DNA of 64,000 nucleotides, taken from Pelagibius sp. Alg239-R121. Its GTDB lineage: Bacteria; Pseudomonadota; Alphaproteobacteria; Kiloniellales; Kiloniellaceae. How positions within the stretch are numbered: the first letter of the stretch is position 1; each line of letters starts with the position of its first letter. The stretch is taken from contig NZ_CAMZOF010000006.1 of assembly GCF_947331435.1 (NCBI RefSeq), positions 1-64,000 of the forward strand, in the 5' to 3' direction. Below the pieces are notes generated by a model. That model searched no databases, was not told where the DNA came from, and saw only the letters and a program-made list of their open reading frames with translations. The position numbers and the translations under genes were made by a program. Below, one piece after another: positions 1 through 64,000 of this stretch.

Positions 1-639
1 TCCCAGGGTGCTTCGATGGTTCAGGTTGCCGACGGCGGCCTGGCACGTATCGGCGACGTTCTGCAGCGGATGAAAGCCCTGGCGGCGGCCTCGCTGTCCG
101 GTGTTCCGACCGATAACGAACGTGCTTTCATCGACGCAGAATTTTCCGAGCTGACCAACGAAATCAACGGTATTGCGTCGACAACCCGCTTTAACGGTGA
201 TTCGCTGCTCAGCGGTACCACGACAAACACGTCCTTCTTTGTCGGTACCGATGCTGCCGATCTGATCTCGGTCAACTTTACGTCGCTGGCCGGCGGTACG
301 GCCGGAACAACCTTCGGTGCGACTGCCCTGGGTATCGCATCCACCGTTGCGACCGCAGCCAATGCGGCCTCCGCGATGGCCCAGGTTGATACGGCCATTG
401 ACACGATCTCTGAAGCGCGTGCCAACGCTGGTGCGTTCATCTCGCGTTTTGAGTTCCGTGGTCAGCAGATTGCGACTTCTACCGAGAACATCCAGGCCGC
501 TGAATCGGCCATCTCCGACGTCGACCTCGCGGCTGAACAAGCCAAACTGGTGTCGTCGCAGGTGTTGGTCCAAGCCTCGGTCTCGGCCTTGTCACAGGCA
601 AACCAGATCCCGCAGTCGCTCCTGCGAGTTCTTCAGTAG
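1..639 (+). CDS. Flagellin, C-terminal part (5' end outside window)
   Basis: The reading frame is open from the first base, so the gene starts upstream of the window; 212 residues remain. The C-terminal flagellin domain is clear: SRFEFRGQQIATSTENIQAA followed by a heptad-like helix ending in PQSLLRVLQ. Flagellin is the filament subunit, exported through the flagellar type III apparatus. Compared with the second flagellin at 36614-37450, long stretches are identical at DNA level (1-48, 85-134 and much of the 3' end), while the central surface-exposed part differs. The promoter cannot be seen. Confidence 0.95.
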   Translation, partial: SQGASMVQVADGGLARIGDVLQRMKALAAASLSGVPTDNERAFIDAEFSELTNEINGIASTTRFNGDSLLSGTTTNTSFFVGTDAADLISVNFTSLAGGTAGTTFGATALGIASTVATAANAASAMAQVDTAIDTISEARANAGAFISRFEFRGQQIATSTENIQAAESAISDVDLAAEQAKLVSSQVLVQASVSALSQANQIPQSLLRVLQ

Positions 640-661
640 GCTTAGTAGACACTTTTTAGGG

Positions 662-693
662 AAGGGCGGCGTGCGCATTACGCCGCCCTTTCT
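662..693 (+). terminator. Rho-independent terminator of the first flagellin
   Basis: A perfect 10-bp stem (aagggcggcg / cgccgccctt, 662-671 with 681-690) with a 9-nt loop is followed by a short T-rich tail, 22 bp after the flagellin stop codon. It also faces the end of the convergent gene at 710. Confidence 0.85.
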
Positions 694-709
694 GATTCTA
701 TGACTGGCT

Positions 710-1777
710 TCATTCCACGCCCAGGCGCTCGCTCGCCATCCTGGTTCCATCGACACGCGCCTTGATCTTGGCGAAAGCTGTTGCTCGTGCGGTCACGATG
801 TCGTCGCCGAAGGGCGAGAAACCACAGTCGTCGGTTGTTCCCAGATTGCTGACGCCGATATGCTCCGCAGCCTCCATCGCGCGTTCGCAGACGGTTTCAG
901 CCGATTCAACGGTCTCGTTGATCGGATCAATGACTCCGATATAGATTTTTTGCCCGGCACGCCGTTCGCGCGCGATGATGTCCAGCACCCGGGGACGGTC
1001 CGGTTCGCTCGCCATCTGAATAAAGAAACGTCCCGCGTTGAGGGCGAAGAGATCAGGCAGAAGTTCGGCGTAGTCGACATCGGCGGAATGGGTGGAATCG
1101 TGATCGCCGCCGGGGCAGGTATGAACGCCGATCATGGACTTTTCGTCTTCCGTGAAGCGATCGATCACCGCATTGTTCAGCGCGATGAAGTCTCTCAATA
1201 GGCTCCGGGAGGGATCAATTTTGCAGGACAAACGGCCTTCGGTGAAATCGATCTGCACGCTGACGGCGCCGGCATCGATTGCCGACCGGATGTCTTTGGC
1301 GCATTCGTCGATAAGGTCGGCGATGAAGGCGTCGCGGCTGTAGCCTTCGATCCCGTCCTGCGGATAGATCAGGCTCAAGGCCGAAGGGGCAATGACCGCC
1401 TGTTTGATCATCTTGCGGCTATGTCTGCGGGCCTGTTTTACATAGTCGCCGGTGAAGGCACCGTAGCGAAATGGGCCCTGGGTCAGGCGCGGTAACTGCC
1501 GCGTATGGCCATCCTCGAAGGGAATGACAACGCCATCTGCGGCCAGATTGCCCATACCCGCCAGTGGATAAGACACGAAGCTCGGTTTCGACTGTTCGCC
1601 ATCGGTGATGATTTGCGAACCGGTGGCTTCCATCTCGGCGATGGTTTCTGCAACCGCCTGGTCCGCGGCAGCCGCGAAGCCGACATCGTCAAGCGTTCCC
1701 TCCGCGTGTTTCTGCATTGCCTCGATAAGATAGGCCGGGCGCGGCACGCTGCCGATCGCCTCTGTCGGAATCCCCAT
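710..1777 (-). CDS. Cobalamin-independent methionine synthase (MetE) C-terminal-domain protein
   Basis: 355 residues, the length of the MetE catalytic barrel alone, without the N-terminal half of full MetE. The family transfers a methyl or similar group to a thiol such as homocysteine. The fold is supported by IGSVPRP near the N-terminus, ITDGEQSKPSF (about 57-67), HTCPGG (H219, C221), a QMASE segment (E258) and DDCGFSP (C318), which correspond to the zinc ligands. A strong ribosome site GGGAGG lies 5 nt before the ATG. It is transcribed away from the Lrp/AsnC gene. Single-domain members act on varied methyl donors, so the substrate is not settled. Confidence 0.8.
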   Translation of the reverse strand: MGIPTEAIGSVPRPAYLIEAMQKHAEGTLDDVGFAAAADQAVAETIAEMEATGSQIITDGEQSKPSFVSYPLAGMGNLAADGVVIPFEDGHTRQLPRLTQGPFRYGAFTGDYVKQARRHSRKMIKQAVIAPSALSLIYPQDGIEGYSRDAFIADLIDECAKDIRSAIDAGAVSVQIDFTEGRLSCKIDPSRSLLRDFIALNNAVIDRFTEDEKSMIGVHTCPGGDHDSTHSADVDYAELLPDLFALNAGRFFIQMASEPDRPRVLDIIARERRAGQKIYIGVIDPINETVESAETVCERAMEAAEHIGVSNLGTTDDCGFSPFGDDIVTARATAFAKIKARVDGTRMASERLGVE

Positions 1778-1970
1778 AACAGCCTCCCGATTTATATTTA
1801 TTTTTTTGGATGCTTTAGGCTCGCACCCTCTTCACAGAATTACAATGCTGCTTACGGCGGTGCAGGTGGTCATGCTGCCCAGTTCCCAATCCTCAATTCC
1901 CAGTATCCAGCATTCAGCCCGAGCGTGGTGCTGTCAGAGAGCAAAGGTCTTGAACGGCAACGCCAGCCTG

Positions 1971-2447
1971 TTACAGACGCAGCTCCATCTTCGCCTTCAC
2001 GCGGTCCATTGACACAAATGTACGAAACTTGCGCACGATCTCGTTCTCAAAAAACAGACTCCGCGTTAGTTCTTCATATTCAGCCATGCTTCCGACGACC
2101 ATCAACAGCATGAAATCAACTTCACCTGTTACGTAGTAGCATTGCTGTATTTGTGGGGTTTCAGAGAAGAGTTTCTTGACCGTGTCGATCCCCTCGGCCG
2201 TTTCACTCACCAGTTCGACTTCAACGATGATCGTCAGAGGCAACTCGACTTTCGTGGGATCGACAATTGAGACGTTGGCCGCAATGACACCGGAGTTCTC
2301 CATACGCCTGATCCTTCGCTGAACGGAAGGGGCGGAGAGATTCACCTGCTCACCAATCACACGATGCGGGACTGCATTGTCCTTCTGCAGAATCCTCAAA
2401 ATGGCCAGATCAAATGTGTCCAGCACGGCACTGGTATTTTCTTTCAA
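1971..2447 (-). CDS. Lrp/AsnC family transcriptional regulator
   Basis: 158 residues from a TTG start preceded by AGAGGG with a 6-nt gap; a longer reading from ATG at 2519 adds 24 residues that do not resemble the family. The N-terminal helix-turn-helix (LDTFDLAILRILQ ... LSAPSVQRRIRRME) is followed by the RAM/AsnC ligand-binding domain (TGEVDFMLLMVV). Such proteins sense amino acids and form octamers. It is divergent from the diaminopropionate ammonia-lyase gene, so it most likely regulates that gene and itself. Confidence 0.88.
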   Translation of the reverse strand: MKENTSAVLDTFDLAILRILQKDNAVPHRVIGEQVNLSAPSVQRRIRRMENSGVIAANVSIVDPTKVELPLTIIVEVELVSETAEGIDTVKKLFSETPQIQQCYYVTGEVDFMLLMVVGSMAEYEELTRSLFFENEIVRKFRTFVSMDRVKAKMELRL

Positions 2448-2563
2448 ACCGCGGCCCTCTATGAACAAAACTTGCAAAATATAGGCTGTTATAGAGCAAA
2501 CAAACCAACCGTTTTGCAATAAATATACATATCTATCTCATTGAAGGGTCAGGAAGCCGAACC
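2448..2563. promoter_or_regulatory. Divergent promoter region between asnC-type regulator and dpaL
   Basis: A 116-bp AT-rich region lies between two divergent genes. It should hold both promoters and the Lrp-type operator. No single clear palindrome was identified; the assignment rests on gene arrangement. Confidence 0.45.
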
Positions 2564-3748
2564 ATGCTGAGCAACTTCGAAACCGCGACAGTCGCCCACA
2601 CCAAAGGCCCCCGTCTTTCCGGGCAGGCCGCCGAAAGCGTGATCAATTCAAAGGACTTTGATGCCGCGAGAGTGGAGATTACCGCCTGGCCAGGCTACGC
2701 GCCGACCCCACTTGTGGAGCTCGGAAACCTGGCTGCGAAACTGTCGGTCGGAAATGTGCAGTACAAGCATGAAGGGCCACGCTTCGGACTTGGCAGCTTT
2801 AAAGCGCTGGGCGGTTCCTATGCGGCCTTCCGGGTCCTGCAGCGCGAGCTTTCTAAGGCGCAGGGTTATACAGTGCCCCTGGCAGAAATCAGTGATGAGA
2901 AGTTTTCGGATTTTGCATCACGAACCACCGTCGTTTCCGCAACCGACGGCAATCACGGGCGCGCTCTTGCCTGGGGTGCGCAACGCCTGGGGATGCCCTG
3001 CCGCATCTATATTCATGCAGAAGTCGCGGAAGAACGCGCCGAGGCGATACGCAGCTTCGGCGCCGAAGTGATCCGCGTCGATGGCGATTATGATGCATCG
3101 CTCGCGATGACCCGTGCGGAGGCGGCGGCAAACAATTGGTTCATTGTCTCGGACACGTCCTGGCCGGGTTACACCGATACACCCAGGGACGTGATGGCCG
3201 GCTATGGCGTCATGGTCCATGAAATCAATCAGGAGCTTGAATGCGCACCCACACATGTGTTCCTTCAGGCTGGCGTCGGGGGACTTGCGGCCGCGGTAAC
3301 GGCGGCGCTCCGCCAGCATTGGGGGGCCGATAGTCCGAGAGTCATTATCGTGGAACCCGACTTGGCGCCGTGCCTGATGGCCAGCGCGAAAGCCGGAAAA
3401 CTGACGGTGGCGCCAATCTTCAATGAAACCTTGATGGCGGGCCTGTCCTGCGGCGAACCTTCGCAAATTGCCTGGGAGATCCTGGCGGAAGAAGTGTCAG
3501 ATTTTATGACCATCCCCGAGAGCCTTGTGGCACCTGCCGTAAGACTGATGGCAAAGCCGATTGACGGCGATCCAGCTCTTGAGGTTGGAGAAAGCGCGAT
3601 TGCCGGATTGGCCGGGCTGATCTGTGCGGCAACACAAAGTGGATTGCGCGACAAGGTTGGCCTTGATGAAAGTTCCCGGGTTCTGCTGATCGGCTCCGAG
3701 GGCGTGACTGACCGTTCCTCCTTCAACGAAATGACAGCCGCGGCTTAG
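2564..3748 (+). CDS. dpaL: Diaminopropionate ammonia-lyase (PLP fold type II)
   Basis: 394 residues, normal length for DpaL/YgeX, which cleaves 2,3-diaminopropionate to pyruvate and ammonia. The PLP-binding lysine is K80 in GLGSFKALGG. Both acidic residues typical of the family are present, in SATDGNHGR (D128) and SDTSWPGYTDTP (D197), and the phosphate-binding loop AGVGGLAA follows. The start is ATG with AGGAAG upstream. Divergent from an Lrp/AsnC regulator, a common arrangement for amino-acid catabolic enzymes. Confidence 0.85.
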   Translation: MLSNFETATVAHTKGPRLSGQAAESVINSKDFDAARVEITAWPGYAPTPLVELGNLAAKLSVGNVQYKHEGPRFGLGSFKALGGSYAAFRVLQRELSKAQGYTVPLAEISDEKFSDFASRTTVVSATDGNHGRALAWGAQRLGMPCRIYIHAEVAEERAEAIRSFGAEVIRVDGDYDASLAMTRAEAAANNWFIVSDTSWPGYTDTPRDVMAGYGVMVHEINQELECAPTHVFLQAGVGGLAAAVTAALRQHWGADSPRVIIVEPDLAPCLMASAKAGKLTVAPIFNETLMAGLSCGEPSQIAWEILAEEVSDFMTIPESLVAPAVRLMAKPIDGDPALEVGESAIAGLAGLICAATQSGLRDKVGLDESSRVLLIGSEGVTDRSSFNEMTAAA

Positions 3749-4030
3749 CAAAATCCTGGATGCGGGTGTAAGAGCTCGGCACTCGGCTCGATTCTGAGAA
3801 ATCACTTGTTTGCCATTAATAGTTATGTAATAACATTACAATTGATGGGCTATGGATGACGGCGAGGTCGGCAATCGACATATGAGTTGCGTAGGAGTGA
3901 AGGAGTTTTTGGGGAAACATTTCTAATGCAGACTTCTTTCTGCGTTTAGGTAAACCTAACGACGACAACGGGTTTCGCACCTTCAAGAACCCGACAAATC
4001 CAAACTTGACAAGTTGCGTGATTCGCTTCT
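3749..4030. promoter_or_regulatory. Leader/promoter region upstream of the cobalamin riboswitch, with two palindromes
   Basis: No gene is seen here. Two perfect inverted repeats stand out: TGTAAT-aac-ATTACA at 3826-3840 and TTAGGT-aa-ACCTAA at 3946-3959. They lie upstream of the riboswitch, where the promoter of the B12-uptake operon must be. The first loosely resembles operators of Fur/Zur-family repressors; that is only a suggestion. Confidence 0.4.
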
Positions 4031-4238
4031 TTCTGAGCGCGATGGTTCTCGGAGTCTGAAGCTGCCTCCGGGATTAAAAGGGAACACGGTGCGGCGTACC
4101 CATCAGGGACCAAAACCGTGGCTGCCCCCGCAACTGTAAACGGTGAGTTTTTTCCGAACGAGGCCACTGGCCGGACGAAGTCCGGATGGGAAGGCAGGGA
4201 AAAATCCGTAGCCGTGAGCCAGGAGACCTGCCGTCGCT
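4031..4238 (+). promoter_or_regulatory. Cobalamin (AdoCbl) riboswitch
   Basis: The conserved blocks occur in order: gggaacacggtg (4080-4091), the B12-box-like gctgcccccgcaactgta (about 4121-4138), gccactgg (4163-4170), gatgggaaggc (about 4185-4195) and the 3' block gagccaggagacctgcc (4216-4232). These are the hallmark segments of the cobalamin aptamer. It precedes a BtuD-BtuF-BtuC ABC transporter by about 200 nt, the expected target. Outer limits are approximate. Confidence 0.95.
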
Positions 4239-4267
4239 TGTTCAACTCAGCCCGGACGGGGTGTTCC

Positions 4268-4334
4268 GGTGGAGCGACGAACATGATCGGAAGTACGACC
4301 CTTTCCGGATCTTTGTCGGCCCGCTGACTCCACC
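4268..4334 (+). promoter_or_regulatory. Nested hairpin in the riboswitch leader
   Basis: GGTGGAG (4268-4274) pairs with CTCCACC (4328-4334). Inside, CGAC pairs with GTCG and CGGAA with TTCCG. It lies between the aptamer and the first gene and may be part of the expression platform. There is no U-run, so it is not a simple terminator. Confidence 0.4.
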
Positions 4335-4442
4335 TTGCAGTGCTGTAGGGGTGTGCATGGAAAAGAGCGGGCAGAAGCGGTGGCGCCATCGCATTCGCGT
4401 CTGGAATGGCGGACAATTTTCGACCCTTGCGGAGCGGGCGTG

Positions 4443-5222
4443 ATGCCGGCTGCGCTCGAGGTTCGGAATCTCTCCTGGGGCGTCGACGGCAAGGCGCTTT
4501 TGGCGGATGTCAGCTTCACAGTTGCGCCGGGTGAAACCCTGGCTGTTGTCGGGCCGAACGGCGCCGGCAAATCGAGCCTCTTACGCTGCCTCTATCGTTA
4601 TATCAAACCCGCCCAGGGCACCGTTCGGATCGACGGCGAAGACATCTGGGCCTTGAGCGCCCGGGCCTCCGCCCGCCGGATCGCCACGGTGCTGCAGGAA
4701 CAGCCTGCGGACTTCGGACTGACAGTGCGTGAGGTCGTGGCACTCGGCCGGACACCCTACCGGAAAGGCCTCGCGGGAATTGGTTCGCATGATCGATTGA
4801 TGATCGACGCCTCACTCAGCCGGATGAAACTCGGCGATCTGTCCGGACGTCAACTCACCTCCCTGTCAGGTGGTGAAAAGCAGCGGGTGATGGTCGCCCG
4901 TGCGTTGGCGCAGGAACCGGAACTGATCATTTTGGACGAACCGACCAACCACCTGGACATCCGTCACAAGCTCGAACTGCTGACCATGATGCGCGGCCTG
5001 AGCCCGACGGTGATCGCAAGCCTGCATGATCTGAACCTGGCGTCCGTATTTTCCGATCGCGTCTTGCTGCTCTCCGGCGGCCGGGTTCTCGGTGAGGGCG
5101 CGGCGGTTGATGTTCTGACCGCTGAACGGGTCCGCGACGCTTTCAAGGTCGACAGCTTTATTGACGCGGAACCCCTGACCGGTGCGCCGCGATTTTCGTT
5201 TCAACTGCCATCCAACACCTGA
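4443..5222 (+). CDS. btuD: ABC transporter ATP-binding protein, cobalamin/iron-complex uptake (BtuD-like)
   Basis: 259 residues from the ATG of MPAALEVRNL; an upstream in-frame extension to 4335 is unlikely because it lacks the family profile. Walker A GPNGAGKSS (37-45), signature LSGGEKQR, Walker B LIILDEPTNHLD and a switch histidine (ASLHDLNLA) are all present. It energises import through the permease encoded two genes downstream. First gene after the cobalamin riboswitch, so the substrate is inferred to be cobalamin or a corrinoid. It is followed 15 bp later by the binding protein. Confidence 0.9.
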   Translation: MPAALEVRNLSWGVDGKALLADVSFTVAPGETLAVVGPNGAGKSSLLRCLYRYIKPAQGTVRIDGEDIWALSARASARRIATVLQEQPADFGLTVREVVALGRTPYRKGLAGIGSHDRLMIDASLSRMKLGDLSGRQLTSLSGGEKQRVMVARALAQEPELIILDEPTNHLDIRHKLELLTMMRGLSPTVIASLHDLNLASVFSDRVLLLSGGRVLGEGAAVDVLTAERVRDAFKVDSFIDAEPLTGAPRFSFQLPSNT

Positions 5223-5237
5223 AAGGATACCTCAAAG

Positions 5238-6197
5238 ATGCTCCGAGCGTTTTCCCGGCTCACTTTTGGTTTAAGCGCGATCCTGCTGAGCGTTTCCTCT
5301 GCCGCGGCCGAGCCTGTCACCGTCAAGAGCTGCAATCGGGACGTGGTCTTCGATGCGCCGCCGCAAAGGGCCGTCTCGAACGACGTCAATCTGACTGAGA
5401 TGATGCTGGCGTTGAAGCTTCAGGACCGTATGGTCGGCTATACCGGCGTCTCCGGCTGGAAGACCCTTGATGAAAAACTGCGCGCCGGTATCGAGGAACT
5501 GCCTGAGCTCTCGCCGAAGTATCCGAGCAAGGAGGTTCTGCTGGGAGTCGATGCGGATTTCTATTTCGCCGGCTGGAATTACGGCATGAAAGTGGGCGGC
5601 GACGTCACGCCGGAGAGCCTCGATCCCTTCGGCATCAAAGTCTACGAACTGACCGAGTCCTGCATCCACATCATGAAAAAGAACAAGGCCTCCATGGAGG
5701 ACATGTATGCGGATCTGCGCAATCTCGGCGCGATTTTCGACGTGCGCGAGCGGGCAGAAAGTCTTGTCACCGGCTATCAGGCAGAGCTGGCGGCCTTTGC
5801 TTCGAAACTCAGCGCCAAGGCGGAACCTGTCCGCGTCTTTGTCTATGATTCCGGTGAGGATCAGGTCTTTACCTCGGGCCGCTATGGCATTCCCACCGCA
5901 ATGATCGAGGCTGCGGGCGGGCGGAACATTGTCGATGATGTCGAGGCTAACTGGGTCAAGATCGGCTGGGAAGCCGTGGTCGAGCGTAATCCCGAAGTGA
6001 TCGTGATCGTCAACTACGGCCAGGTGACCGCCGAACAGAAGCGTGCCTTCATGATGAGCAACCCGGCCTTCAAGGATATCGATGCAGTCAGAAACGACCG
6101 ATTTGTTACCCTGGAATACGTCGAGGCGACACCCGGACCGCGCAACATCGGCGCAATCAAGCGTCTGGGTGCTGCTTTCCATCCCGAAATGTTCTAA
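5238..6197 (+). CDS. btuF: Periplasmic substrate-binding protein of cobalamin/iron-complex ABC transporter (BtuF-like)
   Basis: 319 residues with an N-terminal signal peptide of about 24 residues ending SSAAA-EP. It has the class III binding-protein layout of two lobes joined by a long helix. Motifs include PQRAVSNDVNLTEMMLAL in lobe one and AAGGRNIVDD plus the late RNDRFVTLE segment in lobe two. ATG start with AAGGA upstream. Within the family siderophore and cobalamin binders look alike; the riboswitch favours cobalamin. Confidence 0.85.
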   Translation: MLRAFSRLTFGLSAILLSVSSAAAEPVTVKSCNRDVVFDAPPQRAVSNDVNLTEMMLALKLQDRMVGYTGVSGWKTLDEKLRAGIEELPELSPKYPSKEVLLGVDADFYFAGWNYGMKVGGDVTPESLDPFGIKVYELTESCIHIMKKNKASMEDMYADLRNLGAIFDVRERAESLVTGYQAELAAFASKLSAKAEPVRVFVYDSGEDQVFTSGRYGIPTAMIEAAGGRNIVDDVEANWVKIGWEAVVERNPEVIVIVNYGQVTAEQKRAFMMSNPAFKDIDAVRNDRFVTLEYVEATPGPRNIGAIKRLGAAFHPEMF

Positions 6198-6236
6198 CCG
6201 GCCGTATTTGAAGCGAGCCCGAGCGGAGAAAATTTG

Positions 6237-7295
6237 ATGTCCAGCGAAACCATAGGAGCAGGTCGGATTGCCTTAGAGCGTGGCCTTCCAAGCCTGGGTT
6301 TCTATGGCACGGGCTTCATTCTGCTGGCCGTTTCAATCCTGGTGGCGGTTTCTCTTGGGGCGGTCACGATCCCCCTGGAGACCGTCTGGGCAATCGTGGC
6401 CAATAAAATTTCTCCTGACACGATCGACGTGACCTGGTCGCGCGGGCGCGAAAACATCATCTGGGAGATCCGCTTTCCGCGGGCGTTGCTCGCCGCACTG
6501 GTGGGGGCCGGGCTTGGCATGGTGGGGGCAGCGCTGCAGGCGGTGACCCGCAACCCGCTCGCCGATCCGCATTTGCTCGGTATTTCTTCCGGGGCGGCAT
6601 TCGGTGCCATTCTGGTGTTGCTGCACACCGGGTTGTTTCTCGGCCTTGCGACCGTACCCTTGTTCGCTTTTTTCGGTGCCCTGGCCGCGACTGCCGTCGT
6701 CGTAACGGTTTCACGACTTGCCGATGCGACCAGCGTTGGGCGCCTCGTCTTGGCCGGTGTTGCGGTCTCCTTCGTGATCATGGCACTGGCCAACCTTTTG
6801 ATCTTTCTGGGCGATCCCAAGGCGACACATACAGTCGTGTTCTGGATGCTCGGCGGATTGGGTCTCGCGCAGTGGAGCCATCTGCTATACCCCCTGGCAG
6901 CACTGGTGATTTGCGGCGCTTATCTGCTGTTCCATGCTGGTGAACTCAACGCCATGACCATCGGCGACGAGACTGCCACGACCCTCGGCATCCAGGTGAC
7001 ACGCTTCCGTTTGGGCGTCTTCATCTGCACGGCATTACTTACCGGCGTACTGGTCGCTTTCTCCGGGACCATCGGCTTCGTCGGGCTTATGATCCCGCAT
7101 ATCGTTCGCTTCATTGTAGGCGGCGACAATGCCAGGGTTCTGCCGCTCTCGGCGCTGGCCGGCGCGATTTTTCTGGTCTGGGCCGATGTTTTTTCCCGCC
7201 TGATTCTGGCACCGGAGGATATGCCGATCGGCATCCTGACGGGTTTTGTCGGCGGTCTGTTTTTTATTTTCTTGCTGGGCCGCAGACGCCCCTGA
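6237..7295 (+). CDS. btuC: FecCD-family ABC transporter permease (BtuC-like)
   Basis: 352 residues from ATG 6237, with GGAG 8 nt upstream; a TTG directly before it is ignored. About ten hydrophobic helices. Family motifs: RFPRALLAALVGAGLGMVGA, TRNPLADPHLLGISSGA and GLMIPHIVRF near the C-terminus, the coupling region to the ATPase. It completes the ATPase-binding protein-permease set, in an order reversed from many btu operons. Confidence 0.9.
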   Translation: MSSETIGAGRIALERGLPSLGFYGTGFILLAVSILVAVSLGAVTIPLETVWAIVANKISPDTIDVTWSRGRENIIWEIRFPRALLAALVGAGLGMVGAALQAVTRNPLADPHLLGISSGAAFGAILVLLHTGLFLGLATVPLFAFFGALAATAVVVTVSRLADATSVGRLVLAGVAVSFVIMALANLLIFLGDPKATHTVVFWMLGGLGLAQWSHLLYPLAALVICGAYLLFHAGELNAMTIGDETATTLGIQVTRFRLGVFICTALLTGVLVAFSGTIGFVGLMIPHIVRFIVGGDNARVLPLSALAGAIFLVWADVFSRLILAPEDMPIGILTGFVGGLFFIFLLGRRRP

Positions 7296-7501
7296 ACCGA
7301 TAGGCTCGAGCGCTTTGCTCAGGCAATCTCCGTGGGGCTTCATTACCGACCCACGGATTTGGCCGAATCTGTTGGTGACCAGCGATTCCGGATGAGGAAA
7401 TTCACCGGAAACCGATCTCAGAATGATATTATCGCTGCTCGGTTCTTTATTCGTTCAATTGAAATCCATCGTTCAGTGCAAGCTAATCGGGGGAATCGTT
7501 A

Positions 7502-9142
7502 ATGGCTTACTATGATCTTGGAACACATTCACGGGCGGTGACAACGTCCTCACCAACCGCCCAGCTCTGGTTCGACCGCGGGCTTGTATGGATCTACGCC
7601 TATAATCACGAAGAGGCGATCGTCTGCTTTCAAAAGGCGCTTGAGGCCGACTCAGACTGCGCCATGGCGCACTGGGGCATCGCCTACGGGATCGGTCCCA
7701 ACTACAACAAGCCCTGGGAAGCATTCGAAGACGACGAGAAACCCGATGCGTTGACTCAGGCCAGGAATGCGGTCGCGCAGGCATCAAAGCTCTTGGACAA
7801 AGTGACGCCGGTCGAAAGAGCGCTGATAGAGGCGATTTCACACCGCTATCCCGAGGATGCCTCCATCGAGGATTTCGCACCCTGGAACGACGCCTTCGCC
7901 GATGCCATGCGCAAGGTCCACGAGGCCCATTCCAATGACCTAGACATCTGTTCCCTCTTCGCCGAGGCCATCATGAACCGGACCCCCTGGCAGCTGTGGG
8001 ACCTGCCGTCCGGCCAGCCAGCTGAGGGCGCGGACACGCTGGAAGCCATCACTGTGCTCGAGACGGCTTTTGATCGGCTTGATGGTGCCTGGGATCATCC
8101 TGGCCTGCTTCACATGTACATTCACCTGATGGAGATGTCGCCGCATCCCGAACGCGCGCTGCGGCAGGGCGACCGCTTGAGCACGCTGGTCCCTGACGCC
8201 GGCCATCTATTGCATATGGCCACTCACATCGACGTGCTCTGCGGCGATTACATGAATGTCGTTTCCAGGAACCATACGGCGATCCTGGCCGACCGTAAGT
8301 TTCTGGAACGGGATGGCGCCGAGAATTTCTATTCCGTCTATCGCTGCCACAATTATCATTTTAAGATCTATGGGGCGATGTTCCTTGGCCAACCTACGCC
8401 GGCGCTCGAGACCGCCGATGAGTTGATCAAGACGCTGCCTGCGGAGACTCTGCGGCCCCTGGCGGATTGGTTCGAAGCCTTCGTTCCCATGAAGCAGCAC
8501 GTTCTGATACGTTTCGGCCGCTGGCGCGACATCCTCGCCCAGAGACTTCCGGAGGACGAGGCGCTCTATTGTGTGACCTTCGCCATGATGCGGTACGCGC
8601 GCACGGTTGCACTTGCCAACACCGGCGATATCGCCGGCGCGGAAACCGAACGGGATTTTTTCCTCGCCGCGCGGGACCGCGTGCCGGAAAGCCGGATGCT
8701 CTTCAACAATACCTGCCGGGATATTCTCCAGGTCGCCGAGCAGATGCTGCTGGGCGAGCTGGAATACCACAAGGGCAATCACGAGGGCGCCTTTGGTCAC
8801 CTGCGCCGCTCGGTCGAGCTGGATGACAACATGCCTTACGACGAACCCTGGGGATGGATGCAGCCAACCCGTCACGCTCTTGGCGCGCTGTTGTTGGAGC
8901 AGCGCCAGTATGACGAGGCGGAAGCGGTTTACCGGGCGGATCTCGGTCTGGACGCAACGCTCAGCCGTGCGTGCCAGCATCCGGGGAATGTCTGGAGCCT
9001 GCACGGCCTGCATGAGTGTCTGACTCAAAGAGGTGAGGCGGTCGAAGCGGCCCTGATCAAGCTGCAACTCGACAAGGCGATCGCCCGCGCAGAGGTGCCC
9101 ATCAAAGCCTCCTGCTTCTGCCGCCGAAAGGCCGCCGCTTAG
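7502..9142 (+). CDS. Tetratricopeptide-repeat protein, function unknown
   Basis: 546 residues without signal peptide or membrane segment. The N-terminus contains TPR-like helices (LWFDRGLVWIYAYNHEEAIV, then AMAHWGIAYG), and further pairs occur around HLLHMATHID and the C-terminal MPYDEPWGW/ALGALLLEQRQYDEAEAVYR. The pattern resembles widespread bacterial cytoplasmic TPR proteins of unknown role. GGGGGAA ribosome site before ATG. It stands alone, 206 bp after the B12 permease gene and 73 bp before a desaturase gene, so context gives no function. Confidence 0.75.
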   Translation: MAYYDLGTHSRAVTTSSPTAQLWFDRGLVWIYAYNHEEAIVCFQKALEADSDCAMAHWGIAYGIGPNYNKPWEAFEDDEKPDALTQARNAVAQASKLLDKVTPVERALIEAISHRYPEDASIEDFAPWNDAFADAMRKVHEAHSNDLDICSLFAEAIMNRTPWQLWDLPSGQPAEGADTLEAITVLETAFDRLDGAWDHPGLLHMYIHLMEMSPHPERALRQGDRLSTLVPDAGHLLHMATHIDVLCGDYMNVVSRNHTAILADRKFLERDGAENFYSVYRCHNYHFKIYGAMFLGQPTPALETADELIKTLPAETLRPLADWFEAFVPMKQHVLIRFGRWRDILAQRLPEDEALYCVTFAMMRYARTVALANTGDIAGAETERDFFLAARDRVPESRMLFNNTCRDILQVAEQMLLGELEYHKGNHEGAFGHLRRSVELDDNMPYDEPWGWMQPTRHALGALLLEQRQYDEAEAVYRADLGLDATLSRACQHPGNVWSLHGLHECLTQRGEAVEAALIKLQLDKAIARAEVPIKASCFCRRKAAA

Positions 9143-9215
9143 AGCAATCTCAGAATATTGCATCTGGTTTGGTGTCATATGCGATCTGTGTGGCTGGCAA
9201 AGACAGAGTAGAGAA

Positions 9216-10367
9216 ATGCGAACGAACTACCCGCCACTTGATGAAGTGCGAAAAGATCTTCGAGTCAGGTGGTATCGAAGCCCCATCGGCCACGAAAGAC
9301 TTCGCGAGCTTTCGAAGCGAAGCGACCTTCAGGGATGGTTTCAGGCAGGGGGACACCTCGCTTTGTTCGCTTGCTCCGGCGCCCTTACGTACTTTTTCTG
9401 GTCGCAGCAAATGTGGCTTGGGTTTGCCCTGGCTCTTTTCGCCCATGGGACGATTGCCAGCTTCTTTGCCGGGGTGGCGCCGCACGAACTTGGCCACGGC
9501 ACGGTGTTTCGCACAAAATGGCTGAACAAGTTCTTCCTGTATCTCTTCAGTCTCTTCAGCTGGTGGGACCCGTTTGACTATGCTTGCAGCCACACCTATC
9601 ACCATCGCTACACACAGTATCCGGAAGGGGATCGTGAAAACCTGATGCCGCTCGAGCCGTCGTTGGACTTCACCTTGCTGCTGCAGATCTTTACAGCGAA
9701 TCTGTTTACGCAACCGGGCCGCAATTTTGGCAAGGGCGGGCTCTTCTCTGCGATCTTCGTCACCATCAAATCCGCCTTTGGCACAATCGGCTCCACGGAA
9801 ATTCCGAGCCGGGAATGGCTGCAGGCTTTGCACAGCGATCAGCCGAATTCTGCTCGCAAGTCGATGCAGTGGTCGCGCCTGCTGCTCCTGTTCCATGGCG
9901 GCTTGATGGCGGTTTCGATTGTTACCGGCCTATGGATACTGCCGCTACTCCTGACTTTCCCATCGTTTATAGCGAATTGGAGTGCCTATTTCGTCGGTAA
10001 AACACAGCATTGCGGCCTGCGCGAATCTGTCCCCGATTTTCGAAAGAGCACACGTTCGATCACGCTCAATCCGCTCGCGGAGTTCCTCTACTGGCGAATG
10101 AACTGGCACACCGAGCACCACATGTACGCCGGTGTACCCTGCTACAATCTGAAGAAGCTCTCTCGCGAGATTGCCGAGGACATGCCGGCCCCGCGCAGCC
10201 TGTGGGGCGCCTGGCGCGAAATGCGTGAGACCTGGCGGCGGCAACAGACCGACCCGGACTATCAATTCGACACACCCTTGCCGGCGAACGCGAAAACCCG
10301 CCGGACCGATACACCGGATGAGCTTGAGAGTTCTATCGGGGAGTTGGCTCCCAAGAATTTGAAGTAA
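9216..10367 (+). CDS. Membrane fatty-acid desaturase family protein
   Basis: 383 residues with several hydrophobic segments. The three histidine boxes that bind the di-iron centre are HELGH (90-94), HTYHH (126-130) and HTEHH (298-302), with an extra QHC near 265. These are the hallmarks of membrane-bound desaturases and hydroxylases acting on acyl chains or related substrates. The exact substrate cannot be read from the sequence. ATG start; no obvious operon partner. Confidence 0.88.
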   Translation: MRTNYPPLDEVRKDLRVRWYRSPIGHERLRELSKRSDLQGWFQAGGHLALFACSGALTYFFWSQQMWLGFALALFAHGTIASFFAGVAPHELGHGTVFRTKWLNKFFLYLFSLFSWWDPFDYACSHTYHHRYTQYPEGDRENLMPLEPSLDFTLLLQIFTANLFTQPGRNFGKGGLFSAIFVTIKSAFGTIGSTEIPSREWLQALHSDQPNSARKSMQWSRLLLLFHGGLMAVSIVTGLWILPLLLTFPSFIANWSAYFVGKTQHCGLRESVPDFRKSTRSITLNPLAEFLYWRMNWHTEHHMYAGVPCYNLKKLSREIAEDMPAPRSLWGAWREMRETWRRQQTDPDYQFDTPLPANAKTRRTDTPDELESSIGELAPKNLK

Positions 10368-10472
10368 GAGGGGGAACGCGCTGTATTGAGCATAGGTGCG
10401 ATCGAGGAGAGGTAAAGCGAGCCAAACACACAACAGAGTATCCATTGCGATTGGAGTAATCTGTTTTAATCT

Positions 10473-11249
10473 CTATCCCGTTCCCGGCCAATAGTGGCTG
10501 TCGGGCGTAGCGCGGGGGCCGAAAATCGCCTGACCGACCCGCACGAGGGTCGAGCCTTCCTCGATCGCGAACTCGAAATCACCGGACATGCCCATGGAGA
10601 GTTCGTCGAAGGACAGGCCTGCCGGCGCGTCCTGTTGTAGCTGTTCCCGAAGATTGCGCATGCGCCGGAAACAGGCCCGCACACGATGCTGGTCCTGTGA
10701 AAAGAGGGCGAGGGTCATGAGGCCGCGCACGCGAAGAGTCTCGAAAGCAGGAAGCTGCCTGACGAACGCCAGCACCTCTTCCGGCGGCAGGCCGAACTTG
10801 CTTTCCTCGTTCGAGGAGTTGACCTGAACGAAGACATCAAGACTGCGCCCCTCGATCTGCAGCCGCCGGTCCAGCGCGCCTGCCAGTTTGAGGGAATCCA
10901 GCGCCTGAAACTCATGGGCAAAGCGCGCCACGTACTTGGCCTTGTTGCTCTGGAGATGACCGATAATCGACCACTTTAGGCCGGTGAGGTCGATCATGGA
11001 CTCCGCCTTCTCCTGGGCCTCCTGAACCTTATTCTCTCCGAGAAAGCGGCAGCCGGCGGCATAGGCCATCCGAATCCGTTCTTCCGGAACGGTTTTGCTC
11101 ACGGGGAGCAGGCGGACCTCGCCCGGATCGCGGCTGCTGCGCTCGCAGGCAGCGTTAATCTTTTGCTGGACGGCATCCAGATTTTTGCGGAACTGGGTGA
11201 CGCTAGATGCGGCTTCTGCCGGGACGGTGGATTTAGTAGCTTCCTGCAT
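10473..11249 (-). CDS. YggS/PROSC family PLP homeostasis protein
   Basis: 258 residues, slightly longer than the usual 230 owing to an N-terminal extension. It is an alanine-racemase-like barrel that carries PLP without known catalysis and helps balance B6 vitamers. PLP lysine K52 in LLPVSKTVP; the family motif GENKVQEA, the HLQSNK segment, LMTL and the phosphate-binding SMGMSGDFEFAIEEGST are all present. Transcribed in the same direction as the gene at 11279. Confidence 0.93.
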   Translation of the reverse strand: MQEATKSTVPAEAASSVTQFRKNLDAVQQKINAACERSSRDPGEVRLLPVSKTVPEERIRMAYAAGCRFLGENKVQEAQEKAESMIDLTGLKWSIIGHLQSNKAKYVARFAHEFQALDSLKLAGALDRRLQIEGRSLDVFVQVNSSNEESKFGLPPEEVLAFVRQLPAFETLRVRGLMTLALFSQDQHRVRACFRRMRNLREQLQQDAPAGLSFDELSMGMSGDFEFAIEEGSTLVRVGQAIFGPRATPDSHYWPGTG

Positions 11250-11278
11250 AGGAACGACTCAACGGGAATTTGACTCTC

Positions 11279-12367
11279 TCAGCAAGAGGTAGCTTGTGCA
11301 GCGGCTGATGCGAAGTGCCACTTGCCGTTTTGCAGGAGGGCCATGTCGGTTTCAGCGGGCCGCAGCACATAGTCTCCGGAGAGGTTCGCAATCAGCCAGT
11401 CTATATCTTCCTCTGTCGCGCGGTTGCTCGGACGCCGTTGCGGAAAGATTGCTTTCAGGCCATTGGCTGTCTCTTCCGCGATGGAGAACCGGAAAACGTA
11501 TTCGGGCGTTAAGCCCATGCGCAGATCCGAGACAACCACCCGGCCATCCTCACGGTCAATCCGGTAAAAACCTTTACTGAATTCCGCCAGTTTCTGCAGG
11601 CTCGACGCGTCATCGAGACAGCCGATGGATCTGGCGCCGCGGGGGTGCGCATAGGCGGTGATGCTGTCCGTGTCGCCCAGCAAGGGGATGTAGAGATTAT
11701 AGTAGCGGTCGCCGTCGATGGCGGTGGCTTTCCAGAAAATGCTGTTGAAAGGTGCGGCCGTCGCGATGATGCGCTCGGGCACGATATCCTGGCGGGCCAG
11801 GACATCGCTGGCTTTCGAGAGGGCGATCTGCTGTGCGATCAGGCCCCAAGCCATATAGGCCGTCGAGATCGCCAGGCTGAAGGTGACCGCGCGTCTCAAT
11901 CGTGCCGACCAGGAACCGACGCATAGGGCCCAGATAGTGATGACAAGAAGGGGCAGCGTATAAAGCGGATCGATAATGAAAATCGACCCGGTGCCGAGCG
12001 GTTCCTTCCAGACCGGCCAGAAGAGCTTGGTGCCGTAAATGGTTGCCGCGTCGATCAGGGCGTGAGTCGCGAAGCAAAGATAGATGGCCAGATAGGTCAG
12101 GATGCGCTGGTCGCGCAGACCCTTGAACAGGCGAATCAGTCCTTCACCGAAGAGTGGTGTCACCAGGGCTTGCAGGATCAGCGAGTGGGTTGCACCTCGG
12201 TGCAGGATGAAGGAATCAATCGGATCATCGAAAGGATACAGGACATCCAGGTCCGGTACCGTGCCCAGAAGTCCACCGGTGATCGCCGCCTTACGCGGCC
12301 CTATCTTGCGGCCGAGGACGGCCAGCCCGACGCCGGAGCCGAGTACGAACTGAGTGACTGAATCCAT
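11279..12367 (-). CDS. Inner-membrane metal-dependent hydrolase, YdjM/DUF457 family
   Basis: 362 residues. The N-terminus DSVTQFVLGSGVGLAVLG, the acidic PDLD and HRGATHSL motif (a probable metal site) are typical of this membrane family, which includes the LexA-regulated YdjM. Several transmembrane helices fill the first 200 residues and a soluble domain follows. The biochemical activity of the family is not well defined. It begins 79 bp from the neighbouring DUF6064 gene, likely one transcription unit. Confidence 0.8.
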   Translation of the reverse strand: MDSVTQFVLGSGVGLAVLGRKIGPRKAAITGGLLGTVPDLDVLYPFDDPIDSFILHRGATHSLILQALVTPLFGEGLIRLFKGLRDQRILTYLAIYLCFATHALIDAATIYGTKLFWPVWKEPLGTGSIFIIDPLYTLPLLVITIWALCVGSWSARLRRAVTFSLAISTAYMAWGLIAQQIALSKASDVLARQDIVPERIIATAAPFNSIFWKATAIDGDRYYNLYIPLLGDTDSITAYAHPRGARSIGCLDDASSLQKLAEFSKGFYRIDREDGRVVVSDLRMGLTPEYVFRFSIAEETANGLKAIFPQRRPSNRATEEDIDWLIANLSGDYVLRPAETDMALLQNGKWHFASAAAQATSC

Positions 12368-12446
12368 AAAACCTTCTGCTTACAGGATTGAAACGAGTTT
12401 TTTAGTGCGCAATACCAGTGGTCATATAGCGCGGCAGGGTCGATTG

Positions 12447-13094
12447 TCACGTTCTCGGTTCGGGATTGGATCTGCGAAAGGCAATGAGAGTCATGGCGAA
12501 AGCCAAAGGCAGCAGGACCCAGTCCTGCGGCATTGGCAGCAGGTAGGCGACGAGGGCGCCGCTCAAACAACAGAGAAGCGGGAAGATCAGAAGGCGCTTT
12601 TGTTTATCGGGTTGACAAAAACATAAGATCCCCAGCGTAAAGACAACGGTCCCGGTCGGGCTGACTCCGACCCAGGCAATTTCGGCCAAATCCTGCCCGG
12701 CAAGGATTGAGGCCAGCGGATAAAAGATCAGTGCGATCGTCAGGCAGATTAAACCCAGCCAGCGCGCTGGTTCGTTCATTGCGCGAATGGGCTTCAGCCG
12801 GTTGCTCAGGAGTCCGCGCCAGACGAAAGCCAGGCCCTGGAGTATGAACAGGACACCGAAGCCCTGATCCCAGAAATTGATCGAGGCGAAAAACTGCAGG
12901 TGATAAACGGAGCCCGTCCAGAGCCAGAAGGCCGTCAGCACAACGCCGACGCAGCGGCCGGAGTGAGGCGCGGGTTTCAAGGCGCAGAAGATAGCGATGC
13001 CCGCCAGAATGTAGGCCAGGATCTGAAACGGCCATATCGCTGCATTGTACTGCGCCAGAAAGCTGAAAAAGACTTCCGGAGAAAAGGGGATCAT
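12447..13094 (-). CDS. DUF6064-like integral membrane protein
   Basis: 215 residues, about six predicted membrane helices. The opening FSFLAQYNAAIWPFQ and the FWDQGFG segment are recognisable features of this uncharacterised family. No catalytic motif is seen. It lies 35 bp downstream of the aldo/keto reductase gene in the same direction. Confidence 0.7.
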   Translation of the reverse strand: MIPFSPEVFFSFLAQYNAAIWPFQILAYILAGIAIFCALKPAPHSGRCVGVVLTAFWLWTGSVYHLQFFASINFWDQGFGVLFILQGLAFVWRGLLSNRLKPIRAMNEPARWLGLICLTIALIFYPLASILAGQDLAEIAWVGVSPTGTVVFTLGILCFCQPDKQKRLLIFPLLCCLSGALVAYLLPMPQDWVLLPLAFAMTLIAFRRSNPEPRT

Positions 13095-13128
13095 GCGGCC
13101 GTTGCGGACATTTGGTCCGGTCGTTGGA

Positions 13129-14085
13129 TCATAAGGTTTCGATGTCGGCGATCATGCGTTTGCGTAGAGCGGCGTCGGGCATCGCGCCCCGGCAGGCCGC
13201 CATATTCTCGGCCATATGATCGATCCGTGAGGTTGCGGGAATGGCGCAGGTGACTGCTGGGTGGGAGATCACGAACTTCAGCAGGACTTGCGCCCAGGTC
13301 GTGCAATCGATTTCCGAGGCCCAGCCGGGTAAAGGATGTTTCGCCAGCTTTGCGGTCAGTTCGCCCCGGCGGAAAGGCCGGTTGATGATCACGGCACGGC
13401 CATTGTCTGCGGCCAGAGGCAGTAGACGATTTTCGGCTTCGCGATCCTGAATGTTGTAGGTCAACTGTACGAAATCGAAAGGCTGTTTCACGAGGATATC
13501 GGCGAGCTCATCGTGGCGGCGTCCATGGGAGGTCGTGATGCCGGTGTAGCGTAGCCGGCCTTCAGCCTTCCAGTCCTTGAGCGTCTCCAGATGGGCCTCC
13601 CAGTCGAGCAGATTGTGGATTTGCATGAGATCGAACTGCTGCTCGCCCCAAAGGCTTTCCGATTCCCGCATCTGGCGGACTCCGAGCCACTTGGAGACGG
13701 TCCAGACCTTGGTCGCTGAAAAGAGAGGCTTCCGGTCGCCGATCCGATCCATGCAGTAGCCGATCACCTCTTCCGACGACCCGTACATCGGTGACGAGTC
13801 GACCATGGCGCCACCGGCAGCAAAGAAGGTCTTCAGGATCTCAGTGCGCTGTTCCCGGAGCTTTTCATCGTTGCCGACGTTAAAGGTGATCCAGGTCCCC
13901 ATACCGACGGCCGGAATTTGCTCGCCTGTAGCCGGAATTGCATGAGTGAGGAGTGTCGGCGCTGGATCTGCTGCCATAACGGAAGAGGGTAGGATGCGGC
14001 TCGCCAGCATCTGACCGGCAAGCGCCGAAGCGGAAGCCATCATGCCTCGCCGGCTTATTCTCCTGACCGTCGTCCGATCGATCAT
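13129..14085 (-). CDS. Aldo/keto reductase with twin-arginine signal
   Basis: 318 residues. The N-terminus RRISRRGMMASASALAGQ is a Tat-type signal, suggesting export of a folded, cofactor-loaded enzyme. The barrel domain follows, with GMGTWITFNVG, DSSPMYGSSEE (catalytic Asp and Tyr), the FSATKVW lysine and LMQIHNL histidine. NAD(P)H-dependent reduction of a carbonyl is the family role. The gene starts 141 bp from the divergent formylglycine-type gene. The substrate is unknown. Confidence 0.85.
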   Translation of the reverse strand: MIDRTTVRRISRRGMMASASALAGQMLASRILPSSVMAADPAPTLLTHAIPATGEQIPAVGMGTWITFNVGNDEKLREQRTEILKTFFAAGGAMVDSSPMYGSSEEVIGYCMDRIGDRKPLFSATKVWTVSKWLGVRQMRESESLWGEQQFDLMQIHNLLDWEAHLETLKDWKAEGRLRYTGITTSHGRRHDELADILVKQPFDFVQLTYNIQDREAENRLLPLAADNGRAVIINRPFRRGELTAKLAKHPLPGWASEIDCTTWAQVLLKFVISHPAVTCAIPATSRIDHMAENMAACRGAMPDAALRKRMIADIETL

Positions 14086-14226
14086 CGTTCACCTATGCCG
14101 TCGTCTTGTTGTCTGATTTCGCCATTTTGCCAGAAACGGCCTGCATCTTCGATCAAGATTCCGCGACCTCAGCACAAGTTGCTCTTTGTTGAGTCATACT
14201 CCGGCGTCGGTATTGGGGAGTGGGGC

Positions 14227-15039
14227 ATGCGGATTGCGTTTCTTCTGACAATTGTATGGCTTTTTGTTTCCCTGAGCGACTTTACCAGGGCCGCGGCCAG
14301 TGACTTCGATTTGGTCGAGGTTCCTGCAGGACGTGTGCAACTGGGCGATGCTCAGGGTGACGACAACGAGGTTGTCCGGAAATTCGACATTGTGGCCTTT
14401 CGCATTATGCGCCTGGAAGTCACTAACGCTCAGTTCCGCCGTTTCGTCGCAGAAAGCGGATATCGCACGACCGTGGAACAGAAAGGCGCAGGGTTTGTGT
14501 GGTGGTCCCGCTGGGATCTTCTGACGGGCGCCGACTGGCGGCGACCGCAAGGCCCCGGCAGCACGATTGCAGACAAGGCAGAGCATCCGGTCGTGCAAAT
14601 TTCAGCACAGGATGGCGATGCTTTTTGCCGCCACTACGGTTTGCGCCTGCCAAGTGACGAGGAGTGGGAGTATGCCGCGCGTGGGACCGATGGCCGCCGG
14701 TTCCCCTGGGGAAACAATGCGCCCGTGTCATCTGGCGAAAAGCTGGCCAATGCGGGAACCATCGACTGCTGTGGGCCGGATGATGGTGACGGCTTTGATC
14801 GTACGGCGCCGGTTGGAAGCTTTCCTGCGGGCCGGTCGCCGTTCGGTCTGCTCGATATGGCCGGCAATGTCTGGGAATGGACCGCGAGCAGCTTTCCGGG
14901 AAGACCAGACGAGCGTGCCTTGCGCGGCGGTGGCTGGGGCAACAATCCCTATTGCCTGCGAACGGCGTACCGTCACGGCAATCCGCCGACCATTGGACTC
15001 GACATGGTTGGGTTCCGTTGCGCCGCGGACAGTGGGTGA
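14227..15039 (+). CDS. Formylglycine-generating-enzyme (SUMF1) domain protein, periplasmic
   Basis: 270 residues from ATG 14227 (GGGGAG upstream); the frame is open further 5' but this start gives a clean signal peptide (MRIAFLLTIVWLFVSLSDF). The FGE-sulfatase domain is shown by MRLEVTNAQFRRFV, LPSDEEWEYAARG, GNVWEWTAS and RGGGWGNNPYCLRTAYR. Only one of the two redox cysteines of true formylglycine-generating enzymes is present in the last motif, so sulfatase activation is doubtful. Similar proteins (NirV type) accompany denitrification genes, and the nap operon begins 150 bp downstream. Confidence 0.8.
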   Translation: MRIAFLLTIVWLFVSLSDFTRAAASDFDLVEVPAGRVQLGDAQGDDNEVVRKFDIVAFRIMRLEVTNAQFRRFVAESGYRTTVEQKGAGFVWWSRWDLLTGADWRRPQGPGSTIADKAEHPVVQISAQDGDAFCRHYGLRLPSDEEWEYAARGTDGRRFPWGNNAPVSSGEKLANAGTIDCCGPDDGDGFDRTAPVGSFPAGRSPFGLLDMAGNVWEWTASSFPGRPDERALRGGGWGNNPYCLRTAYRHGNPPTIGLDMVGFRCAADSG

Positions 15040-15088
15040 GGCTCTGACGATTCGAAAAAAAACCGCGCATAGAGCTCTCTAACAAGCC

Positions 15089-15130
15089 TTGATCTAAGTC
15101 AATGCGCCCCCGCGGCGCCAAAATTATGTT
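15089..15130 (+). promoter_or_regulatory. FNR/Anr-type promoter of the nap operon
   Basis: TTGATctaaGTCAA at 15089-15102 matches the FNR box (TTGAT-N4-ATCAA) with one mismatch. A -10-like TATGTT lies at 15125-15130. This spacing puts the box at about -41.5 from the expected transcript start near 15137, the class II activation position. It fits oxygen-limited expression of periplasmic nitrate reductase. Confidence 0.8.
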
Positions 15131-15191
15131 ATCCTCAATCGACGCTGAGAAGTCTTACGACGTCGAGCCAACAACAAGGTGAGGTGACGAG

Positions 15192-15380
15192 ATGACTGAG
15201 ACCGGCGAGAGCGGGGGTATGGCCGTGTCTGGCCAGTCACTGCGAAAACTCGAAATACGAATGTTCCTCTTCCTGACGGTCGTCCTCGCACCTGCACTGT
15301 CGGTGGCGCTGGTCGGTGGCCTGGGTTTGGCGATCTGGATTTTCCAGGCGATAGCCGGACCGCCGGGGCCGCCCGCGTGA
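15192..15380 (+). CDS. napE: Periplasmic nitrate reductase small membrane protein NapE
   Basis: 62 residues with a single transmembrane segment (MFLFLTVVLAPALSVALVGG) preceded by a charged stretch LRKLEIRMF, typical of NapE. Its precise role is unknown. ATG with GAGGTG upstream; first gene of the nap operon, overlapping napF by 4 nt (GTGA). Confidence 0.88.
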   Translation: MTETGESGGMAVSGQSLRKLEIRMFLFLTVVLAPALSVALVGGLGLAIWIFQAIAGPPGPPA

Positions 15381-15937
15381 AACCCGCGATGGAGCTTGTT
15401 CCGCATTCGGGCAAAACGTCCAACACGGCGCCAATCGAGCGACGTAGCTTTCTGCGCGGCCGTTTCAAGAAACCCAAAGAGACAGTCAAAATCCGACCGC
15501 CCTGGACAGATGAAGCCAGGATTGCAGAGGCCTGTACGGCCTGCGGCGACTGTGTTCGCGCCTGTCCGGAAGGAATCATCGTCCGGTCTGAGAACGCTAC
15601 GCCGGAAGTCGATTTTTCGGCTGGCGAGTGTAGCTTTTGCGGCGCCTGTGCAGACGCATGCCAGGAGCCGGTCTTTTGGGAAAGACAGGCTCTGCCTTGG
15701 GAGCTGTCTCTGGCGATTACCGAGACTTGCCTTGTAAAGAAAGGCGTCTACTGCCGCAGTTGCGGTGACGCCTGTGCCGAACGAGCGATCACTTTTCAGC
15801 CGAAAATCGGAGGCGAAGCCGAAATAGAGTTTGTGCAATCCAATTGCACTGGCTGCGGTGCCTGCGTTTCAACCTGTCCTGTCAATGCGACCTCTCTGTC
15901 GCCGACTACGCTAATTCAGGGAGGCGGCGTTGGCTGA
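15377..15937 (+). CDS. napF: Ferredoxin-type protein NapF
   Basis: 186 residues from GTG overlapping the napE stop; ATG 15389 is an alternative start. RRSFLRGRF near the N-terminus is followed by 4Fe-4S motifs CTACGDCVRACP, CSFCGACADACQ, a CRSCGDAC block and CTGCGACVSTCP. NapF is a cytoplasmic iron-sulfur protein thought to help mature NapA before Tat export. Confidence 0.93.
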   Translation: MKPAMELVPHSGKTSNTAPIERRSFLRGRFKKPKETVKIRPPWTDEARIAEACTACGDCVRACPEGIIVRSENATPEVDFSAGECSFCGACADACQEPVFWERQALPWELSLAITETCLVKKGVYCRSCGDACAERAITFQPKIGGEAEIEFVQSNCTGCGACVSTCPVNATSLSPTTLIQGGGVG

Positions 15938-16211
15938 AGACATCAATATTTCGAGCCTGGTCGTTCAAGTCCATCCGGAATCCATGGCCGGTATCATGAA
16001 TGCAATTGAGCGATTGCCCGGTGCCGAAATTCACGCCAGCAGCCCTCTCGGCAAAATCGTTATCGTCCTCGATCTGAATGACGACAGCGCTCTGTCCGAC
16101 CGGATTGGGCAGATCCAGAAAATGCAGGGCGTGCTGAGCGCCTCGCTGGTCTTTCATCACGTTGAAGACGCATTCGATAGCACAACAGACGCCTCGGTCG
16201 AACAGGCGTAA
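15930..16211 (+). CDS. napD: NapD chaperone of nitrate reductase
   Basis: 93 residues from a TTG start with GGGAGG 5 nt upstream, overlapping napF by 8 nt. It is the usual length for NapD, which binds the NapA twin-arginine signal. Family features: [14 protein letters not shown] and [19 protein letters not shown]. Confidence 0.92.
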
Positions 16212-16222
16212 GGACGAGTAAC

Positions 16223-18730
16223 ATGACACACAAAACCCCCATTTCCAGACGTGACGCGATCAAAATCAAAGCGGCGGCGGTCGCCGCGACCGCTGCTGGA
16301 ATATCCGGCGGCGCTTCTGCGGCTAACTTGGTGACGGACGCTGAAGAAACTGAACTCAAGTGGTCAAAGGCGCCCTGCCGCTTCTGTGGTACCGGCTGCA
16401 GCGTGATGGTCGCGACCAAGGATGAACGGGTGGTGGCGACTCACGGCGATGTTCTTTCGGAAGTCAACCGCGGTCTGAACTGTGTCAAAGGCTATTTTCT
16501 GTCGAAGATTCTTTACGGACGTGACCGCTTAACCCAACCGCTGTTGCGCAAGACCAATGGCGTTTACGACAAAAACGGCGAGTTCACCCCGGTTTCCTGG
16601 GACGAGGCCTTCGACACGATGGCCGAGAAGTTCAAGAAGACGTTGAAGGAGAAGGGGCCGACGGCGATCGGCATGTTCGGGTCGGGGCAGTGGACGGTTT
16701 GGGAAGGCTACGCCGCTTCCAAGCTGATGAAGGCCGGTTTCCGCTCCAACAATATCGATCCCAATGCGCGCCACTGTATGGCCTCGGCGGTCGGCGGCTT
16801 TATGCGGACCTTCGGCATCGATGAGCCCATGGGGTGCTACGATGACATGGAGCACGCTGACGCCTTCGTGCTCTGGGGATCAAATATGGCAGAGATGCAC
16901 CCGATCCTCTGGACTCGGGTGACTGACCGGCGGCTCAGTGCGCCTCATGTGAAGGTTGCAGTGCTATCGACCTACGAGCATCGCTGTTTCGATCTCGCCG
17001 ATATTCCGATGGTCTTCTCGCCGCAGACCGACCTGGCGATACTGAACTACATCGCAAACCACATCATCCAGACCGGGCGGGTAAACAAGGATTTTGTGGG
17101 TAAGCACGTCAATTTCCGGCGCGGCAACGACGATATCGGCTATGGGTTGCGCCCTGACCATCCACGCGAAAAGGATGCCAAGAACCGCACCAAAGCCGGC
17201 GGTTCCAGCGAAATGACGTTCGAGGAGTTCGCCGACTTCGTGAAGGATTACACGCTGGACAGGGCGCATGAATTGTCCGGTGTTCCGAAGAACAGGCTGG
17301 AAGCTCTGGCGGAGCTCTATGCCGATCCCGACACCAAGGTTACGTCCTTTTGGACTATGGGTTTCAACCAGCACACCCGCGGCGTCTGGTGCAATAACCT
17401 CGTCTACAACATTCATCTTCTGACGGGGAAGATCTCCGAACCCGGCAACTCGCCGTTCTCTCTGACCGGTCAGCCTTCGGCCTGTGGCACAGCCCGCGAA
17501 GTCGGCACCTTTTCGCACCGCCTGCCGGCTGATCTGGTGGTCGCCAAGAAGGAACACCGCGACATCGCAGAGAAGATCTGGAAATTGCCCGAGGGCACCA
17601 TTCCGCCGAAACCGGGCTATCACGCCGTGCTGCAGAACCGCATGCTGCGAGACGGTAAGATCAATGCCTACTGGATCCAGGTGAACAATAATCTGCAAGC
17701 GGCAGCCAACATGAACGAGGAGACCTATCCCGGTTACCGCAACCCGGATAATTTCATCGTCGTGTCCGATGCCTATCCCACCGTCACCGCCCAGGCCGCT
17801 GATTTGATCCTGCCGACCGCCATGTGGGTCGAAAAGGAGGGGGCATACGGTAACGCGGAACGGCGCACGCAGCTGTGGCACGAGCTTGTGCCCGCACCGG
17901 GCGAGTCGAAGTCCGATCTTTGGCAACTGGTGGAGTTTTCCAAACGCTTTAAGATCGAAGAGGTTTGGTCCGAGGAGCTGCTTGCCAAGAAGCCGGAATA
18001 CCGCGGTAAAACGCTTTACGATGTCCTCTACCGCAATGGTCAGGTCGACGCTTTTCCAAACTCGGAAATCACCGGCGGATACGCGAACCACGAGGCCGAG
18101 GACTTCGGCTTCTACATTCAAAAGGGATTGTTCGAGGAATACGCCACCTTCGGCCGCGGACACGGTCACGATTTGGCGCCCTTTGAGACCTACCACGAGA
18201 TTCGCGGGCTGCGCTGGCCGGTGGTCAACGGCAAAGAGACGAAATGGCGGTTTCGTGAAGGGGAGGACCCTTACGTCACGCCAGGCAGCGAGGTTGAATT
18301 CTACGGTCACAAGGACGGCAGGGCGCGTATCTTTGCGTTGCCATACGAGCCCGCAGCAGAATCTCCCGACGAGGAGTATGATTTCTGGCTCTGCACAGGG
18401 CGTGTGCTCGAACACTGGCATTCCGGCAGCATGACCCAGCGTGTCCCTGAACTCTTCAAGGCCTTTCCGGATGCGGTTTGTTTCATCCACCCGGAGGATG
18501 CAAGGGAACAGGGGCTGCGTCGGGGCGATGCCGTGCGGATTGTATCCCGGCGCGGGGAAATTCAGACCCGTGTGGAGACCCGGGGAAGAAACAAGCCGCC
18601 GAAAGGCCTTGTCTTTGTTCCCTGGTTCGATGCCAGCCAGTTGATCAACAAGGTTACATTGGATGCCACGGACCCGATTTCAAAACAGACCGACTACAAG
18701 AAATGTGCGGTCAAGCTGGTGAAGGCTTGA
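16223..18730 (+). CDS. napA: Periplasmic nitrate reductase catalytic subunit NapA
   Basis: 835 residues, full length. A Tat signal (SRRDAIK at about 8-14) is followed by the 4Fe-4S motif C52-x2-C55-x3-C59 ... C87 and the molybdenum-ligating Cys in ARHCMAS (C184). Bis-MGD-binding segments such as [22 protein letters not shown] and the C-terminal [11 protein letters not shown] region are intact. It reduces nitrate to nitrite in the periplasm. ATG start 11 bp after napD. No frameshift is seen. Confidence 0.97.
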
Positions 18731-18753
18731 GGCTCATGAGGAGGACTAGTCAG

Positions 18754-19224
18754 ATGTTCAGATTCTCGATTGCTCTCTGCAGCCTCGTCGCAGCAGCCTT
18801 ATTGATTTTTGTGTCAGATCAGGTCTCGGCCGACGGAGTTGCGACGCTGCGCGGAGAAGCGGTGTTGAATGGTCAAAACGAAGCGCCGCGCATGATGCCC
18901 TTTATAAACAACGACATTCGGGAAGCGCGGAACTATCCGGAACAGCCGCCGGTCATCCCCCACAAGACCGACGGCTATATCGTCGATCTGAACAGCAACA
19001 AATGCCTGTCCTGTCACGCCCGTTCGCGCACCGGGGAAAGTCAGGCACCGATGGTTTCGATTACCCACTTCATGGATAGGGAAGGGCAATTCCGCGCTTC
19101 GGTGTCGCCACGCAGGTACTTCTGTAATCAGTGTCATGTGTCACAGCGCGAGGTGAAGCCTCTGGTAGGGAACGACTTCGTCGACGTCGATACCTTGCTG
19201 CTCAATCGCGCAAAACAACAATAA
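18754..19224 (+). CDS. napB: Diheme cytochrome c NapB
   Basis: 156 residues starting at ATG 18754, with GAGGAGG 9 nt upstream; ATG 18736 is possible but lacks a ribosome site. Signal peptide ending SADG, then two heme motifs CLSCH and CNQCH, with histidines HKTDGY and ITHFMDR as likely distal ligands. NapB passes electrons to NapA. Confidence 0.95.
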   Translation: MFRFSIALCSLVAAALLIFVSDQVSADGVATLRGEAVLNGQNEAPRMMPFINNDIREARNYPEQPPVIPHKTDGYIVDLNSNKCLSCHARSRTGESQAPMVSITHFMDREGQFRASVSPRRYFCNQCHVSQREVKPLVGNDFVDVDTLLLNRAKQQ

Positions 19225-19245
19225 TCCAGCCGGGAAGGCAGGCAG

Positions 19246-19836
19246 ATGCTGAATTTCATCCGTAAATACTGGCAGGTGCTGGCACGGCCCAGCACGAGCA
19301 TCGGTCTCGGTGTCCTGACACTCGGCGGTTTCGTCGCGGGGGTCATTTTCTGGGGCGGTTTCAACACAGCGCTGGAGGTCACCAACACCGAGACCTTCTG
19401 CACCGGGTGCCATGAGATGCGGGACAACGTTTTCGCGGAGCTTCAGACCACGATTCACTTCACCAACCGCTCCGGCGTGCGTGCCACCTGCCCAGACTGT
19501 CATGTGCCTCATGAATGGACGCAGAAAATCGCGCGAAAGATGCAAGCGAGTAAAGAGGTCTGGGGACATCTCTTCGGGACCATCGACACGCGCGAAAAGT
19601 TTCAGGACAAACGCATCGATCTGGCGATTCATGAATGGACCCGTCTGAAAGCAAACGACTCTCTGGAATGCCGCAACTGCCATAGTGATGAATCAATGGA
19701 TATCACGCGGCAGAGCGTGCGTGCCGCCGATGCCCATGAGCGCTTTCTTTTCACTGGAGAAAAAACCTGTATCGATTGCCATAAGGGTATCGCGCATCGT
19801 CTGCCGGACATGTCACAGGTGCCGGGCTGGCAGTAA
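19246..19836 (+). CDS. napC: Tetraheme membrane cytochrome c NapC
   Basis: 196 residues: one N-terminal membrane anchor ([17 protein letters not shown]) and four heme motifs CTGCH, CPDCH, CRNCH and CIDCH, the NapC/NirT pattern. It oxidises quinol and feeds NapB-NapA. Last gene of napEFDABC; napG and napH are absent, so quinol oxidation depends on NapC. Confidence 0.95.
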
Positions 19837-20030
19837 CCGAGCAGTAACTGAGCAGTGTTTTCCAGCGTGGAATTTGGAGCGACTCTGCCTTGCCATAAAA
19901 TGGCCATTCTTGTGCCATTGTCTGCTACTAGAAGTAGGTATATCAACCGCATCCTCTGATCTCCATGGAAGGATTTTTAGCGGTGCCTACTTCAGATGAT
20001 TCCAAACGGGTTTTGGGCGGATGTTTCGCG

Positions 20031-20909
20031 ATGATGAAAAAGCGGTCCGCGGTGGTTCGCGGCGCTGCGTTTTTGACCATAGCCGTCCTCGCTTCGGCTC
20101 CAGCTTTGCTCCTGGCAGCAACAGTGTCGCCACCCGAAGTGATCGACGTTCGCGATTTATCGGAAAAGATTGGCGAGCGCGAGGTCGTCTTTTACGCGCT
20201 GGATCTGGAGAACGGTGAAAGCTTCGCCGTGCAGCCGGGCCGGCTGGACGAACCGCACTCTCCCTGGTCGACCTTCAAAGTTCCCAATCTTCTTATTGCC
20301 CTTGAGAGCGGTGTTGCGGGCGACCTCGACTATGCAAAACAATGGGACCAGGAAAAGTATCCTGCGCGTGATTATTGGCCGAAAGCCTGGCGCAACGATC
20401 ATACCTTGCGCTCGGCCTTCAAGCACTCCGTGGTTTGGTACTTCAAGGAAATAGCACTTGAAGTCGGGCTGGAACGCTACAGACAGGACGTCGTGAAATT
20501 CGGTTACGGCAATCGCGAGATCGCTGACAAACTGGACAGTTTTTGGCTCGGTGACCCCCTTGAGATTTCTCCTCGCGAGCAAGTGGCGTTCCTGACCCGT
20601 CTGCTTTCAGGTGAACTGGGCGTGTCGGACTCCAGTATGAAGGCTCTCGGCGAGGTTTCGATGTCGAGTGCCAAAGATGGCTTTGTTCTTCACGGTAAGA
20701 CCGGCGCTGGACCTAGCGAATCCGGAAACTTCAAAGGTCCCTTCGACGGCTGGTATGTGGGTTGGGTCGAGCGACCGGATCAAGACCCGCTTGCGTACGC
20801 CCTGTACATAAAGGGCAAAGGCTTCAAAGCCATCCAGAACAACATCCGGCAGGATCTCTCCGTAGATCTATTGATGAAAATCGGCGCTCTGCCTGCGAAC
20901 TGGAAGTAA
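20031..20909 (+). CDS. Class D (OXA-type) beta-lactamase family protein
   Basis: 292 residues from ATG 20031 (an upstream ATG at 19965 would lengthen the protein before its signal peptide). The signal peptide is RSAVVRGAAFLTIAVLASAP. All class D motifs are present: S80-TF-K83 with the lysine expected to be carbamylated, SVV (133-135), YGN (159-161), W172 in FWLGDPLEIS, and KTG (223-225). It should hydrolyse beta-lactams in the periplasm or act as a related acyl-serine enzyme. No mobile element or regulator adjoins it, which suggests an intrinsic chromosomal gene. Confidence 0.88.
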   Translation: MMKKRSAVVRGAAFLTIAVLASAPALLLAATVSPPEVIDVRDLSEKIGEREVVFYALDLENGESFAVQPGRLDEPHSPWSTFKVPNLLIALESGVAGDLDYAKQWDQEKYPARDYWPKAWRNDHTLRSAFKHSVVWYFKEIALEVGLERYRQDVVKFGYGNREIADKLDSFWLGDPLEISPREQVAFLTRLLSGELGVSDSSMKALGEVSMSSAKDGFVLHGKTGAGPSESGNFKGPFDGWYVGWVERPDQDPLAYALYIKGKGFKAIQNNIRQDLSVDLLMKIGALPANWK

Positions 20910-20918
20910 CACCTGAGC

Positions 20919-20955
20919 GCGATCGCTCTCGACGGAAAGGCTAGAGAGCGATCGC
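20919..20955. terminator. Perfect 12-bp hairpin downstream of the beta-lactamase gene
   Basis: GCGATCGCTCTC (20919-20930) pairs perfectly with GAGAGCGATCGC (20944-20955) across a 13-nt loop. It begins 10 bp after the stop codon. The U-tract is lacking, so it may act as a stabiliser or a Rho-assisted terminator rather than a classic intrinsic one. Confidence 0.55.
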
Positions 20956-21020
20956 ATATCACGTCGTTACTTGAGAGTCTGCTACACTCACTCCATCAGG
21001 TGACAATGGAGACCGAGTTT

Positions 21021-21365
21021 ATGACCAAACCAGATGATCGCCCCTACAGTATTGAAGGGCGGCAATTGATTGCCGAAACACCGGACCTGCGGGTACAGAT
21101 CCTGACTTTGGCTGCGGGTGAGGAAGTTCCTTGGCATTATCACAGCGAGATTGCCGATAGTTTCATCTGTCTCGACGGTCCCATGCTTGTCGAGACCAGG
21201 GCGCCGCGCGTGAACCATCGGCTCGAGACAGGCGAAAGCTGCGACGTGCCGGCGAAGACAGCACACCGTGTGAGCGGGGAAGAGGGCGGTGCCTGCCGCT
21301 TCGTGATTGTCCAAGGTGTCGGCACCTATGATTACATTCCAATCACCCAGGCTTCGGACGGTTAA
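21021..21365 (+). CDS. Small single-domain cupin protein
   Basis: 114 residues from ATG 21021 with GGAG 9 nt upstream; in-frame starts at 21000 and 21006 are also possible. Cupin motif 1 is seen as GEEVPWHYHSEIADSF and motif 2 around VPAKTAHRVSGE, giving three likely metal-binding histidines. The substrate is unknown. Its last 4 nt overlap the stop of the convergent LysR gene. Confidence 0.8.
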   Translation: MTKPDDRPYSIEGRQLIAETPDLRVQILTLAAGEEVPWHYHSEIADSFICLDGPMLVETRAPRVNHRLETGESCDVPAKTAHRVSGEEGGACRFVIVQGVGTYDYIPITQASDG

Positions 21366-22261
21366 CCCTCTGTGAGGGATGTTTCCTTTTTAAGCCAGTC
21401 GATTGCAGTTGTGACGGCGACACGCTCCTTCGCTTGAGGATCGCGGACGATCCAATAGGCGTCTGGTATTTCGATGCGATTTTCCCCGAACGGACGCACC
21501 AGCGCTCCCGAAGCGACATCGTCACGGGCGAGCCTGTCGCGCGCGAGGGCGACGCCCTGGTTTTGACTGGCGGCTCTTAACACCAGATCCGACGAGGCGA
21601 ACCGCGGGCCCGTGCGCAGGTTCAATCCTTTGAGTGGATAACGCTTTTGCCAGCTCTGCCAGGCTGCCTGCGGATCCCGGTCGTGGATCGCCCGGATGCC
21701 AGTCAGATCGTTGTTTGACAGCTTTCGCCGCTTCTCTTCCCACAGGTTACGGCCGACCACCGGATAGAGTGCGTCATCCATCAGTGCTTCACACACAAGG
21801 TCTCTCCAGGGGCCGCGCCCCATTCGGATGGAGAAGTCGCTAGTGCCTGTGGCCTGATCCGTCAGCTTTTGCTCGATGACGATGGAGACTTCGATCCAGG
21901 GGTGTGCTTCTTCCAGAGCGGGAAGACGTGGTAGGAGCCATCTAGCTGCGAAGGAAGGTGTGGTCTCGATTGTGATGCTGTTGCCCCTGCGCTGCTCCCG
22001 CAACGATTCGACCGCCGACTCAAGCGCTCTCAAACTGGAAAGCGATGCGCGTCCCAGGGCTTCGCCTGCTGGAGAGAATATGAGCAGACGATGCCCCTCG
22101 CGTTTTTCAAACAGCTCGACCCCAAGCCAAGCTTCGAGTTCGCGCAGATGACGGCTGACCGACGAGTGGGTGACTTCCAGCAGGCGGGCGGCCGGGCGGA
22201 CGCCCCCGGAATCGTAAACAGCGGCAAATGCTCTGAGCGCATTCAGAGGAAGGTTTTTCAT
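21362..22261 (-). CDS. LysR family transcriptional regulator (GcvA-like)
   Basis: 299 residues. The winged helix-turn-helix (LNALRAFAAVYDSGGVRPAARLLEVTHSSVSRHLRELE) fills the first 60 residues and the periplasmic-binding-like effector domain the rest (PSFAARWLLPRL, SDFSIRMGRG). Divergent from the glutathione transferase/LysE pair with a 100-bp AT-rich gap, so these are the likely targets. Confidence 0.92.
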   Translation of the reverse strand: MKNLPLNALRAFAAVYDSGGVRPAARLLEVTHSSVSRHLRELEAWLGVELFEKREGHRLLIFSPAGEALGRASLSSLRALESAVESLREQRRGNSITIETTPSFAARWLLPRLPALEEAHPWIEVSIVIEQKLTDQATGTSDFSIRMGRGPWRDLVCEALMDDALYPVVGRNLWEEKRRKLSNNDLTGIRAIHDRDPQAAWQSWQKRYPLKGLNLRTGPRFASSDLVLRAASQNQGVALARDRLARDDVASGALVRPFGENRIEIPDAYWIVRDPQAKERVAVTTAIDWLKKETSLTEG

Positions 22262-22361
22262 GGTCTCAATAATAGACCAAAAATATTAATTTTGAGAACA
22301 GTAAATTCTGCAATCTGTCTTTATGTTCCCTGCGTTAGCTTTTTGAACGTGGAGTGAAGCG

Positions 22362-23393
22362 ATGGGAACGATGGTTAAAGGCCGATGGGTTGAAGAGGAC
22401 CGCATTATTGAAGATGGCGGTTTCAAACGGCGACCGAGTGTTTTTGGTACGTCGCTCGCGTCGGATCTTGCATCTGCTATCCGCACAGAGGCCGGGCGGT
22501 ATCATCTGATTGCATCGCTGAGCTGTCCCTGGTCGCACTGCACGATCATCGCGAGAACACTGAAAGGTCTGGAAAGGGAAGTGCCTCTGCAAATCGCGGG
22601 CGGCCCTCGGGTGCAGGGTTATCCGGTGAACGCTGGCGCAGCTTGGACCGTCCCAGGCAGCGACCATCAGATCGTCCATATGCACGAACTCTATAGCCTA
22701 TCCGACCCAAATTACAGTGGGCGCTCCACGGTCCCCGTGCTCTGGGACAGTGTTCGACAAGAGATCGTAAGCAACGAATCTGCTCAAATCCTGCGCCTTT
22801 TCGACGCTGTGCCTCCAAGTTCCGATGGCCTCGATTTTACCCTCGTTCCGCCCGGCCTGACCGAACAGATCGATGCTCTCAACCAGCGTCTATATGGTGA
22901 TCTCTCCAATGCCGTCTACCGGGCCGGTCTGGCTCAGCGCCAGGATCTCTATGAAGAAGCCGTCGATCAAGTATTCGCCATGTTGGACGATTTGGAGGCA
23001 AGGCTTGTGGCACAGCGCTTTCTTTTCGGTCCGGTACTGAGCGAGAGCGACTTGCGTTTGCTGCCGACGCTTCTGCGCTTTGATTCAGTCTACCACGGTC
23101 ACTTCAGATGCAGCCGCAGAAGGCTTGCCGACTACCCCAACCTTTGGGCCTATGCCCGGGATCTCTACGCCTGGCACGGGATTGCTGCGACGACCGACTT
23201 CCAGGTCATACGTGAGGGCTACTACCTGAATGACGGTGCGGGAAATCCTTTCGGGATCGTCGCGGTTGCACCCGATACTGATTGGTCAGTAGCGCATGGC
23301 CGTGAAGAGCTTTCGCCTGCGTTTCTTTTCGCCCGAGACGGCAAGCCCTTCGAAGTGGATCCCCTGACGCTGCAAAGAAGGGGTAAAGGGTGA
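22362..23393 (+). CDS. Glutathionyl-hydroquinone reductase (xi-class GST, YqjG/ECM4 family)
   Basis: 343 residues. The catalytic cysteine C55 sits in SLSCPWSHC, the CPW motif of this class, which reduces glutathionyl-hydroquinones. Downstream features include LYSLSDPNYSGRSTVPVLWD, an IVSNESAQI glutathione-binding segment and the C-terminal helical domain (LRFDSVYHGHFRCS, YPNLWAYARDLY). The stop codon overlaps the start of the LysE gene, so the two are co-translated. Confidence 0.92.
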   Translation: MGTMVKGRWVEEDRIIEDGGFKRRPSVFGTSLASDLASAIRTEAGRYHLIASLSCPWSHCTIIARTLKGLEREVPLQIAGGPRVQGYPVNAGAAWTVPGSDHQIVHMHELYSLSDPNYSGRSTVPVLWDSVRQEIVSNESAQILRLFDAVPPSSDGLDFTLVPPGLTEQIDALNQRLYGDLSNAVYRAGLAQRQDLYEEAVDQVFAMLDDLEARLVAQRFLFGPVLSESDLRLLPTLLRFDSVYHGHFRCSRRRLADYPNLWAYARDLYAWHGIAATTDFQVIREGYYLNDGAGNPFGIVAVAPDTDWSVAHGREELSPAFLFARDGKPFEVDPLTLQRRGKG

Positions 23394-23998
23394 CTGTCAT
23401 GGAGACGCTCATCGCGGTCGCGGGTCTGATCACCGTCGCCGCCATTACGCCTGGTCCCAACAATTTCATCGTCCTGGAGCGGACGGTACGGGGTGGATTT
23501 CGTGCCGGCCTTCCGGCTATTGCAGGTGTGATGGCGGGAACGCAGCTGCTCCTCCTTTTGATCTGGTTAGGGGCCGGCGCGTTGTTTGCAGAAGAACCGC
23601 GGTTGCGCGACGCACTGATGCTGATCGGCGCAGGCTATCTCCTGTGGCTTGGTTTCAATATGGTCCGGCAGAGCTTCGCACGCTCCACAGATAACGAGAC
23701 GGCGTCGCTGGTGCCAATCCGCTCGTTTGCCAGTCTGGTTTTGTTTCAGTTCCTCAATCCCAAAAGCTGGGTTCTGGTGTTAACGGCAACGGCTGCGTTG
23801 TCCGGAGACGTCTCCGACCTGTCTACGTTATTGAGCCTGACGCTGTTATTCCTTGTGATAACCGGCACCTGTTTGACGCTCTGGGCACTTATGGGAGCAG
23901 GCTTGACACACTTGCTTGCTGATCAGGCGTGCAGCCAATGGTTCGACCGTGCCATGGGTGTTCTTCTTATCATTTCTGCGGCATTGCTTTTGACCTAG
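23390..23998 (+). CDS. LysE/RhtB family exporter
   Basis: 202 residues, about six membrane helices. The signature ITPGPNNFIVLERTVRGGFRAG is diagnostic of LysE/RhtB amino-acid and metabolite exporters. GTG 23390 overlaps the upstream stop; ATG 23399 is an alternative. Paired with a quinone-detoxifying GST under a LysR regulator, so an export role in stress or detoxification is plausible but unproven. Confidence 0.88.
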   Translation: MTVMETLIAVAGLITVAAITPGPNNFIVLERTVRGGFRAGLPAIAGVMAGTQLLLLLIWLGAGALFAEEPRLRDALMLIGAGYLLWLGFNMVRQSFARSTDNETASLVPIRSFASLVLFQFLNPKSWVLVLTATAALSGDVSDLSTLLSLTLLFLVITGTCLTLWALMGAGLTHLLADQACSQWFDRAMGVLLIISAALLLT

Positions 23999-24068
23999 AG
24001 CTCTTCTGTTACGATGAATAGCAAACGGACCTCGTGTGCGTTTTCATAGTCATGGCATATTCCCGCGG

Positions 24069-24218
24069 ATGCCGATTATGCTAGCGCGGGAGAAACGCCA
24101 GAATGAGGAGTTGGCAGAGCGGTTGAGAGTGGTCGCTGCCAATCGTGGCAACATTGGCGATGTAGACTCGCCCCGTGATCAACTCCAATACGATCTGATC
24201 AGGGCTTTTCGCAGTTAA
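24069..24218 (+). CDS. Possible small hypothetical protein
   Basis: 49 residues, charged and helical-looking (LAREKRQNEELAERLRVV). It sits in a 270-bp gap between a LysE exporter and a hydrolase. No ribosome site is convincing and no family is recognised, so it may be chance. Confidence 0.25.
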   Translation: MPIMLAREKRQNEELAERLRVVAANRGNIGDVDSPRDQLQYDLIRAFRS

Positions 24219-24268
24219 GCCGAAAATCATGAATGGACCTTCACTGCGACGTGCATTAACAACGACGC

Positions 24269-25153
24269 ATGTTTTCTGACTTTACCTCCTTCGATATCGA
24301 TAGTGATGGGGCACGTATTCATGGCGTAACGGGCGGGCAGGGGCCTGGACTGCTTCTGCTCCATGGTTATCCGCAGACCCATGTCATGTGGCACAGGATC
24401 GCACCGGCCCTGGCGCAGCATTTCACTGTGGTCGCTGCCGATCTGCGCGGGTATGGCCATTCGTCAAAGCCGCCGAGCACTGAAAATCATGACAGCTATT
24501 CCAAGCGCGCCATGGCGCAAGACATGGTCAGCGTGATGGATGAACTGGGGTTCGAGCGCTTCATGGTGGGGGCCCATGACCGCGGGGCACGGGTTGCACA
24601 TCGCCTGGCATTGGATTGGCCCGATAAGGTCTCGCGTCTGGCGGTGTTGGACATCGCGCCGACACGGGAAATGTACGCCAATACAAGCGACGGCTTTGCC
24701 CGTGCCTACTGGCATTGGTTTTTCCTGATCCAGAAAGCGCCTTTTCCAGAACGGATGATCGAGGCTGACCCCAAAGCCTACTGGCTGAAGAAGTGCGGAT
24801 CCGGCTCTGCGGGGCTCTCGGCCTTCAGCGAAGCTGCGATGGCGGCGTATCTGGAGGCCTTTCAAGACCCGGAGGTCATTCGCGCATCCTGCGAAGACTA
24901 TCGCGCCGCAGCGACCATCGACATCAGTCATGACGATGCCGATAATGGTCGCAAGATCGCCTGTCCGCTTATGGCCTTGTGGGGTGAAAAGGGCGCCATC
25001 GAGGCTCACTTCGACTGCCTGGCTCTCTGGCGGGAGCGTGCCGAAAAGGTGCGCGGCCGGTCGCTTCCCGGCGGACACTATCTCGCCGAAGAACTTCCCG
25101 ACCAGGTGCTGCAGGAATTTACCGATTTCTTTTCCGAGGACTCATCATCGTGA
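24269..25153 (+). CDS. Fluoroacetate dehalogenase-like alpha/beta hydrolase
   Basis: 294 residues. Oxyanion motif HGYPQT (32-37). The nucleophile elbow reads GAHDRGAR with D104, R105 and R108, followed by D128, H149-W150 in YWHWF, Y211 and H270 (GGHYLAEE). These coincide in order and almost in number with the catalytic Asp, carboxylate-binding Arg pair, fluoride-binding His-Trp-Tyr and catalytic His of characterised fluoroacetate dehalogenases. An epoxide hydrolase would normally lack the RxxR/HW set. It overlaps the next gene by 4 nt (GTGA). Substrate is inferred. Confidence 0.82.
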   Translation: MFSDFTSFDIDSDGARIHGVTGGQGPGLLLLHGYPQTHVMWHRIAPALAQHFTVVAADLRGYGHSSKPPSTENHDSYSKRAMAQDMVSVMDELGFERFMVGAHDRGARVAHRLALDWPDKVSRLAVLDIAPTREMYANTSDGFARAYWHWFFLIQKAPFPERMIEADPKAYWLKKCGSGSAGLSAFSEAAMAAYLEAFQDPEVIRASCEDYRAAATIDISHDDADNGRKIACPLMALWGEKGAIEAHFDCLALWRERAEKVRGRSLPGGHYLAEELPDQVLQEFTDFFSEDSSS

Positions 25154-26232
25154 CAAACCGTATCTACAAGATCGCTTCCATTCCAGGTGACGGCATTGGC
25201 AAGGAGGTGATTCCGGTCGGACAGGCCGCTGCTGACGCCGCGGCTGCAAAGCACGGCTTCGCGATTGAATGGACGGAATTCGATTGGTCCTGCGAGCGCT
25301 TTGCGGAGACCGGCCGGATGATGCCGGAGGATGGCGTCGAGCAGATGAAAGCGTTCGATTCTATCTATTTGGGGGCCGTCGGCTGGCCGGGCGTACCCGA
25401 CCATGTCTCGCTTTGGGGACTTCTGATTCCCCTGCGCCGCGAGTTGGATCTCTATGCCAATGTGCGTCCGGTGCGACTGCTTAAGGGGGTCAGCTCGCCG
25501 CTTGCCGGGCGGGGGCCTGAGGACATCGATTTTATCGTGGTGCGCGAAAACGTCGAGGGCGAGTATTCGGAAATCGGGGGCCGGATCTTTGCCGGCACTG
25601 ACCAGGAGATGGTTTCCCAGCAGGCCGTCTTTACCCGGCGCGGCACAGACCGCATCATGGACTATGCCTTCAAGCTGGCGCAAAACCGCAAACGTAAACA
25701 CGTCACTTCGGCGACGAAATCAAATGGTATCGTCCACACCATGCCCTTCTGGGATGAGCGCTTTGCCGAGATGTCAAAACGCTATCCTGAAGTGGGTACG
25801 GCCCAGTTTCACATTGATATTCTGACGGCGCACTTTGTGCAGCATCCCGATTGGTTCGACGTGGTCGTCGGCTCAAATCTCTTTGGGGATATCCTTTCTG
25901 ACCTGGGTCCCGCCGTCGCCGGTTCAATCGGCATCGCGCCGGCAGCGAACATCAATCCGGAAGGCGTTTTTCCTTCCATGTTCGAACCGGTGCACGGTTC
26001 TGCGCCTGACATCGCTGGCCAGGGAATCGCTAATCCCATTGCCGCCGTCTGGACGGCTGCCATGATGCTGGAACATCTCGGCGAACAGGAAGCTGCCCAG
26101 ACATTGGAGACGGCAATGGAGGCAGTGCTGTCGGACCCTGCTTCCCGGACGAAGGACCTTGGCGGAACGGCGGATACGCAGAGCTGTGGCACAGCCATCC
26201 TCAAAGGAATTCAAGAGGACGATGGGTCTTAA
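25150..26232 (+). CDS. Tartrate dehydrogenase/D-malate dehydrogenase family (beta-decarboxylating)
   Basis: 360 residues from GTG. It belongs to the isocitrate/isopropylmalate dehydrogenase superfamily: IPGDGIGKEV at the N-terminus, the subgroup-specific LGAVGWPGVPDHVSLWG, RPVRLLKGVSSPL, VRENVEGEYSEIG, the NLFGDILSDL metal-binding aspartates and the cofactor segment EPVHGSAPDIAG. TtuC- and DmlA-type enzymes oxidise tartrate or D-malate with NAD+. The overlap with the dehalogenase gene suggests a shared 2-hydroxy-acid or haloacid pathway. Confidence 0.9.
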   Translation: MTNRIYKIASIPGDGIGKEVIPVGQAAADAAAAKHGFAIEWTEFDWSCERFAETGRMMPEDGVEQMKAFDSIYLGAVGWPGVPDHVSLWGLLIPLRRELDLYANVRPVRLLKGVSSPLAGRGPEDIDFIVVRENVEGEYSEIGGRIFAGTDQEMVSQQAVFTRRGTDRIMDYAFKLAQNRKRKHVTSATKSNGIVHTMPFWDERFAEMSKRYPEVGTAQFHIDILTAHFVQHPDWFDVVVGSNLFGDILSDLGPAVAGSIGIAPAANINPEGVFPSMFEPVHGSAPDIAGQGIANPIAAVWTAAMMLEHLGEQEAAQTLETAMEAVLSDPASRTKDLGGTADTQSCGTAILKGIQEDDGS

Positions 26233-26258
26233 TGCTATCAGTTAAGAGCCATCGTCCT
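26216..26258. terminator. Bidirectional terminator between convergent genes
   Basis: AGGACGATGG (26216-26225) and TCTTAA (26227-26232) pair with TTAAGA (26242-26247) and CCATCGTCCT (26249-26258); the only break is one G-G mismatch. The stem includes the stop codon of the dehydrogenase gene and ends 9 bp before the end of the AraC-type gene. T-rich sequence follows on the + strand. Confidence 0.8.
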
Positions 26259-26267
26259 TCCGAAATT

Positions 26268-27125
26268 TTACTTCAACGGCATATGGATGTTGGTCATCAG
26301 GTCGTTCGGTGCCGTGTCCTGGGGGTTGTTGAGGTATTCTTCGAAGCAGGGGGCGTTGGCCGCCTCCCGGCCGGATTCGGTTAGCCACTCGCCGTAGAAC
26401 CATTGGTAAGCCGCCTTCATGTCGGCGTAAGGCCCTTTGTATTTCAAGACCGCATAGGAGCCGCCCTGGATCTCGGTGTATTCAAAGGGCGCCGTCAAAT
26501 CAGGCGAACTGGACAAGACGGCGCCGGCTTGCGAACGAAGTTCCGCTTCGGGAATTGAATCCGGATCATCGTAGTAAACACCGATAATCCGCGTGGTGTC
26601 CTTCATCAGATCCTGCGCTGCCAGCCAACCGAACAGGCGGTCAAAAGCTTTTCCGACTTCCATGTAGGAACCGCTGTGGGACGTGGTTGCGGCTTTCATG
26701 GCGGGGACGTTTTTTATTTCAACACTGTACATAATCGGGGCCCTTTCCGGCGATCCATTGGTAAACCGGCTGTGGCCGCCGTTCTTCCGGTATTGTGCCG
26801 GCGGCATGCCATAGACGGATTTGAAGATGCGCGTGAAGGACTGACGGTTCGGATAGCCGCTGCGTTGAGCGACCTCGTCGACCGGCATATCGCTATGAGC
26901 CAGATAACCGGCCGCCCGATGGAGGCGCAATCGCTTTACCGTGACCGCGATCGTCTCGCCGCGGACGGCGTGATAGACCCGGTGCCAGTGATAAGGCGAC
27001 ATGCAAGCCACGTCGGCCAGTTTCTGCAGATCGATCTCTTCGTCGAGATGGTCGTAGATATAGGCGATGACGCGGTTCAACCGCTCTTCGTAGTTGCTTC
27101 TTAAGGTCACGTGTGTCGTTACCAC
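26268..27125 (-). CDS. AraC family regulator with GyrI-like effector domain
   Basis: 285 residues from GTG with GAAGAG upstream. The N-terminal double helix-turn-helix (LQKLADVACMSPYHWHRVYHAV ... DEVAQRSGYPNRQSFTRIFKSVYGMPPAQYRK) is followed by a GyrI/SOUL-type small-molecule-binding domain from about 135 onward (MYSVEIKNVPAMKAATTSHSG; ending in a YLNNPQDTAP loop). This Rob/SoxS-like layout is common in regulators that sense amphipathic compounds. No obvious target gene adjoins it. Confidence 0.9.
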   Translation of the reverse strand: MVTTHVTLRSNYEERLNRVIAYIYDHLDEEIDLQKLADVACMSPYHWHRVYHAVRGETIAVTVKRLRLHRAAGYLAHSDMPVDEVAQRSGYPNRQSFTRIFKSVYGMPPAQYRKNGGHSRFTNGSPERAPIMYSVEIKNVPAMKAATTSHSGSYMEVGKAFDRLFGWLAAQDLMKDTTRIIGVYYDDPDSIPEAELRSQAGAVLSSSPDLTAPFEYTEIQGGSYAVLKYKGPYADMKAAYQWFYGEWLTESGREAANAPCFEEYLNNPQDTAPNDLMTNIHMPLK

Positions 27126-27219
27126 TCAGTCTCTTCAATGTGCGGAAGGGACCAAACCATAGATCGATTTGACAAATCTTGCTGACTTGAAGCGAGGGGG
27201 CAAACACCTCTGCTGCCGG

Positions 27220-28065
27220 TTACTTCCGGGAGGCTTCGATAGCCTCCTGCTTGTGCCAATAACCGAGCCACTTCACGGTATCACTGTAGCTGTGACCGTC
27301 TTCGAATTGTGTCCAGGGCCAGTCACTACCCCAGAGCAGGGCATTCTCGCCGATCGAATCCCTAAGCGCCTGATAGCTGTCCCGGCATGCCATGGCGGCG
27401 CCTTCTGGATCCAACGAGGGATACACCCGATAAGGCGCCGAGGTCTTTACCCAGAGGTTTTGACCCTGGTAGGCGCAAATCATTCTGAAACCCACGCAGC
27501 CAAAAGGGTTGTGAACATCCGGCAGACCGAAGTGATCGACCACCAGGCGTTCGCAGCAATCGGCCAGCTGTTCGAAGGCCTGGGGCCAGCGCCAGCCTTC
27601 CAACTGAACCTCGACGTGCCAGTTCAATGCATTGACGCGGGAGAAGAACCTGCGCCAGGTCACGTTGGAAAAATCGGGAATATCCTGACGTAAAAGATTG
27701 AGACGAACCCCGACGACTCCAGCGGCGTCGTAATCCTTGAGTTTACGCACCGGCGTGCTCGGTGGGACCACGACGACACCGCGGAGCCATATGGGGCTTG
27801 GATTTTTTCGGATGGATTCCAGGCAGGAAATCAAAAAAGAATTATCTCGGCCCAGGAAGCTTGGCTGAACCAACAGGCCGCCGGATTTGTTGTGTTTTTT
27901 CAAGAGCGCGACGTAATTTTCCAGCGGCGCGTCGTAGGCTGGCGCATAGCGTCTGTTTTTCTGCATCGGGAGCGATTTCATGAAGACATGCGCGTGCCAG
28001 TCGACAGCCTGACGGTCTGTCTCTTCGGAAATTAACGGCATTTGGCTCAAATTTTCTTGATTCAT
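27220..28065 (-). CDS. Amidohydrolase, 2-pyrone-4,6-dicarboxylate-lactonase-like
   Basis: 281 residues. The metal-binding start DWHAHVF, an internal QLEGW/VVDHFGLPD block and the late WGSDWPWTQFE motif (catalytic Asp) place it in the amidohydrolase-2 family that hydrolyses lactones of dicarboxylates. It is divergent from the GntR/TRAP operon; a perfect palindrome lies 2 bp before its ATG, so its expression is probably controlled by that regulator. The likely role is ring opening of a compound imported by the TRAP system. Confidence 0.85.
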   Translation of the reverse strand: MNQENLSQMPLISEETDRQAVDWHAHVFMKSLPMQKNRRYAPAYDAPLENYVALLKKHNKSGGLLVQPSFLGRDNSFLISCLESIRKNPSPIWLRGVVVVPPSTPVRKLKDYDAAGVVGVRLNLLRQDIPDFSNVTWRRFFSRVNALNWHVEVQLEGWRWPQAFEQLADCCERLVVDHFGLPDVHNPFGCVGFRMICAYQGQNLWVKTSAPYRVYPSLDPEGAAMACRDSYQALRDSIGENALLWGSDWPWTQFEDGHSYSDTVKWLGYWHKQEAIEASRK

Positions 28066-28066
28066 T

Positions 28067-28084
28067 TATTCTTATATAAGAATA
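28067..28084. promoter_or_regulatory. 18-bp perfect palindrome, probable GntR operator
   Basis: TATTCTTATATAAGAATA is a perfect inverted repeat in the 52-bp gap between the divergent amidohydrolase and GntR genes. AT-rich palindromes of this size are typical operators for GntR/HutC dimers. Its position over the amidohydrolase ribosome-binding region would block that gene directly. Confidence 0.7.
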
Positions 28085-28117
28085 TAGCTACCGAAGAATG
28101 TTAGCAAGGCGATTCCC

Positions 28118-28852
28118 ATGCAACTGACTCTCCCAAGTGACAGTAGACTGCCTCGGTATCATCAGGTCGCTGATACGATTCGCCAAGCCGTAAGTCGCCG
28201 GGAATGGAAGCCTGGTCAACAGCTTCCTTCCGAAGTCGAATTGGCCGAGAGATTCGGTGTGGCGCCGGGTACGGTCCGGCAGGCCATCACACGCCTTGTC
28301 GACGAAGGGATGCTGGAACGCCAACAAGGGCGCGGGACCTTTGTCCGCAGGCCTGATTTCAGTAGCTCCTTTTTCCGCTTCTTTCGCTTCCAGGGTCAGG
28401 ATGGAGAACAGTTGACTCCTGAAAGCAAGATCCTGAAACGCAGCATCGAGACTCCTGAGCAGTCCGTACGCGATGCCCTGGATCTGGTGGAGGATGAAGC
28501 TGTCGTCGCTATTCAGAGACTGCGCCTCGTCGAAGACCAGCCGGTCCTTTATGAAGAGATCTGTTTGCCTCATCTTCGCTTCGCGGCGTTCCTGACTTTG
28601 AGATTGAGCGAGATTGGACCGCTACTCTATCCGATTTACGAGGAATTTTGCGGGCAGATCGTTGCGCGCGCCCAAGAACAGCTGACCGCTTGTTCTGCAG
28701 ATGCGCTTGTCGCCAAAAATCTGGGTATCGAAAAGGGCGCCCCCGTCGTCGCTATCAAGAGAATCGCGATGGGATATGATGGACGTGCGCTTGAATGGCG
28801 GCGCTCCTGGGGGGCTGCAGAGACGTTCCAATATCATGTAGACATATTTTAA
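28118..28852 (+). CDS. GntR family regulator, HutC subfamily (UTRA domain)
   Basis: 244 residues. The N-terminal winged helix (PRYHQVADTIRQAVSRREWKPG, LPSEVELAERFGVAPGTVRQAITRL, ERQQGRGTFV) is followed by the UTRA effector domain (DEAVVAIQRLRLVEDQPVLYEEICLP; IEKGAPVVAIKRIAMGYDGRALEWRRS). UTRA regulators bind a pathway metabolite and release DNA. It lies 24 bp before dctP, so it is autoregulated with the transporter. Confidence 0.93.
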   Translation: MQLTLPSDSRLPRYHQVADTIRQAVSRREWKPGQQLPSEVELAERFGVAPGTVRQAITRLVDEGMLERQQGRGTFVRRPDFSSSFFRFFRFQGQDGEQLTPESKILKRSIETPEQSVRDALDLVEDEAVVAIQRLRLVEDQPVLYEEICLPHLRFAAFLTLRLSEIGPLLYPIYEEFCGQIVARAQEQLTACSADALVAKNLGIEKGAPVVAIKRIAMGYDGRALEWRRSWGAAETFQYHVDIF

Positions 28853-28875
28853 TGCAAACAGTGAGGGAGGAAATC

Positions 28876-29856
28876 ATGAAGTTGATACCCGCAGTCGCCG
28901 TTATAGGGGCGATGCTTGTTTCCACGACAACGGCGGTTCTTGCCGATCCGGTCAAAGTCAGAATTGCCAGTCACGTGTCGGCACTATCGCCTCTGCACCA
29001 GCAGTCGCAGATGTTCGCTGCCGAAATTGAAAAACGCCTGCCAGGTCAGTTCGAGTTTTCACTGTTCCCAGGCGGTCAGCTGGGTAAGGAAAAAGCTCTC
29101 ATTACCAATGTGAAGGCCGGCTCGATCGAGATGATCAATGTCGCCTCGGGCGTTATGAAACTCGATAAAAAACTTGGCCTGTTTGATCTGCCTTGGCTGT
29201 TCGCTGATCGGGAACATGTTCAACGGGCCATGACTGGCGGTCTTGAAGAGGCGGTTCGTGCGCGGATCGAGGAAGTGGCGGGCGTCAAGGTTGTTGGTGT
29301 CTATGAAAACGGTTTCCGGCACGTCGTGAACGGAAAGCGTTCGGTCAGCGAACCGAAGGATCTCAATGGGCTGAAGATCAGGATCTCGGGCGGAAAATTC
29401 CGCCAGGGTGTGTTCCAGCAAATGGGTGCGACGCCGCAAAAAGTTGCCTGGAAAGAGACTTTCACTGCATTGCAGACCGGTGTTGTCGACGGCGCGGAAG
29501 CGGCAGCCTACGGTTTTTACGAGCAGAAACACTATGAGGTAGCTAAGCACCTGAGCTTGACGGGACATGTTTACACGCCGTCGTTCCTGCTGGCATCGCA
29601 GTCTTTCTGGGATGGCTTGAACGATGAGCAGAAGAAGGCTTTTTCGGAAGCAGGTGCGGCTGTCACCGCCGATGCATACGAAGGCGCTGCGGCTCTGGAA
29701 AACAAGTACTTCAAGGAAATGGAGTCAAAGCTGACGATCAACAAAGTGGATCTCAAAGCTTTCCAGGCGGCGACTTCGAAGAGCTACGATGACTATCTGT
29801 CCAGTCAGGGCGATGACTGGCTGAATCTGGTGCGCGGCGCCGCTCAAAAGAACTGA
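28876..29856 (+). CDS. TRAP transporter substrate-binding protein DctP
   Basis: 326 residues from ATG 28876 (GGGAGGA upstream), with a signal peptide ending AVLADP. DctP-family features: FPGGQLGKEKALITNVKAGSIEM, the conserved LNGLKIRISGG arginine that binds the substrate carboxylate, and GVVDGAEAAAYGFYEQKHYEVAKHLSLTGH. The ligand is therefore an organic acid, not otherwise identifiable. First of a complete dctPQM set. Confidence 0.92.
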   Translation: MKLIPAVAVIGAMLVSTTTAVLADPVKVRIASHVSALSPLHQQSQMFAAEIEKRLPGQFEFSLFPGGQLGKEKALITNVKAGSIEMINVASGVMKLDKKLGLFDLPWLFADREHVQRAMTGGLEEAVRARIEEVAGVKVVGVYENGFRHVVNGKRSVSEPKDLNGLKIRISGGKFRQGVFQQMGATPQKVAWKETFTALQTGVVDGAEAAAYGFYEQKHYEVAKHLSLTGHVYTPSFLLASQSFWDGLNDEQKKAFSEAGAAVTADAYEGAAALENKYFKEMESKLTINKVDLKAFQAATSKSYDDYLSSQGDDWLNLVRGAAQKN

Positions 29857-29940
29857 CCTTGGGGCTGGGCAGAACTCTCGGCTGCCCAAAATAGGAAGCC
29901 GGCAGGACGAAAGCGCCTGCCGGCGGTCGGATAAATCACC

Positions 29941-30489
29941 ATGTTGAAACTTGCCGACAGGATTGTGCAGGCAGTGGCGGTGCTTTGCCTAATTGTCTCC
30001 ACCGCCATGATCTGCTCGAACGTTTTCTATCGTTACGTTGTGCTGGATTGGCTGCGGGGGCTGTCCGACGAAGTACAGTCTCTTCTCCCTCTTTACGAGA
30101 TTCTGAGCGTATTTTTCGGCTCTATCAGCGTAACAGCAGATGAAGTGCCTGGATTACTGCTGGTCTGGATTGCGTTTCTAGGGGCTTATATGGCACTGCG
30201 GCGTGGTGGACATATTGCCTTTGATCTGTTGGTTGAACGCCTGCCGCCAAAACCGCAGGCCTTCCTCCGTCACGCAACCGACACGGCAATCCTGGTTTTT
30301 CTTGCTCTGTTGTTTTTCCAATCAATTCGGATGATCCGTGTTGACGGTGCGACTGAAATCGAAACTGCGGAGATCGCGCAGGGTTGGTTCATGTTGATCA
30401 TGCCTTTGGCGGCGGTTCTACTCGGTCTTGCAATCTTGGTCCAGATTGTCGAACGGCGCCGGCCGGCGGCCAAGAGTCAGGATCTCTAA
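29941..30489 (+). CDS. TRAP transporter small permease DctQ
   Basis: 182 residues with four hydrophobic helices, including VLCLIVSTAMICSNVFYRY, a family-typical first helix, and WIAFLGAYMALRRGGHIAFD. It links binding protein and large permease. It ends 2 bp before dctM. Confidence 0.9.
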   Translation: MLKLADRIVQAVAVLCLIVSTAMICSNVFYRYVVLDWLRGLSDEVQSLLPLYEILSVFFGSISVTADEVPGLLLVWIAFLGAYMALRRGGHIAFDLLVERLPPKPQAFLRHATDTAILVFLALLFFQSIRMIRVDGATEIETAEIAQGWFMLIMPLAAVLLGLAILVQIVERRRPAAKSQDL

Positions 30490-30491
30490 TC

Positions 30492-31751
30492 ATGGCTTGG
30501 CTGGTGATCGTTCTGCTGTTTGCGCTGATCGGGTTCGGCGTACCCATTGGTTTTGCGTTGATGATCACGGCGGCGATTGCCATGGCGCTGTCCGGTATAG
30601 ATCTCATCATGGTTCCCATTCAGATGTTCTCCGGTACGAACTCGGTGGTTCTGCTGGCAATCCCATTGTTTATTTTCATGGGCGAGCTGATGGGGGCGAC
30701 CTCCATTTCGGAACGGATCATTGCACTTGCGGCGGCTTTGGTCGGTTGGATCCGCGGCGGACTGGGGCACGTCAATATCGTGACATCCATGTTCATGGCG
30801 GAGATGTCGGGTTCGGCTGTGGCGGACGCGGCGGTCATGAGCAAGGTCTTCGTGCCTTCCATGGAGAAGCAGGGTTATCCGCGCAGCTTTGCAGCGGCGG
30901 TTACCGCGACCAGCGCAACGCTCGGGATCATTATCCCGCCGTCCATTCCCATGGTGCTCTACGGGGTGACCAGCAACACCTCGATCAAGGAGCTGTTCAT
31001 CGCCGGCATAGTACCCGGCATCCTGTTGGGCGGTGCCTTCATGGTGACCGTCTACATCTTTGCTCTTAAGGAAAACTACCCGGTCGACAGGCGTTTCGAG
31101 ATTGCCCGGCTTGGCGGTGCCTTTTTGGGGGCTTTCGTGCCTCTGTTAATCCCAGTGCTGGTTGTCGGTGGTTTGATCTTCGGTTTCGTGACGCCGACAG
31201 AAGCCGCCGCGGCAGGCGTGGTTGCGGCTTTGTTGTTCGGTGTAGTTCTGCAGCGCGATCTTGGGGCCGCAAAGCTCTATGAGCTGATGGTCACAACCGT
31301 TCGCCAAACATCTGTCGTGATGATGATCATCGCGGGCTCGGCTGTGCTTGGTCAGTTTCTCGCCAATGAACAGCTGCCGCAGCGCATTGCCGAAGCCTTG
31401 GGCGGCGTCACCGACGACTATGTTTTTCGCCTCCTTCTGATCAATGTCTTTCTGTTGCTGTTGGGCATGTTCCTGCACGCCTCGGCCGCGATCATTGTCG
31501 TCGTGCCGATGTTGCTGCCATTGGTCAGAGAGATCGGCGTCGATCCGGTCCACTTCGGTGTCATCGTGTGCCTGAACCTGGGGATTGGACAGCAGACACC
31601 GCCGGTTGCGTCCGTTCTGCTTACGGTCTGTTCGACCACAGGACTCAAGATCGAACAAGTTATGGGGTACGGAAAATGGCTGATTTTGGCTATGTTCGTC
31701 ACGCTCATGATCGTGACTTTCACGCCACAGACGGCCATCTGGTTCCGTTAG
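30492..31751 (+). CDS. TRAP transporter large permease DctM
   Basis: 419 residues from ATG 30492, two bases after the dctQ stop. About twelve helices. DctM signatures: GVPIGFALMITAAIAMALSG, IPLFIFMGELMG, MSGSAVADAAVMSKVFVPSM, TSATLGIIIPPSIPMVLYG and the late FGVIVCLNLGIGQQTPPV. It is the sodium-coupled channel of the transporter. Confidence 0.94.
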   Translation: MAWLVIVLLFALIGFGVPIGFALMITAAIAMALSGIDLIMVPIQMFSGTNSVVLLAIPLFIFMGELMGATSISERIIALAAALVGWIRGGLGHVNIVTSMFMAEMSGSAVADAAVMSKVFVPSMEKQGYPRSFAAAVTATSATLGIIIPPSIPMVLYGVTSNTSIKELFIAGIVPGILLGGAFMVTVYIFALKENYPVDRRFEIARLGGAFLGAFVPLLIPVLVVGGLIFGFVTPTEAAAAGVVAALLFGVVLQRDLGAAKLYELMVTTVRQTSVVMMIIAGSAVLGQFLANEQLPQRIAEALGGVTDDYVFRLLLINVFLLLLGMFLHASAAIIVVVPMLLPLVREIGVDPVHFGVIVCLNLGIGQQTPPVASVLLTVCSTTGLKIEQVMGYGKWLILAMFVTLMIVTFTPQTAIWFR

Positions 31752-31766
31752 CGAGGGAGTTGTCAA

Positions 31767-32600
31767 ATGTCTGATACTAAGGAGCTTACACGGCACTACA
31801 GTCGAAGCGATCTGCTCGGGGCGATCAAACGTGGACTTGAAGCACTGGGTAAAAAGCGGGAGACAGCCACACTCGATGATCTGGCACTGGTTGACGAGTT
31901 TCACGTTGGCGGGCGGCAGGCGTCAATCGAGTTGCTCGACCAGATGGATGTGTCGGCGGATCAATTTGTACTCGACATCGGTTGTGGCCTCGGCGGGCCT
32001 GCGCGTTTCGCGGCCGATTACTACGGCTGCAAAGTGGCGGGTGTCGATCTGACGGAAGACTATGTGACTGCGGGGCGGGTGTTGTGCAACTGGGTCGGGC
32101 TCAGCGACAAAGTCTCACTCCGGCAGGGCAGCGCCTTAAACATGCCGCTCGTTGATGGAACCTTCGACGCTGCCTACATGATGCACGTGGGCATGAATAT
32201 CGCGGACAAGGCTGCGCTCTGTAGTGAAGTCTACCGCCTTTTACGGCCGGGTGCCCGTTTTGGTATTTACGATGTCATGCGTGTAGGAGAGGGGGAACTG
32301 ACATTTCCCGTGCCTTGGTCATCCGTGCCGGAAACCAGTTTTGTCGCTCGCCCGCAGGAATATAAAGACGCCCTGGCGGCCGCCGGCTTCAAGATCGTCG
32401 CGGAGCGTAACCGGCGTGACTTTGCGTTGGATTTTTTTGAGAAACAGCGTGTGAGGCTCGCTGCGTCCGACGGTCTGCCCCCGTTGAGCCTTCACATTGT
32501 GATGGGGGAAAACACTGGCGAAAAACTACAGAATCTCGTTACCAACATCGCGGAAAACCGGGTCGCTCCGGTTGAGGTGATTGCACGGAAGATTGCATAG
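31767..32600 (+). CDS. SAM-dependent methyltransferase in the TRAP operon
   Basis: 277 residues. SAM-binding motif I is VLDIGCGLGGPARF, followed by GVDLTEDYV and DGTFDAAYMMHVGMNI; the C-terminal half resembles sarcosine/phosphoethanolamine-type methyltransferases (YRLLRPGARFGIYDVMR). It starts 15 bp after dctM, so it is co-transcribed with the transporter. Whether it methylates the imported compound is unknown. Confidence 0.85.
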   Translation: MSDTKELTRHYSRSDLLGAIKRGLEALGKKRETATLDDLALVDEFHVGGRQASIELLDQMDVSADQFVLDIGCGLGGPARFAADYYGCKVAGVDLTEDYVTAGRVLCNWVGLSDKVSLRQGSALNMPLVDGTFDAAYMMHVGMNIADKAALCSEVYRLLRPGARFGIYDVMRVGEGELTFPVPWSSVPETSFVARPQEYKDALAAAGFKIVAERNRRDFALDFFEKQRVRLAASDGLPPLSLHIVMGENTGEKLQNLVTNIAENRVAPVEVIARKIA

Positions 32601-32647
32601 CGTCTCTTGGTTGGAGCGATACACAATCTTCCGCTTGCGGTTTTCGT

Positions 32648-33211
32648 TCAGGCTGCAGTGGGTTTGCGGGTCCAGAAATAGTCCAGCGACAATAATCCCG
32701 GTCCGCGGACAACGAGGTAGATCAGTAGAAATACCCAGAGGCTGCGCTGATCCACGATCACGGAGTCCGAGAAACGGTCAAAGAGCGCGCCTGTGGTTTT
32801 TTCGTCGGCCCCATGAAAAGCGACATCGACAAAACTCTGTACAGTGACGAAGCCGATCATGCCGATTGCTGCGGCACGAGTGAAGAGCCCCAACACAATC
32901 AGGATTGGCAGGATGAACTCGCTGTAGGTGCCGGCCGCGACGATGATGTCGTAGGGAAAGAAGGGAACCTGCGCGGCGTCGTAATCGAATTGTTCGACGA
33001 CACTGGGCAGGATCTGGAAGTAGGCGTTGTCTGTGATCGTGAAGAAGCCCAGAAAGCCATCACCAACCTTTGTCAGGGCGGAATTGAACAGATATACGAA
33101 CAGGACGCCGGCAAAAACGAAGCGGGCGGCGAGACCGAGGAACCAGTCTTCCAACGCACGCTGAATCTTTTCGAAGATGAGATTGTACCATCCGGCAAGT
33201 CGGGAAATCAT
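32648..33211 (-). CDS. DoxX family membrane protein of the bufferin locus
   Basis: 187 residues with four predicted helices; the FAGVLFVYLFNSALTKVGDG start and LPILIVLGLFTRAAAIGMIGFV segment are DoxX-type. It follows bufC by 29 bp. DoxX proteins commonly accompany DUF692/DUF2282 gene sets, probably supporting redox or export steps, but their role is not established. Confidence 0.85.
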   Translation of the reverse strand: MISRLAGWYNLIFEKIQRALEDWFLGLAARFVFAGVLFVYLFNSALTKVGDGFLGFFTITDNAYFQILPSVVEQFDYDAAQVPFFPYDIIVAAGTYSEFILPILIVLGLFTRAAAIGMIGFVTVQSFVDVAFHGADEKTTGALFDRFSDSVIVDQRSLWVFLLIYLVVRGPGLLSLDYFWTRKPTAA

Positions 33212-33240
33212 AGCACTCTATCCTTCCTTGGGGTTTGTCG

Positions 33241-34011
33241 TTAATCGTGGTTTTTGGTGATGCCAATCACGGCACCGAGTTGGAAAAGTCCTTCCAGGTG
33301 ATTGGCGAGATCGAAAGTCTGCGAAATTTCCGCGGCCAAGCCGGCGGCTTCTCCTAATGTCGCGCCTTCACGCAATGCCTTGATAAAGTTGTAGCCGTCA
33401 GAAGGTAGGCGGCGGGTGTCGACGTCGAAGGCCGGCCGAACAACAATCACCTGCTCGGGTGCATCCATCTTAACTGCGTCCTGGGGGGCTAGGCCGGACG
33501 TTGCAGCCCAGAGCGAGAAGAGAGGCCAGCGAGACGAGAAGAGTTCCAGTGAAGGATGTAGCTGAAATGTGACCGCGCCGAGTTGATCCGGCCGTATCTC
33601 GGCAAGGCTATCGATGCTGATCGCTGTCCGGTCAGCGGCATGGTAGGCCGACAAGCGAGCCCATTCCAGCCGGGCGACGTCACCCAGATAAGGGATTGAA
33701 GCTGCCGGCGGAAAGCGATCCAGAAAGTCGCCAAAGGTTTTGCCGTAGAGAAACATGAGCGGCGAACGCGGTGGCTCCAGGTCGATGTAAACCCGTGCCG
33801 TTGCCTTGAAGAATTCGTCGCCCACCAGATGCAGGACAGCCGGAAAGCTGGCTTTCAAAGCTTCGATCAGGCTCGCAACAACGTTGTTGCGGTAAACGTC
33901 GAACCGACGTTTGGGCAGCGTTCCGCCGCGCGCCTTTAAACTATCGGGTGGCGGCGCAGAGGGATCCCGCAAGCCGGCGATGAACTCGGATTGGATTTCA
34001 GAGAGAGACAC
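33241..34011 (-). CDS. bufC: BufC/HvfC-type partner protein (DUF2063, putative DNA-binding domain)
   Basis: 256 residues. The N-terminal domain ([48 protein letters not shown]) is the DUF2063 domain that pairs with DUF692 enzymes in RiPP loci, where it presents the precursor. It overlaps bufB by 14 nt, indicating coupled translation and a complex. The DNA-binding label in databases is historical and probably misleading. Confidence 0.88.
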
Positions 34012-34903
34012 GATTCTGCTCCGGAGTGCTTAACGCTGCGTCTGTGGCAACGAGAAGACGATCCGCGGTTTGGGCTTCGCCGAAAAGCCTCTGCCAACTG
34101 GGTACGTCATTGTCCCATTCGATCAGTGTCGGCAGGTGGCCGGTGCGTGCGATCACGCGGCTGAACAGAGCCCAGACCGGGTCGGCCACGGCCCGGTCAT
34201 GTGCGTCGATCAAGAGCAGTGCGCCGTCGTCGTCGAGGTCTTCCGCGTGGCCGCCAAGATGGATCTCGCCCACTTGCTCGAGCGGGAAGGCATCCAGATA
34301 GACTTCTGGTGAGTAACCGTGATTGCTGGCCGATACGAAAGCGTTGTTGACGTCGAGAAGTAATCCGCAGCCGGTCCGCCTAGCGAGGTTGGTCAGGAAC
34401 TCGATTTCGCTCATGCTGCTTTCGGCAAAGGTGACATAGGTTGAGGGATTTTCGAGCAGCATCTGCCGACCGAGGGTTTCCTGAACCTGATCTATATGCT
34501 CGCTGCAGCGTGCGAGTGCTTCCTCGGTGTATGGCACCGGCAGCAGGTCGTTGAAGAAAAAATCGTCATGAGTCGACCAGGCCAGGTGTTCGCTGAAGAG
34601 ACCGGGTTCATAGCGCTGGTTTAGCTCTTTCAGACGTGAGAGATGATCTTTGTCAAGCGGCCGATCCGCGCCGATGGACAGGCCCACGCCATGTAAGGAA
34701 AGAGGGTAATCCCGGCGAATAGCCTCAAGATAGCGGTGAGGGGGACCGCCATCGCCCATGTAGTTCTCAGCGTGAACCTCAAACCATCCGATATCCGGGC
34801 GATCCTCGATAATCGCGTCGTAGTGAGCGGCCTTAAGACCGACACCGGCGCGTCCCGGAATCCTTGCGGGGAGGGTGGTTGGGGTATTTGCCGGGATTTT
34901 CAT
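33998..34903 (-). CDS. bufB: Multinuclear non-heme iron oxidase (DUF692/MNIO), bufferin-modifying BufB
   Basis: 301 residues from ATG 34903 with AAGAGGT upstream; a GTG at 34924 lies in a hairpin and is unlikely. Metal-binding motifs typical of DUF692: [63 protein letters not shown] and IEWDND. Related enzymes convert cysteines of precursor peptides to oxazolone/thioamide or thiooxazole groups. Neighbouring precursor and partner genes make the assignment strong. Confidence 0.92.
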
Positions 34904-34923
34904 GGGATACCTCTTAAGAGACA

Positions 34924-34950
34924 CGAAGGCCGGAAAAAATCCGGCCTTCG
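34924..34950 (-). terminator. Intergenic hairpin between bufA and bufB
   Basis: A perfect 10-bp stem (CGAAGGCCGG/CCGGCCTTCG, 34924-34933 with 34941-34950) with a 7-nt loop lies between the precursor and enzyme genes. The following sequence has only a weak T-tract, so it is likely a partial terminator or mRNA-stability element that lets precursor mRNA exceed enzyme mRNA. Confidence 0.7.
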
Positions 34951-34982
34951 GTTCATGGCCATCCTAGTTCATGGCCATCCTA
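34951..34982. repeat. 16-bp tandem duplication downstream of bufA
   Basis: gttcatggccatccta occurs twice head to tail (34951-34966, 34967-34982), between the hairpin and the bufA stop codon. Confidence 0.9.
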
Positions 34983-34990
34983 AAAGAAGA

Positions 34991-35320
34991 TCAGCCGGTC
35001 GGGAGATCGCGCTCGATGGCTTCCAGAGAGCCCTGACGATCACCCGGCAGTTCGTAACTGGCTTCCTGACCTTCGGCACCATATTTTGTGCAGTCGCCTT
35101 TGGGGACCAGCGTCCAGGCGTTGCCTTGGTAATCAATTGTCGAGGTTCCGGCACAGGTGGTGCCTGGACCGGCGGCACAGTCGTTCTGACCGGCGAGGGA
35201 GACACCGTAGCACTTTTCCTTGCCTGCCGCGCTTGCGGGCGCGGAGACTGATGCGGAAAGCGCCACAGCAACAGCACCGGCGATCACTGCCGACGACATG
35301 ACTTTGGTCTTGGTACTCAT
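34991..35320 (-). CDS. bufA: Bufferin-type RiPP precursor BufA (DUF2282)
   Basis: 109 residues: a signal peptide of about 32 residues (ending ASAAG) and a core with four cysteines, C37 (KCYGV), C48 (NDCAAG), C56 (TTCAGT) and C77 (GDCTKY). The [15 protein letters not shown] and WTLVPKG segments mark the DUF2282 bufferin-1 group. In characterised members some cysteines become thiooxazoles that bind copper in the periplasm and protect against copper stress; the same role is inferred here. First gene of bufA-bufB-bufC-doxX. Confidence 0.92.
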
Positions 35321-35372
35321 CTTATTAATTCCTATTCAGTGAGTCTGGCTATACATCAGTGGTTTGTGGAGG

Positions 35373-35411
35373 ACCGCCAGTCTCTGACCTAGCAAAGGTG
35401 AGACTGACGGT
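35373..35411 (-). terminator. Hairpin between the YHS gene and bufA
   Basis: ACCGCCAGTCTC (35373-35384) pairs with GAGACTGACGGT (35400-35411) with one mismatch. It separates the YHS gene from bufA on the minus strand, suggesting that bufA has its own promoter in the next 50 bp. Confidence 0.5.
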
Positions 35412-35422
35412 TATCGGCTACT

Positions 35423-35448
35423 CGAGTTAGCTGCCCGAGTTAGCTGCC
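35423..35448. repeat. 13-bp tandem duplication at the YHS stop codon
   Basis: cgagttagctgcc occurs twice head to tail; the copy at 35436-35448 contains the stop codon of the YHS gene. Confidence 0.85.
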
Positions 35449-35982
35449 CTGGGGGGCCGGCTTGGAATAGGTGCCATCGTTGGCGTTGATCGCCTTCCAG
35501 CTCTTGGAAGAAGCGTCCTTCGATTCCAACTTGGTCCATTTGGTTCCGGCTGACGAGATATGACCGTTGACGTCTTCTTCCCAGAACCCAACCACGTTCG
35601 GCGTGATGTTCAGGAAAAGCTTGCCATCGACAATGCGCCAGAGATTGGGATTGCCGGGTACCTTGCCGCCCTGAGCGACACCATAGGCGCAGTGGCCATC
35701 GAACTGCGGAGCGTATTTGGCTGGATCAGCCAGGAATTTTGCGCGGTTTGCTTCCGATGAGAAGGCCCAGACCGAACCGTTGTAATCGGCAGTAATACTG
35801 GCGTTGCCCGGCACTGCCTCAGGCTGCTTCTGGCCGACCGGCACCTGTTCAAGGTCGAAGTAGGCGACGGGGTCGTAGCCGCTGAGTGCGTACTTGGATT
35901 CATCGACATACTGCTGACCGGCAAAGGCGGAGCTCGCTGCCATTACGGCAAAAGCGGACGAAAGCATCAGGGAGCGTAACAT
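35440..35982 (-). CDS. Exported YHS-domain protein
   Basis: 180 residues with a signal peptide (MLRSLMLSSAFAVMAASSAFAGQ). The YHS-type region is visible as YALSGYDPVAYF and VWAFSSEANRAKFLADPAKYAPQFDGHCAYGVAQG, with one conserved cysteine. YHS domains occur in copper-transport proteins and in periplasmic proteins of unknown role. It lies upstream of bufA in the same direction; a link with metal handling is inferred. Confidence 0.8.
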   Translation of the reverse strand: MLRSLMLSSAFAVMAASSAFAGQQYVDESKYALSGYDPVAYFDLEQVPVGQKQPEAVPGNASITADYNGSVWAFSSEANRAKFLADPAKYAPQFDGHCAYGVAQGGKVPGNPNLWRIVDGKLFLNITPNVVGFWEEDVNGHISSAGTKWTKLESKDASSKSWKAINANDGTYSKPAPQGS

Positions 35983-36471
35983 GTAATCCTCCAGAACGTT
36001 TGAGCTCTAATTTGGGAATGGTTTCTGCTGCTGAATTGGCGCCGTTTGTACAGAGCTTCAACGCACGGTGAAGACACATGGGCGTGAGCAAAGGATCACT
36101 TCTGCTCACGAAAACGTTGACGAGGCGTTACTTGTTAATGCGGCGGAAAATGATCGCGGAGCAATCACATCGAGTCGCGTTACCGTGCGCCTACTAGTCT
36201 GTGGCCGCATCCAATCAAGCGTGACAGCAGCGTTATGCTGCATTTAAGGTAAATTCAATAAGTCCTCCGCTGTTTTAACCGAAGTCCCGCCGTACATATT
36301 TTTGCGTCTGTGCAAGGCGGCAAAATCTGCCCGGAAAAATTTGCCGGATCCCCCTCCATTGGGCAAATCTTTCCTAGCAGAAATAGGCAAATATTACCTG
36401 CAGCCTATAAGGGAAATGTGTAACACATTGTAATATAAAGAGAAAAAAATTGTTCCGTCGAAGTCGGTTTT
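35983..36471. promoter_or_regulatory. Non-coding region with FlbD-like enhancer cluster
   Basis: No gene is seen in this stretch. Between 36316 and 36392 the motif GGCAAA recurs: GGCGGCAAAATCTGCCCGG (36316-36334), overlapping the near-palindrome CCGGAAAAATTTGCCGG (36331-36347), then GGGCAAAT (36361-36368) and AGGCAAAT (36385-36392). These resemble the ftr sites bound by FlbD in Caulobacter and lie about 80-155 bp upstream of the sigma54 promoter, a normal enhancer distance. The first 100 bp should carry the YHS promoter. Confidence 0.6.
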
Positions 36472-36487
36472 TGGCATTGGAATTGCG
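36472..36487 (+). promoter_or_regulatory. Sigma54 (-24/-12) promoter of the second flagellin
   Basis: TGGCAT-TGGAA-TTGC: GG at 36473-36474 and GC at 36485-36486 with exactly 10 nt between, matching the sigma54 consensus TGGCAC-N5-TTGC with one change. Predicted transcript start is near 36498, about 115 nt before the flagellin ATG. Confidence 0.85.
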
Positions 36488-36613
36488 ATGAACAGACTGG
36501 TGCTATGAGTCTCTATTTTGGATTTCTGGTATCGGGATGGCCAAGTAGGCGGTCTCTTTCAGGCCTCTCCAGGAAGGAGGGGTTGTGAACTTCAAGTAGA
36601 AGGATTTTTTAAC

Positions 36614-37450
36614 ATGCCTGTAGTTGCTACGAATACGGCTGCCAATACGGCCACACGTTTTCTGAACAACAACACAGCTATGGCTTCGTCCTCGGTCGGT
36701 AAGCTGGCCTCTGGTTCGCGCATTGTGCGGGCTTCTGACGATGCTGCCGGTCTGGCGATTGCCTCACGTCTGAATTCCGACGTTGTTGCTCTTCAGCAGG
36801 CCTCGATCAACGCTTCCCAGGGTGCTTCGATGGTTCAGGTTGCCGACGGCGGCCTGGCACGTGTCGGCGACGTTCTGCAGCGGATGAAAGCCCTGGCAGC
36901 GGCCTCGCTGTCCGGTGTTCCGACCGATAACGAACGTGCTTTCATCGATGCTGAGTATCAGGAGCTGATCAACGAAATCGACGGTATCGCGGCCACGACC
37001 CGCTTTAACGGCGATTCCCTGTTGGACGGTACCGGAACAACCTCGGTTGCTTTCTTCGTTGGTACCGATGCCTCTGATACCATTACAGTCAACTTCGCAG
37101 CCCTTGCTGCCGGTGCAGCGGACTTTACGTCAGGTACACTGGGCGTAACGACCGCTGTCGACACGGCGGCCAATGCTACGACAGCAATGGGGCAGGTCGA
37201 CGCCGCGATCGATGAGATCTCGGAAGCACGGGCGAACGCTGGTGCGTTTATCTCGCGTTTTGAGTTCCGTGGTCAGCAGATCGCAACTTCAACTGAGAAC
37301 ATCCAGGCCGCTGAATCGGCCATTTCCGACGTCGACCTTGCGGCCGAACAGGCCAAACTGGTGTCGTCGCAGGTGCTGGTCCAGGCTTCGGTCTCGGCCT
37401 TGTCTCAGGCAAACCAGATCCCGCAGTCACTCCTGCGAGTTCTTCAGTAA
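36614..37450 (+). CDS. Flagellin
   Basis: 278 residues from ATG 36614 with AGAAGGA upstream. The N-terminal D0/D1 domain (NTAANTATRFLNNNTAMASS, GSRIVRASDDAAGLAIASRL) and C-terminal domain (GAFISRFEFRGQQIATSTEN ... LLRVLQ) are intact and only a short variable region lies between. It forms the filament; FliS is encoded downstream. Almost identical to the truncated copy at 1-639 in conserved parts. Transcription appears to be sigma54-dependent. Confidence 0.97.
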   Translation: MPVVATNTAANTATRFLNNNTAMASSSVGKLASGSRIVRASDDAAGLAIASRLNSDVVALQQASINASQGASMVQVADGGLARVGDVLQRMKALAAASLSGVPTDNERAFIDAEYQELINEIDGIAATTRFNGDSLLDGTGTTSVAFFVGTDASDTITVNFAALAAGAADFTSGTLGVTTAVDTAANATTAMGQVDAAIDEISEARANAGAFISRFEFRGQQIATSTENIQAAESAISDVDLAAEQAKLVSSQVLVQASVSALSQANQIPQSLLRVLQ

Positions 37451-37459
37451 ACGGTGGCG

Positions 37460-37492
37460 AGGCGGGGTAAGGGCCTTACGCCCACCCCGCCT
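37460..37492 (+). terminator. Hairpin after the second flagellin
   Basis: AGGCGGGGT (37460-37468) pairs with ACCCCGCCT (37484-37492), 9 bp after the stop codon. The tail is only weakly T-rich, so read-through into flaG is likely. Confidence 0.65.
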
Positions 37493-37528
37493 TACCCTGT
37501 TTGAAAAATATAAAGGAGGTCGTGACAG

Positions 37529-37912
37529 ATGGTCGACGCCTCGTTTAACCCAACTGGTCAAAAAAATCCCGCTCCAGCGTCTAAGGCGCCGGCAGCGACA
37601 TCGAAGATCAACGCCGCACCGGCTGCGGGCATTGCCCCTGCGCCCGTTGAGAATGCCTCTGCGTCCGCGGCGGCGAGCTCGGTCAGCGTGGCCGCTAAGC
37701 AACCCGCCACACAGCAGGCGGCGCCCATTGTCTCGAAGGTTTCCGGATTGGCAACCTATCGCGACCATGAGTCCGGACGCCTGGTGGTGCAGATCTTCGA
37801 TCAAAAGCGCGGTGATGTGATCCTCGAATTCCCGACGGAAAACATGCTGCGGGCTTACCCCACGTCTTCACCTCTGACGGCGATCGATCACGTTATCGAA
37901 ACAAAGGCTTAG
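37529..37912 (+). CDS. flaG: FlaG-like flagellar protein
   Basis: 127 residues: an Ala/Pro-rich N-terminal half and a C-terminal FlaG-type domain (GRLVVQIFDQKRGDVILEFPTE). FlaG proteins influence filament length and are often found between flagellin and fliD, as here. Strong ribosome site AAGGAGGT. Confidence 0.78.
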   Translation: MVDASFNPTGQKNPAPASKAPAATSKINAAPAAGIAPAPVENASASAAASSVSVAAKQPATQQAAPIVSKVSGLATYRDHESGRLVVQIFDQKRGDVILEFPTENMLRAYPTSSPLTAIDHVIETKA

Positions 37913-37977
37913 AAGCCTCGGATATTTAACGAATTTTAGGGAATCAGAGGGATACTGGGCCGTAAAGGAGTAAGGTA

Positions 37978-39696
37978 ATGGCACTCGCGGGTACGCAAGG
38001 CACTTTATCGCTGTCAAACGGCACACCGGTTCTCAGCGGATCGTTTTCAGGACTTGATACGGCCGCGGTCGTCGAAGCATTGGTTCAGGCCAAGAGTTTT
38101 CCGATCGTCAGGCTTCAGCAGAAGATCTCTGATAACGAAATTAAGTCAACGGCTTACACAAATCTTCAAACCCTCGTCAACAACCTGCAGTCTGCTGCTG
38201 AGGGCCTTCGTAATCCGCCGGGACTCAATGGCGATCTCGAAAACGTATTCGAGCAGAAATCGGCCTTTCTGACCTCCAGCTCCGCGACCGCCGCCGGCGA
38301 TATTATGGGCGTTACGGCAGCCAATACAGCAATTGCAGGTATCTACGAATTCGAAGTCCAGCAGATCGCCACGGCGCACAAGATCTCCGGCGGCACGATC
38401 GCGGACAACACGGCGGCCATGGGTGTCGCGGAAAACCTGACCATTGGTCTTGCGGGCGGTACAACGGCCAACATCGCCGTGACTGCGGATATGACTCTGG
38501 ACAGCCTGGTTTCAGCGATAAACTCGCAGTCAGATGTGACCGGCGTCCGTGCATCTTCACTGAAGATAGCTGACGGCGATTTCCGTATTGTCCTGACCGC
38601 TGAAGAAACCAACAAAGCCATTACCTTTACGGGCGATGCCGGCGGTGCCCTTGCAACCGCATTGGGTATTTCCGCGGACAACGGAGCAACCTTTTCCAAC
38701 GAGCTGGAAACACCTCAGCCCGCCCAGGTTCTGGTCGACGGAATCCCCGATCCCATAACCCGGGATTCGAACGAAATCTCCGATGCCATTACGGGTCTGA
38801 CCTTTGATCTCTTTAAAGCCGAACCCGGAACCACCGTCCAGGTCGAGATTGACCCCGATCTAACCGCGGTTCGTGGTCGGATCGACGCTTTTGTCACTGC
38901 TTACAACGAGTTGCGTGCTTTCTCTCTCGGTCAGCAACAGGTCAATACTGAAGGCGAAGTTTCGGCGGATTCGGTCCTTTTTGGTGATAACACGCTGCGG
39001 ACGATGGAATCAGCGCTCGGTTCGGATATCTCGGGCTTCACCGACAACCTTCTGTCCGGGGCCCTGACGACTCTGCGCGATATTGGTATCGAACTTGATT
39101 CCAACAACTATCTGACGGTCGACAGTTCGACACTCGACTCAGCCCTGGTGAGTAAGCTCGACGAGGTCCGCGATCTCTTCGAGTTCAGCTTTACCGCCGA
39201 TTCTGCCAAGGTCGCGATGATCAGCCGCTCGGCGCAGCTCTCGGTCGGTGATTTCGAGCTCAATATCACCGGTACCGATGCCGGAGGCAATATTCTGGGT
39301 GTCAGCGTTACCGGCCACGGCAATGTCTTCGATATCGACGGCAGCAGGCTGGTTGGTATAGAAGGCACGGCCTTCGAGGGCATGACACTGGCCTATGCGG
39401 CAACGCCATCGACTGGCGCGGAAACCATCCAGATCTCAACGAGCCTCGGGTTTGCCGAAAAGATCTTTCAGACTGCGGACAATTACGCCAGATCCGATGG
39501 CGGGCTGATCGCGGAACAGATCAGCACCCTGGGTGGGTTGAACGAAGATTACACGACGGAAATCGCGAAGATCGAGGAACGCATGGTCGCCTACCGCGCG
39601 TTCCTGCTGGAAAAATTTGCCAAGATGGAGCAGGCGGTCGCGTTCGCTGAAAATATGACGAACCAGCTGAAATCCTTCATCGAATCAGATCGTTAA
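37978..39696 (+). CDS. fliD: Flagellar cap protein FliD (hook-associated protein 2)
   Basis: 572 residues. N-terminal FliD domain with GSFSGLDTAAVVEALVQAKSFP and a coiled segment, a C-terminal domain with FVTAYNELRAF and the closing helix EERMVAYRAFLLEKFAKMEQAV. FliD caps the growing filament and folds flagellin. AAAGGAG precedes the ATG; fliS follows 21 bp later. Confidence 0.95.
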   Translation: MALAGTQGTLSLSNGTPVLSGSFSGLDTAAVVEALVQAKSFPIVRLQQKISDNEIKSTAYTNLQTLVNNLQSAAEGLRNPPGLNGDLENVFEQKSAFLTSSSATAAGDIMGVTAANTAIAGIYEFEVQQIATAHKISGGTIADNTAAMGVAENLTIGLAGGTTANIAVTADMTLDSLVSAINSQSDVTGVRASSLKIADGDFRIVLTAEETNKAITFTGDAGGALATALGISADNGATFSNELETPQPAQVLVDGIPDPITRDSNEISDAITGLTFDLFKAEPGTTVQVEIDPDLTAVRGRIDAFVTAYNELRAFSLGQQQVNTEGEVSADSVLFGDNTLRTMESALGSDISGFTDNLLSGALTTLRDIGIELDSNNYLTVDSSTLDSALVSKLDEVRDLFEFSFTADSAKVAMISRSAQLSVGDFELNITGTDAGGNILGVSVTGHGNVFDIDGSRLVGIEGTAFEGMTLAYAATPSTGAETIQISTSLGFAEKIFQTADNYARSDGGLIAEQISTLGGLNEDYTTEIAKIEERMVAYRAFLLEKFAKMEQAVAFAENMTNQLKSFIESDR

Positions 39697-39717
39697 ACAC
39701 GCCAGGGAGGTGTGAGT

Positions 39718-40155
39718 ATGAGTTACCATTCGCAGGCCCAGTCTGCCTACGCTGCGGCGTCAAAAGCCGTATCACCGCTTCAGGCAGTCGTAATGCTCTA
39801 CGATGGTATGATCCGATCTATCTCCGCCGCCAAGCTCGCAATCGAAGAAGAGCGGATCGAAGACCGCTTCAATCATACGAAAAAAGCCTCGCAAATCTTA
39901 CTTGGATTGCAGGCCAACCTGGATTTCGAGAAGGGTGGAGAAGTCTCGCCCATGCTTAGTCAGTTCTATGATACGATTTTCATGCGTATTCAACGCATTA
40001 ACTCATCAAACTCTATCGAGATCTGCGATGAAATCGTTCGCAGCCTCAGCAATGTGCGCAAGAGCTGGCACGAACTCGCAACGACGCCCAATGCACAGGT
40101 GTCGATGACGGATGCTATTCAGGAAGCTGGCGGCAGCGTCGGCCTGTCCGCCTGA
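39718..40155 (+). CDS. fliS: Flagellin export chaperone FliS
   Basis: 145 residues from ATG 39718 with GGAGG 7 nt upstream; the GTG two codons earlier is less likely. FliS signatures: YAAASKAVSPLQAVVMLYDGMIRSI and ILLGLQANLDFEKGGEVSPMLSQFYD. It binds the flagellin C-terminus and prevents premature assembly. Confidence 0.95.
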   Translation: MSYHSQAQSAYAAASKAVSPLQAVVMLYDGMIRSISAAKLAIEEERIEDRFNHTKKASQILLGLQANLDFEKGGEVSPMLSQFYDTIFMRIQRINSSNSIEICDEIVRSLSNVRKSWHELATTPNAQVSMTDAIQEAGGSVGLSA

Positions 40156-40192
40156 TCCAGGCTCTGTCTGCGTCTCCGCACACCGGAAACAA

Positions 40193-40221
40193 AAAAGCCG
40201 CCTCGATTATGGGCGGCTTTT
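40193..40221. terminator. Bidirectional terminator between fliS and fliW
   Basis: AAAAGCCGCC (40193-40202) pairs with GGCGGCTTTT (40212-40221) across an 8-nt loop, with A-tract and T-tract on the two sides. It serves the converging fliS and fliW transcripts. Confidence 0.9.
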
Positions 40222-40279
40222 GGTGTTCAGGGCTACGAAGTTCGCCTGAACCCGGATGGTTTGCTCCGGGTTCGCATGA

Positions 40280-40798
40280 TTATCCAAGCATATGGCGGAC
40301 GTCGTAGCGATCGTTCCGGAAGATATACTGCCAAGCCTGTTTGGAATCGGAGTCGATAAGAAGCGGGGCACGAAGGTTCACGGACTGCTGGAGCCCCTGC
40401 GGGGTTCTGTGAAAGGTCGTGAGCAGAACGATACTGCCCACGCCGACATCGATTGAGAGAGCATCAAAGGCTTCCGCAATGTCTTTTTCTTCGATCAAGC
40501 CTGTTCCAGTATCGTAGGGGCGCACGACAAAGGTCAGGTCCGCGGACTCAATTGACTGCAAAAGCAAGAGAGGGGCCAGTGTTTCATTGGGAATGGGCGT
40601 AATTCCGAATTCGCTGAAATCACTGAAGCCGAGGAGACCCTTGGGCAGACGAATGCAGAGATTCCGATCGAATTCGAACACACCGAAACGCGACTCTACA
40701 GTGACGATGTCGGCGTCACCTGTCATCGGTGAAGAATTTGCCATGCCAACCAAAATACTTGGCTCCTCGGAGTAAACTGCTTGCGAAAAGGCGTTCAT
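40280..40798 (-). CDS. fliW: Flagellar assembly factor FliW
   Basis: 172 residues. FliW features: SRFGVFEFDRNLCIRLPKGLLGFSDFSEFGI, LLLLQSIESADLTFVV and LRAPLLIDSDSKQAWQ. In other bacteria FliW binds flagellin and CsrA and so couples flagellin supply to translation. No csrA lies in the window. Last gene of the flgI-to-fliW operon, 80 bp after flgL. Confidence 0.92.
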   Translation of the reverse strand: MNAFSQAVYSEEPSILVGMANSSPMTGDADIVTVESRFGVFEFDRNLCIRLPKGLLGFSDFSEFGITPIPNETLAPLLLLQSIESADLTFVVRPYDTGTGLIEEKDIAEAFDALSIDVGVGSIVLLTTFHRTPQGLQQSVNLRAPLLIDSDSKQAWQYIFRNDRYDVRHMLG

Positions 40799-40877
40799 GT
40801 CTTGCCGTGCTCTCTAGATTAGTCGGTCGTGGTTAAGGAAAGGTATCTGCTAGTGCATTTGTTTTATTAGGAATTTG

Positions 40878-41798
40878 TTAGCTCAAGAAGCTGATCAAGT
40901 TGAGCGAAGACAGGCGCGACAGGGCGAGGTAGGACCCTTGCAGTGTCAACTCATCCATCGACAACTGAGTCGTCGCAGCCGCGATATCCGTATCTTCGAT
41001 CGATGACACGAGGTTTTCGGCATAGGTCTTGAAGTTCTCGTGACCTTCCTTGGTCTTTTCCAAAACCAGAGAGTTTGCGCCGATCTGGCCGCGCATGTCG
41101 CCCAGGCCGTTGATCGCCGATTTCATCAGGGTGTAAGCTTCGGTCAGGACTGCGGTATCCAGATTGGCCCCGGCGTAATCCATATACTCCAGCGCACGGA
41201 GAAGCTCTTCGAACGCAGGGTTATCGCCGGTAACGCCGTAGACCGTTTCAAAGGAATCATCTGCGCGGACCGAAAGCAGAGTCTGATCTCCCTGATAGTA
41301 GTCGACGTCGGCGGTAAAGACCCCTGGCAAACCGGCGGCGGGCGTGTAGGCTGGATCTGTCAGGTCGACGGGCACAACGTCTGTCAAGGAACCGCCAAAG
41401 AGATAGCGGCCTTCGTGCTGCGTGTTGATCAATGCAGCCGCTTCCGAAAGAAACGTTGCGGAAAATTCCTGTAGTGGGAGATCGTCGATGTTCGAGCCGC
41501 TGAGACCCTGGCTCATGATGCCCAAAACCTCTGTCGCGCGATTGACCATGGTCGCGACCGAACTCTCCATGATGTTGAGGCGGGCAACCGCCTGATCGAT
41601 GTTCTGGCCAAATTTCTCCGACAATTGAATGTCACGTTCCAAGCTGACAAGCTGATTGGCGTCGCGTGGAATCTCTGCGTATTGCTGGGCGGTCTTTCCG
41701 CTTGCAATCTCAATCTGCGTCTGTGCCGCCTTCGACTGGGTCTGAAGCGTGTAGGACAGAGTGAGCTGGTGCTGGGCAAAGTTTGCAACCCTATACAT
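40878..41798 (-). CDS. flgL: Hook-filament junction protein FlgL
   Basis: 306 residues, flagellin-like at both ends (QTQSKAAQTQIEIASGKTAQQY; SIEDTDIAAATTQLSMDEL ... LSSLNLISFLS). It joins hook to filament with FlgK. It starts 12 bp after flgK. Confidence 0.93.
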   Translation of the reverse strand: MYRVANFAQHQLTLSYTLQTQSKAAQTQIEIASGKTAQQYAEIPRDANQLVSLERDIQLSEKFGQNIDQAVARLNIMESSVATMVNRATEVLGIMSQGLSGSNIDDLPLQEFSATFLSEAAALINTQHEGRYLFGGSLTDVVPVDLTDPAYTPAAGLPGVFTADVDYYQGDQTLLSVRADDSFETVYGVTGDNPAFEELLRALEYMDYAGANLDTAVLTEAYTLMKSAINGLGDMRGQIGANSLVLEKTKEGHENFKTYAENLVSSIEDTDIAAATTQLSMDELTLQGSYLALSRLSSLNLISFLS

Positions 41799-41809
41799 GA
41801 CTGCGTTCC

Positions 41810-43690
41810 TTAGTTGCCGAGGTTAAGCAGCGTGTCGAACATTTCATTCGCCGTTTGCACGATTCGGGCAGAGGCTTGATAGGCGTTCTGGAAAACGACC
41901 ATGTTCGAGAGCTCTTCATCAATGTTTACGCCGGATTCCGAAAGCACGCGGGTTTCGATGTCCTGATGGAGGAAGGTCCGGTACTCCTGCTCCGACGCGG
42001 CGGCGGAGGTGATGGCGGAATTGTAGGACAGGATTGTGCCGGCATACCCGGACAGTGACGTGGTCACGCCTGGCGGGCCGTTTGCAATGCTGGCAAAGGC
42101 GAAGTTCTCGCCAAAGGCGTTCGCGAGTTCCTGCGCAACTTCGTTGTTGCCTGCGCCAAGGACAAAGTTGGGCGTGGTGCCGGAGACACGGCCACGCGAA
42201 ATGTACTCGGGGTTGGTGATCAGATCGTCGCGCACCCGGATCGTCTTCGATATCCCGGTCTGGGTGCCTTGTAATTCCATGGCGCCTACACCGCCGCCGA
42301 GCTGCGGGGTCTCGTACAGATTGTTCAGTCCGAAGAAGTTGGAAAGGCCGTAAAAGGTGTCGGCGGTCGCATCGCCGTCGGCATCGAAATCGATCTGGGA
42401 ATCTCCGGCTTGGGTCGTCGGTCCATTGTCCAGAAATGCCAATCGGTTGCCTGGCGCCAGCTTGATTTCCATTTCGTTGTCGGCGGTCCAGGTGGCTGAA
42501 CCGAGAGCACCCAGAAAGGTGTCGATATCATTGCGAACGCCATCGGGACTCGTGGCACCGGCTGAAATAGTGCCTGGCGCACCGACAATATTCCCATCCA
42601 CATCCAGGATGACCATAGTGACGTCGTCGCCGAGCGTGAGCGGATCACCGGTGTTGGTAAAGGCCCGTGTGCCGGACATTGTGGCCGGATCCGCGCCGGC
42701 CGTGCCCAATCCGAAAGGCGTGTTGGCACCCCGGTTATGGACCCGGTTGATCTCATCGCGCGTCGCGCCTGCCAGCTGATCGATCTGTGCGGTAATCGCA
42801 GGCAGCGTGACGTCGCGCATTTCCAACAGCCCGGCCAGGCGCCCGGAATTAATCTGATCATAGACGTCGTTTGCCGGTGTCGGGGTGCCGCCGGCGTTAA
42901 GGTGTATACCGCTCAGATTGGCCGGATAGACCTGCGTGGCCGTGATCAGGGTCGATTGGCTATGTTCCAGGGTGCCCGAATTCGGGCCGCTGACAAGCTG
43001 AGATCCGCCGCCGGTAAGAACCGTCATTTCACCTTCGTTGTTGATGAAATGCTGTACGTCCATGTAGTCGGCGATCGTCTCAAGAGCAGTGTCCCGCGCG
43101 TCTTCCAGGTCGCCGGTGGGCTGGTTCAAGGCCAGTGTCTGAGGCATCTTGCTGTTGATTTCAGCAATGATCTCAAGTTGCTGGTTGATTGTGGTGACGG
43201 CTGAATTGATCTCGATGTCAGCCTGTAACCGCATGGCTTCAACGGTGTCTTCCATCTGATTGAAGCGCTGAGCGACCGAGACCGCCTGGTTCACGGCCGA
43301 GAACTGATGCGCGGAGATTTCCGGGCTGACCGCCATGTCTTCGAATGCGGTCGCCAGCGAGGTGATGGAATTGCCTAGGGCATTGTTGTTTCCAACCGAT
43401 CCGAAGAGGGTCTGGGTCCGGTTCAGATAGTCCGCCGTGACGTTCGCATAACCGACCGCGGTGGTGTTCGCCACCAGGTCGCGTTGCAGGAACTGATTAA
43501 TCTGCCGGTTGATGCCGGCAACTTCGACACCCACACCGGCGTTGGCAAGTGTCCGGGTCTGCTGTGCAAGGACCTTGCGCGAATAGCCCGGTGTGTTGAC
43601 GTTCGCAATGTTATTCGAGATGACCTGCAAGGCGGACTGGTTGACCTGCAGTCCGCTCAGTGCGTTGTTCATTGCGAGGGTCAGGGACAT
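41810..43690 (-). CDS. flgK: Hook-associated protein 1 FlgK
   Basis: 626 residues, usual length. N-terminal rod/hook signature LSGLQVNQSALQVISNNIANVNTPGYSRK and C-terminal VNIDEELSNMVVFQNAYQASARIVQTANEMFDTLL. The central part is variable. It forms the first hook-filament junction zone. Confidence 0.96.
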   Translation of the reverse strand: MSLTLAMNNALSGLQVNQSALQVISNNIANVNTPGYSRKVLAQQTRTLANAGVGVEVAGINRQINQFLQRDLVANTTAVGYANVTADYLNRTQTLFGSVGNNNALGNSITSLATAFEDMAVSPEISAHQFSAVNQAVSVAQRFNQMEDTVEAMRLQADIEINSAVTTINQQLEIIAEINSKMPQTLALNQPTGDLEDARDTALETIADYMDVQHFINNEGEMTVLTGGGSQLVSGPNSGTLEHSQSTLITATQVYPANLSGIHLNAGGTPTPANDVYDQINSGRLAGLLEMRDVTLPAITAQIDQLAGATRDEINRVHNRGANTPFGLGTAGADPATMSGTRAFTNTGDPLTLGDDVTMVILDVDGNIVGAPGTISAGATSPDGVRNDIDTFLGALGSATWTADNEMEIKLAPGNRLAFLDNGPTTQAGDSQIDFDADGDATADTFYGLSNFFGLNNLYETPQLGGGVGAMELQGTQTGISKTIRVRDDLITNPEYISRGRVSGTTPNFVLGAGNNEVAQELANAFGENFAFASIANGPPGVTTSLSGYAGTILSYNSAITSAAASEQEYRTFLHQDIETRVLSESGVNIDEELSNMVVFQNAYQASARIVQTANEMFDTLLNLGN

Positions 43691-43768
43691 GGGGTTTGGC
43701 TCTTAGCTGTTGCTGGTCGTTATTGGGTTGATCGCAGATCTCGGGAGCGCATTAATCCGAAGCCGGAT

Positions 43769-44266
43769 TCAGAGCTGCTGATTGACCTTTATCGAAACGG
43801 CGCCCGTTGCCTGCTGAAGGCCCTGGTTCGAGTAGCCGATATGGCTGTTCTGTGCTGTCTGGACAGCCGTCGTGATGGCTTTGACCAGCTTTTCGTTGGT
43901 GGTCTTGGCAGCCCGGATCGCAGCTTCGTTTTCGCGCATAGTGGCCGTCATCCGTCCAACCACGTCGCGCAACTCTTCCCGCAGGCTCTCGTCCAGGCGC
44001 TCGGTTGCCAACTGGTCTTCGCGCAAGGCTGCAGTCTTGTTTTCGTAATCGCTGATCAACTCGAGCTTCTCACCCTGCAAGACAGAGAACTCCTGGATCT
44101 GCATGGCGCGCAGCAGCTCGACTTCGCGGCTCATCAGGCGCGTGAGGTTGCGCACGACATTGATAATCGAATGGATCGAAGCTCCGTCATGCTGAATTTC
44201 GGCGCCTGCGTTCTGGTGGTCTGCCGACTGAGGAATCAAAGCCTCGGGGACTGCAGCTTGCATCAC
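43769..44266 (-). CDS. flgN: FlgN-like flagellar export chaperone
   Basis: 165 residues, mostly helical. The segment VVRNLTRLMSREVELLRAMQ with LQGEKLELISDYENKTAAL is the FlgN profile (chaperone of FlgK and FlgL). It overlaps the end of flgJ by 4 nt and precedes flgK, the expected place. Confidence 0.8.
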   Translation of the reverse strand: MMQAAVPEALIPQSADHQNAGAEIQHDGASIHSIINVVRNLTRLMSREVELLRAMQIQEFSVLQGEKLELISDYENKTAALREDQLATERLDESLREELRDVVGRMTATMRENEAAIRAAKTTNEKLVKAITTAVQTAQNSHIGYSNQGLQQATGAVSIKVNQQL

Positions 44267-44625
44267 TGTGCTACCTCCTGAAGTTTAAGGATCTCGCGTT
44301 GAACCGAGTCGGAAATACCGATGCCGCCCGATTTGGCTATGGACTTGCCGTACTCCTGAACCATCAGAGAACGGTAGATTTTTTCACTGGGACCGCCGCC
44401 GAATGGCCCGTCGGTCTCCAAGGTGTCAAAAATCGGACCCAGCATCTGAGCGATGAAGACCGCTTCGAAGTCTTCAGCAGCCTGTTTGGCATTTTCAAGC
44501 TTCTGGGCTGACTTCGTGGCAAGGGCGGTGGCGCCCGCATTACGTACATCAGAGTTGGCTTTTTGAGTGGATGCGCTGCTGGTTGCGTTGGCAAAAAGAG
44601 CGTTGTATTGGGCCAGGCTGTCCAT
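44263..44625 (-). CDS. flgJ: Rod-binding protein FlgJ, N-terminal domain only
   Basis: 120 residues from the ATG that shares its A with the flgI stop (TGATG). Rod-binding signature AAEDFEAVFIAQMLGPIFDTLETDGPFGGGPSEKIYRSLMVQEYGKSIAKSGGIGI is present; the muramidase domain found in enterobacterial FlgJ is absent, as usual in alphaproteobacteria. Confidence 0.9.
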   Translation of the reverse strand: MDSLAQYNALFANATSSASTQKANSDVRNAGATALATKSAQKLENAKQAAEDFEAVFIAQMLGPIFDTLETDGPFGGGPSEKIYRSLMVQEYGKSIAKSGGIGISDSVQREILKLQEVAQ

Positions 44626-45800
44626 CACATCACCTCGATTTCGGCCTGTAGCGCACCGGCGGCTTTGATGGATTGAAGGATTGTGATCATGTCACGCGGT
44701 CCTACGCCCAGGGCGTTCAGGCCATTGACCATTTCCTGGAGACTGATCCCTGAAGGCAACACAGCGAGCCGCCGGTCCGAGTCTTCATCAACTTCAATGG
44801 TCGTGCGGTCGACGACTTCCGTGTCTCCGGTATTTGAGAAGGCGTTCGGCTGGCTGACCTGTGGCGTTTCAGTGACCCGGATTGTCAGATTACCCTGGGC
44901 GATAGCGACTGTGCTGATCCGCACGTTTTCACCCATCACGATTACACCCGACCGCTCGTCAATCAGGACCCGCGCAACTTGATCGGTCGTTACACGAAGC
45001 TGCTCGATGTCGGTCAGCATGGCCACGGCATCGCCGTCGTATTTCTTGGGCACTGCCACCTGGACGGTCGCGGGATCAAGAGAGCGGGCGGCAGGCGCAC
45101 CCAAAAATGAATTGATGGTGTTTGCAATCCGGCGTGCAGTGGTCAGATCCGGGTTCCGCAGTGCGACCTTTACGCTCTGCATGTCGCTAAGCGCAAAATC
45201 CAGCTCGCGTTCGATGATGGCGCCATTGGCGATGCGCCCGACGGTCGGTACTCCACGAGTGACCGTTTCGGCATTTCCGCCGGCGGAAAAACCGGCAATC
45301 GCGATCGAGCCCTGGGCGACGGCGTAGACCTCGCCGTCCGCGGCCAATAGAGGCGTCACCAACAGGGTCCCCCCGAGCAGGCTCTCCGAATCGCCGAGTG
45401 CGGAAACTGTTACGTCAAGACGGGTGCCCTGGCGCGAGAAGGGGGGAAGATCGGCGGTGATCATCACTGCTGCGACGTTGTCGGTATCCAATGAAGCATC
45501 CCGGGCGTTGACACCGAGGCGCTCAAGCATGCCGATCAGGCTCTCGCGTGTGAAAACCGCACTGCCCAGATCGTCTCCCGTTCCATTCAGTCCGACAACC
45601 AGCCCGTAACCGACCAGCATGTTCTCCCGAATGCCTTCAAAATCCGCAATATCCTTGATCCTGTGCTGCATCTGGGCGGCGGCGGGGCAAGTAACGGTCA
45701 GCAACAAAGCACAGATGCTCAGCTTTTTGACCGCGAATCCGATCGCTGCGGTCGTTGCCGGCATCGTGTCTCTTAGGAAGTCTTGGACTCGCTGGAACAT
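44625..45800 (-). CDS. flgI: Flagellar P-ring protein FlgI
   Basis: 391 residues; a signal peptide VKKLSICALLLTVTCPAAAQ follows a 25-residue extension (ATG 45764 would shorten it). Motifs RIKDIADFEGIRENMLVGYGLVVGLNGTGDD, SLLGGTLLVTPLLAADG and TTDQVARVLIDERSGVIVMG are characteristic. It forms the periplasmic P-ring. First gene of the flgI-flgJ-flgN-flgK-flgL-fliW operon, with a sigma54 promoter upstream. Confidence 0.96.
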   Translation of the reverse strand: MFQRVQDFLRDTMPATTAAIGFAVKKLSICALLLTVTCPAAAQMQHRIKDIADFEGIRENMLVGYGLVVGLNGTGDDLGSAVFTRESLIGMLERLGVNARDASLDTDNVAAVMITADLPPFSRQGTRLDVTVSALGDSESLLGGTLLVTPLLAADGEVYAVAQGSIAIAGFSAGGNAETVTRGVPTVGRIANGAIIERELDFALSDMQSVKVALRNPDLTTARRIANTINSFLGAPAARSLDPATVQVAVPKKYDGDAVAMLTDIEQLRVTTDQVARVLIDERSGVIVMGENVRISTVAIAQGNLTIRVTETPQVSQPNAFSNTGDTEVVDRTTIEVDEDSDRRLAVLPSGISLQEMVNGLNALGVGPRDMITILQSIKAAGALQAEIEVM

Positions 45801-45862
45801 TCATTTCTCTCGGTTCTGGGTCATGTCTTTGCCGATTCGTCACCGGATGACGTCTGACCAGA

Positions 45863-45879
45863 TGCGAATGTCGTGCCAA
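45863..45879 (-). promoter_or_regulatory. Sigma54 promoter of the flgI operon
   Basis: On the minus strand TTGGCACGACATTCGCA gives GG at 45877-45876 and GC at 45865-45864 with 10 nt between; the -24 element TGGCACG is a perfect match. A FlbD-like CCCGGCAATT lies about 85 bp upstream at 45961-45970. Expected start near 45852, 52 nt before flgI. Confidence 0.85.
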
Positions 45880-46076
45880 GAACCCGGAGTGCTGTAGGAG
45901 GTAGGAAATCCGCGGGTTGTAAGCTGGATCCGATTTATCAAGAGCGTTCAAATAGGCCTGCCCGGCAATTCATGACCGCTTGAGCAGGTAAAAATTTCCC
46001 CGTTAACACAGTAAGTTAACTGGTTTTTAACGATAAAAGGCCAGCTTAGCGGTCATATTTGATCGAGCGGTAGGCG

Positions 46077-46490
46077 ATGAAAATAGGTCACGTTTCCTCT
46101 CCGAGGACGTCAACGACAAAGCGCAGTGAGCGCAGCGGGTCCGCGAAGGCGGGAGGCTTTGCTCAGGCGCTTGGTTCGGAGCGTTCCGCACCGGCTGCGC
46201 TGGAGAATAGTGCGCCCCTGGGGGCCATCGATTCCCTGGTCGCACTGCAGGAGGTCGATGATCCGACCACCGGACGCAAAAAAGCGCAGCAGAGAGGCGA
46301 AGATTTACTGGAACGCCTGGACCGTTTGCGGATGGGGCTCCTGCTTGGGCGGGTGTCTATCGGTGAATTGGAACGCCTGTCAGAGATGGTGAATCGCGAG
46401 ACGGCGGCGACGAGTGATCCGCGGTTACGTGAGATCCTGAGTGAAATCGAACTCCGTGCTGCTGTCGAGCTGGCGAAACTGGGCCGCTGA
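46077..46490 (+). CDS. fliX: Flagellar assembly regulator FliX
   Basis: 137 residues. The FliX domain is seen in the C-terminal two thirds (GAIDSLVALQEVDDPTTGRKKAQQRGEDLLERLDRLRMGLL, LSEMVNRETAATSDPRLREILSEIELRAAVELAKL). In Caulobacter FliX couples flagellar assembly to FlbD activity at sigma54 promoters. It is divergent from flgI. FlbD is not in the window. Confidence 0.93.
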   Translation: MKIGHVSSPRTSTTKRSERSGSAKAGGFAQALGSERSAPAALENSAPLGAIDSLVALQEVDDPTTGRKKAQQRGEDLLERLDRLRMGLLLGRVSIGELERLSEMVNRETAATSDPRLREILSEIELRAAVELAKLGR

Positions 46491-46692
46491 CGGAATTTGC
46501 ATGGAGGGTGAGCGACAAATTCGAACGAATGAAGAACATTTGTTCGTTTTTGGTCACCGGAACGGGGTTTGTGAGGGTGGATTTTCAACAAAAATCCATT
46601 AATGCGCCTTCAAGGCGTTTCAGAAGCTTGTCGAGCGCAGCAAAATTCATATACTCCGCGGCGCTGCAATTTGACCATTTGTGGGATTAGGA

Positions 46693-47109
46693 ATGACGAT
46701 ACCATTGCCCCACGACTATCGTCCTGCTGATGACGAGAGTTTTATGAACCCGCTGATGACGGAGTATTTCCGCCGGAAGCTAATGGGCTGGAAAGACGAA
46801 CTTCTCAGGGAATCGAGTGAAACCCTGCAGAATTTGCAACAGGACAATGTGCCGGAAGCCGACATTGCGGATCGGGCGTCGACCGAAACGGATCGTTCGC
46901 TCGAACTCAGGACTCGGGATCGGGAGCGTAAATTGATTGCCAAGATCGATGAAGCGCTGGAGCGAATCGAGACCGGCAATTTCGGATACTGTGAAGAAAC
47001 CGGTGAGCCGATAAGCCTGCGTCGACTGGAAGCGCGGCCGATCGCAACGCTCTCCATCGAGGCGCAGGAACTTCATGAGCGTCTCGAGAGGACACATCGG
47101 GACGATTGA
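46693..47109 (+). CDS. dksA: RNA polymerase-binding DksA with degenerate zinc finger
   Basis: 138 residues from ATG 46693 (GTG 46681 is an alternative). The coiled-coil tip DxxDRAS motif (D57, D60) is intact, needed to act with ppGpp on RNA polymerase. The C-terminal finger keeps only one cysteine, C100 in GYCEETGEPISLRR, in place of four; single-cysteine DksA proteins are known in alphaproteobacteria and are functional. It stands between fliX and two terminators. Confidence 0.92.
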   Translation: MTIPLPHDYRPADDESFMNPLMTEYFRRKLMGWKDELLRESSETLQNLQQDNVPEADIADRASTETDRSLELRTRDRERKLIAKIDEALERIETGNFGYCEETGEPISLRRLEARPIATLSIEAQELHERLERTHRDD

Positions 47110-47128
47110 CCCGAACAGATAGATCAAA

Positions 47129-47158
47129 CCGGGCGATCTCGAGATTGCCCGGCTTTTA
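47129..47158 (+). terminator. Terminator of dksA (first hairpin)
   Basis: CCGGGC (47129-47134) pairs with GCCCGG (47147-47152), with further pairing inside the loop, followed by ctttt. Confidence 0.8.
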
Positions 47159-47163
47159 ATTGA

Positions 47164-47197
47164 GGCTGACCGATGTTTATCGGCCAGCCCTTTTTTT
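47164..47197. terminator. Second terminator between dksA and flgH
   Basis: GGCTGACCGA (47164-47173) pairs with TCGGCCAGCC (47180-47189) with one mismatch, then seven T's. It may serve both converging transcripts. Confidence 0.85.
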
Positions 47198-47214
47198 ATG
47201 AAACAGCGGCGTGA

Positions 47215-48003
47215 TCAGAACGGCCAGATGATGTCGAAGACCTGCTGTCCGTAACGCGGCTGCTGGACATCGGATAGCTGACCGCGTCCGCCGTATGCGA
47301 TGCGCGCTTCAGCGATCTGGTCGTAGTTGATCTGGTTGGTGTTGGTAATGTCCTCGGGCCGGATCAGGCCAGCGACCTGAAGCTCACGGACTTCGAAGTT
47401 CACCCGCACTTCCTGGCGGCCTGCAACGACCAGATTTCCGTTAGGCAGAACCTGAGTCACCAGGGCAGCGACCCGCAGATTGATGGATTCATCACGTGCG
47501 ACTGCGCCGGCACCTTCGGAACTGCTTGTGCTGTCCAGGTCGATCAGATCGGTTGCATCGACAGCCTGAGGCAGAATGCTCGCTAAGCTGGCCTCGTATC
47601 CGAGGAAGGACGTCGCCGAGGCATCCTCGGCGTTGACCCGACTGCGGTTGGTTTTGTTCGAAATCGCGGCGGAATCGTTAATTTCAATAATAACCGTCAG
47701 GATGTCGCCGACTTCGCTGGCGCGCTGATCCTTTAGGAATGCACGCGAACCTGGCCGCCAGAGCGAGCTTGGTGAGCGCTCGACTTCGACTGGTGGCGGC
47801 ATGGGGATACTGACGTGTTGTGCACCCGCGACAACCGTGGCTGGATTTTCAATGGTCGAGAGAGTAGGGGCGTCGCCAACCTGCGCGAGCCGGTTGATCA
47901 TGTTGCAGGCACTCAAGGTGACGGCGATGAACGAGACGGCGGCGGTTTGCTTCAACAGTGTCAGGAGTGGACGTCGAGGGGCTTGAGTGTGGAGATTCGG
48001 CAT
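47215..48003 (-). CDS. flgH: Flagellar L-ring lipoprotein FlgH
   Basis: 262 residues. Lipobox LSAC with C33 as the lipidated cysteine. FlgH motifs: SLWRPGSRAFLKDQRASEVGDILTV, NLVVAGRQEVRVNFEVRELQVAGLIRPEDI and a late ARIAYGGRGQLSDVQQP. It forms the outer-membrane ring. Last of flgF-flgG-flgA-flgH. Confidence 0.96.
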   Translation of the reverse strand: MPNLHTQAPRRPLLTLLKQTAAVSFIAVTLSACNMINRLAQVGDAPTLSTIENPATVVAGAQHVSIPMPPPVEVERSPSSLWRPGSRAFLKDQRASEVGDILTVIIEINDSAAISNKTNRSRVNAEDASATSFLGYEASLASILPQAVDATDLIDLDSTSSSEGAGAVARDESINLRVAALVTQVLPNGNLVVAGRQEVRVNFEVRELQVAGLIRPEDITNTNQINYDQIAEARIAYGGRGQLSDVQQPRYGQQVFDIIWPF

Positions 48004-48017
48004 GGTCGCGCCCTTCC

Positions 48018-48998
48018 TTAATTACGAACTATATTCTGGGACATAGCTGCCCGGACGAGGCCTCGGCCGGTCACTTCCGCGCTGATGATGCTGTTTGATT
48101 TGGTGTTTACGACCCGGATCGCTTCGCCCAACGCGCCGGCTTCCAAAGCGCGTCCCTGGGCGGTCAAGACCAACCTGTTGGTCTCCAAGCGGATGGTGAC
48201 GAGACTGTTCTTGCCCACCACTTCTGGGGTCTGAAGCTCGTTTGCCTTGAGCACCACACCGGCGCCGATAGGGCGCCGGGCGCTTTTACCGACAATGGAG
48301 CCGGTGTCCAGGAGAGCATTCCGTATCAGTCGGTCGGCGCGATGGCTGACCCAATCCAAATCGTCGTTGCGGATGACCTCACCCGCGTCAATGCGGCGGC
48401 GTAAGACGGGAACTTCGACGACACGGATTGCTCGGCCTCTGACCGTTGTTTTTGCGACCGGAATACCCTCCGCCGGTGCAGCGATCTGAGCCGTAAAGCG
48501 GCCGTTGGCCGGATTGTAGGAAAGACTGCTGATCGTCATGCCTTCGCCCTGCTCCCGGGGGAGAATCAGCTGAACCGCAGGAGTATCGAATTCCAGGGTT
48601 GCGTTGTGTTGCAGGCCTTCGTTCGACAGAGCTTCCTTCACCCGGTTTTTGATCTGATGCGAAGGAATCACGTGGGCGGCGCGCTGGATGACAGACCGAT
48701 CGAGCCGGGAACTTGGGCGCCAGGGCAGGGAGTACTTTTGAGCGACTGCGGTCAGCCAGCGTACGCCGACCGGAACTTTTTTGCCCAGGGCCGGTGCGCG
48801 AGCGATCGCGGTATCGGCTTTGTCTCCTAAACCGGTAAAAATATCTCCGAGCCGGACGATCTCGCCTTCCACCACCACGTCGTTGTTCAAGGTCACGGGA
48901 CTCTCGTTGTTCTGCACTGGAACTGCAGCGTCGAGAGGTGAGCCGGAGATTGTGAGCATCAAGAGCAGAAAGCCTGCCAAAAGGACCATGCGGGTCAT
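48018..48998 (-). CDS. flgA: P-ring assembly chaperone FlgA
   Basis: 326 residues with a signal peptide (MTRMVLLAGFLLLMLTISG). The SAF domain and C-terminal FlgA domain are visible in VPVLRRRIDAGEVIRNDDLDWV, SIVGKSARRPIGAGVVLKANEL and VTIRLETNRLVLTAQGRALEAGALGEAIRVVN. It helps FlgI assemble in the periplasm. Confidence 0.93.
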   Translation of the reverse strand: MTRMVLLAGFLLLMLTISGSPLDAAVPVQNNESPVTLNNDVVVEGEIVRLGDIFTGLGDKADTAIARAPALGKKVPVGVRWLTAVAQKYSLPWRPSSRLDRSVIQRAAHVIPSHQIKNRVKEALSNEGLQHNATLEFDTPAVQLILPREQGEGMTISSLSYNPANGRFTAQIAAPAEGIPVAKTTVRGRAIRVVEVPVLRRRIDAGEVIRNDDLDWVSHRADRLIRNALLDTGSIVGKSARRPIGAGVVLKANELQTPEVVGKNSLVTIRLETNRLVLTAQGRALEAGALGEAIRVVNTKSNSIISAEVTGRGLVRAAMSQNIVRN

Positions 48999-49013
48999 GT
49001 GTTTCCTCTTTCT

Positions 49014-49799
49014 TTAGCGAAGCTGTACGACGCTCTGCATCATTTCATCGGACGATTGGATGACCTTTGAATTCATTTCATAGGCCCGTTGCGCGGTAAT
49101 CAGGTTTGTGATTTCAGAGACCACGTTGACGTTTGAAGTCTCCAATGCACCCTGCAGAAGAGACCCGGTGCCTGTAGAGGCCGGCGCTGCGACCGTTGCC
49201 TGTCCCGATGCGGCGGTCTGCAGGAAGGTGTTGTCACCAATTGCGTCCAGTCCAGCGGGATTGGGAAAGGTCGCGAGTTCGATATTGCCGACGACCTGAG
49301 GCGCCACCTGACCGTCGATATCGACCGAGACTTCGCCGCTGGCATTGATGGATATAGAGGTGGCATTGATCGGTATGGTTATGCCCGGCTGAATCACATA
49401 ACCATCTGGAGTCACAACGTCACCGTTCGGCGAGAGCTGAAAAGCGCCGGCGCGGGTGTAGCCAGTCTCGCCCGATGGCAGTTCGATGGTGAAGTAACCC
49501 TCGCCGTTGATGGCGACATCCAGCGGGTTGTCTGTGATCGAGATATTGCCCTGTTCGGTGATCCGGTACACTGCGGCAGGCTTAACGCCCAAACCGAGCT
49601 GCACACCGGTGGGAACCACGGTCCCCGTATCCGATGAGGTCGAACCGACACGGCGCAGGTTCTGGTAGAGCAGATCGTTGAATTCGGCGCGTTGGCGTTT
49701 GTAGCCTGTCGTATTCATATTGGCGATGTTGTTCGAGATGACTTCGACATTGAGCTGCTGTGCCAGCATACCCGTAGCGCCAATGTTCAATGATCTCAT
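49014..49799 (-). CDS. flgG: Distal rod protein FlgG
   Basis: 261 residues. N-terminal LNIGATGMLAQQLNVEVISNNIANMNTTGYKRQRAEF, central NPLDVAINGEGYFTIELPSGETGYTRAGAFQLSPNGDVV and C-terminal VNVVSEITNLITAQRAYEMNSKVIQSSDEMM are the full set of FlgG signatures. Confidence 0.97.
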   Translation of the reverse strand: MRSLNIGATGMLAQQLNVEVISNNIANMNTTGYKRQRAEFNDLLYQNLRRVGSTSSDTGTVVPTGVQLGLGVKPAAVYRITEQGNISITDNPLDVAINGEGYFTIELPSGETGYTRAGAFQLSPNGDVVTPDGYVIQPGITIPINATSISINASGEVSVDIDGQVAPQVVGNIELATFPNPAGLDAIGDNTFLQTAASGQATVAAPASTGTGSLLQGALETSNVNVVSEITNLITAQRAYEMNSKVIQSSDEMMQSVVQLR

Positions 49800-49817
49800 A
49801 GGTTTATTCCTTTACTG

Positions 49818-50543
49818 CTACTGCTGAGCCGCTGCGAGAACCTGGATTGCTCTGCGCTGGCGTTCGTGTTCCTGATCGACCATCTTGCTGATGGCCGTAT
49901 AGCTGCGGACCGTGCTGATCATCTTGGTCATCTCGACAATGCCCTGTACGTTCGAGCCTTCCGACATACCCTGGATCACCTCGGCATCGTTGGCGGCCTG
50001 CGGTTCCTGTTCACCTTTGGCGAAGAGACTGTTGGATTGCTTTTCCAGTGCCTGCTCGTTTTCGAAACTGACCACCTGGATTCGGCCGATCAGGGTTTCA
50101 CCTGCCGACACGCTGCCGTCACGGGCGATCGAAATCTGCGGTTCGTTCTGCGGTATGGTAATTGCGTTACCGTCAGTTCCCAGCACGCTGTCACCCTGCG
50201 TGGTTACGATCCGGCCCTGAGCATCGAGGGCAAAGGTGCCGTTACGGGTGTAACGCTCGCCGTCGACCGTTTCGACCGCAAAGTAGCCATCGCCGCTGAT
50301 CGCCAGATCGAGAGGGTTGTCCGTCTTGGTCATCGGACCCTCGCTGACGTTGCGCAGCAGGGCCAAATCCTGTACCAGGCTGACCCGGTCGTTCTCGCCT
50401 GTTTTTTTCAAGTGTTCGACAAACATCATGTCTTCGCCTTTGAAGGCCGGAGTCGTCATGTTGGCCAAGTTGTTAGCGATGACCGTCAGCTTGCGACCGA
50501 GAACCGCTTGGCGCGATAAAGCTATGTAACCGGTATTTTCCAT
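49818..50543 (-). CDS. flgF: Proximal rod protein FlgF
   Basis: 241 residues from ATG 50543 with GGAG upstream (the frame is open to 50600 but lacks homology there). ALSRQAVLGRKLTVIANNLANMTTPAFKGEDMMF, NPLDLAISGDGYFAVE and VQGIVEMTKMISTVRSYTAISKM identify FlgF. First gene of the flgFGAH operon. Confidence 0.95.
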   Translation of the reverse strand: MENTGYIALSRQAVLGRKLTVIANNLANMTTPAFKGEDMMFVEHLKKTGENDRVSLVQDLALLRNVSEGPMTKTDNPLDLAISGDGYFAVETVDGERYTRNGTFALDAQGRIVTTQGDSVLGTDGNAITIPQNEPQISIARDGSVSAGETLIGRIQVVSFENEQALEKQSNSLFAKGEQEPQAANDAEVIQGMSEGSNVQGIVEMTKMISTVRSYTAISKMVDQEHERQRRAIQVLAAAQQ

Positions 50544-50850
50544 CGATCTCCGTCCAGCCGTGGTTTGTATCTCCGGCAATATTGAGCCGGCGACACGCAT
50601 TCGGATCAGAGCTGTGCACGACCCATGCCAAGAAATTGTGCCGTGAAGAATGGCGGTTTAATGGGGTTTCGGCGGCTCGAAGAAGGATCTGGGGCCACCT
50701 GTTCGGCAGGGCTTGCCGGGTAGTTCTTGCCTCGAGTTGACGAAAGGGTGACTCACCTGGGATCCAGAACAGGATTTCAACTAGTTTTTAACCATCCGGG
50801 CGTAGGGTTAGCGCCAGTTAAGTTTCTGGAAAACCGAAGAGTCTGCGTAT
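50544..50850. promoter_or_regulatory. Divergent flagellar promoter region (flgF / fliL)
   Basis: The 307-bp gap contains no gene. A sigma54 promoter for flgF is present (see separate entry). The inverted repeat CGGCAGGGCTTGCCGGG at 50704-50720 resembles a FlbD site. No clear promoter for fliL was identified on the + strand. Confidence 0.6.
50614..50630 (-). promoter_or_regulatory. Sigma54 promoter of flgF
   Basis: On the minus strand TGGCATGGGTCGTGCAC has GG at 50629-50628 and GC at 50617-50616, 10 nt apart. Predicted start near 50604, about 60 nt before the flgF ATG. Confidence 0.78.
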
Positions 50851-51387
50851 ATGTCCGATCAAGCGGTATCTGAAGACATCGGCGAAGAGCTGGAAGTCGA
50901 AGCGCGACCGAAAGGGGGAATGAACGGGAAGAAGTTAATTCTCTTCATTGTTCTGCCAATTCTCCTTTTGGTAATTGCCGGTGCCGGTGTTTATTTCTCC
51001 GGTTTGGCTGATTCGCTCCTCGGTAAGGAGGAGACAGAAGAACATGCCGAGGAGGAAGTGGTTGAAGAGATTCCGGTTGGGCCGGCTGTCTTCTACGATC
51101 TTCCGGAAATGCTGGTCAATCTGACCTCGGGCGGGCGCCGTGCGAACTTCCTCAAGATCTCGGTCAGCCTGGAATTGCAGTCTGAAACCGACCTGCCTCA
51201 GGTCGAGGCCGTGCTGCCACGGATACGGGACAATTTCCAAGTTTATCTGCGCGAGCTGAGGATCGAGGATCTTCAGGGATCCGCCGGTCTGCAGCGTCTG
51301 CGCGAGGAGCTTCTGCTCCGTGTAAATGCAGCTGCGCGTCCGGCCGTGATCCAGGATGTCCTGTTCAAAGAAATGCTCGTTCAGTAA
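50851..51387 (+). CDS. fliL: Flagellar basal body-associated protein FliL
   Basis: 178 residues: cytoplasmic N-terminus, one membrane helix (LILFIVLPILLLVIAGAGVYF), an acidic linker and the periplasmic FliL domain (YDLPEMLVNLTSGGRRANFLKISVSLEL). FliL stabilises the motor near the stators. First gene of a long + operon. Confidence 0.93.
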   Translation: MSDQAVSEDIGEELEVEARPKGGMNGKKLILFIVLPILLLVIAGAGVYFSGLADSLLGKEETEEHAEEEVVEEIPVGPAVFYDLPEMLVNLTSGGRRANFLKISVSLELQSETDLPQVEAVLPRIRDNFQVYLRELRIEDLQGSAGLQRLREELLLRVNAAARPAVIQDVLFKEMLVQ

Positions 51388-51399
51388 CGGTTCGCGTAA

Positions 51400-52494
51400 A
51401 TGGCAGAAGAAACAGAAACCGAAGAAGTCGATCAAGATGCCCTGATGGCCGAATGGGAGGCCATGGAGGACGACGACGGCGAGGGGGGCGGCGACGATGA
51501 TATGGCCGCCGCTATGGAGGGCGGTTCAACCCGTGTTCTTGATCAAAGCGAAATCGATAGCCTGCTGGGCGTCGACACCAGCGCCGAAGACGATGTCGCC
51601 CAATCGGGCATTCAGGCGATCCTCAACTCCGCGTTGGTCTCCTATGAACGGCTGCCGATGCTTGAGGTGGTCTTTGACCGCCTGGTTCGCATGATGTCGA
51701 CGTCGCTGCGAAATTTCACCTCCGATAACGTCGAAGTCAGCCTGGACAACATCACATCGGCGCGCTTCGGTGATTACCTCAATTCCATTCCGCTTCCGGC
51801 CATGCTTTCAGTCTTCAAGGCTGAAGAATGGGACAACTTTGGACTGATGACGGTGGATTCAGCCCTGATTTACTCCATTGTCGACGTACTTCTCGGTGGA
51901 CGCCGCGGGACGGCAGCCATGCGGATTGAGGGACGGCCTTACACAACAATCGAACGAAATCTGGTTGAGCGGATGGTGCATGTCGTTCTGGCGGATCTCT
52001 CCAGTGCCTTCGACCCCTTGTCCCCCGTTAACTTTCGGTTCGAGCGTCTGGAGACAAATCCACGCTTCGCAACCATCGCCCGCCATGCCAACGCGACCAT
52101 TGTGATCACCCTGCGGGTCGATATGGAGGATCGGGGCGGACGCATAGAACTCCTGATCCCTTACGCGACCCTTGAGCCGGTCCGAGAACTGCTGCTGCAG
52201 CAGTTCATGGGAGAGAAGTTCGGCCGGGATTCGATTTGGGAAGGGCATCTGACAGCGGAACTGTGGCAAACCGACGTTCCTATTCAGGCAGTGCTGGAAC
52301 AGGTCGAATTGCCGCTTGGCGATGTCATGAACTGGGAAGTGGGCAGTCATCTCGAGCTGGCCTGTACACCGGCGTCGGCGATCGAGATGCGCTGCGGCGA
52401 CGTTCCGATGTTCCAGGGCAATATGGGCCGCAAAAACGGCAGCATTGCAGTCCGTGTGGTTAATAAATTGACGCGGGAGAGCGAGGCGTCGTGA
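51400..52494 (+). CDS. fliM: Flagellar motor switch protein FliM
   Basis: 364 residues. Near position 47 the N-terminal CheY-binding helix is VLDQSEIDSLLG, preceded by an unusually long acidic extension rich in Asp, Glu and Gly. The middle domain (LPMLEVVFDRLVRMMSTSLRNFTSDNVEV, LGGRRG, TTIERNLVERMV) and the C-terminal FliN-like domain (LPLGDVMNWEVGSHL) are complete. It is part of the C-ring. Confidence 0.96.
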   Translation: MAEETETEEVDQDALMAEWEAMEDDDGEGGGDDDMAAAMEGGSTRVLDQSEIDSLLGVDTSAEDDVAQSGIQAILNSALVSYERLPMLEVVFDRLVRMMSTSLRNFTSDNVEVSLDNITSARFGDYLNSIPLPAMLSVFKAEEWDNFGLMTVDSALIYSIVDVLLGGRRGTAAMRIEGRPYTTIERNLVERMVHVVLADLSSAFDPLSPVNFRFERLETNPRFATIARHANATIVITLRVDMEDRGGRIELLIPYATLEPVRELLLQQFMGEKFGRDSIWEGHLTAELWQTDVPIQAVLEQVELPLGDVMNWEVGSHLELACTPASAIEMRCGDVPMFQGNMGRKNGSIAVRVVNKLTRESEAS

Positions 52495-53066
52495 GTACAG
52501 GGTTTGATTTTAATTTGATCTTCGAAATTGTTCTGGCGGGCCTGTTGGTCGCGACCATCGTCTATGCCGCCATTCTCGACCGTAAACTGGGCGCGATCCG
52601 CAAATCCAAATCCGAAATGGAAAGCCTTATCAGAGACTTCGCCGAATCGACTGTGAAGGCGGAGCAAGGCCTTGCCGAGCTGAAGCAGCACGCCGGTTCG
52701 AGCGGCACAGAGCTGCAGCAGCAGGTTGATGGCGCCGCGAAGGTGTTGACGGACCTGAAATTTCTGGTCGAACGAGGCGAATCTTTATCGAACCAGTTAG
52801 AGTCGGTTTCCGCCCAGGCGCGCGAAACGCTCTCCGATACGCGGAATGGGCCTGGCAAAGCTGACTTAGCTGAGAAAAATCTCAATAAAGTCAAACGAAT
52901 GCAGGCGAATGTTGAAGCGAACGTAAAAGCTCAGCAATCGGGTAAATCAACCGAGAAGAATCGGGCGAGGCATGATCCCGATACGCCGATTTCCGAACGC
53001 CTCAATTTAACCTCGGAGAACCCGGGCGCCGGCGCTTTGCTCAAGGCGCTGCAAAGAATGCGTTAA
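52491..53066 (+). CDS. DUF6468 flagellar-operon membrane protein
   Basis: 191 residues from GTG overlapping the fliM stop. One N-terminal membrane helix (LIFEIVLAGLLVATIVYAAILD) is followed by a long predicted coiled coil and a conserved short C-terminus (GAGALLKALQRMR). Such genes recur between fliM and motE in alphaproteobacteria; function unknown. Confidence 0.75.
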   Translation: MSTGFDFNLIFEIVLAGLLVATIVYAAILDRKLGAIRKSKSEMESLIRDFAESTVKAEQGLAELKQHAGSSGTELQQQVDGAAKVLTDLKFLVERGESLSNQLESVSAQARETLSDTRNGPGKADLAEKNLNKVKRMQANVEANVKAQQSGKSTEKNRARHDPDTPISERLNLTSENPGAGALLKALQRMR

Positions 53067-53172
53067 TTCGCCTGATGTAGTTTGGTTTTCGAAATGACCC
53101 TCGGCCGGTTGCCATGGCTTCCAAGGATGGAAGCATTCGCCGGTCTGGAGATCGATGATTAGGAAGGTATCC

Positions 53173-53952
53173 ATGCGTCTGCGTTTGCTCCCGTTTCTCA
53201 TTCTTGCCGCCGCCGCGCTCTTTACGGTGAAGATCGGCAATATTTGGCAGGGAGTTTCCTCGGCGACCGCAGCGAAAGCCGGGCTCGTACAGCTCGCCGC
53301 AAATCCTCCAGCAGAAGAAGCTGCCGGCCAGGACCAGGCGGAAGGCGACGACTCTTACGTAGAGGACGCAAAGGAAGGCGCCAGCCCGGAAAATTCTGCT
53401 GATACGGAAAACGTGGCGGAAAAGAGTGACGGTCATGCGGCAGACGAAGACGATGCAAATGGCCAAGGCGAAGGGGCAGAGCAGCAGCTTGCCGCGAGCC
53501 AGCCCAAGGGTGCAACTCAGCAGGACCCCTTTTCTCTGACCGATGAGGAAATCGACCTCCTGCAGTCCCTGTCCGAGCGGCGGGAAGCCATCGAACTGCA
53601 GGCGCGGACACTTGATCAGAGAGAGATTTTGCTAAAGGCCGCTGAAAGCCGGATCGATGAAAAGGTCGCAGAACTTGAGGCTCTGCGTAAGTCAATCGAA
53701 GAGCTGCTCGGCGAGCATGACGAAGAAACCGAGGCACAAATGAAAAGCCTCGTGAAGATTTACGAGGCTATGAAGCCAAAGGATGCCGCGCGCATTTTCG
53801 AACAGCTCGACATGGTTGTTCTGCTCGAAGTCATTGAGCGCATGAAAGAGCGTAAAACTGCACCAATCCTCGCAAATATGGATCCGGAGCGGGCCAAGAC
53901 CATCACATTGGAGCTGGCGCAGCGCCGGACGCTGCCCATTGCTAAAGAGTAA
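53173..53952 (+). CDS. motE: MotE-like flagellar motor chaperone (MgtE N-domain)
   Basis: 259 residues from ATG 53173 (AGGAAGG upstream). Signal/anchor helix, a low-complexity acidic Ala/Glu-rich region, a coiled coil (ERREAIELQARTLDQREILLKAAESRIDEKVAELEALR) and a C-terminal MgtE_N-type domain (MKPKDAARIFEQLDMVVLLEVIERMKERKTAPILANMDPERAKTIT). MotE in rhizobia is a periplasmic chaperone of the motor protein MotC. Confidence 0.82.
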   Translation: MRLRLLPFLILAAAALFTVKIGNIWQGVSSATAAKAGLVQLAANPPAEEAAGQDQAEGDDSYVEDAKEGASPENSADTENVAEKSDGHAADEDDANGQGEGAEQQLAASQPKGATQQDPFSLTDEEIDLLQSLSERREAIELQARTLDQREILLKAAESRIDEKVAELEALRKSIEELLGEHDEETEAQMKSLVKIYEAMKPKDAARIFEQLDMVVLLEVIERMKERKTAPILANMDPERAKTITLELAQRRTLPIAKE

Positions 53953-54084
53953 ACGGATATCAAGGATTTGAAGGCTTCGCCGTTTACGCTGCGTTAATCG
54001 AATATCGTTAGAGTTCAATAGGTTTAGCGAGCGGATTTCGAGGATCCGTTTTGTGGGGACCGCCGGTAACTAAAGGAGACTATT

Positions 54085-54474
54085 ATGTCCGCTGTTGACA
54101 TGAACATGCCGATCCTAATCGTTGACGATTATAAAACGATGCTTCGGATCATTCGTAATCTGCTTAAGCAGCTTGGTTTCAACAATGTTGACGAAGCCGC
54201 CGACGGCAGCGCCGCGCTGCAGAAACTGCGCGACAAGTCCTACGGCCTGGTCATTTCCGACTGGAACATGGAGCCCATGAGCGGGCTGCAGCTCCTCAAG
54301 GAATGCCGCACCGACAATCAGCTTCAGGCTCTGCCGTTCATTATGATCACGGCTGAGAGCAAGAGCGAAAACGTCGTTGCCGCCAAGGAAGCCGGTGTGA
54401 ACAACTACATCGTCAAGCCGTTCAATGCAGCAACGCTGAAGAGCAAGCTGACTGCCGTACTCGGTGCGTTTTAA
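54085..54474 (+). CDS. cheY: Chemotaxis response regulator CheY
   Basis: 129 residues, receiver domain only. Acidic pocket D14/D15, phosphorylation site D59 (VISDWNM), T89 (MITAES) and K111 (IVKPF). Phospho-CheY binds FliM, encoded in the same operon. Strong AAAGGAG ribosome site. Confidence 0.95.
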   Translation: MSAVDMNMPILIVDDYKTMLRIIRNLLKQLGFNNVDEAADGSAALQKLRDKSYGLVISDWNMEPMSGLQLLKECRTDNQLQALPFIMITAESKSENVVAAKEAGVNNYIVKPFNAATLKSKLTAVLGAF

Positions 54475-54485
54475 AGGCTGGATTT

Positions 54486-55142
54486 ATGTCGTTGCCGGCT
54501 CGCAAGGATATTGCCGAGGAAATTGCGGATTTGGATGATGGCGAAGGCCGTCTAGACATCAAAGCCGTAAGAAACCTGGTAGATAAGCACATGCAGTCCG
54601 CCGAGGAGGATTTCTCGGCGGCGAGCATGAAGATGTACTCAGAGGTCGAGGAGGTCGCGGAGTTCATCACTGCCGCTAAGGCGGAGATTGCGTCGCTTCG
54701 GCCGGACGAGATCACGAACGAGCACCTGCCGACGGCAACGGATGAGCTTGAAGCGATTGTCGGCGCAACCGAGAACGCAACCAACACCATTCTCGAGGCC
54801 ATGGAGCAGCTCGAAGAGCTGGCCGAAAGCGTTGACGAGGGGGTCTCGGAAAAGATCAACGAATCAGTAACCCAGGTCTACGAAGCATGTAGTTTCCAGG
54901 ACATCACGGGACAAAGGATTGGCAAGGTTGTCAATGCTTTACAGCACGTCGACAACAAGGTTTCAGCGCTGCTGGAAGCTTTCGGTGATCAGCTTCAATC
55001 TGCGGGCGTGAGCCGCCCCGCCACGCCGAAGCGTGCTGACGGTAAGGTTGAGAGGCCGGACGAAGATCTGTGTAACGGTCCTCAGTTGCCGGGAAATGAA
55101 ATCAGTCAGGATGACATAGACGCCCTTATGGGCTTCGACTGA
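54486..55142 (+). CDS. cheZ: CheY-P phosphatase CheZ
   Basis: 218 residues. A long four-helix-bundle hairpin with the catalytic segment CSFQDITGQRIGKVV, where D139 and Q143 match the Asp and Gln used by CheZ. The C-terminal ISQDDIDALMGFD resembles the CheY-tethering helix. It lies 11 bp downstream of cheY. Confidence 0.92.
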   Translation: MSLPARKDIAEEIADLDDGEGRLDIKAVRNLVDKHMQSAEEDFSAASMKMYSEVEEVAEFITAAKAEIASLRPDEITNEHLPTATDELEAIVGATENATNTILEAMEQLEELAESVDEGVSEKINESVTQVYEACSFQDITGQRIGKVVNALQHVDNKVSALLEAFGDQLQSAGVSRPATPKRADGKVERPDEDLCNGPQLPGNEISQDDIDALMGFD

Positions 55143-55148
55143 TCCGCG

Positions 55149-55814
55149 ATGGCTGGTCCGCTGGAAAGGACCTTCCTGGGGCAGAGCGATCCGAATGTGA
55201 TCGCACTTCTGAGCCTTAAACTGCTCCTTCTGGCGTTCTTCATTCTGTTGAACTCACTTTCTGTCATTGAAGAAGACAAGCAGCGTGTCGTGATCGACAG
55301 CGTCAGTCAGGCCTTCGACGGGCGTATCCAGGCTTACAAAAATCTCTCTGAACAATCAGCCGCTGCCGGGCAACTCGCCGGCGCAAAAGACCTGGCGGAA
55401 GAGCTGGCCGATCTATTGGATTCGACTTTGCCCGCGATCCGGCTGAACGAGGGCGCCAGCCATAGTGAGGTTCGGGTCGAACTTCCTGCAAGCATGCTTT
55501 TTGCCCGGGGCGCGACCGAGCTGCAGCCTGGACGGGATCTGATGCTCCAGCGGCTTTCGGCTGCGCTATTGAGGGGCGACGGAATCGTCTTTATGACCGA
55601 GGTGCGCCACGGAGTGCCGGAAGGGGCGCTGGAGCGTCTTGACGATCTGAAAGAGCGGTCGGTCGAGCTTAGGCGGATCGGGCACTTGGCCCAAAATCTT
55701 GTCGAGCAGGGTTTGCCGCGGGAAAGAATTTCGACCGGGCTCGAGCTCGGCCGGCCGGGGGCTATAATTCTGAACTTTCGCGCTGTCGAAACAAAACCTG
55801 GAGGCGAGCCGTGA
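55149..55814 (+). CDS. MotB-like membrane protein lacking the ion-carrying aspartate
   Basis: 221 residues. One N-terminal helix (VIALLSLKLLLLAFFILLNSLS) aligns with the MotB plug helix of the next gene, but the essential Asp is replaced by S22. The periplasmic part is OmpA-like (LPASMLFARGATELQPGRDLMLQRLSAAL; LPRERISTGLELG). It overlaps the following motB by 4 nt. Without the Asp it should not conduct protons; a structural or regulatory role with the true MotB is inferred. Confidence 0.65.
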   Translation: MAGPLERTFLGQSDPNVIALLSLKLLLLAFFILLNSLSVIEEDKQRVVIDSVSQAFDGRIQAYKNLSEQSAAAGQLAGAKDLAEELADLLDSTLPAIRLNEGASHSEVRVELPASMLFARGATELQPGRDLMLQRLSAALLRGDGIVFMTEVRHGVPEGALERLDDLKERSVELRRIGHLAQNLVEQGLPRERISTGLELGRPGAIILNFRAVETKPGGEP

Positions 55815-56620
55815 CGCCCCCGGATCTCCATAGCGAGGAAACGCTTGATGTGGCGTCCCAGCAGCTACGGGTCGTTCGCCCATTGCTGACGGAAGCTCCT
55901 CGCCCAAGCAACTCTTCGACTGCCTGGATGGTGACCTTCACCGATCTTGTTGCCTTGATGCTGACTTTCTTCGTGTTGCTTTACTCCATGTCGCGCCTCG
56001 ATGTAGTGCAGTGGCAGAACCTCACAGGCTCGCTGGCGCGCAGCCTCGACAGCGTAACGGAATCAACCGCTGTCAAACCGAAGGCGCAGTTGGATATCGC
56101 GCCCGTACGCTTCGTGCCGGGTGCAGACCTTGATTACCTTGCCAACGTTCTTTCCGAACGGCTGCGCACTGACGATACCTTGAGCCAGGCGCTGTTTCGA
56201 AATCAGGGCGATCGCCTGGTTATTTCCTTGCCGGACGCCTTGATCTTCGACGCTGGTTCCGAAGAATTGGGCGCGCAAGCCGAGCAAACCATGTTTGCGC
56301 TGGGCGGTGTCTTTCGGACCATCTCCAACAGCATCGAGATCGTCAGTTATCCGATCGGAAAAGATCGAAAAAACTCCTCCCCGGAGGAGAGTCGAACAGC
56401 CCGCGAAGCCGCTTGGACACAGGCTTTGAGCCGGGCCATTACGCTATCACGTCTACTAGCCGGGGCCGGTTACGCCGGTGCGATCCGGCCCAAGGGTGTG
56501 GCCTGGGATCCAGGCAATTCAGACGTTCCAGACAACGGCGGATGGGCCGCCGAAGGAACTGAACAAAGGAGCGGTCACCGCATCGACGTGATTGTTCTCG
56601 ATACCGCAGGAGAGAGATGA
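55811..56620 (+). CDS. motB: Flagellar motor protein MotB (stator subunit)
   Basis: 269 residues from GTG. The plug-plus-helix WMVTFTDLVALMLTFFVLLYSMS holds the proton-binding D45. The C-terminal half is an OmpA-like peptidoglycan-binding region, but its conserved motif is weak. The partner motA is not in the window. It overlaps its neighbours on both sides, so the three genes are translated together. Confidence 0.82.
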   Translation: MTPPDLHSEETLDVASQQLRVVRPLLTEAPRPSNSSTAWMVTFTDLVALMLTFFVLLYSMSRLDVVQWQNLTGSLARSLDSVTESTAVKPKAQLDIAPVRFVPGADLDYLANVLSERLRTDDTLSQALFRNQGDRLVISLPDALIFDAGSEELGAQAEQTMFALGGVFRTISNSIEIVSYPIGKDRKNSSPEESRTAREAAWTQALSRAITLSRLLAGAGYAGAIRPKGVAWDPGNSDVPDNGGWAAEGTEQRSGHRIDVIVLDTAGER

Positions 56621-59600
56621 TGCGCCGACTGCAACGCGCATTCCTGACTTTGTGTTTGATCCTGTTCACGTCTGCGCCTGGGTTTGCGGCGGATGCAGTC
56701 AAGGTACGCGGCGGAGTCCATCCGGATTTTGGCCGACTCGTGTTTGACTGGCCAAACGAAGTTCCTTTCGAAGTGCGGCGGGATGAAAACACGCTCGTAG
56801 TCCGCTTCGAGGCGTCGGCCGACTATGACCTTTCCGCGGCTCAGAAAGCCCTGTTCCGCTATATCGGCGCCGGAAAGGTAGAGGCGGAAGGACGCGAAGT
56901 CCGCTTCCCGCTGAAAAGCGACTACGACGTCAGATCTGCGCGGATCGACGGTAAGGTCGTGGTCGACCTCTACGCGCCGTCGAAGAAAGAACAACCCGCT
57001 TCGCAGACGGCCAAGAGCAAAGATTCGAAAATCCGTGTCAGAGCAGGAGAGCACCCCGGCTTCAGCCGGCTTGTATTCGACTGGGACCGGCCCGTTGGTG
57101 CACGGCTAGAAGAGAGCGATGGTCAGGCGCGTATCGTTTTCGATCAGCCTGCGCAGTTCGGCGTGGATCGCGTCCAGCGTGATCTGCCGCGTGGAATAAC
57201 GGGGCTTACCGCGCCAACGAAGACGGATGGCAATAAGGTCATCGTCCGGGCGCCTGTAAATTCAGGCTTTCGCCTGTTCCGGGACGGCAACAAAACCGTC
57301 TTGGACGTCACGCGCCCCGCGAATGCGCAGACAGCCGAAGTTGCTAAGGAAGAGGCGGAGAAATCAGAGCAAACGGCGGCACCCTCAGAACCGAAACCTG
57401 CTGTATCCAAACCAGTATCGCTCTTGCCGAAGGAAACAAAAGCTTCGGTAACCGAGAGTCCTGCGCCGGCCGATGAGGGCTCCGCCAAGGGATCCGGGGT
57501 TCCTGAAGTATCCGGCTCGAACACATCGGCCGGCTCTGCGGCCGGTGCAGCCGGTGTTGCAAATGCCGAACAGCCGCAATCTGAGGAAGCGGCCGATGTT
57601 CCCGAACAACAGGCCGAAAAGTCAGCGCAGGTATCAGCAGCGACCCCAAGGGAAGACGAGACACAGCCCGCGCCCGCGGCCTCATCGGCGGATGCATCTG
57701 CTAAAAGCCCCAACGCACCGGTGCGGTTTGCGACACCAGAGAGCTTGCGGGCGGCGGTGGCGGCCGAGAAGGCCGGACAGCCGATTCCTGAAAATAATCT
57801 CGTTACACTCGATGCATTCCGGCCTGAGCTCAACGTCGACGACACCCTCGCGCATGGAGCGGATCTCGATGCCAAGTCGGAGTTGGTTATGCTTTCGGAT
57901 GACCCCGACTTGCCACAGACGACGCCGGCGCCCGGTAAAACACCCGAACCAATTCGGCCGACGATTCTCAATTTTGGATGGGATCGTGAAACCGGTGCGG
58001 CTGCATTTCAACGCGGGAACCGGCTTTGGCTGGTGTTCGATCGCCGCGGTCCCTTCGATCTGACCCAGCAGCTGCGTAAGATTGCACCGCAACTGGAGCC
58101 GATCGACCGCGTTCCGGTACGGCGCGGTACGGCTGTGCGTTTGACGATGCCGCCCTTGTTCGCGCCGCGTTTGTCCTTCAAAGACAATACCTGGTCCGTC
58201 GACATAAGGCGGCGTGTGCCGCTGCCTGAAGAGGCCGTCAGGGTATCGGTCAAGTCAGGAGAGCAGGGGCCCGAAGTCGTGTTTTCGCGGGGTGGGGCGC
58301 GTGCCCTGCTGTCGATTGTCGATCCTGATCTGAATGACCGAATTGTCGTCGCACCGGTCCGCGAACCTGGTTTAGGCGTGGCCTCGGCCCAGCAGTTTGC
58401 GCAGTTCCTCGCTCTTGCCAGTTATCAGGGGGTCGTTCTGCAGCCTACTGCCGAAGGTCTTGCGATGGGTCTCGAAAAGCGCGGCGTCGTGGTAGAGGGA
58501 CGGGAGCCGCTTCAGGTCTCCGATGCCGACGCCCGTGCGTTGCCGACCAGCGGCGAGCGGCACAAAGCGGCCGGTGGTTCTATGTTCGATCTCGATTCTG
58601 CGCGGCGCGGCGGGGACGATGAGTTCATCGCCAGCAAGCAGGAACTGCAGCGCGACGTTGTCGGCGGAGAAGAGCAGAAGGTCGGCGTGGCGCGGCTGGA
58701 TCTCGCACGCTTCTACTTCGGCCACGGGCGCGCGCAGGAGGCCCTTGGTATCCTGCGTCTGCTCGAGGCTGAAAATGAACACATCGCGGCAGATCCCGAA
58801 GTGGCAATGATGAAGGGAATCAGCCAGTTTTTGGCTGAGAACTATGACGAGGCGGCGGCGACACTCGCTCATCCCGCTTTGGTCGGTGAACGCGAATCCG
58901 TGCTGTGGCAGTCCGCCATGGCGGCGAAAAACCAAGATTGGGAGGTTGCCGCCACCGGCTTCTCCGAGACCGACGAGTTGATCGAACAGTATGCGCGGCC
59001 GGTGCGAAATCGTCTTCGGCTGTTGTCGGCGGAGGCGCGCCTGGCATCAGGCGATACCGGTGGCGCCAGCCTGCAACTCCGCAAGATCGAAGCGGATGAG
59101 CCCACTGATTCGGAATTGGCGCAGATCGGCTACTTGAACGGCCGGCGGCTGTTGCTCGATGGCGAGGAAGAAGAAGCCCGCAAACTCTGGCGCCAGATCG
59201 CCCGAAACCGGCATCGACCTTCCAGTGCCCGTGCGCGGCTGGCGTTGGTGGATCTAGGACTTGAGAAGGGGACGCTATCTACCACCGAAGCCATCGATGA
59301 AATCGAAAACCTGCGGTTTGCCTGGCGTGGTGATCAATTTGAATTCGCGCTCCTGCGTCGCCTAGGCGACCTCTATCTGGATGAGGGCGATTATCGCAAT
59401 GGTCTGAAGGCAATGCGGCAGGCCGCCTCGCATTTTCCGAACTCCCGGCGCTCTGAGCAGATCACGCGGAAAATGCAGGAAGAGTTCAAGGACCTCTATC
59501 TTACCGACAAAGGCGAGGCCGTTCAGGCGGTCACCGCAGTTGCGCTCTATGAAGAATACAAAGAGCTTACGCCACCAGGTGAAGAAGGCGACGCAATCAT

Positions 59601-60279
59601 CACGAAACTGGCGGACCGCCTTGTCGAAGTCGATCTTCTGGAACGCGCCGGCGATTTGTTGGAGGACCAGGTTGATCATCGTCTGAAGGGCAAGGAAAAA
59701 GCAAAAGTCGCGGCACGTACGGCCTTGATCCGGCTGCTCGAGCAGAAGCCGGAAGATGCCTTGCGGGTCCTGGACGACAGTGAGGCGGTAGAGCTGCCCG
59801 AAGATCTCCAGCGTCAGCGCGGCCACCTTCGCGCCAGGGCTCTGGCGGAGGCGGGACGCGAAGACGAGGCCCTTGCCCTGCTGGACGGTGACAATGCTTC
59901 GGATGCCTTGCAGCTTAGGGCTGAGATCCTCTGGAAACAGCGGAACTGGAAGGATGCAGGACTTGCCTTGGCGCGATTGGTTCCAGCCGAACCTCCAGAA
60001 GGAGCGCTCAGCCGGAAAGACTCTCAAGCTGTCCTGAATCTCGCTGTTGCTCTCACTATGGCTGATGATCGCCCGGCGTTGGAGTTGTTGGCCGAGAGCT
60101 ACCGTGAGATCATGGCGGAGACGCCTGAAGCTCAATCCTTTGCGCTTCTGACCGGAGATTTGATCGGTAATGATGTCAAATCAATCAGTGAAGAGCTGGC
60201 GCAGATCGGTCAGATTCAGGATTTTGTTTCCAGCTACCGCAAGCAGCTGAACTCGACCCAGCTGAGTGAATTGGAATAG
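56617..60279 (+). CDS. 1,220-residue periplasmic TPR protein with duplicated N-terminal domain
   Basis: Signal peptide ending in GFAADAV. Two related N-terminal domains carry HPDFGRLVFDW (35-45) and HPGFSRLVFDWD (146-157), AMIN-like beta units. A Pro/Ala/Ser/Glu-rich linker of about 200 residues follows, then another beta domain (about 450-560), and a C-terminal TPR solenoid (about 690-1200). The start overlaps the motB stop. AMIN-like domains bind peptidoglycan or secretin structures, so a role in anchoring the motor in the cell wall is inferred. No catalytic motif was seen. Confidence 0.8.
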   Translation: MMRRLQRAFLTLCLILFTSAPGFAADAVKVRGGVHPDFGRLVFDWPNEVPFEVRRDENTLVVRFEASADYDLSAAQKALFRYIGAGKVEAEGREVRFPLKSDYDVRSARIDGKVVVDLYAPSKKEQPASQTAKSKDSKIRVRAGEHPGFSRLVFDWDRPVGARLEESDGQARIVFDQPAQFGVDRVQRDLPRGITGLTAPTKTDGNKVIVRAPVNSGFRLFRDGNKTVLDVTRPANAQTAEVAKEEAEKSEQTAAPSEPKPAVSKPVSLLPKETKASVTESPAPADEGSAKGSGVPEVSGSNTSAGSAAGAAGVANAEQPQSEEAADVPEQQAEKSAQVSAATPREDETQPAPAASSADASAKSPNAPVRFATPESLRAAVAAEKAGQPIPENNLVTLDAFRPELNVDDTLAHGADLDAKSELVMLSDDPDLPQTTPAPGKTPEPIRPTILNFGWDRETGAAAFQRGNRLWLVFDRRGPFDLTQQLRKIAPQLEPIDRVPVRRGTAVRLTMPPLFAPRLSFKDNTWSVDIRRRVPLPEEAVRVSVKSGEQGPEVVFSRGGARALLSIVDPDLNDRIVVAPVREPGLGVASAQQFAQFLALASYQGVVLQPTAEGLAMGLEKRGVVVEGREPLQVSDADARALPTSGERHKAAGGSMFDLDSARRGGDDEFIASKQELQRDVVGGEEQKVGVARLDLARFYFGHGRAQEALGILRLLEAENEHIAADPEVAMMKGISQFLAENYDEAAATLAHPALVGERESVLWQSAMAAKNQDWEVAATGFSETDELIEQYARPVRNRLRLLSAEARLASGDTGGASLQLRKIEADEPTDSELAQIGYLNGRRLLLDGEEEEARKLWRQIARNRHRPSSARARLALVDLGLEKGTLSTTEAIDEIENLRFAWRGDQFEFALLRRLGDLYLDEGDYRNGLKAMRQAASHFPNSRRSEQITRKMQEEFKDLYLTDKGEAVQAVTAVALYEEYKELTPPGEEGDAIITKLADRLVEVDLLERAGDLLEDQVDHRLKGKEKAKVAARTALIRLLEQKPEDALRVLDDSEAVELPEDLQRQRGHLRARALAEAGREDEALALLDGDNASDALQLRAEILWKQRNWKDAGLALARLVPAEPPEGALSRKDSQAVLNLAVALTMADDRPALELLAESYREIMAETPEAQSFALLTGDLIGNDVKSISEELAQIGQIQDFVSSYRKQLNSTQLSELE

Positions 60280-60515
60280 GTGCGATTCTTCCAGCTAAAT
60301 CTGTGTTTTACTCAGGCAAATCCACCAGGAACCCAATCTGAGTGGAGAGGCCTTGGCCTCGGATTTTTTTGTTGGAACTTGTGATTGCAATCATCTGAGG
60401 CACGAAACGAAACCTTCTCGAGGATTCGGAAGGGGCTGGTTTTTCCTCCAGAGATTGAATTGTAAGCTCTGCGCGCGTAGTAAGATGGCTGGTCCCGTCA
60501 GAGTTTGTCATTGCA

Positions 60516-61670
60516 ATGCTCCTCACTCTATCCGTCTCCGGCTATCGCTCGCTGCGAGACCTAACGCTGCCACTCAAACGACTAAACGTGATCACCGGGC
60601 CGAACGGCAGCGGTAAATCCAGCCTCTACAGGGCCATCCGCTTACTCGCCGATGCGGCTCAGGGAAGGGTTATCGGATCCCTCGCAGCAGAGGGCGGGCT
60701 GGGTTCAACTCTCTGGGCTGGGCCGGAGGCTTTTTCGCGCGCTATGAAGGCGGGCGATGCGCCGGTTCAGGGAACACTCAGACGTGATCGGGTGAGCCTC
60801 AAACTCGGGTTCGCCGACGAAGACTATGGCTATGCGATCGATCTTGGATTGCCTCAGCCTTCCAGATCTGTCTTTGGGCGCGATCCGGAAATCAAGGCTG
60901 AGGCAGTTTGGGCCGGCGAGGTCTTGAATCAACGCAATATGTTTGCGTCCAGGGCCGGCTCCGCCGTTCGTATTCTCGACGACAGCGGTGCGCGCGTCAG
61001 CGTCCTGAACAATCTCTCGGCTTTTGACAGCATGATGACCCATGCCGCCGATCCGCGCAGTGCGCCGGAGCTTCTGGCGTTGCGGGAGCGCATGCGAGCC
61101 TGGCGGTTTTATGATCACTTCAGGACCGACCGCGAGGCGCCGGCCCGGCGCGCCCAGGTCGGGACGCGTACGACAGTGCTGTCTTCCGACGGATCGGATC
61201 TGGCCGCCGCGCTGCAGACAATCCGCGAAGTCGGGGATTCACGCGGTTTGGACGAAGCGATCGAGGATGCGTTCCAGGGCGGATCGGTAGAAATCTCGGT
61301 GACGGAAGGATTGTTCGAAGTTGAGATGCGCCAACACGGGCTGTTAAGGCCTTTGAAGGCGTCTGAGCTCTCAGATGGTACACTGCGCTACTTTCTGTTG
61401 GTAACGGCGTTGCTGACTCCGAGACCGCCGTCGCTTCTGGTGTTGAACGAGCCTGAAACCAGTCTGCATCCGGATCTGCTGCCGCCGCTCGCGCGGCTGA
61501 TTGCGCAAGCCAGCGAGCGCTCGCAGATCATCGTGGTCTCCCATGCCGCGCCCTTGGTCGAGGCTCTGGTCGAAGCACCCGACAGCGCGGTCTTTGCACT
61601 TGAGAAGAGGCTTGGAGAAACCGTAGTACCCGGCAGCGAAGCGCCAGCCTGGGCTTGGCCGAAGCGATAA
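60516..61670 (+). CDS. AAA/OLD-like ATPase
   Basis: 384 residues. Walker A TGPNGSGKSS near the N-terminus, LSDGTLRYFLLVTALL as signature, Walker B LLVLNEPETSLHPDLLPPL and the switch histidine in IIVVSHAAPLVEAL: the RecF/SMC/OLD-type (AAA_21) architecture. There is no TOPRIM domain and no recognised partner. It interrupts the flagellar series between the TPR gene and fliP; function unknown. Confidence 0.85.
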   Translation: MLLTLSVSGYRSLRDLTLPLKRLNVITGPNGSGKSSLYRAIRLLADAAQGRVIGSLAAEGGLGSTLWAGPEAFSRAMKAGDAPVQGTLRRDRVSLKLGFADEDYGYAIDLGLPQPSRSVFGRDPEIKAEAVWAGEVLNQRNMFASRAGSAVRILDDSGARVSVLNNLSAFDSMMTHAADPRSAPELLALRERMRAWRFYDHFRTDREAPARRAQVGTRTTVLSSDGSDLAAALQTIREVGDSRGLDEAIEDAFQGGSVEISVTEGLFEVEMRQHGLLRPLKASELSDGTLRYFLLVTALLTPRPPSLLVLNEPETSLHPDLLPPLARLIAQASERSQIIVVSHAAPLVEALVEAPDSAVFALEKRLGETVVPGSEAPAWAWPKR

Positions 61671-61967
61671 AGTCTGTTTGTTTTCGACAGACCAGGAAAA
61701 AGCGCAATTTATCCTATATATCATTTAGTTAGATCGCAAATTTTGTCAGCTTTTGTCACGTATGACATGACCGAAACTCATGGCAACGCTGTGGTCCAAC
61801 CCGCTGCACACCTAGATACCTTTGTAGTTCCAGCGACTGCTGTGTGAACCCGGATGATGGCGATTCACGACTTCGGCCCGATCGGACCATAGAAATCCAT
61901 GGAGACCTGTCTCGACGTCGTCTTAAATGGGCTGAAGACAGACTCCAATCCCATGAATGAGATACCA
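61671..61967. other. Non-coding gap with a weak hairpin
   Basis: The 297 bp between the ATPase and acetyltransferase genes contain GTCTGT/ACAGAC as a possible weak terminator close to the ATPase stop. Nothing else is recognised. Confidence 0.35.
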
Positions 61968-62486
61968 ATGTCAGACGAGATCGTAATCAGGCCCTTTTGC
62001 GATGCAGATGCGCCGGACGTGCAGGCTCTCTTTGTCGAGATTAACCGCTCGCTTGCCACGCCCGGCCTGGAAGAGTCCTTCGAGGGCTATATTGAGCGGT
62101 CGCTGAAAGAAGAGATCTCGCGGATTCCCGAATACTATGCGGAACGAGACGGGAGCTTCTGGGTTGCCGATTGCAACGATGAAATCGTCGGCATGTTCGG
62201 TTTGGAAAGTCATGGCGACAGCGGGGTTGAGCTTCGACGCATGTACGTGAAACCAAGTTGGCAGCGTCGTGGCATTGCCCGCCGGCTGATACAGCACGCG
62301 GAAAAGCACAGCCGTGAAAGTGGCGTCGGCCAACTGCTGCTCTCGACCTCGGAACTGCAGGAGGCTGCTTTATCGCTCTACCGCAATGCCGGATATCGGA
62401 CGGTCAGGGAAGAGGTGGCCGAAAACGCCAGCAACAAGACGATCGGTGGGGGAATTCGAAGATATCACTTTGTGAAGGATTTGTAG
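61968..62486 (+). CDS. GNAT family N-acetyltransferase
   Basis: 172 residues from ATG 61968; ATG 61953 and 61899 give longer versions. The acetyl-CoA-binding motif A is RRMYVKPSWQRRGIARRLIQHAEKH and motif B SLYRNAGYR. The substrate is unknown. It lies between an ATPase gene and the convergent fliP. Confidence 0.88.
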   Translation: MSDEIVIRPFCDADAPDVQALFVEINRSLATPGLEESFEGYIERSLKEEISRIPEYYAERDGSFWVADCNDEIVGMFGLESHGDSGVELRRMYVKPSWQRRGIARRLIQHAEKHSRESGVGQLLLSTSELQEAALSLYRNAGYRTVREEVAENASNKTIGGGIRRYHFVKDL

Positions 62487-62522
62487 GAATAGGAGTTTCC
62501 AACCTAGGAGCAGCCGGGTTCG

Positions 62523-63269
62523 TTATCCAAAACTCTTCACCAGACTGCCTGCGACCAGATACCAGCCGTCAACCAGGACGAAGAAGATCAGCTTGAAGGG
62601 CAGGGAGATGACGATCGGCGGCAGCATCATCATACCCATGGACATCAGGATCGAGGCGATCACCATGTCGATGATGATGAAGGGCAGGAACAGCAGGAAA
62701 CCGATCTCGAAAGCCCGCCGCAACTCACTAATCATGAAGGCGGGAATCAGGGCGCGCATCGGCGTTTCTTCAGCCGCCTCTACGCCGTCGACATCACCCA
62801 GTTCGATAAAAAGCTTGAGATCCTGCTCGCGCACATGTTCCAGCATGAAGGCACGGATCGGCAGGGCGCCGCGTTCGATAGCCTCGATCTCGGTGATATC
62901 CTCTTCTATCAGCGGCACGATGGCCTGATCGTAAATCGCCTCCATCGTCGGCATCATGATGAAGGCGGTCAGGAACAGGGCCAGGCTGACGAGCACCGTG
63001 TTGGGCGGTGTCTGCTGAATGCCCATGGCACTGCGCAGAAATGAAAGGACCACCACGATCCGGGTGAAGGAGGTCACCATCATCAGGATCGCCGGTGCGA
63101 GACTGAGGATCGTGATCAGCGCGACGATCTGAAGAATCCGCCCGGTGCCCGATCCAACGATATCGCCGCCCAGGTCCAGGGTAAGCGCCTGTGCAAAAAC
63201 CGGATCCGCTGAAAAGGTCAATGCGAGCCCAAGAGCTGTCCCAAGCAAATTAACAAAGGAACGCCTCAT
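62523..63269 (-). CDS. fliP: Flagellar export apparatus protein FliP
   Basis: 248 residues with signal peptide and four helices. FliP motifs: MMVTSFTRIVVVLSFLRSAMGIQQTPPNTVLVSLALFLTAFIMMP, LIPAFMISELRRAFEIGFLLFLPFIIIDMVIASILMSMGMMMLPP. It forms the export gate. Overlaps fliO by 4 nt (ATGA). Confidence 0.97.
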   Translation of the reverse strand: MRRSFVNLLGTALGLALTFSADPVFAQALTLDLGGDIVGSGTGRILQIVALITILSLAPAILMMVTSFTRIVVVLSFLRSAMGIQQTPPNTVLVSLALFLTAFIMMPTMEAIYDQAIVPLIEEDITEIEAIERGALPIRAFMLEHVREQDLKLFIELGDVDGVEAAEETPMRALIPAFMISELRRAFEIGFLLFLPFIIIDMVIASILMSMGMMMLPPIVISLPFKLIFFVLVDGWYLVAGSLVKSFG

Positions 63270-63601
63270 GACGGCGCCGCTTCGCTGCCAGTGCCGGCTC
63301 CGGCGACCGGCGCCGGGGGCTGCGATTGTGGGGCCGCGGCTGCAATATCGTTTTCTATGACGAGATTGCTGGTCGGCCCCATCAGGACGAGATGCTCAGT
63401 GTTGTCTCGCCTAACCAGGACGAGCTTGTGGCGCGAATCCAGAGGCCGAACTTCGCTGACCGATAGGCGCTGCTGCTTTCCGCTATGTACTGCCATTTGC
63501 CCGCCGAAGCCGAACCGCCGCGCCAAAAGGGTGAGCGCGCCGATCAGGCCCAAAACGAAGACCAAAGCCAAAAGAAAGCGCAGATATACGTCGAATTCCA
63601 T
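63266..63601 (-). CDS. fliO: Flagellar biosynthesis protein FliO
   Basis: 111 residues with one N-terminal membrane helix (YLRFLLALVFVLGLIGALTLLARRFGFGG) and the short FliO domain (RLSVSEVRPLDSRHKLVLVRRDNTEHLVLMG). It assists FliP ring assembly. The C-terminus is Pro/Ala-rich. Confidence 0.9.
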   Translation of the reverse strand: MEFDVYLRFLLALVFVLGLIGALTLLARRFGFGGQMAVHSGKQQRLSVSEVRPLDSRHKLVLVRRDNTEHLVLMGPTSNLVIENDIAAAAPQSQPPAPVAGAGTGSEAAPS

Positions 63602-63704
63602 AACGCCTAGTCAGAGGGTTGCTGTGTTGAAGATAGCCGGGCCGATTGCTGTGAAATGAAGCCTGGTCCTTTATCGGGTCGACCTGATGCAAGAGGTTCT
63701 TGCG

Positions 63705-63929
63705 TCAGGGGGCCTTGCCATAGGCTGATACCGCTTTTTGGCGCTCTGCGAGGCTCTGCAGTTCCGTCTTGATGACATCGAGGCCGTGGGTGAGCTTGCC
63801 GGAGAGGTGAGACAACTCCTCGACGAGACTGATGACTTCACCTTGAAGGGACTTCGTGTCGTCTTTTGGGAGCGCTTCGATCTCTTTGCAGAGTGTATTA
63901 ACCTCGATTTGAAGCGGCAGCAGATCCAT
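63705..63929 (-). CDS. Small helical protein of the fliO/fliP operon (start uncertain)
   Basis: 74 residues from ATG 63929 (AAGGCG upstream); the frame stays open to the window edge at 64000, so the true start may be further upstream. Entirely charged helix (LQIEVNTLCKEIEALPKDD, EELSHLSGKLTHGLDVIKTELQSL), coiled-coil-like. No family is recognised; position suggests a flagellar role. Confidence 0.55.
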   Translation of the reverse strand: MDLLPLQIEVNTLCKEIEALPKDDTKSLQGEVISLVEELSHLSGKLTHGLDVIKTELQSLAERQKAVSAYGKAP

Positions 63930-64000
63930 GACTTCGCCTTTTTCGGCGGCTTGACTGCCTCTTCGAATTTTCTGTCGCAGGCTGCGTGCGGCTTCGGTGA

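Follow-up and report, generated by a model that had tools for sequence, protein, structure and literature searches.

A predicted Buf1-type bufferin operon in Pelagibius sp. Alg239-R121 is headed by a gene for an exported YHS protein that accompanies such gene sets in other bacteria

Results

Gene content of the locus

The window, a stretch of 64,000 nucleotides from Pelagibius sp. Alg239-R121 (GCF_947331435.1, contig NZ_CAMZOF010000006.1, positions 1-64,000), carries five genes in a row, all on the minus strand from 35982 to 32648, in the order YHS, bufA, bufB, bufC and doxX (Table 1). An initial annotation had described a complete bufferin locus with an adjacent YHS gene here, and it had the place and order of all five genes right. 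It had also described their translation as coupled. This holds for bufB and bufC, which overlap by 14 nt and, being the sole overlapping pair, are the only genes to which coupling can be assigned; the other junctions have gaps of 119 nt (YHS-bufA), 87 nt (bufA-bufB) and 29 nt (bufC-doxX), and there the description fails.

Table 1. Features of the bufferin locus and its flanking elements, in window positions.
Feature	Positions	Strand	Basis
Conserved element 139 nt upstream of the YHS start (promoter or operator candidate)	36093..36121	-	Aligned in 13/13 loci; matrix scan
YHS gene, exported 180-aa protein, one Cys (98) beside His97	35440..35982	-	NF041384 124 bits, cut-off 70; PF04945 31.6, cut-off 30.3
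bufA, Buf1 (DUF2282) precursor, 109 aa	34991..35320	-	PF10048 82.1 bits, cut-off 22.4; alignments
bufA signal peptide, residues 1-31	35228..35320	-	Hydrophobic stretch (hydropathy) and A-S-A at 29-31, read by eye
bufA core, Cys37 to Cys77	35090..35212	-	Four Cys invariant in 13 close and 32 wider precursors
bufA C-terminal tail, ELPGDR.GSLEAI.RDLP type	34994..35089	-	Common to larger Buf1 group
Hairpin, 11 bp, bufA-bufB gap	34924..34950	-	z -5.76 for gap
bufB, MNIO oxidase, likelier ATG start	33998..34903	-	NF050167 MNIO_BufB 394 bits, cut-off 310
bufC, DUF2063 partner	33241..34011	-	PF09836 86.6 bits, cut-off 27.2
doxX, DoxX-like membrane protein	32648..33211	-	PF07681 24.4 bits, cut-off 23.6; hydrophobic stretches

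Profile searches gave E-values of 1e-23 to 1e-118 for the precursor, the MNIO and its partner, which excludes chance matches for these three. The product of bufA has exactly four cysteines (Cys 37, 48, 56 and 77), all past a Sec-type signal peptide, so that the PF10048 match, the cysteine positions and hydropathy bear out the earlier reading of a DUF2282 precursor with a signal peptide and four core cysteines. Profile matches likewise place the DUF692 oxidase, DUF2063 partner and DoxX genes downstream of it in the order claimed, and identification as a Buf1 bufferin locus stands on Pfam scores above cut-off for precursor, MNIO and partner together with the NCBIfam BufB model. Buf2 precursors are recognised by a BufA2 score over the cut-off and by six or twelve cysteines. 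The window precursor reaches 21.8 bits with the NCBIfam BufA2 model NF050166 (cut-off 60) and has four cysteines only, and so does not match Buf2; the low score is expected for Buf1, yet it is no positive test of it.

The more likely start of bufB is not the GTG at 34924 but the ATG at 34903, which is preceded by AGAGG and would yield 301 rather than 308 residues. The BufB sequence also matches PF05114 (360.3 bits, cut-off 25), its nearest solved structure is 3bww (E 3.9e-43), and it has 28 polar residues common to at least 90% of 109 BufB sequences. A sequence comparison of BufC with PDB chains gave no hit to the DUF2063-RRE protein of known structure. A DoxX gene is frequent in Buf1 loci but not obligatory. 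Here its score is marginal, just over the cut-off, and the NCBIfam HvfX model gives 25.9 (below its cut-off of 80); doxX orthologues occupy the same position in 12 of the 12 linked loci fetched. The same genome holds a second Buf1 locus (G000:C3, about 92-95 kb).

The gene heading the row encodes a protein with a signal peptide at residues 1-21 that belongs, by a score over the cut-off, to the NF041384 YHS (seleno)protein family. We know of no activity for this family, and no characterised member was found in the literature searched. Its only cysteine lies in the motif DGHC, in which the histidine before the cysteine sets the window subfamily apart within NF041384; H97 and C98 were invariant in 66 sequences. 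GHC at 96-98 corresponds to the GxC/GxU motif, C98 aligning with the Sec position (GxU) of the family, and a relative carries Sec (PMC13188914). The five other YHS proteins of the window genome keep the same cysteine with no histidine before it, and their genes had no buf neighbour in the fetched flanks.

YHS genes beside bufferin genes in other bacteria

A YHS gene directly upstream of bufA was found in 44 of the loci examined, 37 of them with the DGHC subfamily and 7 with other YHS types, and these arrangements span Alpha- and Gammaproteobacteria. All 12 relatives fetched to compare gene order kept YHS-bufA-bufB-bufC-doxX. When the search was made by YHS alone, 30 of the best 80 relatives preceded a buf set encoded on their own strand (8 of the 30 in genomes already counted), and 48 had no buf set alongside within the fetched flanks. 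When it was made by precursor alone, 9 of 60 loci had a YHS gene immediately ahead of bufA, of a different YHS type in 7 of them, and an adjacent YHS gene was absent from most Buf1 loci (51/60); the 60 follow mostly the rank order of the listed matches, with some skipped, and are not a random sample. No copper gene was named at the standalone YHS loci inspected, which comprised four loci (as ORF lists only) and two annotated plasmids.

The C-terminal tail of bufA was considered as a marker of YHS linkage and dropped. In a first set it was present in 13/13 linked and 0/18 unlinked precursors, but the wider set contradicts this, with an adjacent YHS gene in 6 of 25 tail-type loci (fetched for a profile match running to its end) and in 3 of 35 others.

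At the level of whole genomes, Buf1 was present in 10 of 11 genomes with the DGHC subfamily versus 124 of 374 others, among 385 genomes of the window's class (Fisher p 1.6e-4, uncorrected for kinship). Twenty genomes with a standalone DGHC gene all encoded an MNIO elsewhere (once only as a fragment), and 19 of them had a DUF2282 gene. One genome rated 100% complete (G321) has the DGHC gene and no MNIO. The cautious initial idea of the YHS protein as an extra component is strengthened by the 44 arrangements and by this co-occurrence.

These distributions bear on whether the YHS gene is a mere passenger, that is, a gene for an unrelated exported protein kept beside bufA by descent and shared expression. 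Most linked loci are indeed related (12 of the first 13 come from one family), and the 48 best YHS relatives with no adjacent buf genes, as well as the genome lacking an MNIO, point the same way. Descent does not readily account, however, for different YHS types occupying this position in other lineages, for the 7 or more switches in YHS presence on the BufB tree, or for an MNIO in every standalone-YHS genome, and we regard a passenger as unlikely.

Candidate control elements

Two query proteins retrieved no ECF sigma factor or NrsF homologue from the 64-kb window, and a search of the whole window genome for the NrsF family was negative. The initial annotation had noted no adjacent ECF sigma factor or copper regulator; the window and genome searches sustain this for regulators of the ECF/NrsF type. 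Genes for ECF sigma and NrsF are present in part of the Buf1 loci and are not required. One or the other was near 14 of the 60 precursor-found loci, one of which also had YHS. Mutual exclusion of YHS and ECF/NrsF was considered and dropped: within the 60, the counts were 1/9 with YHS versus 13/51 (p 0.67). Over all loci the counts were 1/44 with YHS versus 13/69 (68 on recount; Fisher p 0.008), from which no exclusion is claimed because flank lengths differ and loci are related.

The conserved element upstream of the YHS gene is a candidate promoter or operator and a lead on control. Its sister-genus version occurred just once in each of the 7 genomes scanned; in the matrix scan, scores below the 99% level of resampled sequence were obtained for 17 of the 24 other linked loci and for 32 of the 49 standalone ones. 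An ECF promoter was considered and discarded: the spacing is similar, but the window's genus has not conserved the second block. A pattern for the SigF-type consensus was present in one standalone locus only.

The hairpin between bufA and bufB was strong in 13/13 loci (z -2.7 to -6.0). With a looser shuffle, a stem of at least 9 bp was found in 28/35 DGHC loci, 3/6 loci with other YHS types and 40/64 YHS-less loci. It was therefore dropped as a trait of YHS loci, being a general feature of Buf1 loci that is frequent in YHS-less ones.

Discussion

Profile matches and gene order make the locus almost certainly a Buf1-type bufferin operon. Such operons are of a known type, and the new part, which the data support, is the YHS gene tied to Buf1; gene content, gene order, conserved residues and the tie across genomes were all observed here. 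Because this gene accompanies such gene sets in many bacteria, its exported product is probably an overlooked functional partner of the Buf1 system. In a published MNIO survey (PMC12452194), bufferin loci have a core made up of precursor, MNIO, DUF2063 and DoxX genes, and further conserved genes occur in extremely low proportions; there, an unlisted gene was counted only if it lay no more than 10 bp from a listed one. That rule would usually miss the YHS gene, since its distance from bufA is 119 bp here and mostly 13 to 166 bp elsewhere. The main texts of PMC12452194, PMC10304878, PMC12538549 and PMC13097082 contain no mention of YHS (supplement tables of PMC12452194 may list YHS genes), and our literature search found nothing joining YHS proteins with bufferin or DUF2282.

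Thiooxazoles, a disulfide and copper chelation are known from other Buf1 systems (PMC12452194), and cysteine chemistry at the present locus is carried over from them. BufB with BufC would oxidise the central BufA cysteines (48 and 56) to thiooxazoles in the cytoplasm, the precursor would be exported via Sec, its outer cysteines (37 and 77) would form a disulfide, and the mature bufferin would hold surplus copper in the periplasm. In parallel, the YHS protein would be exported, and its His97-Cys98 pair could pass Cu(I) to or from bufferin or perform thiol chemistry around it, with DoxX acting alongside in the membrane. A Cu(I) relay is offered tentatively as the role of the YHS protein, and a thiol-redox role is a slightly more doubtful proposal. 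As an explanation of the whole, we are inclined to favour a Buf1 operon with a co-inherited, exported, single-cysteine YHS component.

The YHS protein might instead be a general periplasmic thiol-redox protein of the monothiol reductase or peroxidase type, which helps to counter oxidative damage during copper stress, perhaps together with DoxX, while binding no copper and leaving bufferin untouched. The relative with Sec at the cysteine position (PMC13188914) argues for such a protein, as Sec proteins are mostly oxidoreductases (PMC2398784); so do the standalone DGHC-type genes and their persistence without an MNIO in G321. Taken alone, this account leaves the tie to Buf1 in loci and genomes unexplained, and it is also at odds with the five other YHS proteins of the window genome, which have no histidine before the cysteine. 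We hold it to be doubtful.

A bolder version of a dedicated partnership between DGHC-type YHS proteins and Buf1 would make the YHS protein a second substrate of BufB and BufC, which would oxidise its lone Cys98 and so create a copper-binding group on a folded protein. A signal peptide, one invariant cysteine, the place ahead of bufA and MNIO co-occurrence are compatible with this, and proteins are named as possible targets of MNIO enzymes in PMC12452194, which also allows for enzymes with more than one substrate. Against it, the five YHS proteins whose genes have no buf genes in their fetched flanks keep the same cysteine, the family includes a Sec form, and G321 has the gene and no MNIO; we consider this version highly improbable. 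If it were true, the products of one enzyme pair would include a folded protein as well as a peptide, both binding copper.

Buffering of a different metal by the operon, such as gold or mercury, is very unlikely. MerC-bufferin fusions and gold-induced gig genes are on record (PMC12452194, PMC10304878), but copper is the reported target of the characterised bufferins (PMC12452194), and no pointer to another metal was found in the window. The favoured partnership, if real, would give an exported single-cysteine protein of unknown role a pathway and provide a candidate for moving copper to or from bufferin, and the upstream element offers a first handle on regulation in genomes lacking the ECF/NrsF pair.

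Buf1 bufferins have been grouped as captophorins (PMC13097082). Buf1 loci such as that of Caulobacter vibrioides share with the window a DUF2282 precursor with a Sec signal peptide and four cysteines, followed by MNIO, DUF2063 and DoxX genes in the same order, whereas the window has an exported YHS protein first and no ECF sigma/NrsF pair nearby. In the gigPABT operon of Cupriavidus metallidurans, copper-induced in that organism, a small periplasmic four-cysteine protein is encoded with MNIO-like, DUF2063 and DoxX-like genes; unlike the window it has ECF sigma and anti-sigma genes alongside, and its main-text description includes no YHS gene (PMC10304878). A parallel arrangement is seen on the Thalassobaculum sp. 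OXR-137 plasmid NZ_CP139716.1, typed as mobilizable, where YHS, DUF2282, DUF692, DUF2063-type and DoxX genes lie on one strand in the same order as in the window but are then followed by ECF sigma and NrsF genes.

Gene Content and Surroundings of the Locus

As the initial annotation proposed, a bufferin locus with an adjacent gene for an exported YHS protein is present in the window. It lies on the minus strand; all five genes are present in the order YHS, bufA, bufB, bufC and doxX, and their products score above the model cut-offs. In Pfam, the bufA precursor matches DUF2282 (82.1 bits), the bufC partner DUF2063 (86.6 bits) and the membrane protein DoxX (24.4 bits, barely above the 23.6 cut-off), while in NCBIfam the oxidase matches MNIO_BufB (394 bits, cut-off 310) and the YHS protein YHS_seleno_dom (124 bits, cut-off 70). 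The bufferin set as such is of a known kind. The bufB and bufC genes overlap by 14 nt, and the remaining intergenic gaps of the operon are 119 (YHS-bufA), 87 and 29 nt. The upstream neighbour is a flagellin gene; downstream, on the plus strand, are a TRAP transporter and a methyltransferase gene.

The 8.0-Mb genome (48 contigs) contains a second Buf1 locus, L033, and six YHS_seleno genes in total. In G003, a relative from the same genus, the second locus (L036) contains bufB and bufC, but the search for a DUF2282 frame in front of them was negative, as it was at the G002 locus L038. MNIO similarity is weak, at about 112 bits, in two further loci, L040 and L041; the matching frames are about 499 aa long and have a YHS gene of another type 9 to 13 kb away.

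Features of the bufferin locus and of related loci
Feature	Sequence	Position	Strand	Remarks
YHS-bufA-bufB-bufC-doxX	window	35982-32648	minus	
bufB start	window	34903	minus	ATG, better placed
Direct repeat beside hairpin	window	34950-34984		bufA-bufB gap; repeat of about 15 bases (ttcatggccatccta)
Methyltransferase gene	window	31767-32600	plus	convergent with doxX; same position in G001, G002, G003; top NCBIfam score 63 bits, below cut-off 155
Second Buf1 locus, L033	G000:C3:86000-100000	6232-8917		bufA, bufB, bufC without YHS; DoxX gene on opposite strand, its frame interrupted (two pieces) yet open in G001 and G002 (L037, L038)
Second locus of G003, L036	G003:C10	5850-6420		bufB, bufC
YHS-buf-DoxX-ECF-NrsF set, L189	NZ_CP139716.1	7947-12510		169-kb plasmid typed as mobilizable; source a hydrothermal vent plume isolate

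Linkage of YHS and Bufferin Genes

In a set of 58 genomes, comprising the window's own genome and relatives, 23 carry BufB (30 matches above cut-off) and 40 carry YHS. Thirteen of these 30 BufB genes, counting that of the window, are preceded on the same strand by a YHS match at a distance of 0.6-0.7 kb, and the five-gene order recurs in all 12 linked regions other than the window. Shared descent accounts for part of the linkage, as 12 of these 13 loci belong to the window's own family and one to a different family of the order.

With the 13 YHS proteins as queries, a wider scan across named genomes gave 327 relatives. Among the best 80 of them, 30 have the YHS gene on the same strand as a buf set and upstream of it (8 of the 30 being from genomes already counted), and two (L082 and L104) have it beside a buf set in another orientation; in 48, no buf set was found near it within the fetched flanks. 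The linked loci include members of Granulosicoccaceae and of several families of Alphaproteobacteria. When the 13 precursors were searched against the class, Buf1 was detected in 134 of 385 genomes. At 60 of the listed places, fetched mostly in rank order, a YHS gene directly precedes bufA in nine. Two of these genes are of the window's DGHC type; the other seven carry GG[FYW]C, and at one of the seven (L171) the fetched stretch showed no bufB. Thus, YHS proteins of different kinds have come to occupy the place upstream of bufA.

In this class sample a score gap delimits the DGHC subfamily: 11 genomes reach at least 247 bits, and the next one has 161. Buf1 is present in 10 of these 11 genomes vs. 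124 of the 374 others (Fisher p 1.6e-4, a statistic that ignores kinship). The 11 represent seven families, six with Buf1, and in seven genomes YHS stands beside bufA. In G250 the precursor match of the class-wide search carries stops, yet a DUF2282 gene accompanied by bufB, bufC and doxX is present in the fetched DNA. Of 20 genomes hand-picked from the 48 without a buf set beside the DGHC gene, all have an MNIO gene (in G438 a short fragment only) and 19 a DUF2282 gene. The exception to the tie, G321, rated 100% complete, carries a DGHC gene whose neighbours resemble those of Thalassospira, and gave no MNIO match. The tie between DGHC YHS and Buf1 across genomes is strong, not absolute. Linkage and co-occurrence strengthen the earlier proposal of the YHS protein as a candidate extra component.

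Quick trees, with many weak branches, indicate at least seven changes in YHS presence among 109 BufB proteins. The tree of 102 YHS proteins brings the 87 DGHC rows together with support (SH-aLRT 98). Of these rows, 37 show the operon arrangement and 50 do not, and at least seven changes between the two states are needed (11 across all rows). One record titled Mesoflavibacter (Bacteroidota; L054) clusters in both trees with a locus from Alphaproteobacteria and is probably misnamed.

The YHS Protein and the Upstream Element

At 180 aa, the YHS protein contains a single Cys and begins with a signal peptide whose last residues are A-F-A (19-21). Residues D95, G96, H97 and C98 are invariant in an alignment of 66 sequences; in the remaining five YHS genes of this genome, H97 is replaced by Y (three genes), F (one) or A (one). 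NF041384 includes a selenoprotein with a GxU motif (PMC13188914), and C98 thus corresponds to the Sec position. The best AF2 model has a mean pLDDT of 88.9, and structure searches returned weak matches only, to YHS-like stretches. These features fit a reactive thiol, a metal ligand, or both.

All 13 loci share an alignable element before the YHS gene, approximately TCAC-N6-GTG, followed in the sister genus by CGTGATTTG. Searched as a 31-base pattern with up to three mismatches, the sister-genus form occurs once per genome, ahead of YHS, in each of seven sister-genus genomes; three genomes from the window's genus, searched likewise, lacked it. A matrix built from the 13 loci exceeded the 99% level of resampled sequence at 7 of 24 linked loci outside this set. 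It did so at 17 of 49 standalone loci as well, and 14 of those 17 are near-copies from Thalassospira and kin. The element is a candidate promoter or operator.

Comparison with Described Bufferin Systems

In Buf1 as described in an MNIO survey, central cysteines are modified, outer cysteines form a disulfide, and the thiooxazoles sequester copper in the periplasm (PMC12452194). By homology, the window's set should work in the same way. The YHS protein would be exported to the same compartment. Given this and its tie to the buf genes across genomes, its most likely role is to hand copper to the bufferin or receive it from there, or else to perform thiol chemistry around it.

The same survey reports additional conserved genes in extremely low proportions and has no mention of YHS in its main text; genes outside its list were counted only if at most 10 bp separated them from a listed gene (PMC12452194), so a YHS gene 119 bp from bufA could be missed. 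Our literature search, with most subscription papers outside it, returned no relevant paper linking YHS with bufferin or DUF2282. The YHS component is a variant of the bufferin set found in no paper searched, and its association with Buf1 is well supported and easy to test.

Part of Buf1 loci carry an ECF/NrsF regulator pair. In agreement with the initial annotation, which saw no adjacent ECF sigma factor, no ECF sigma or NrsF homologue was found within the 64-kb window, and an NrsF match is absent from 55 of the 58 genomes, the window's own included. In this the window differs from the Thalassobaculum plasmid set (NZ_CP139716.1), which continues into ECF and NrsF genes.
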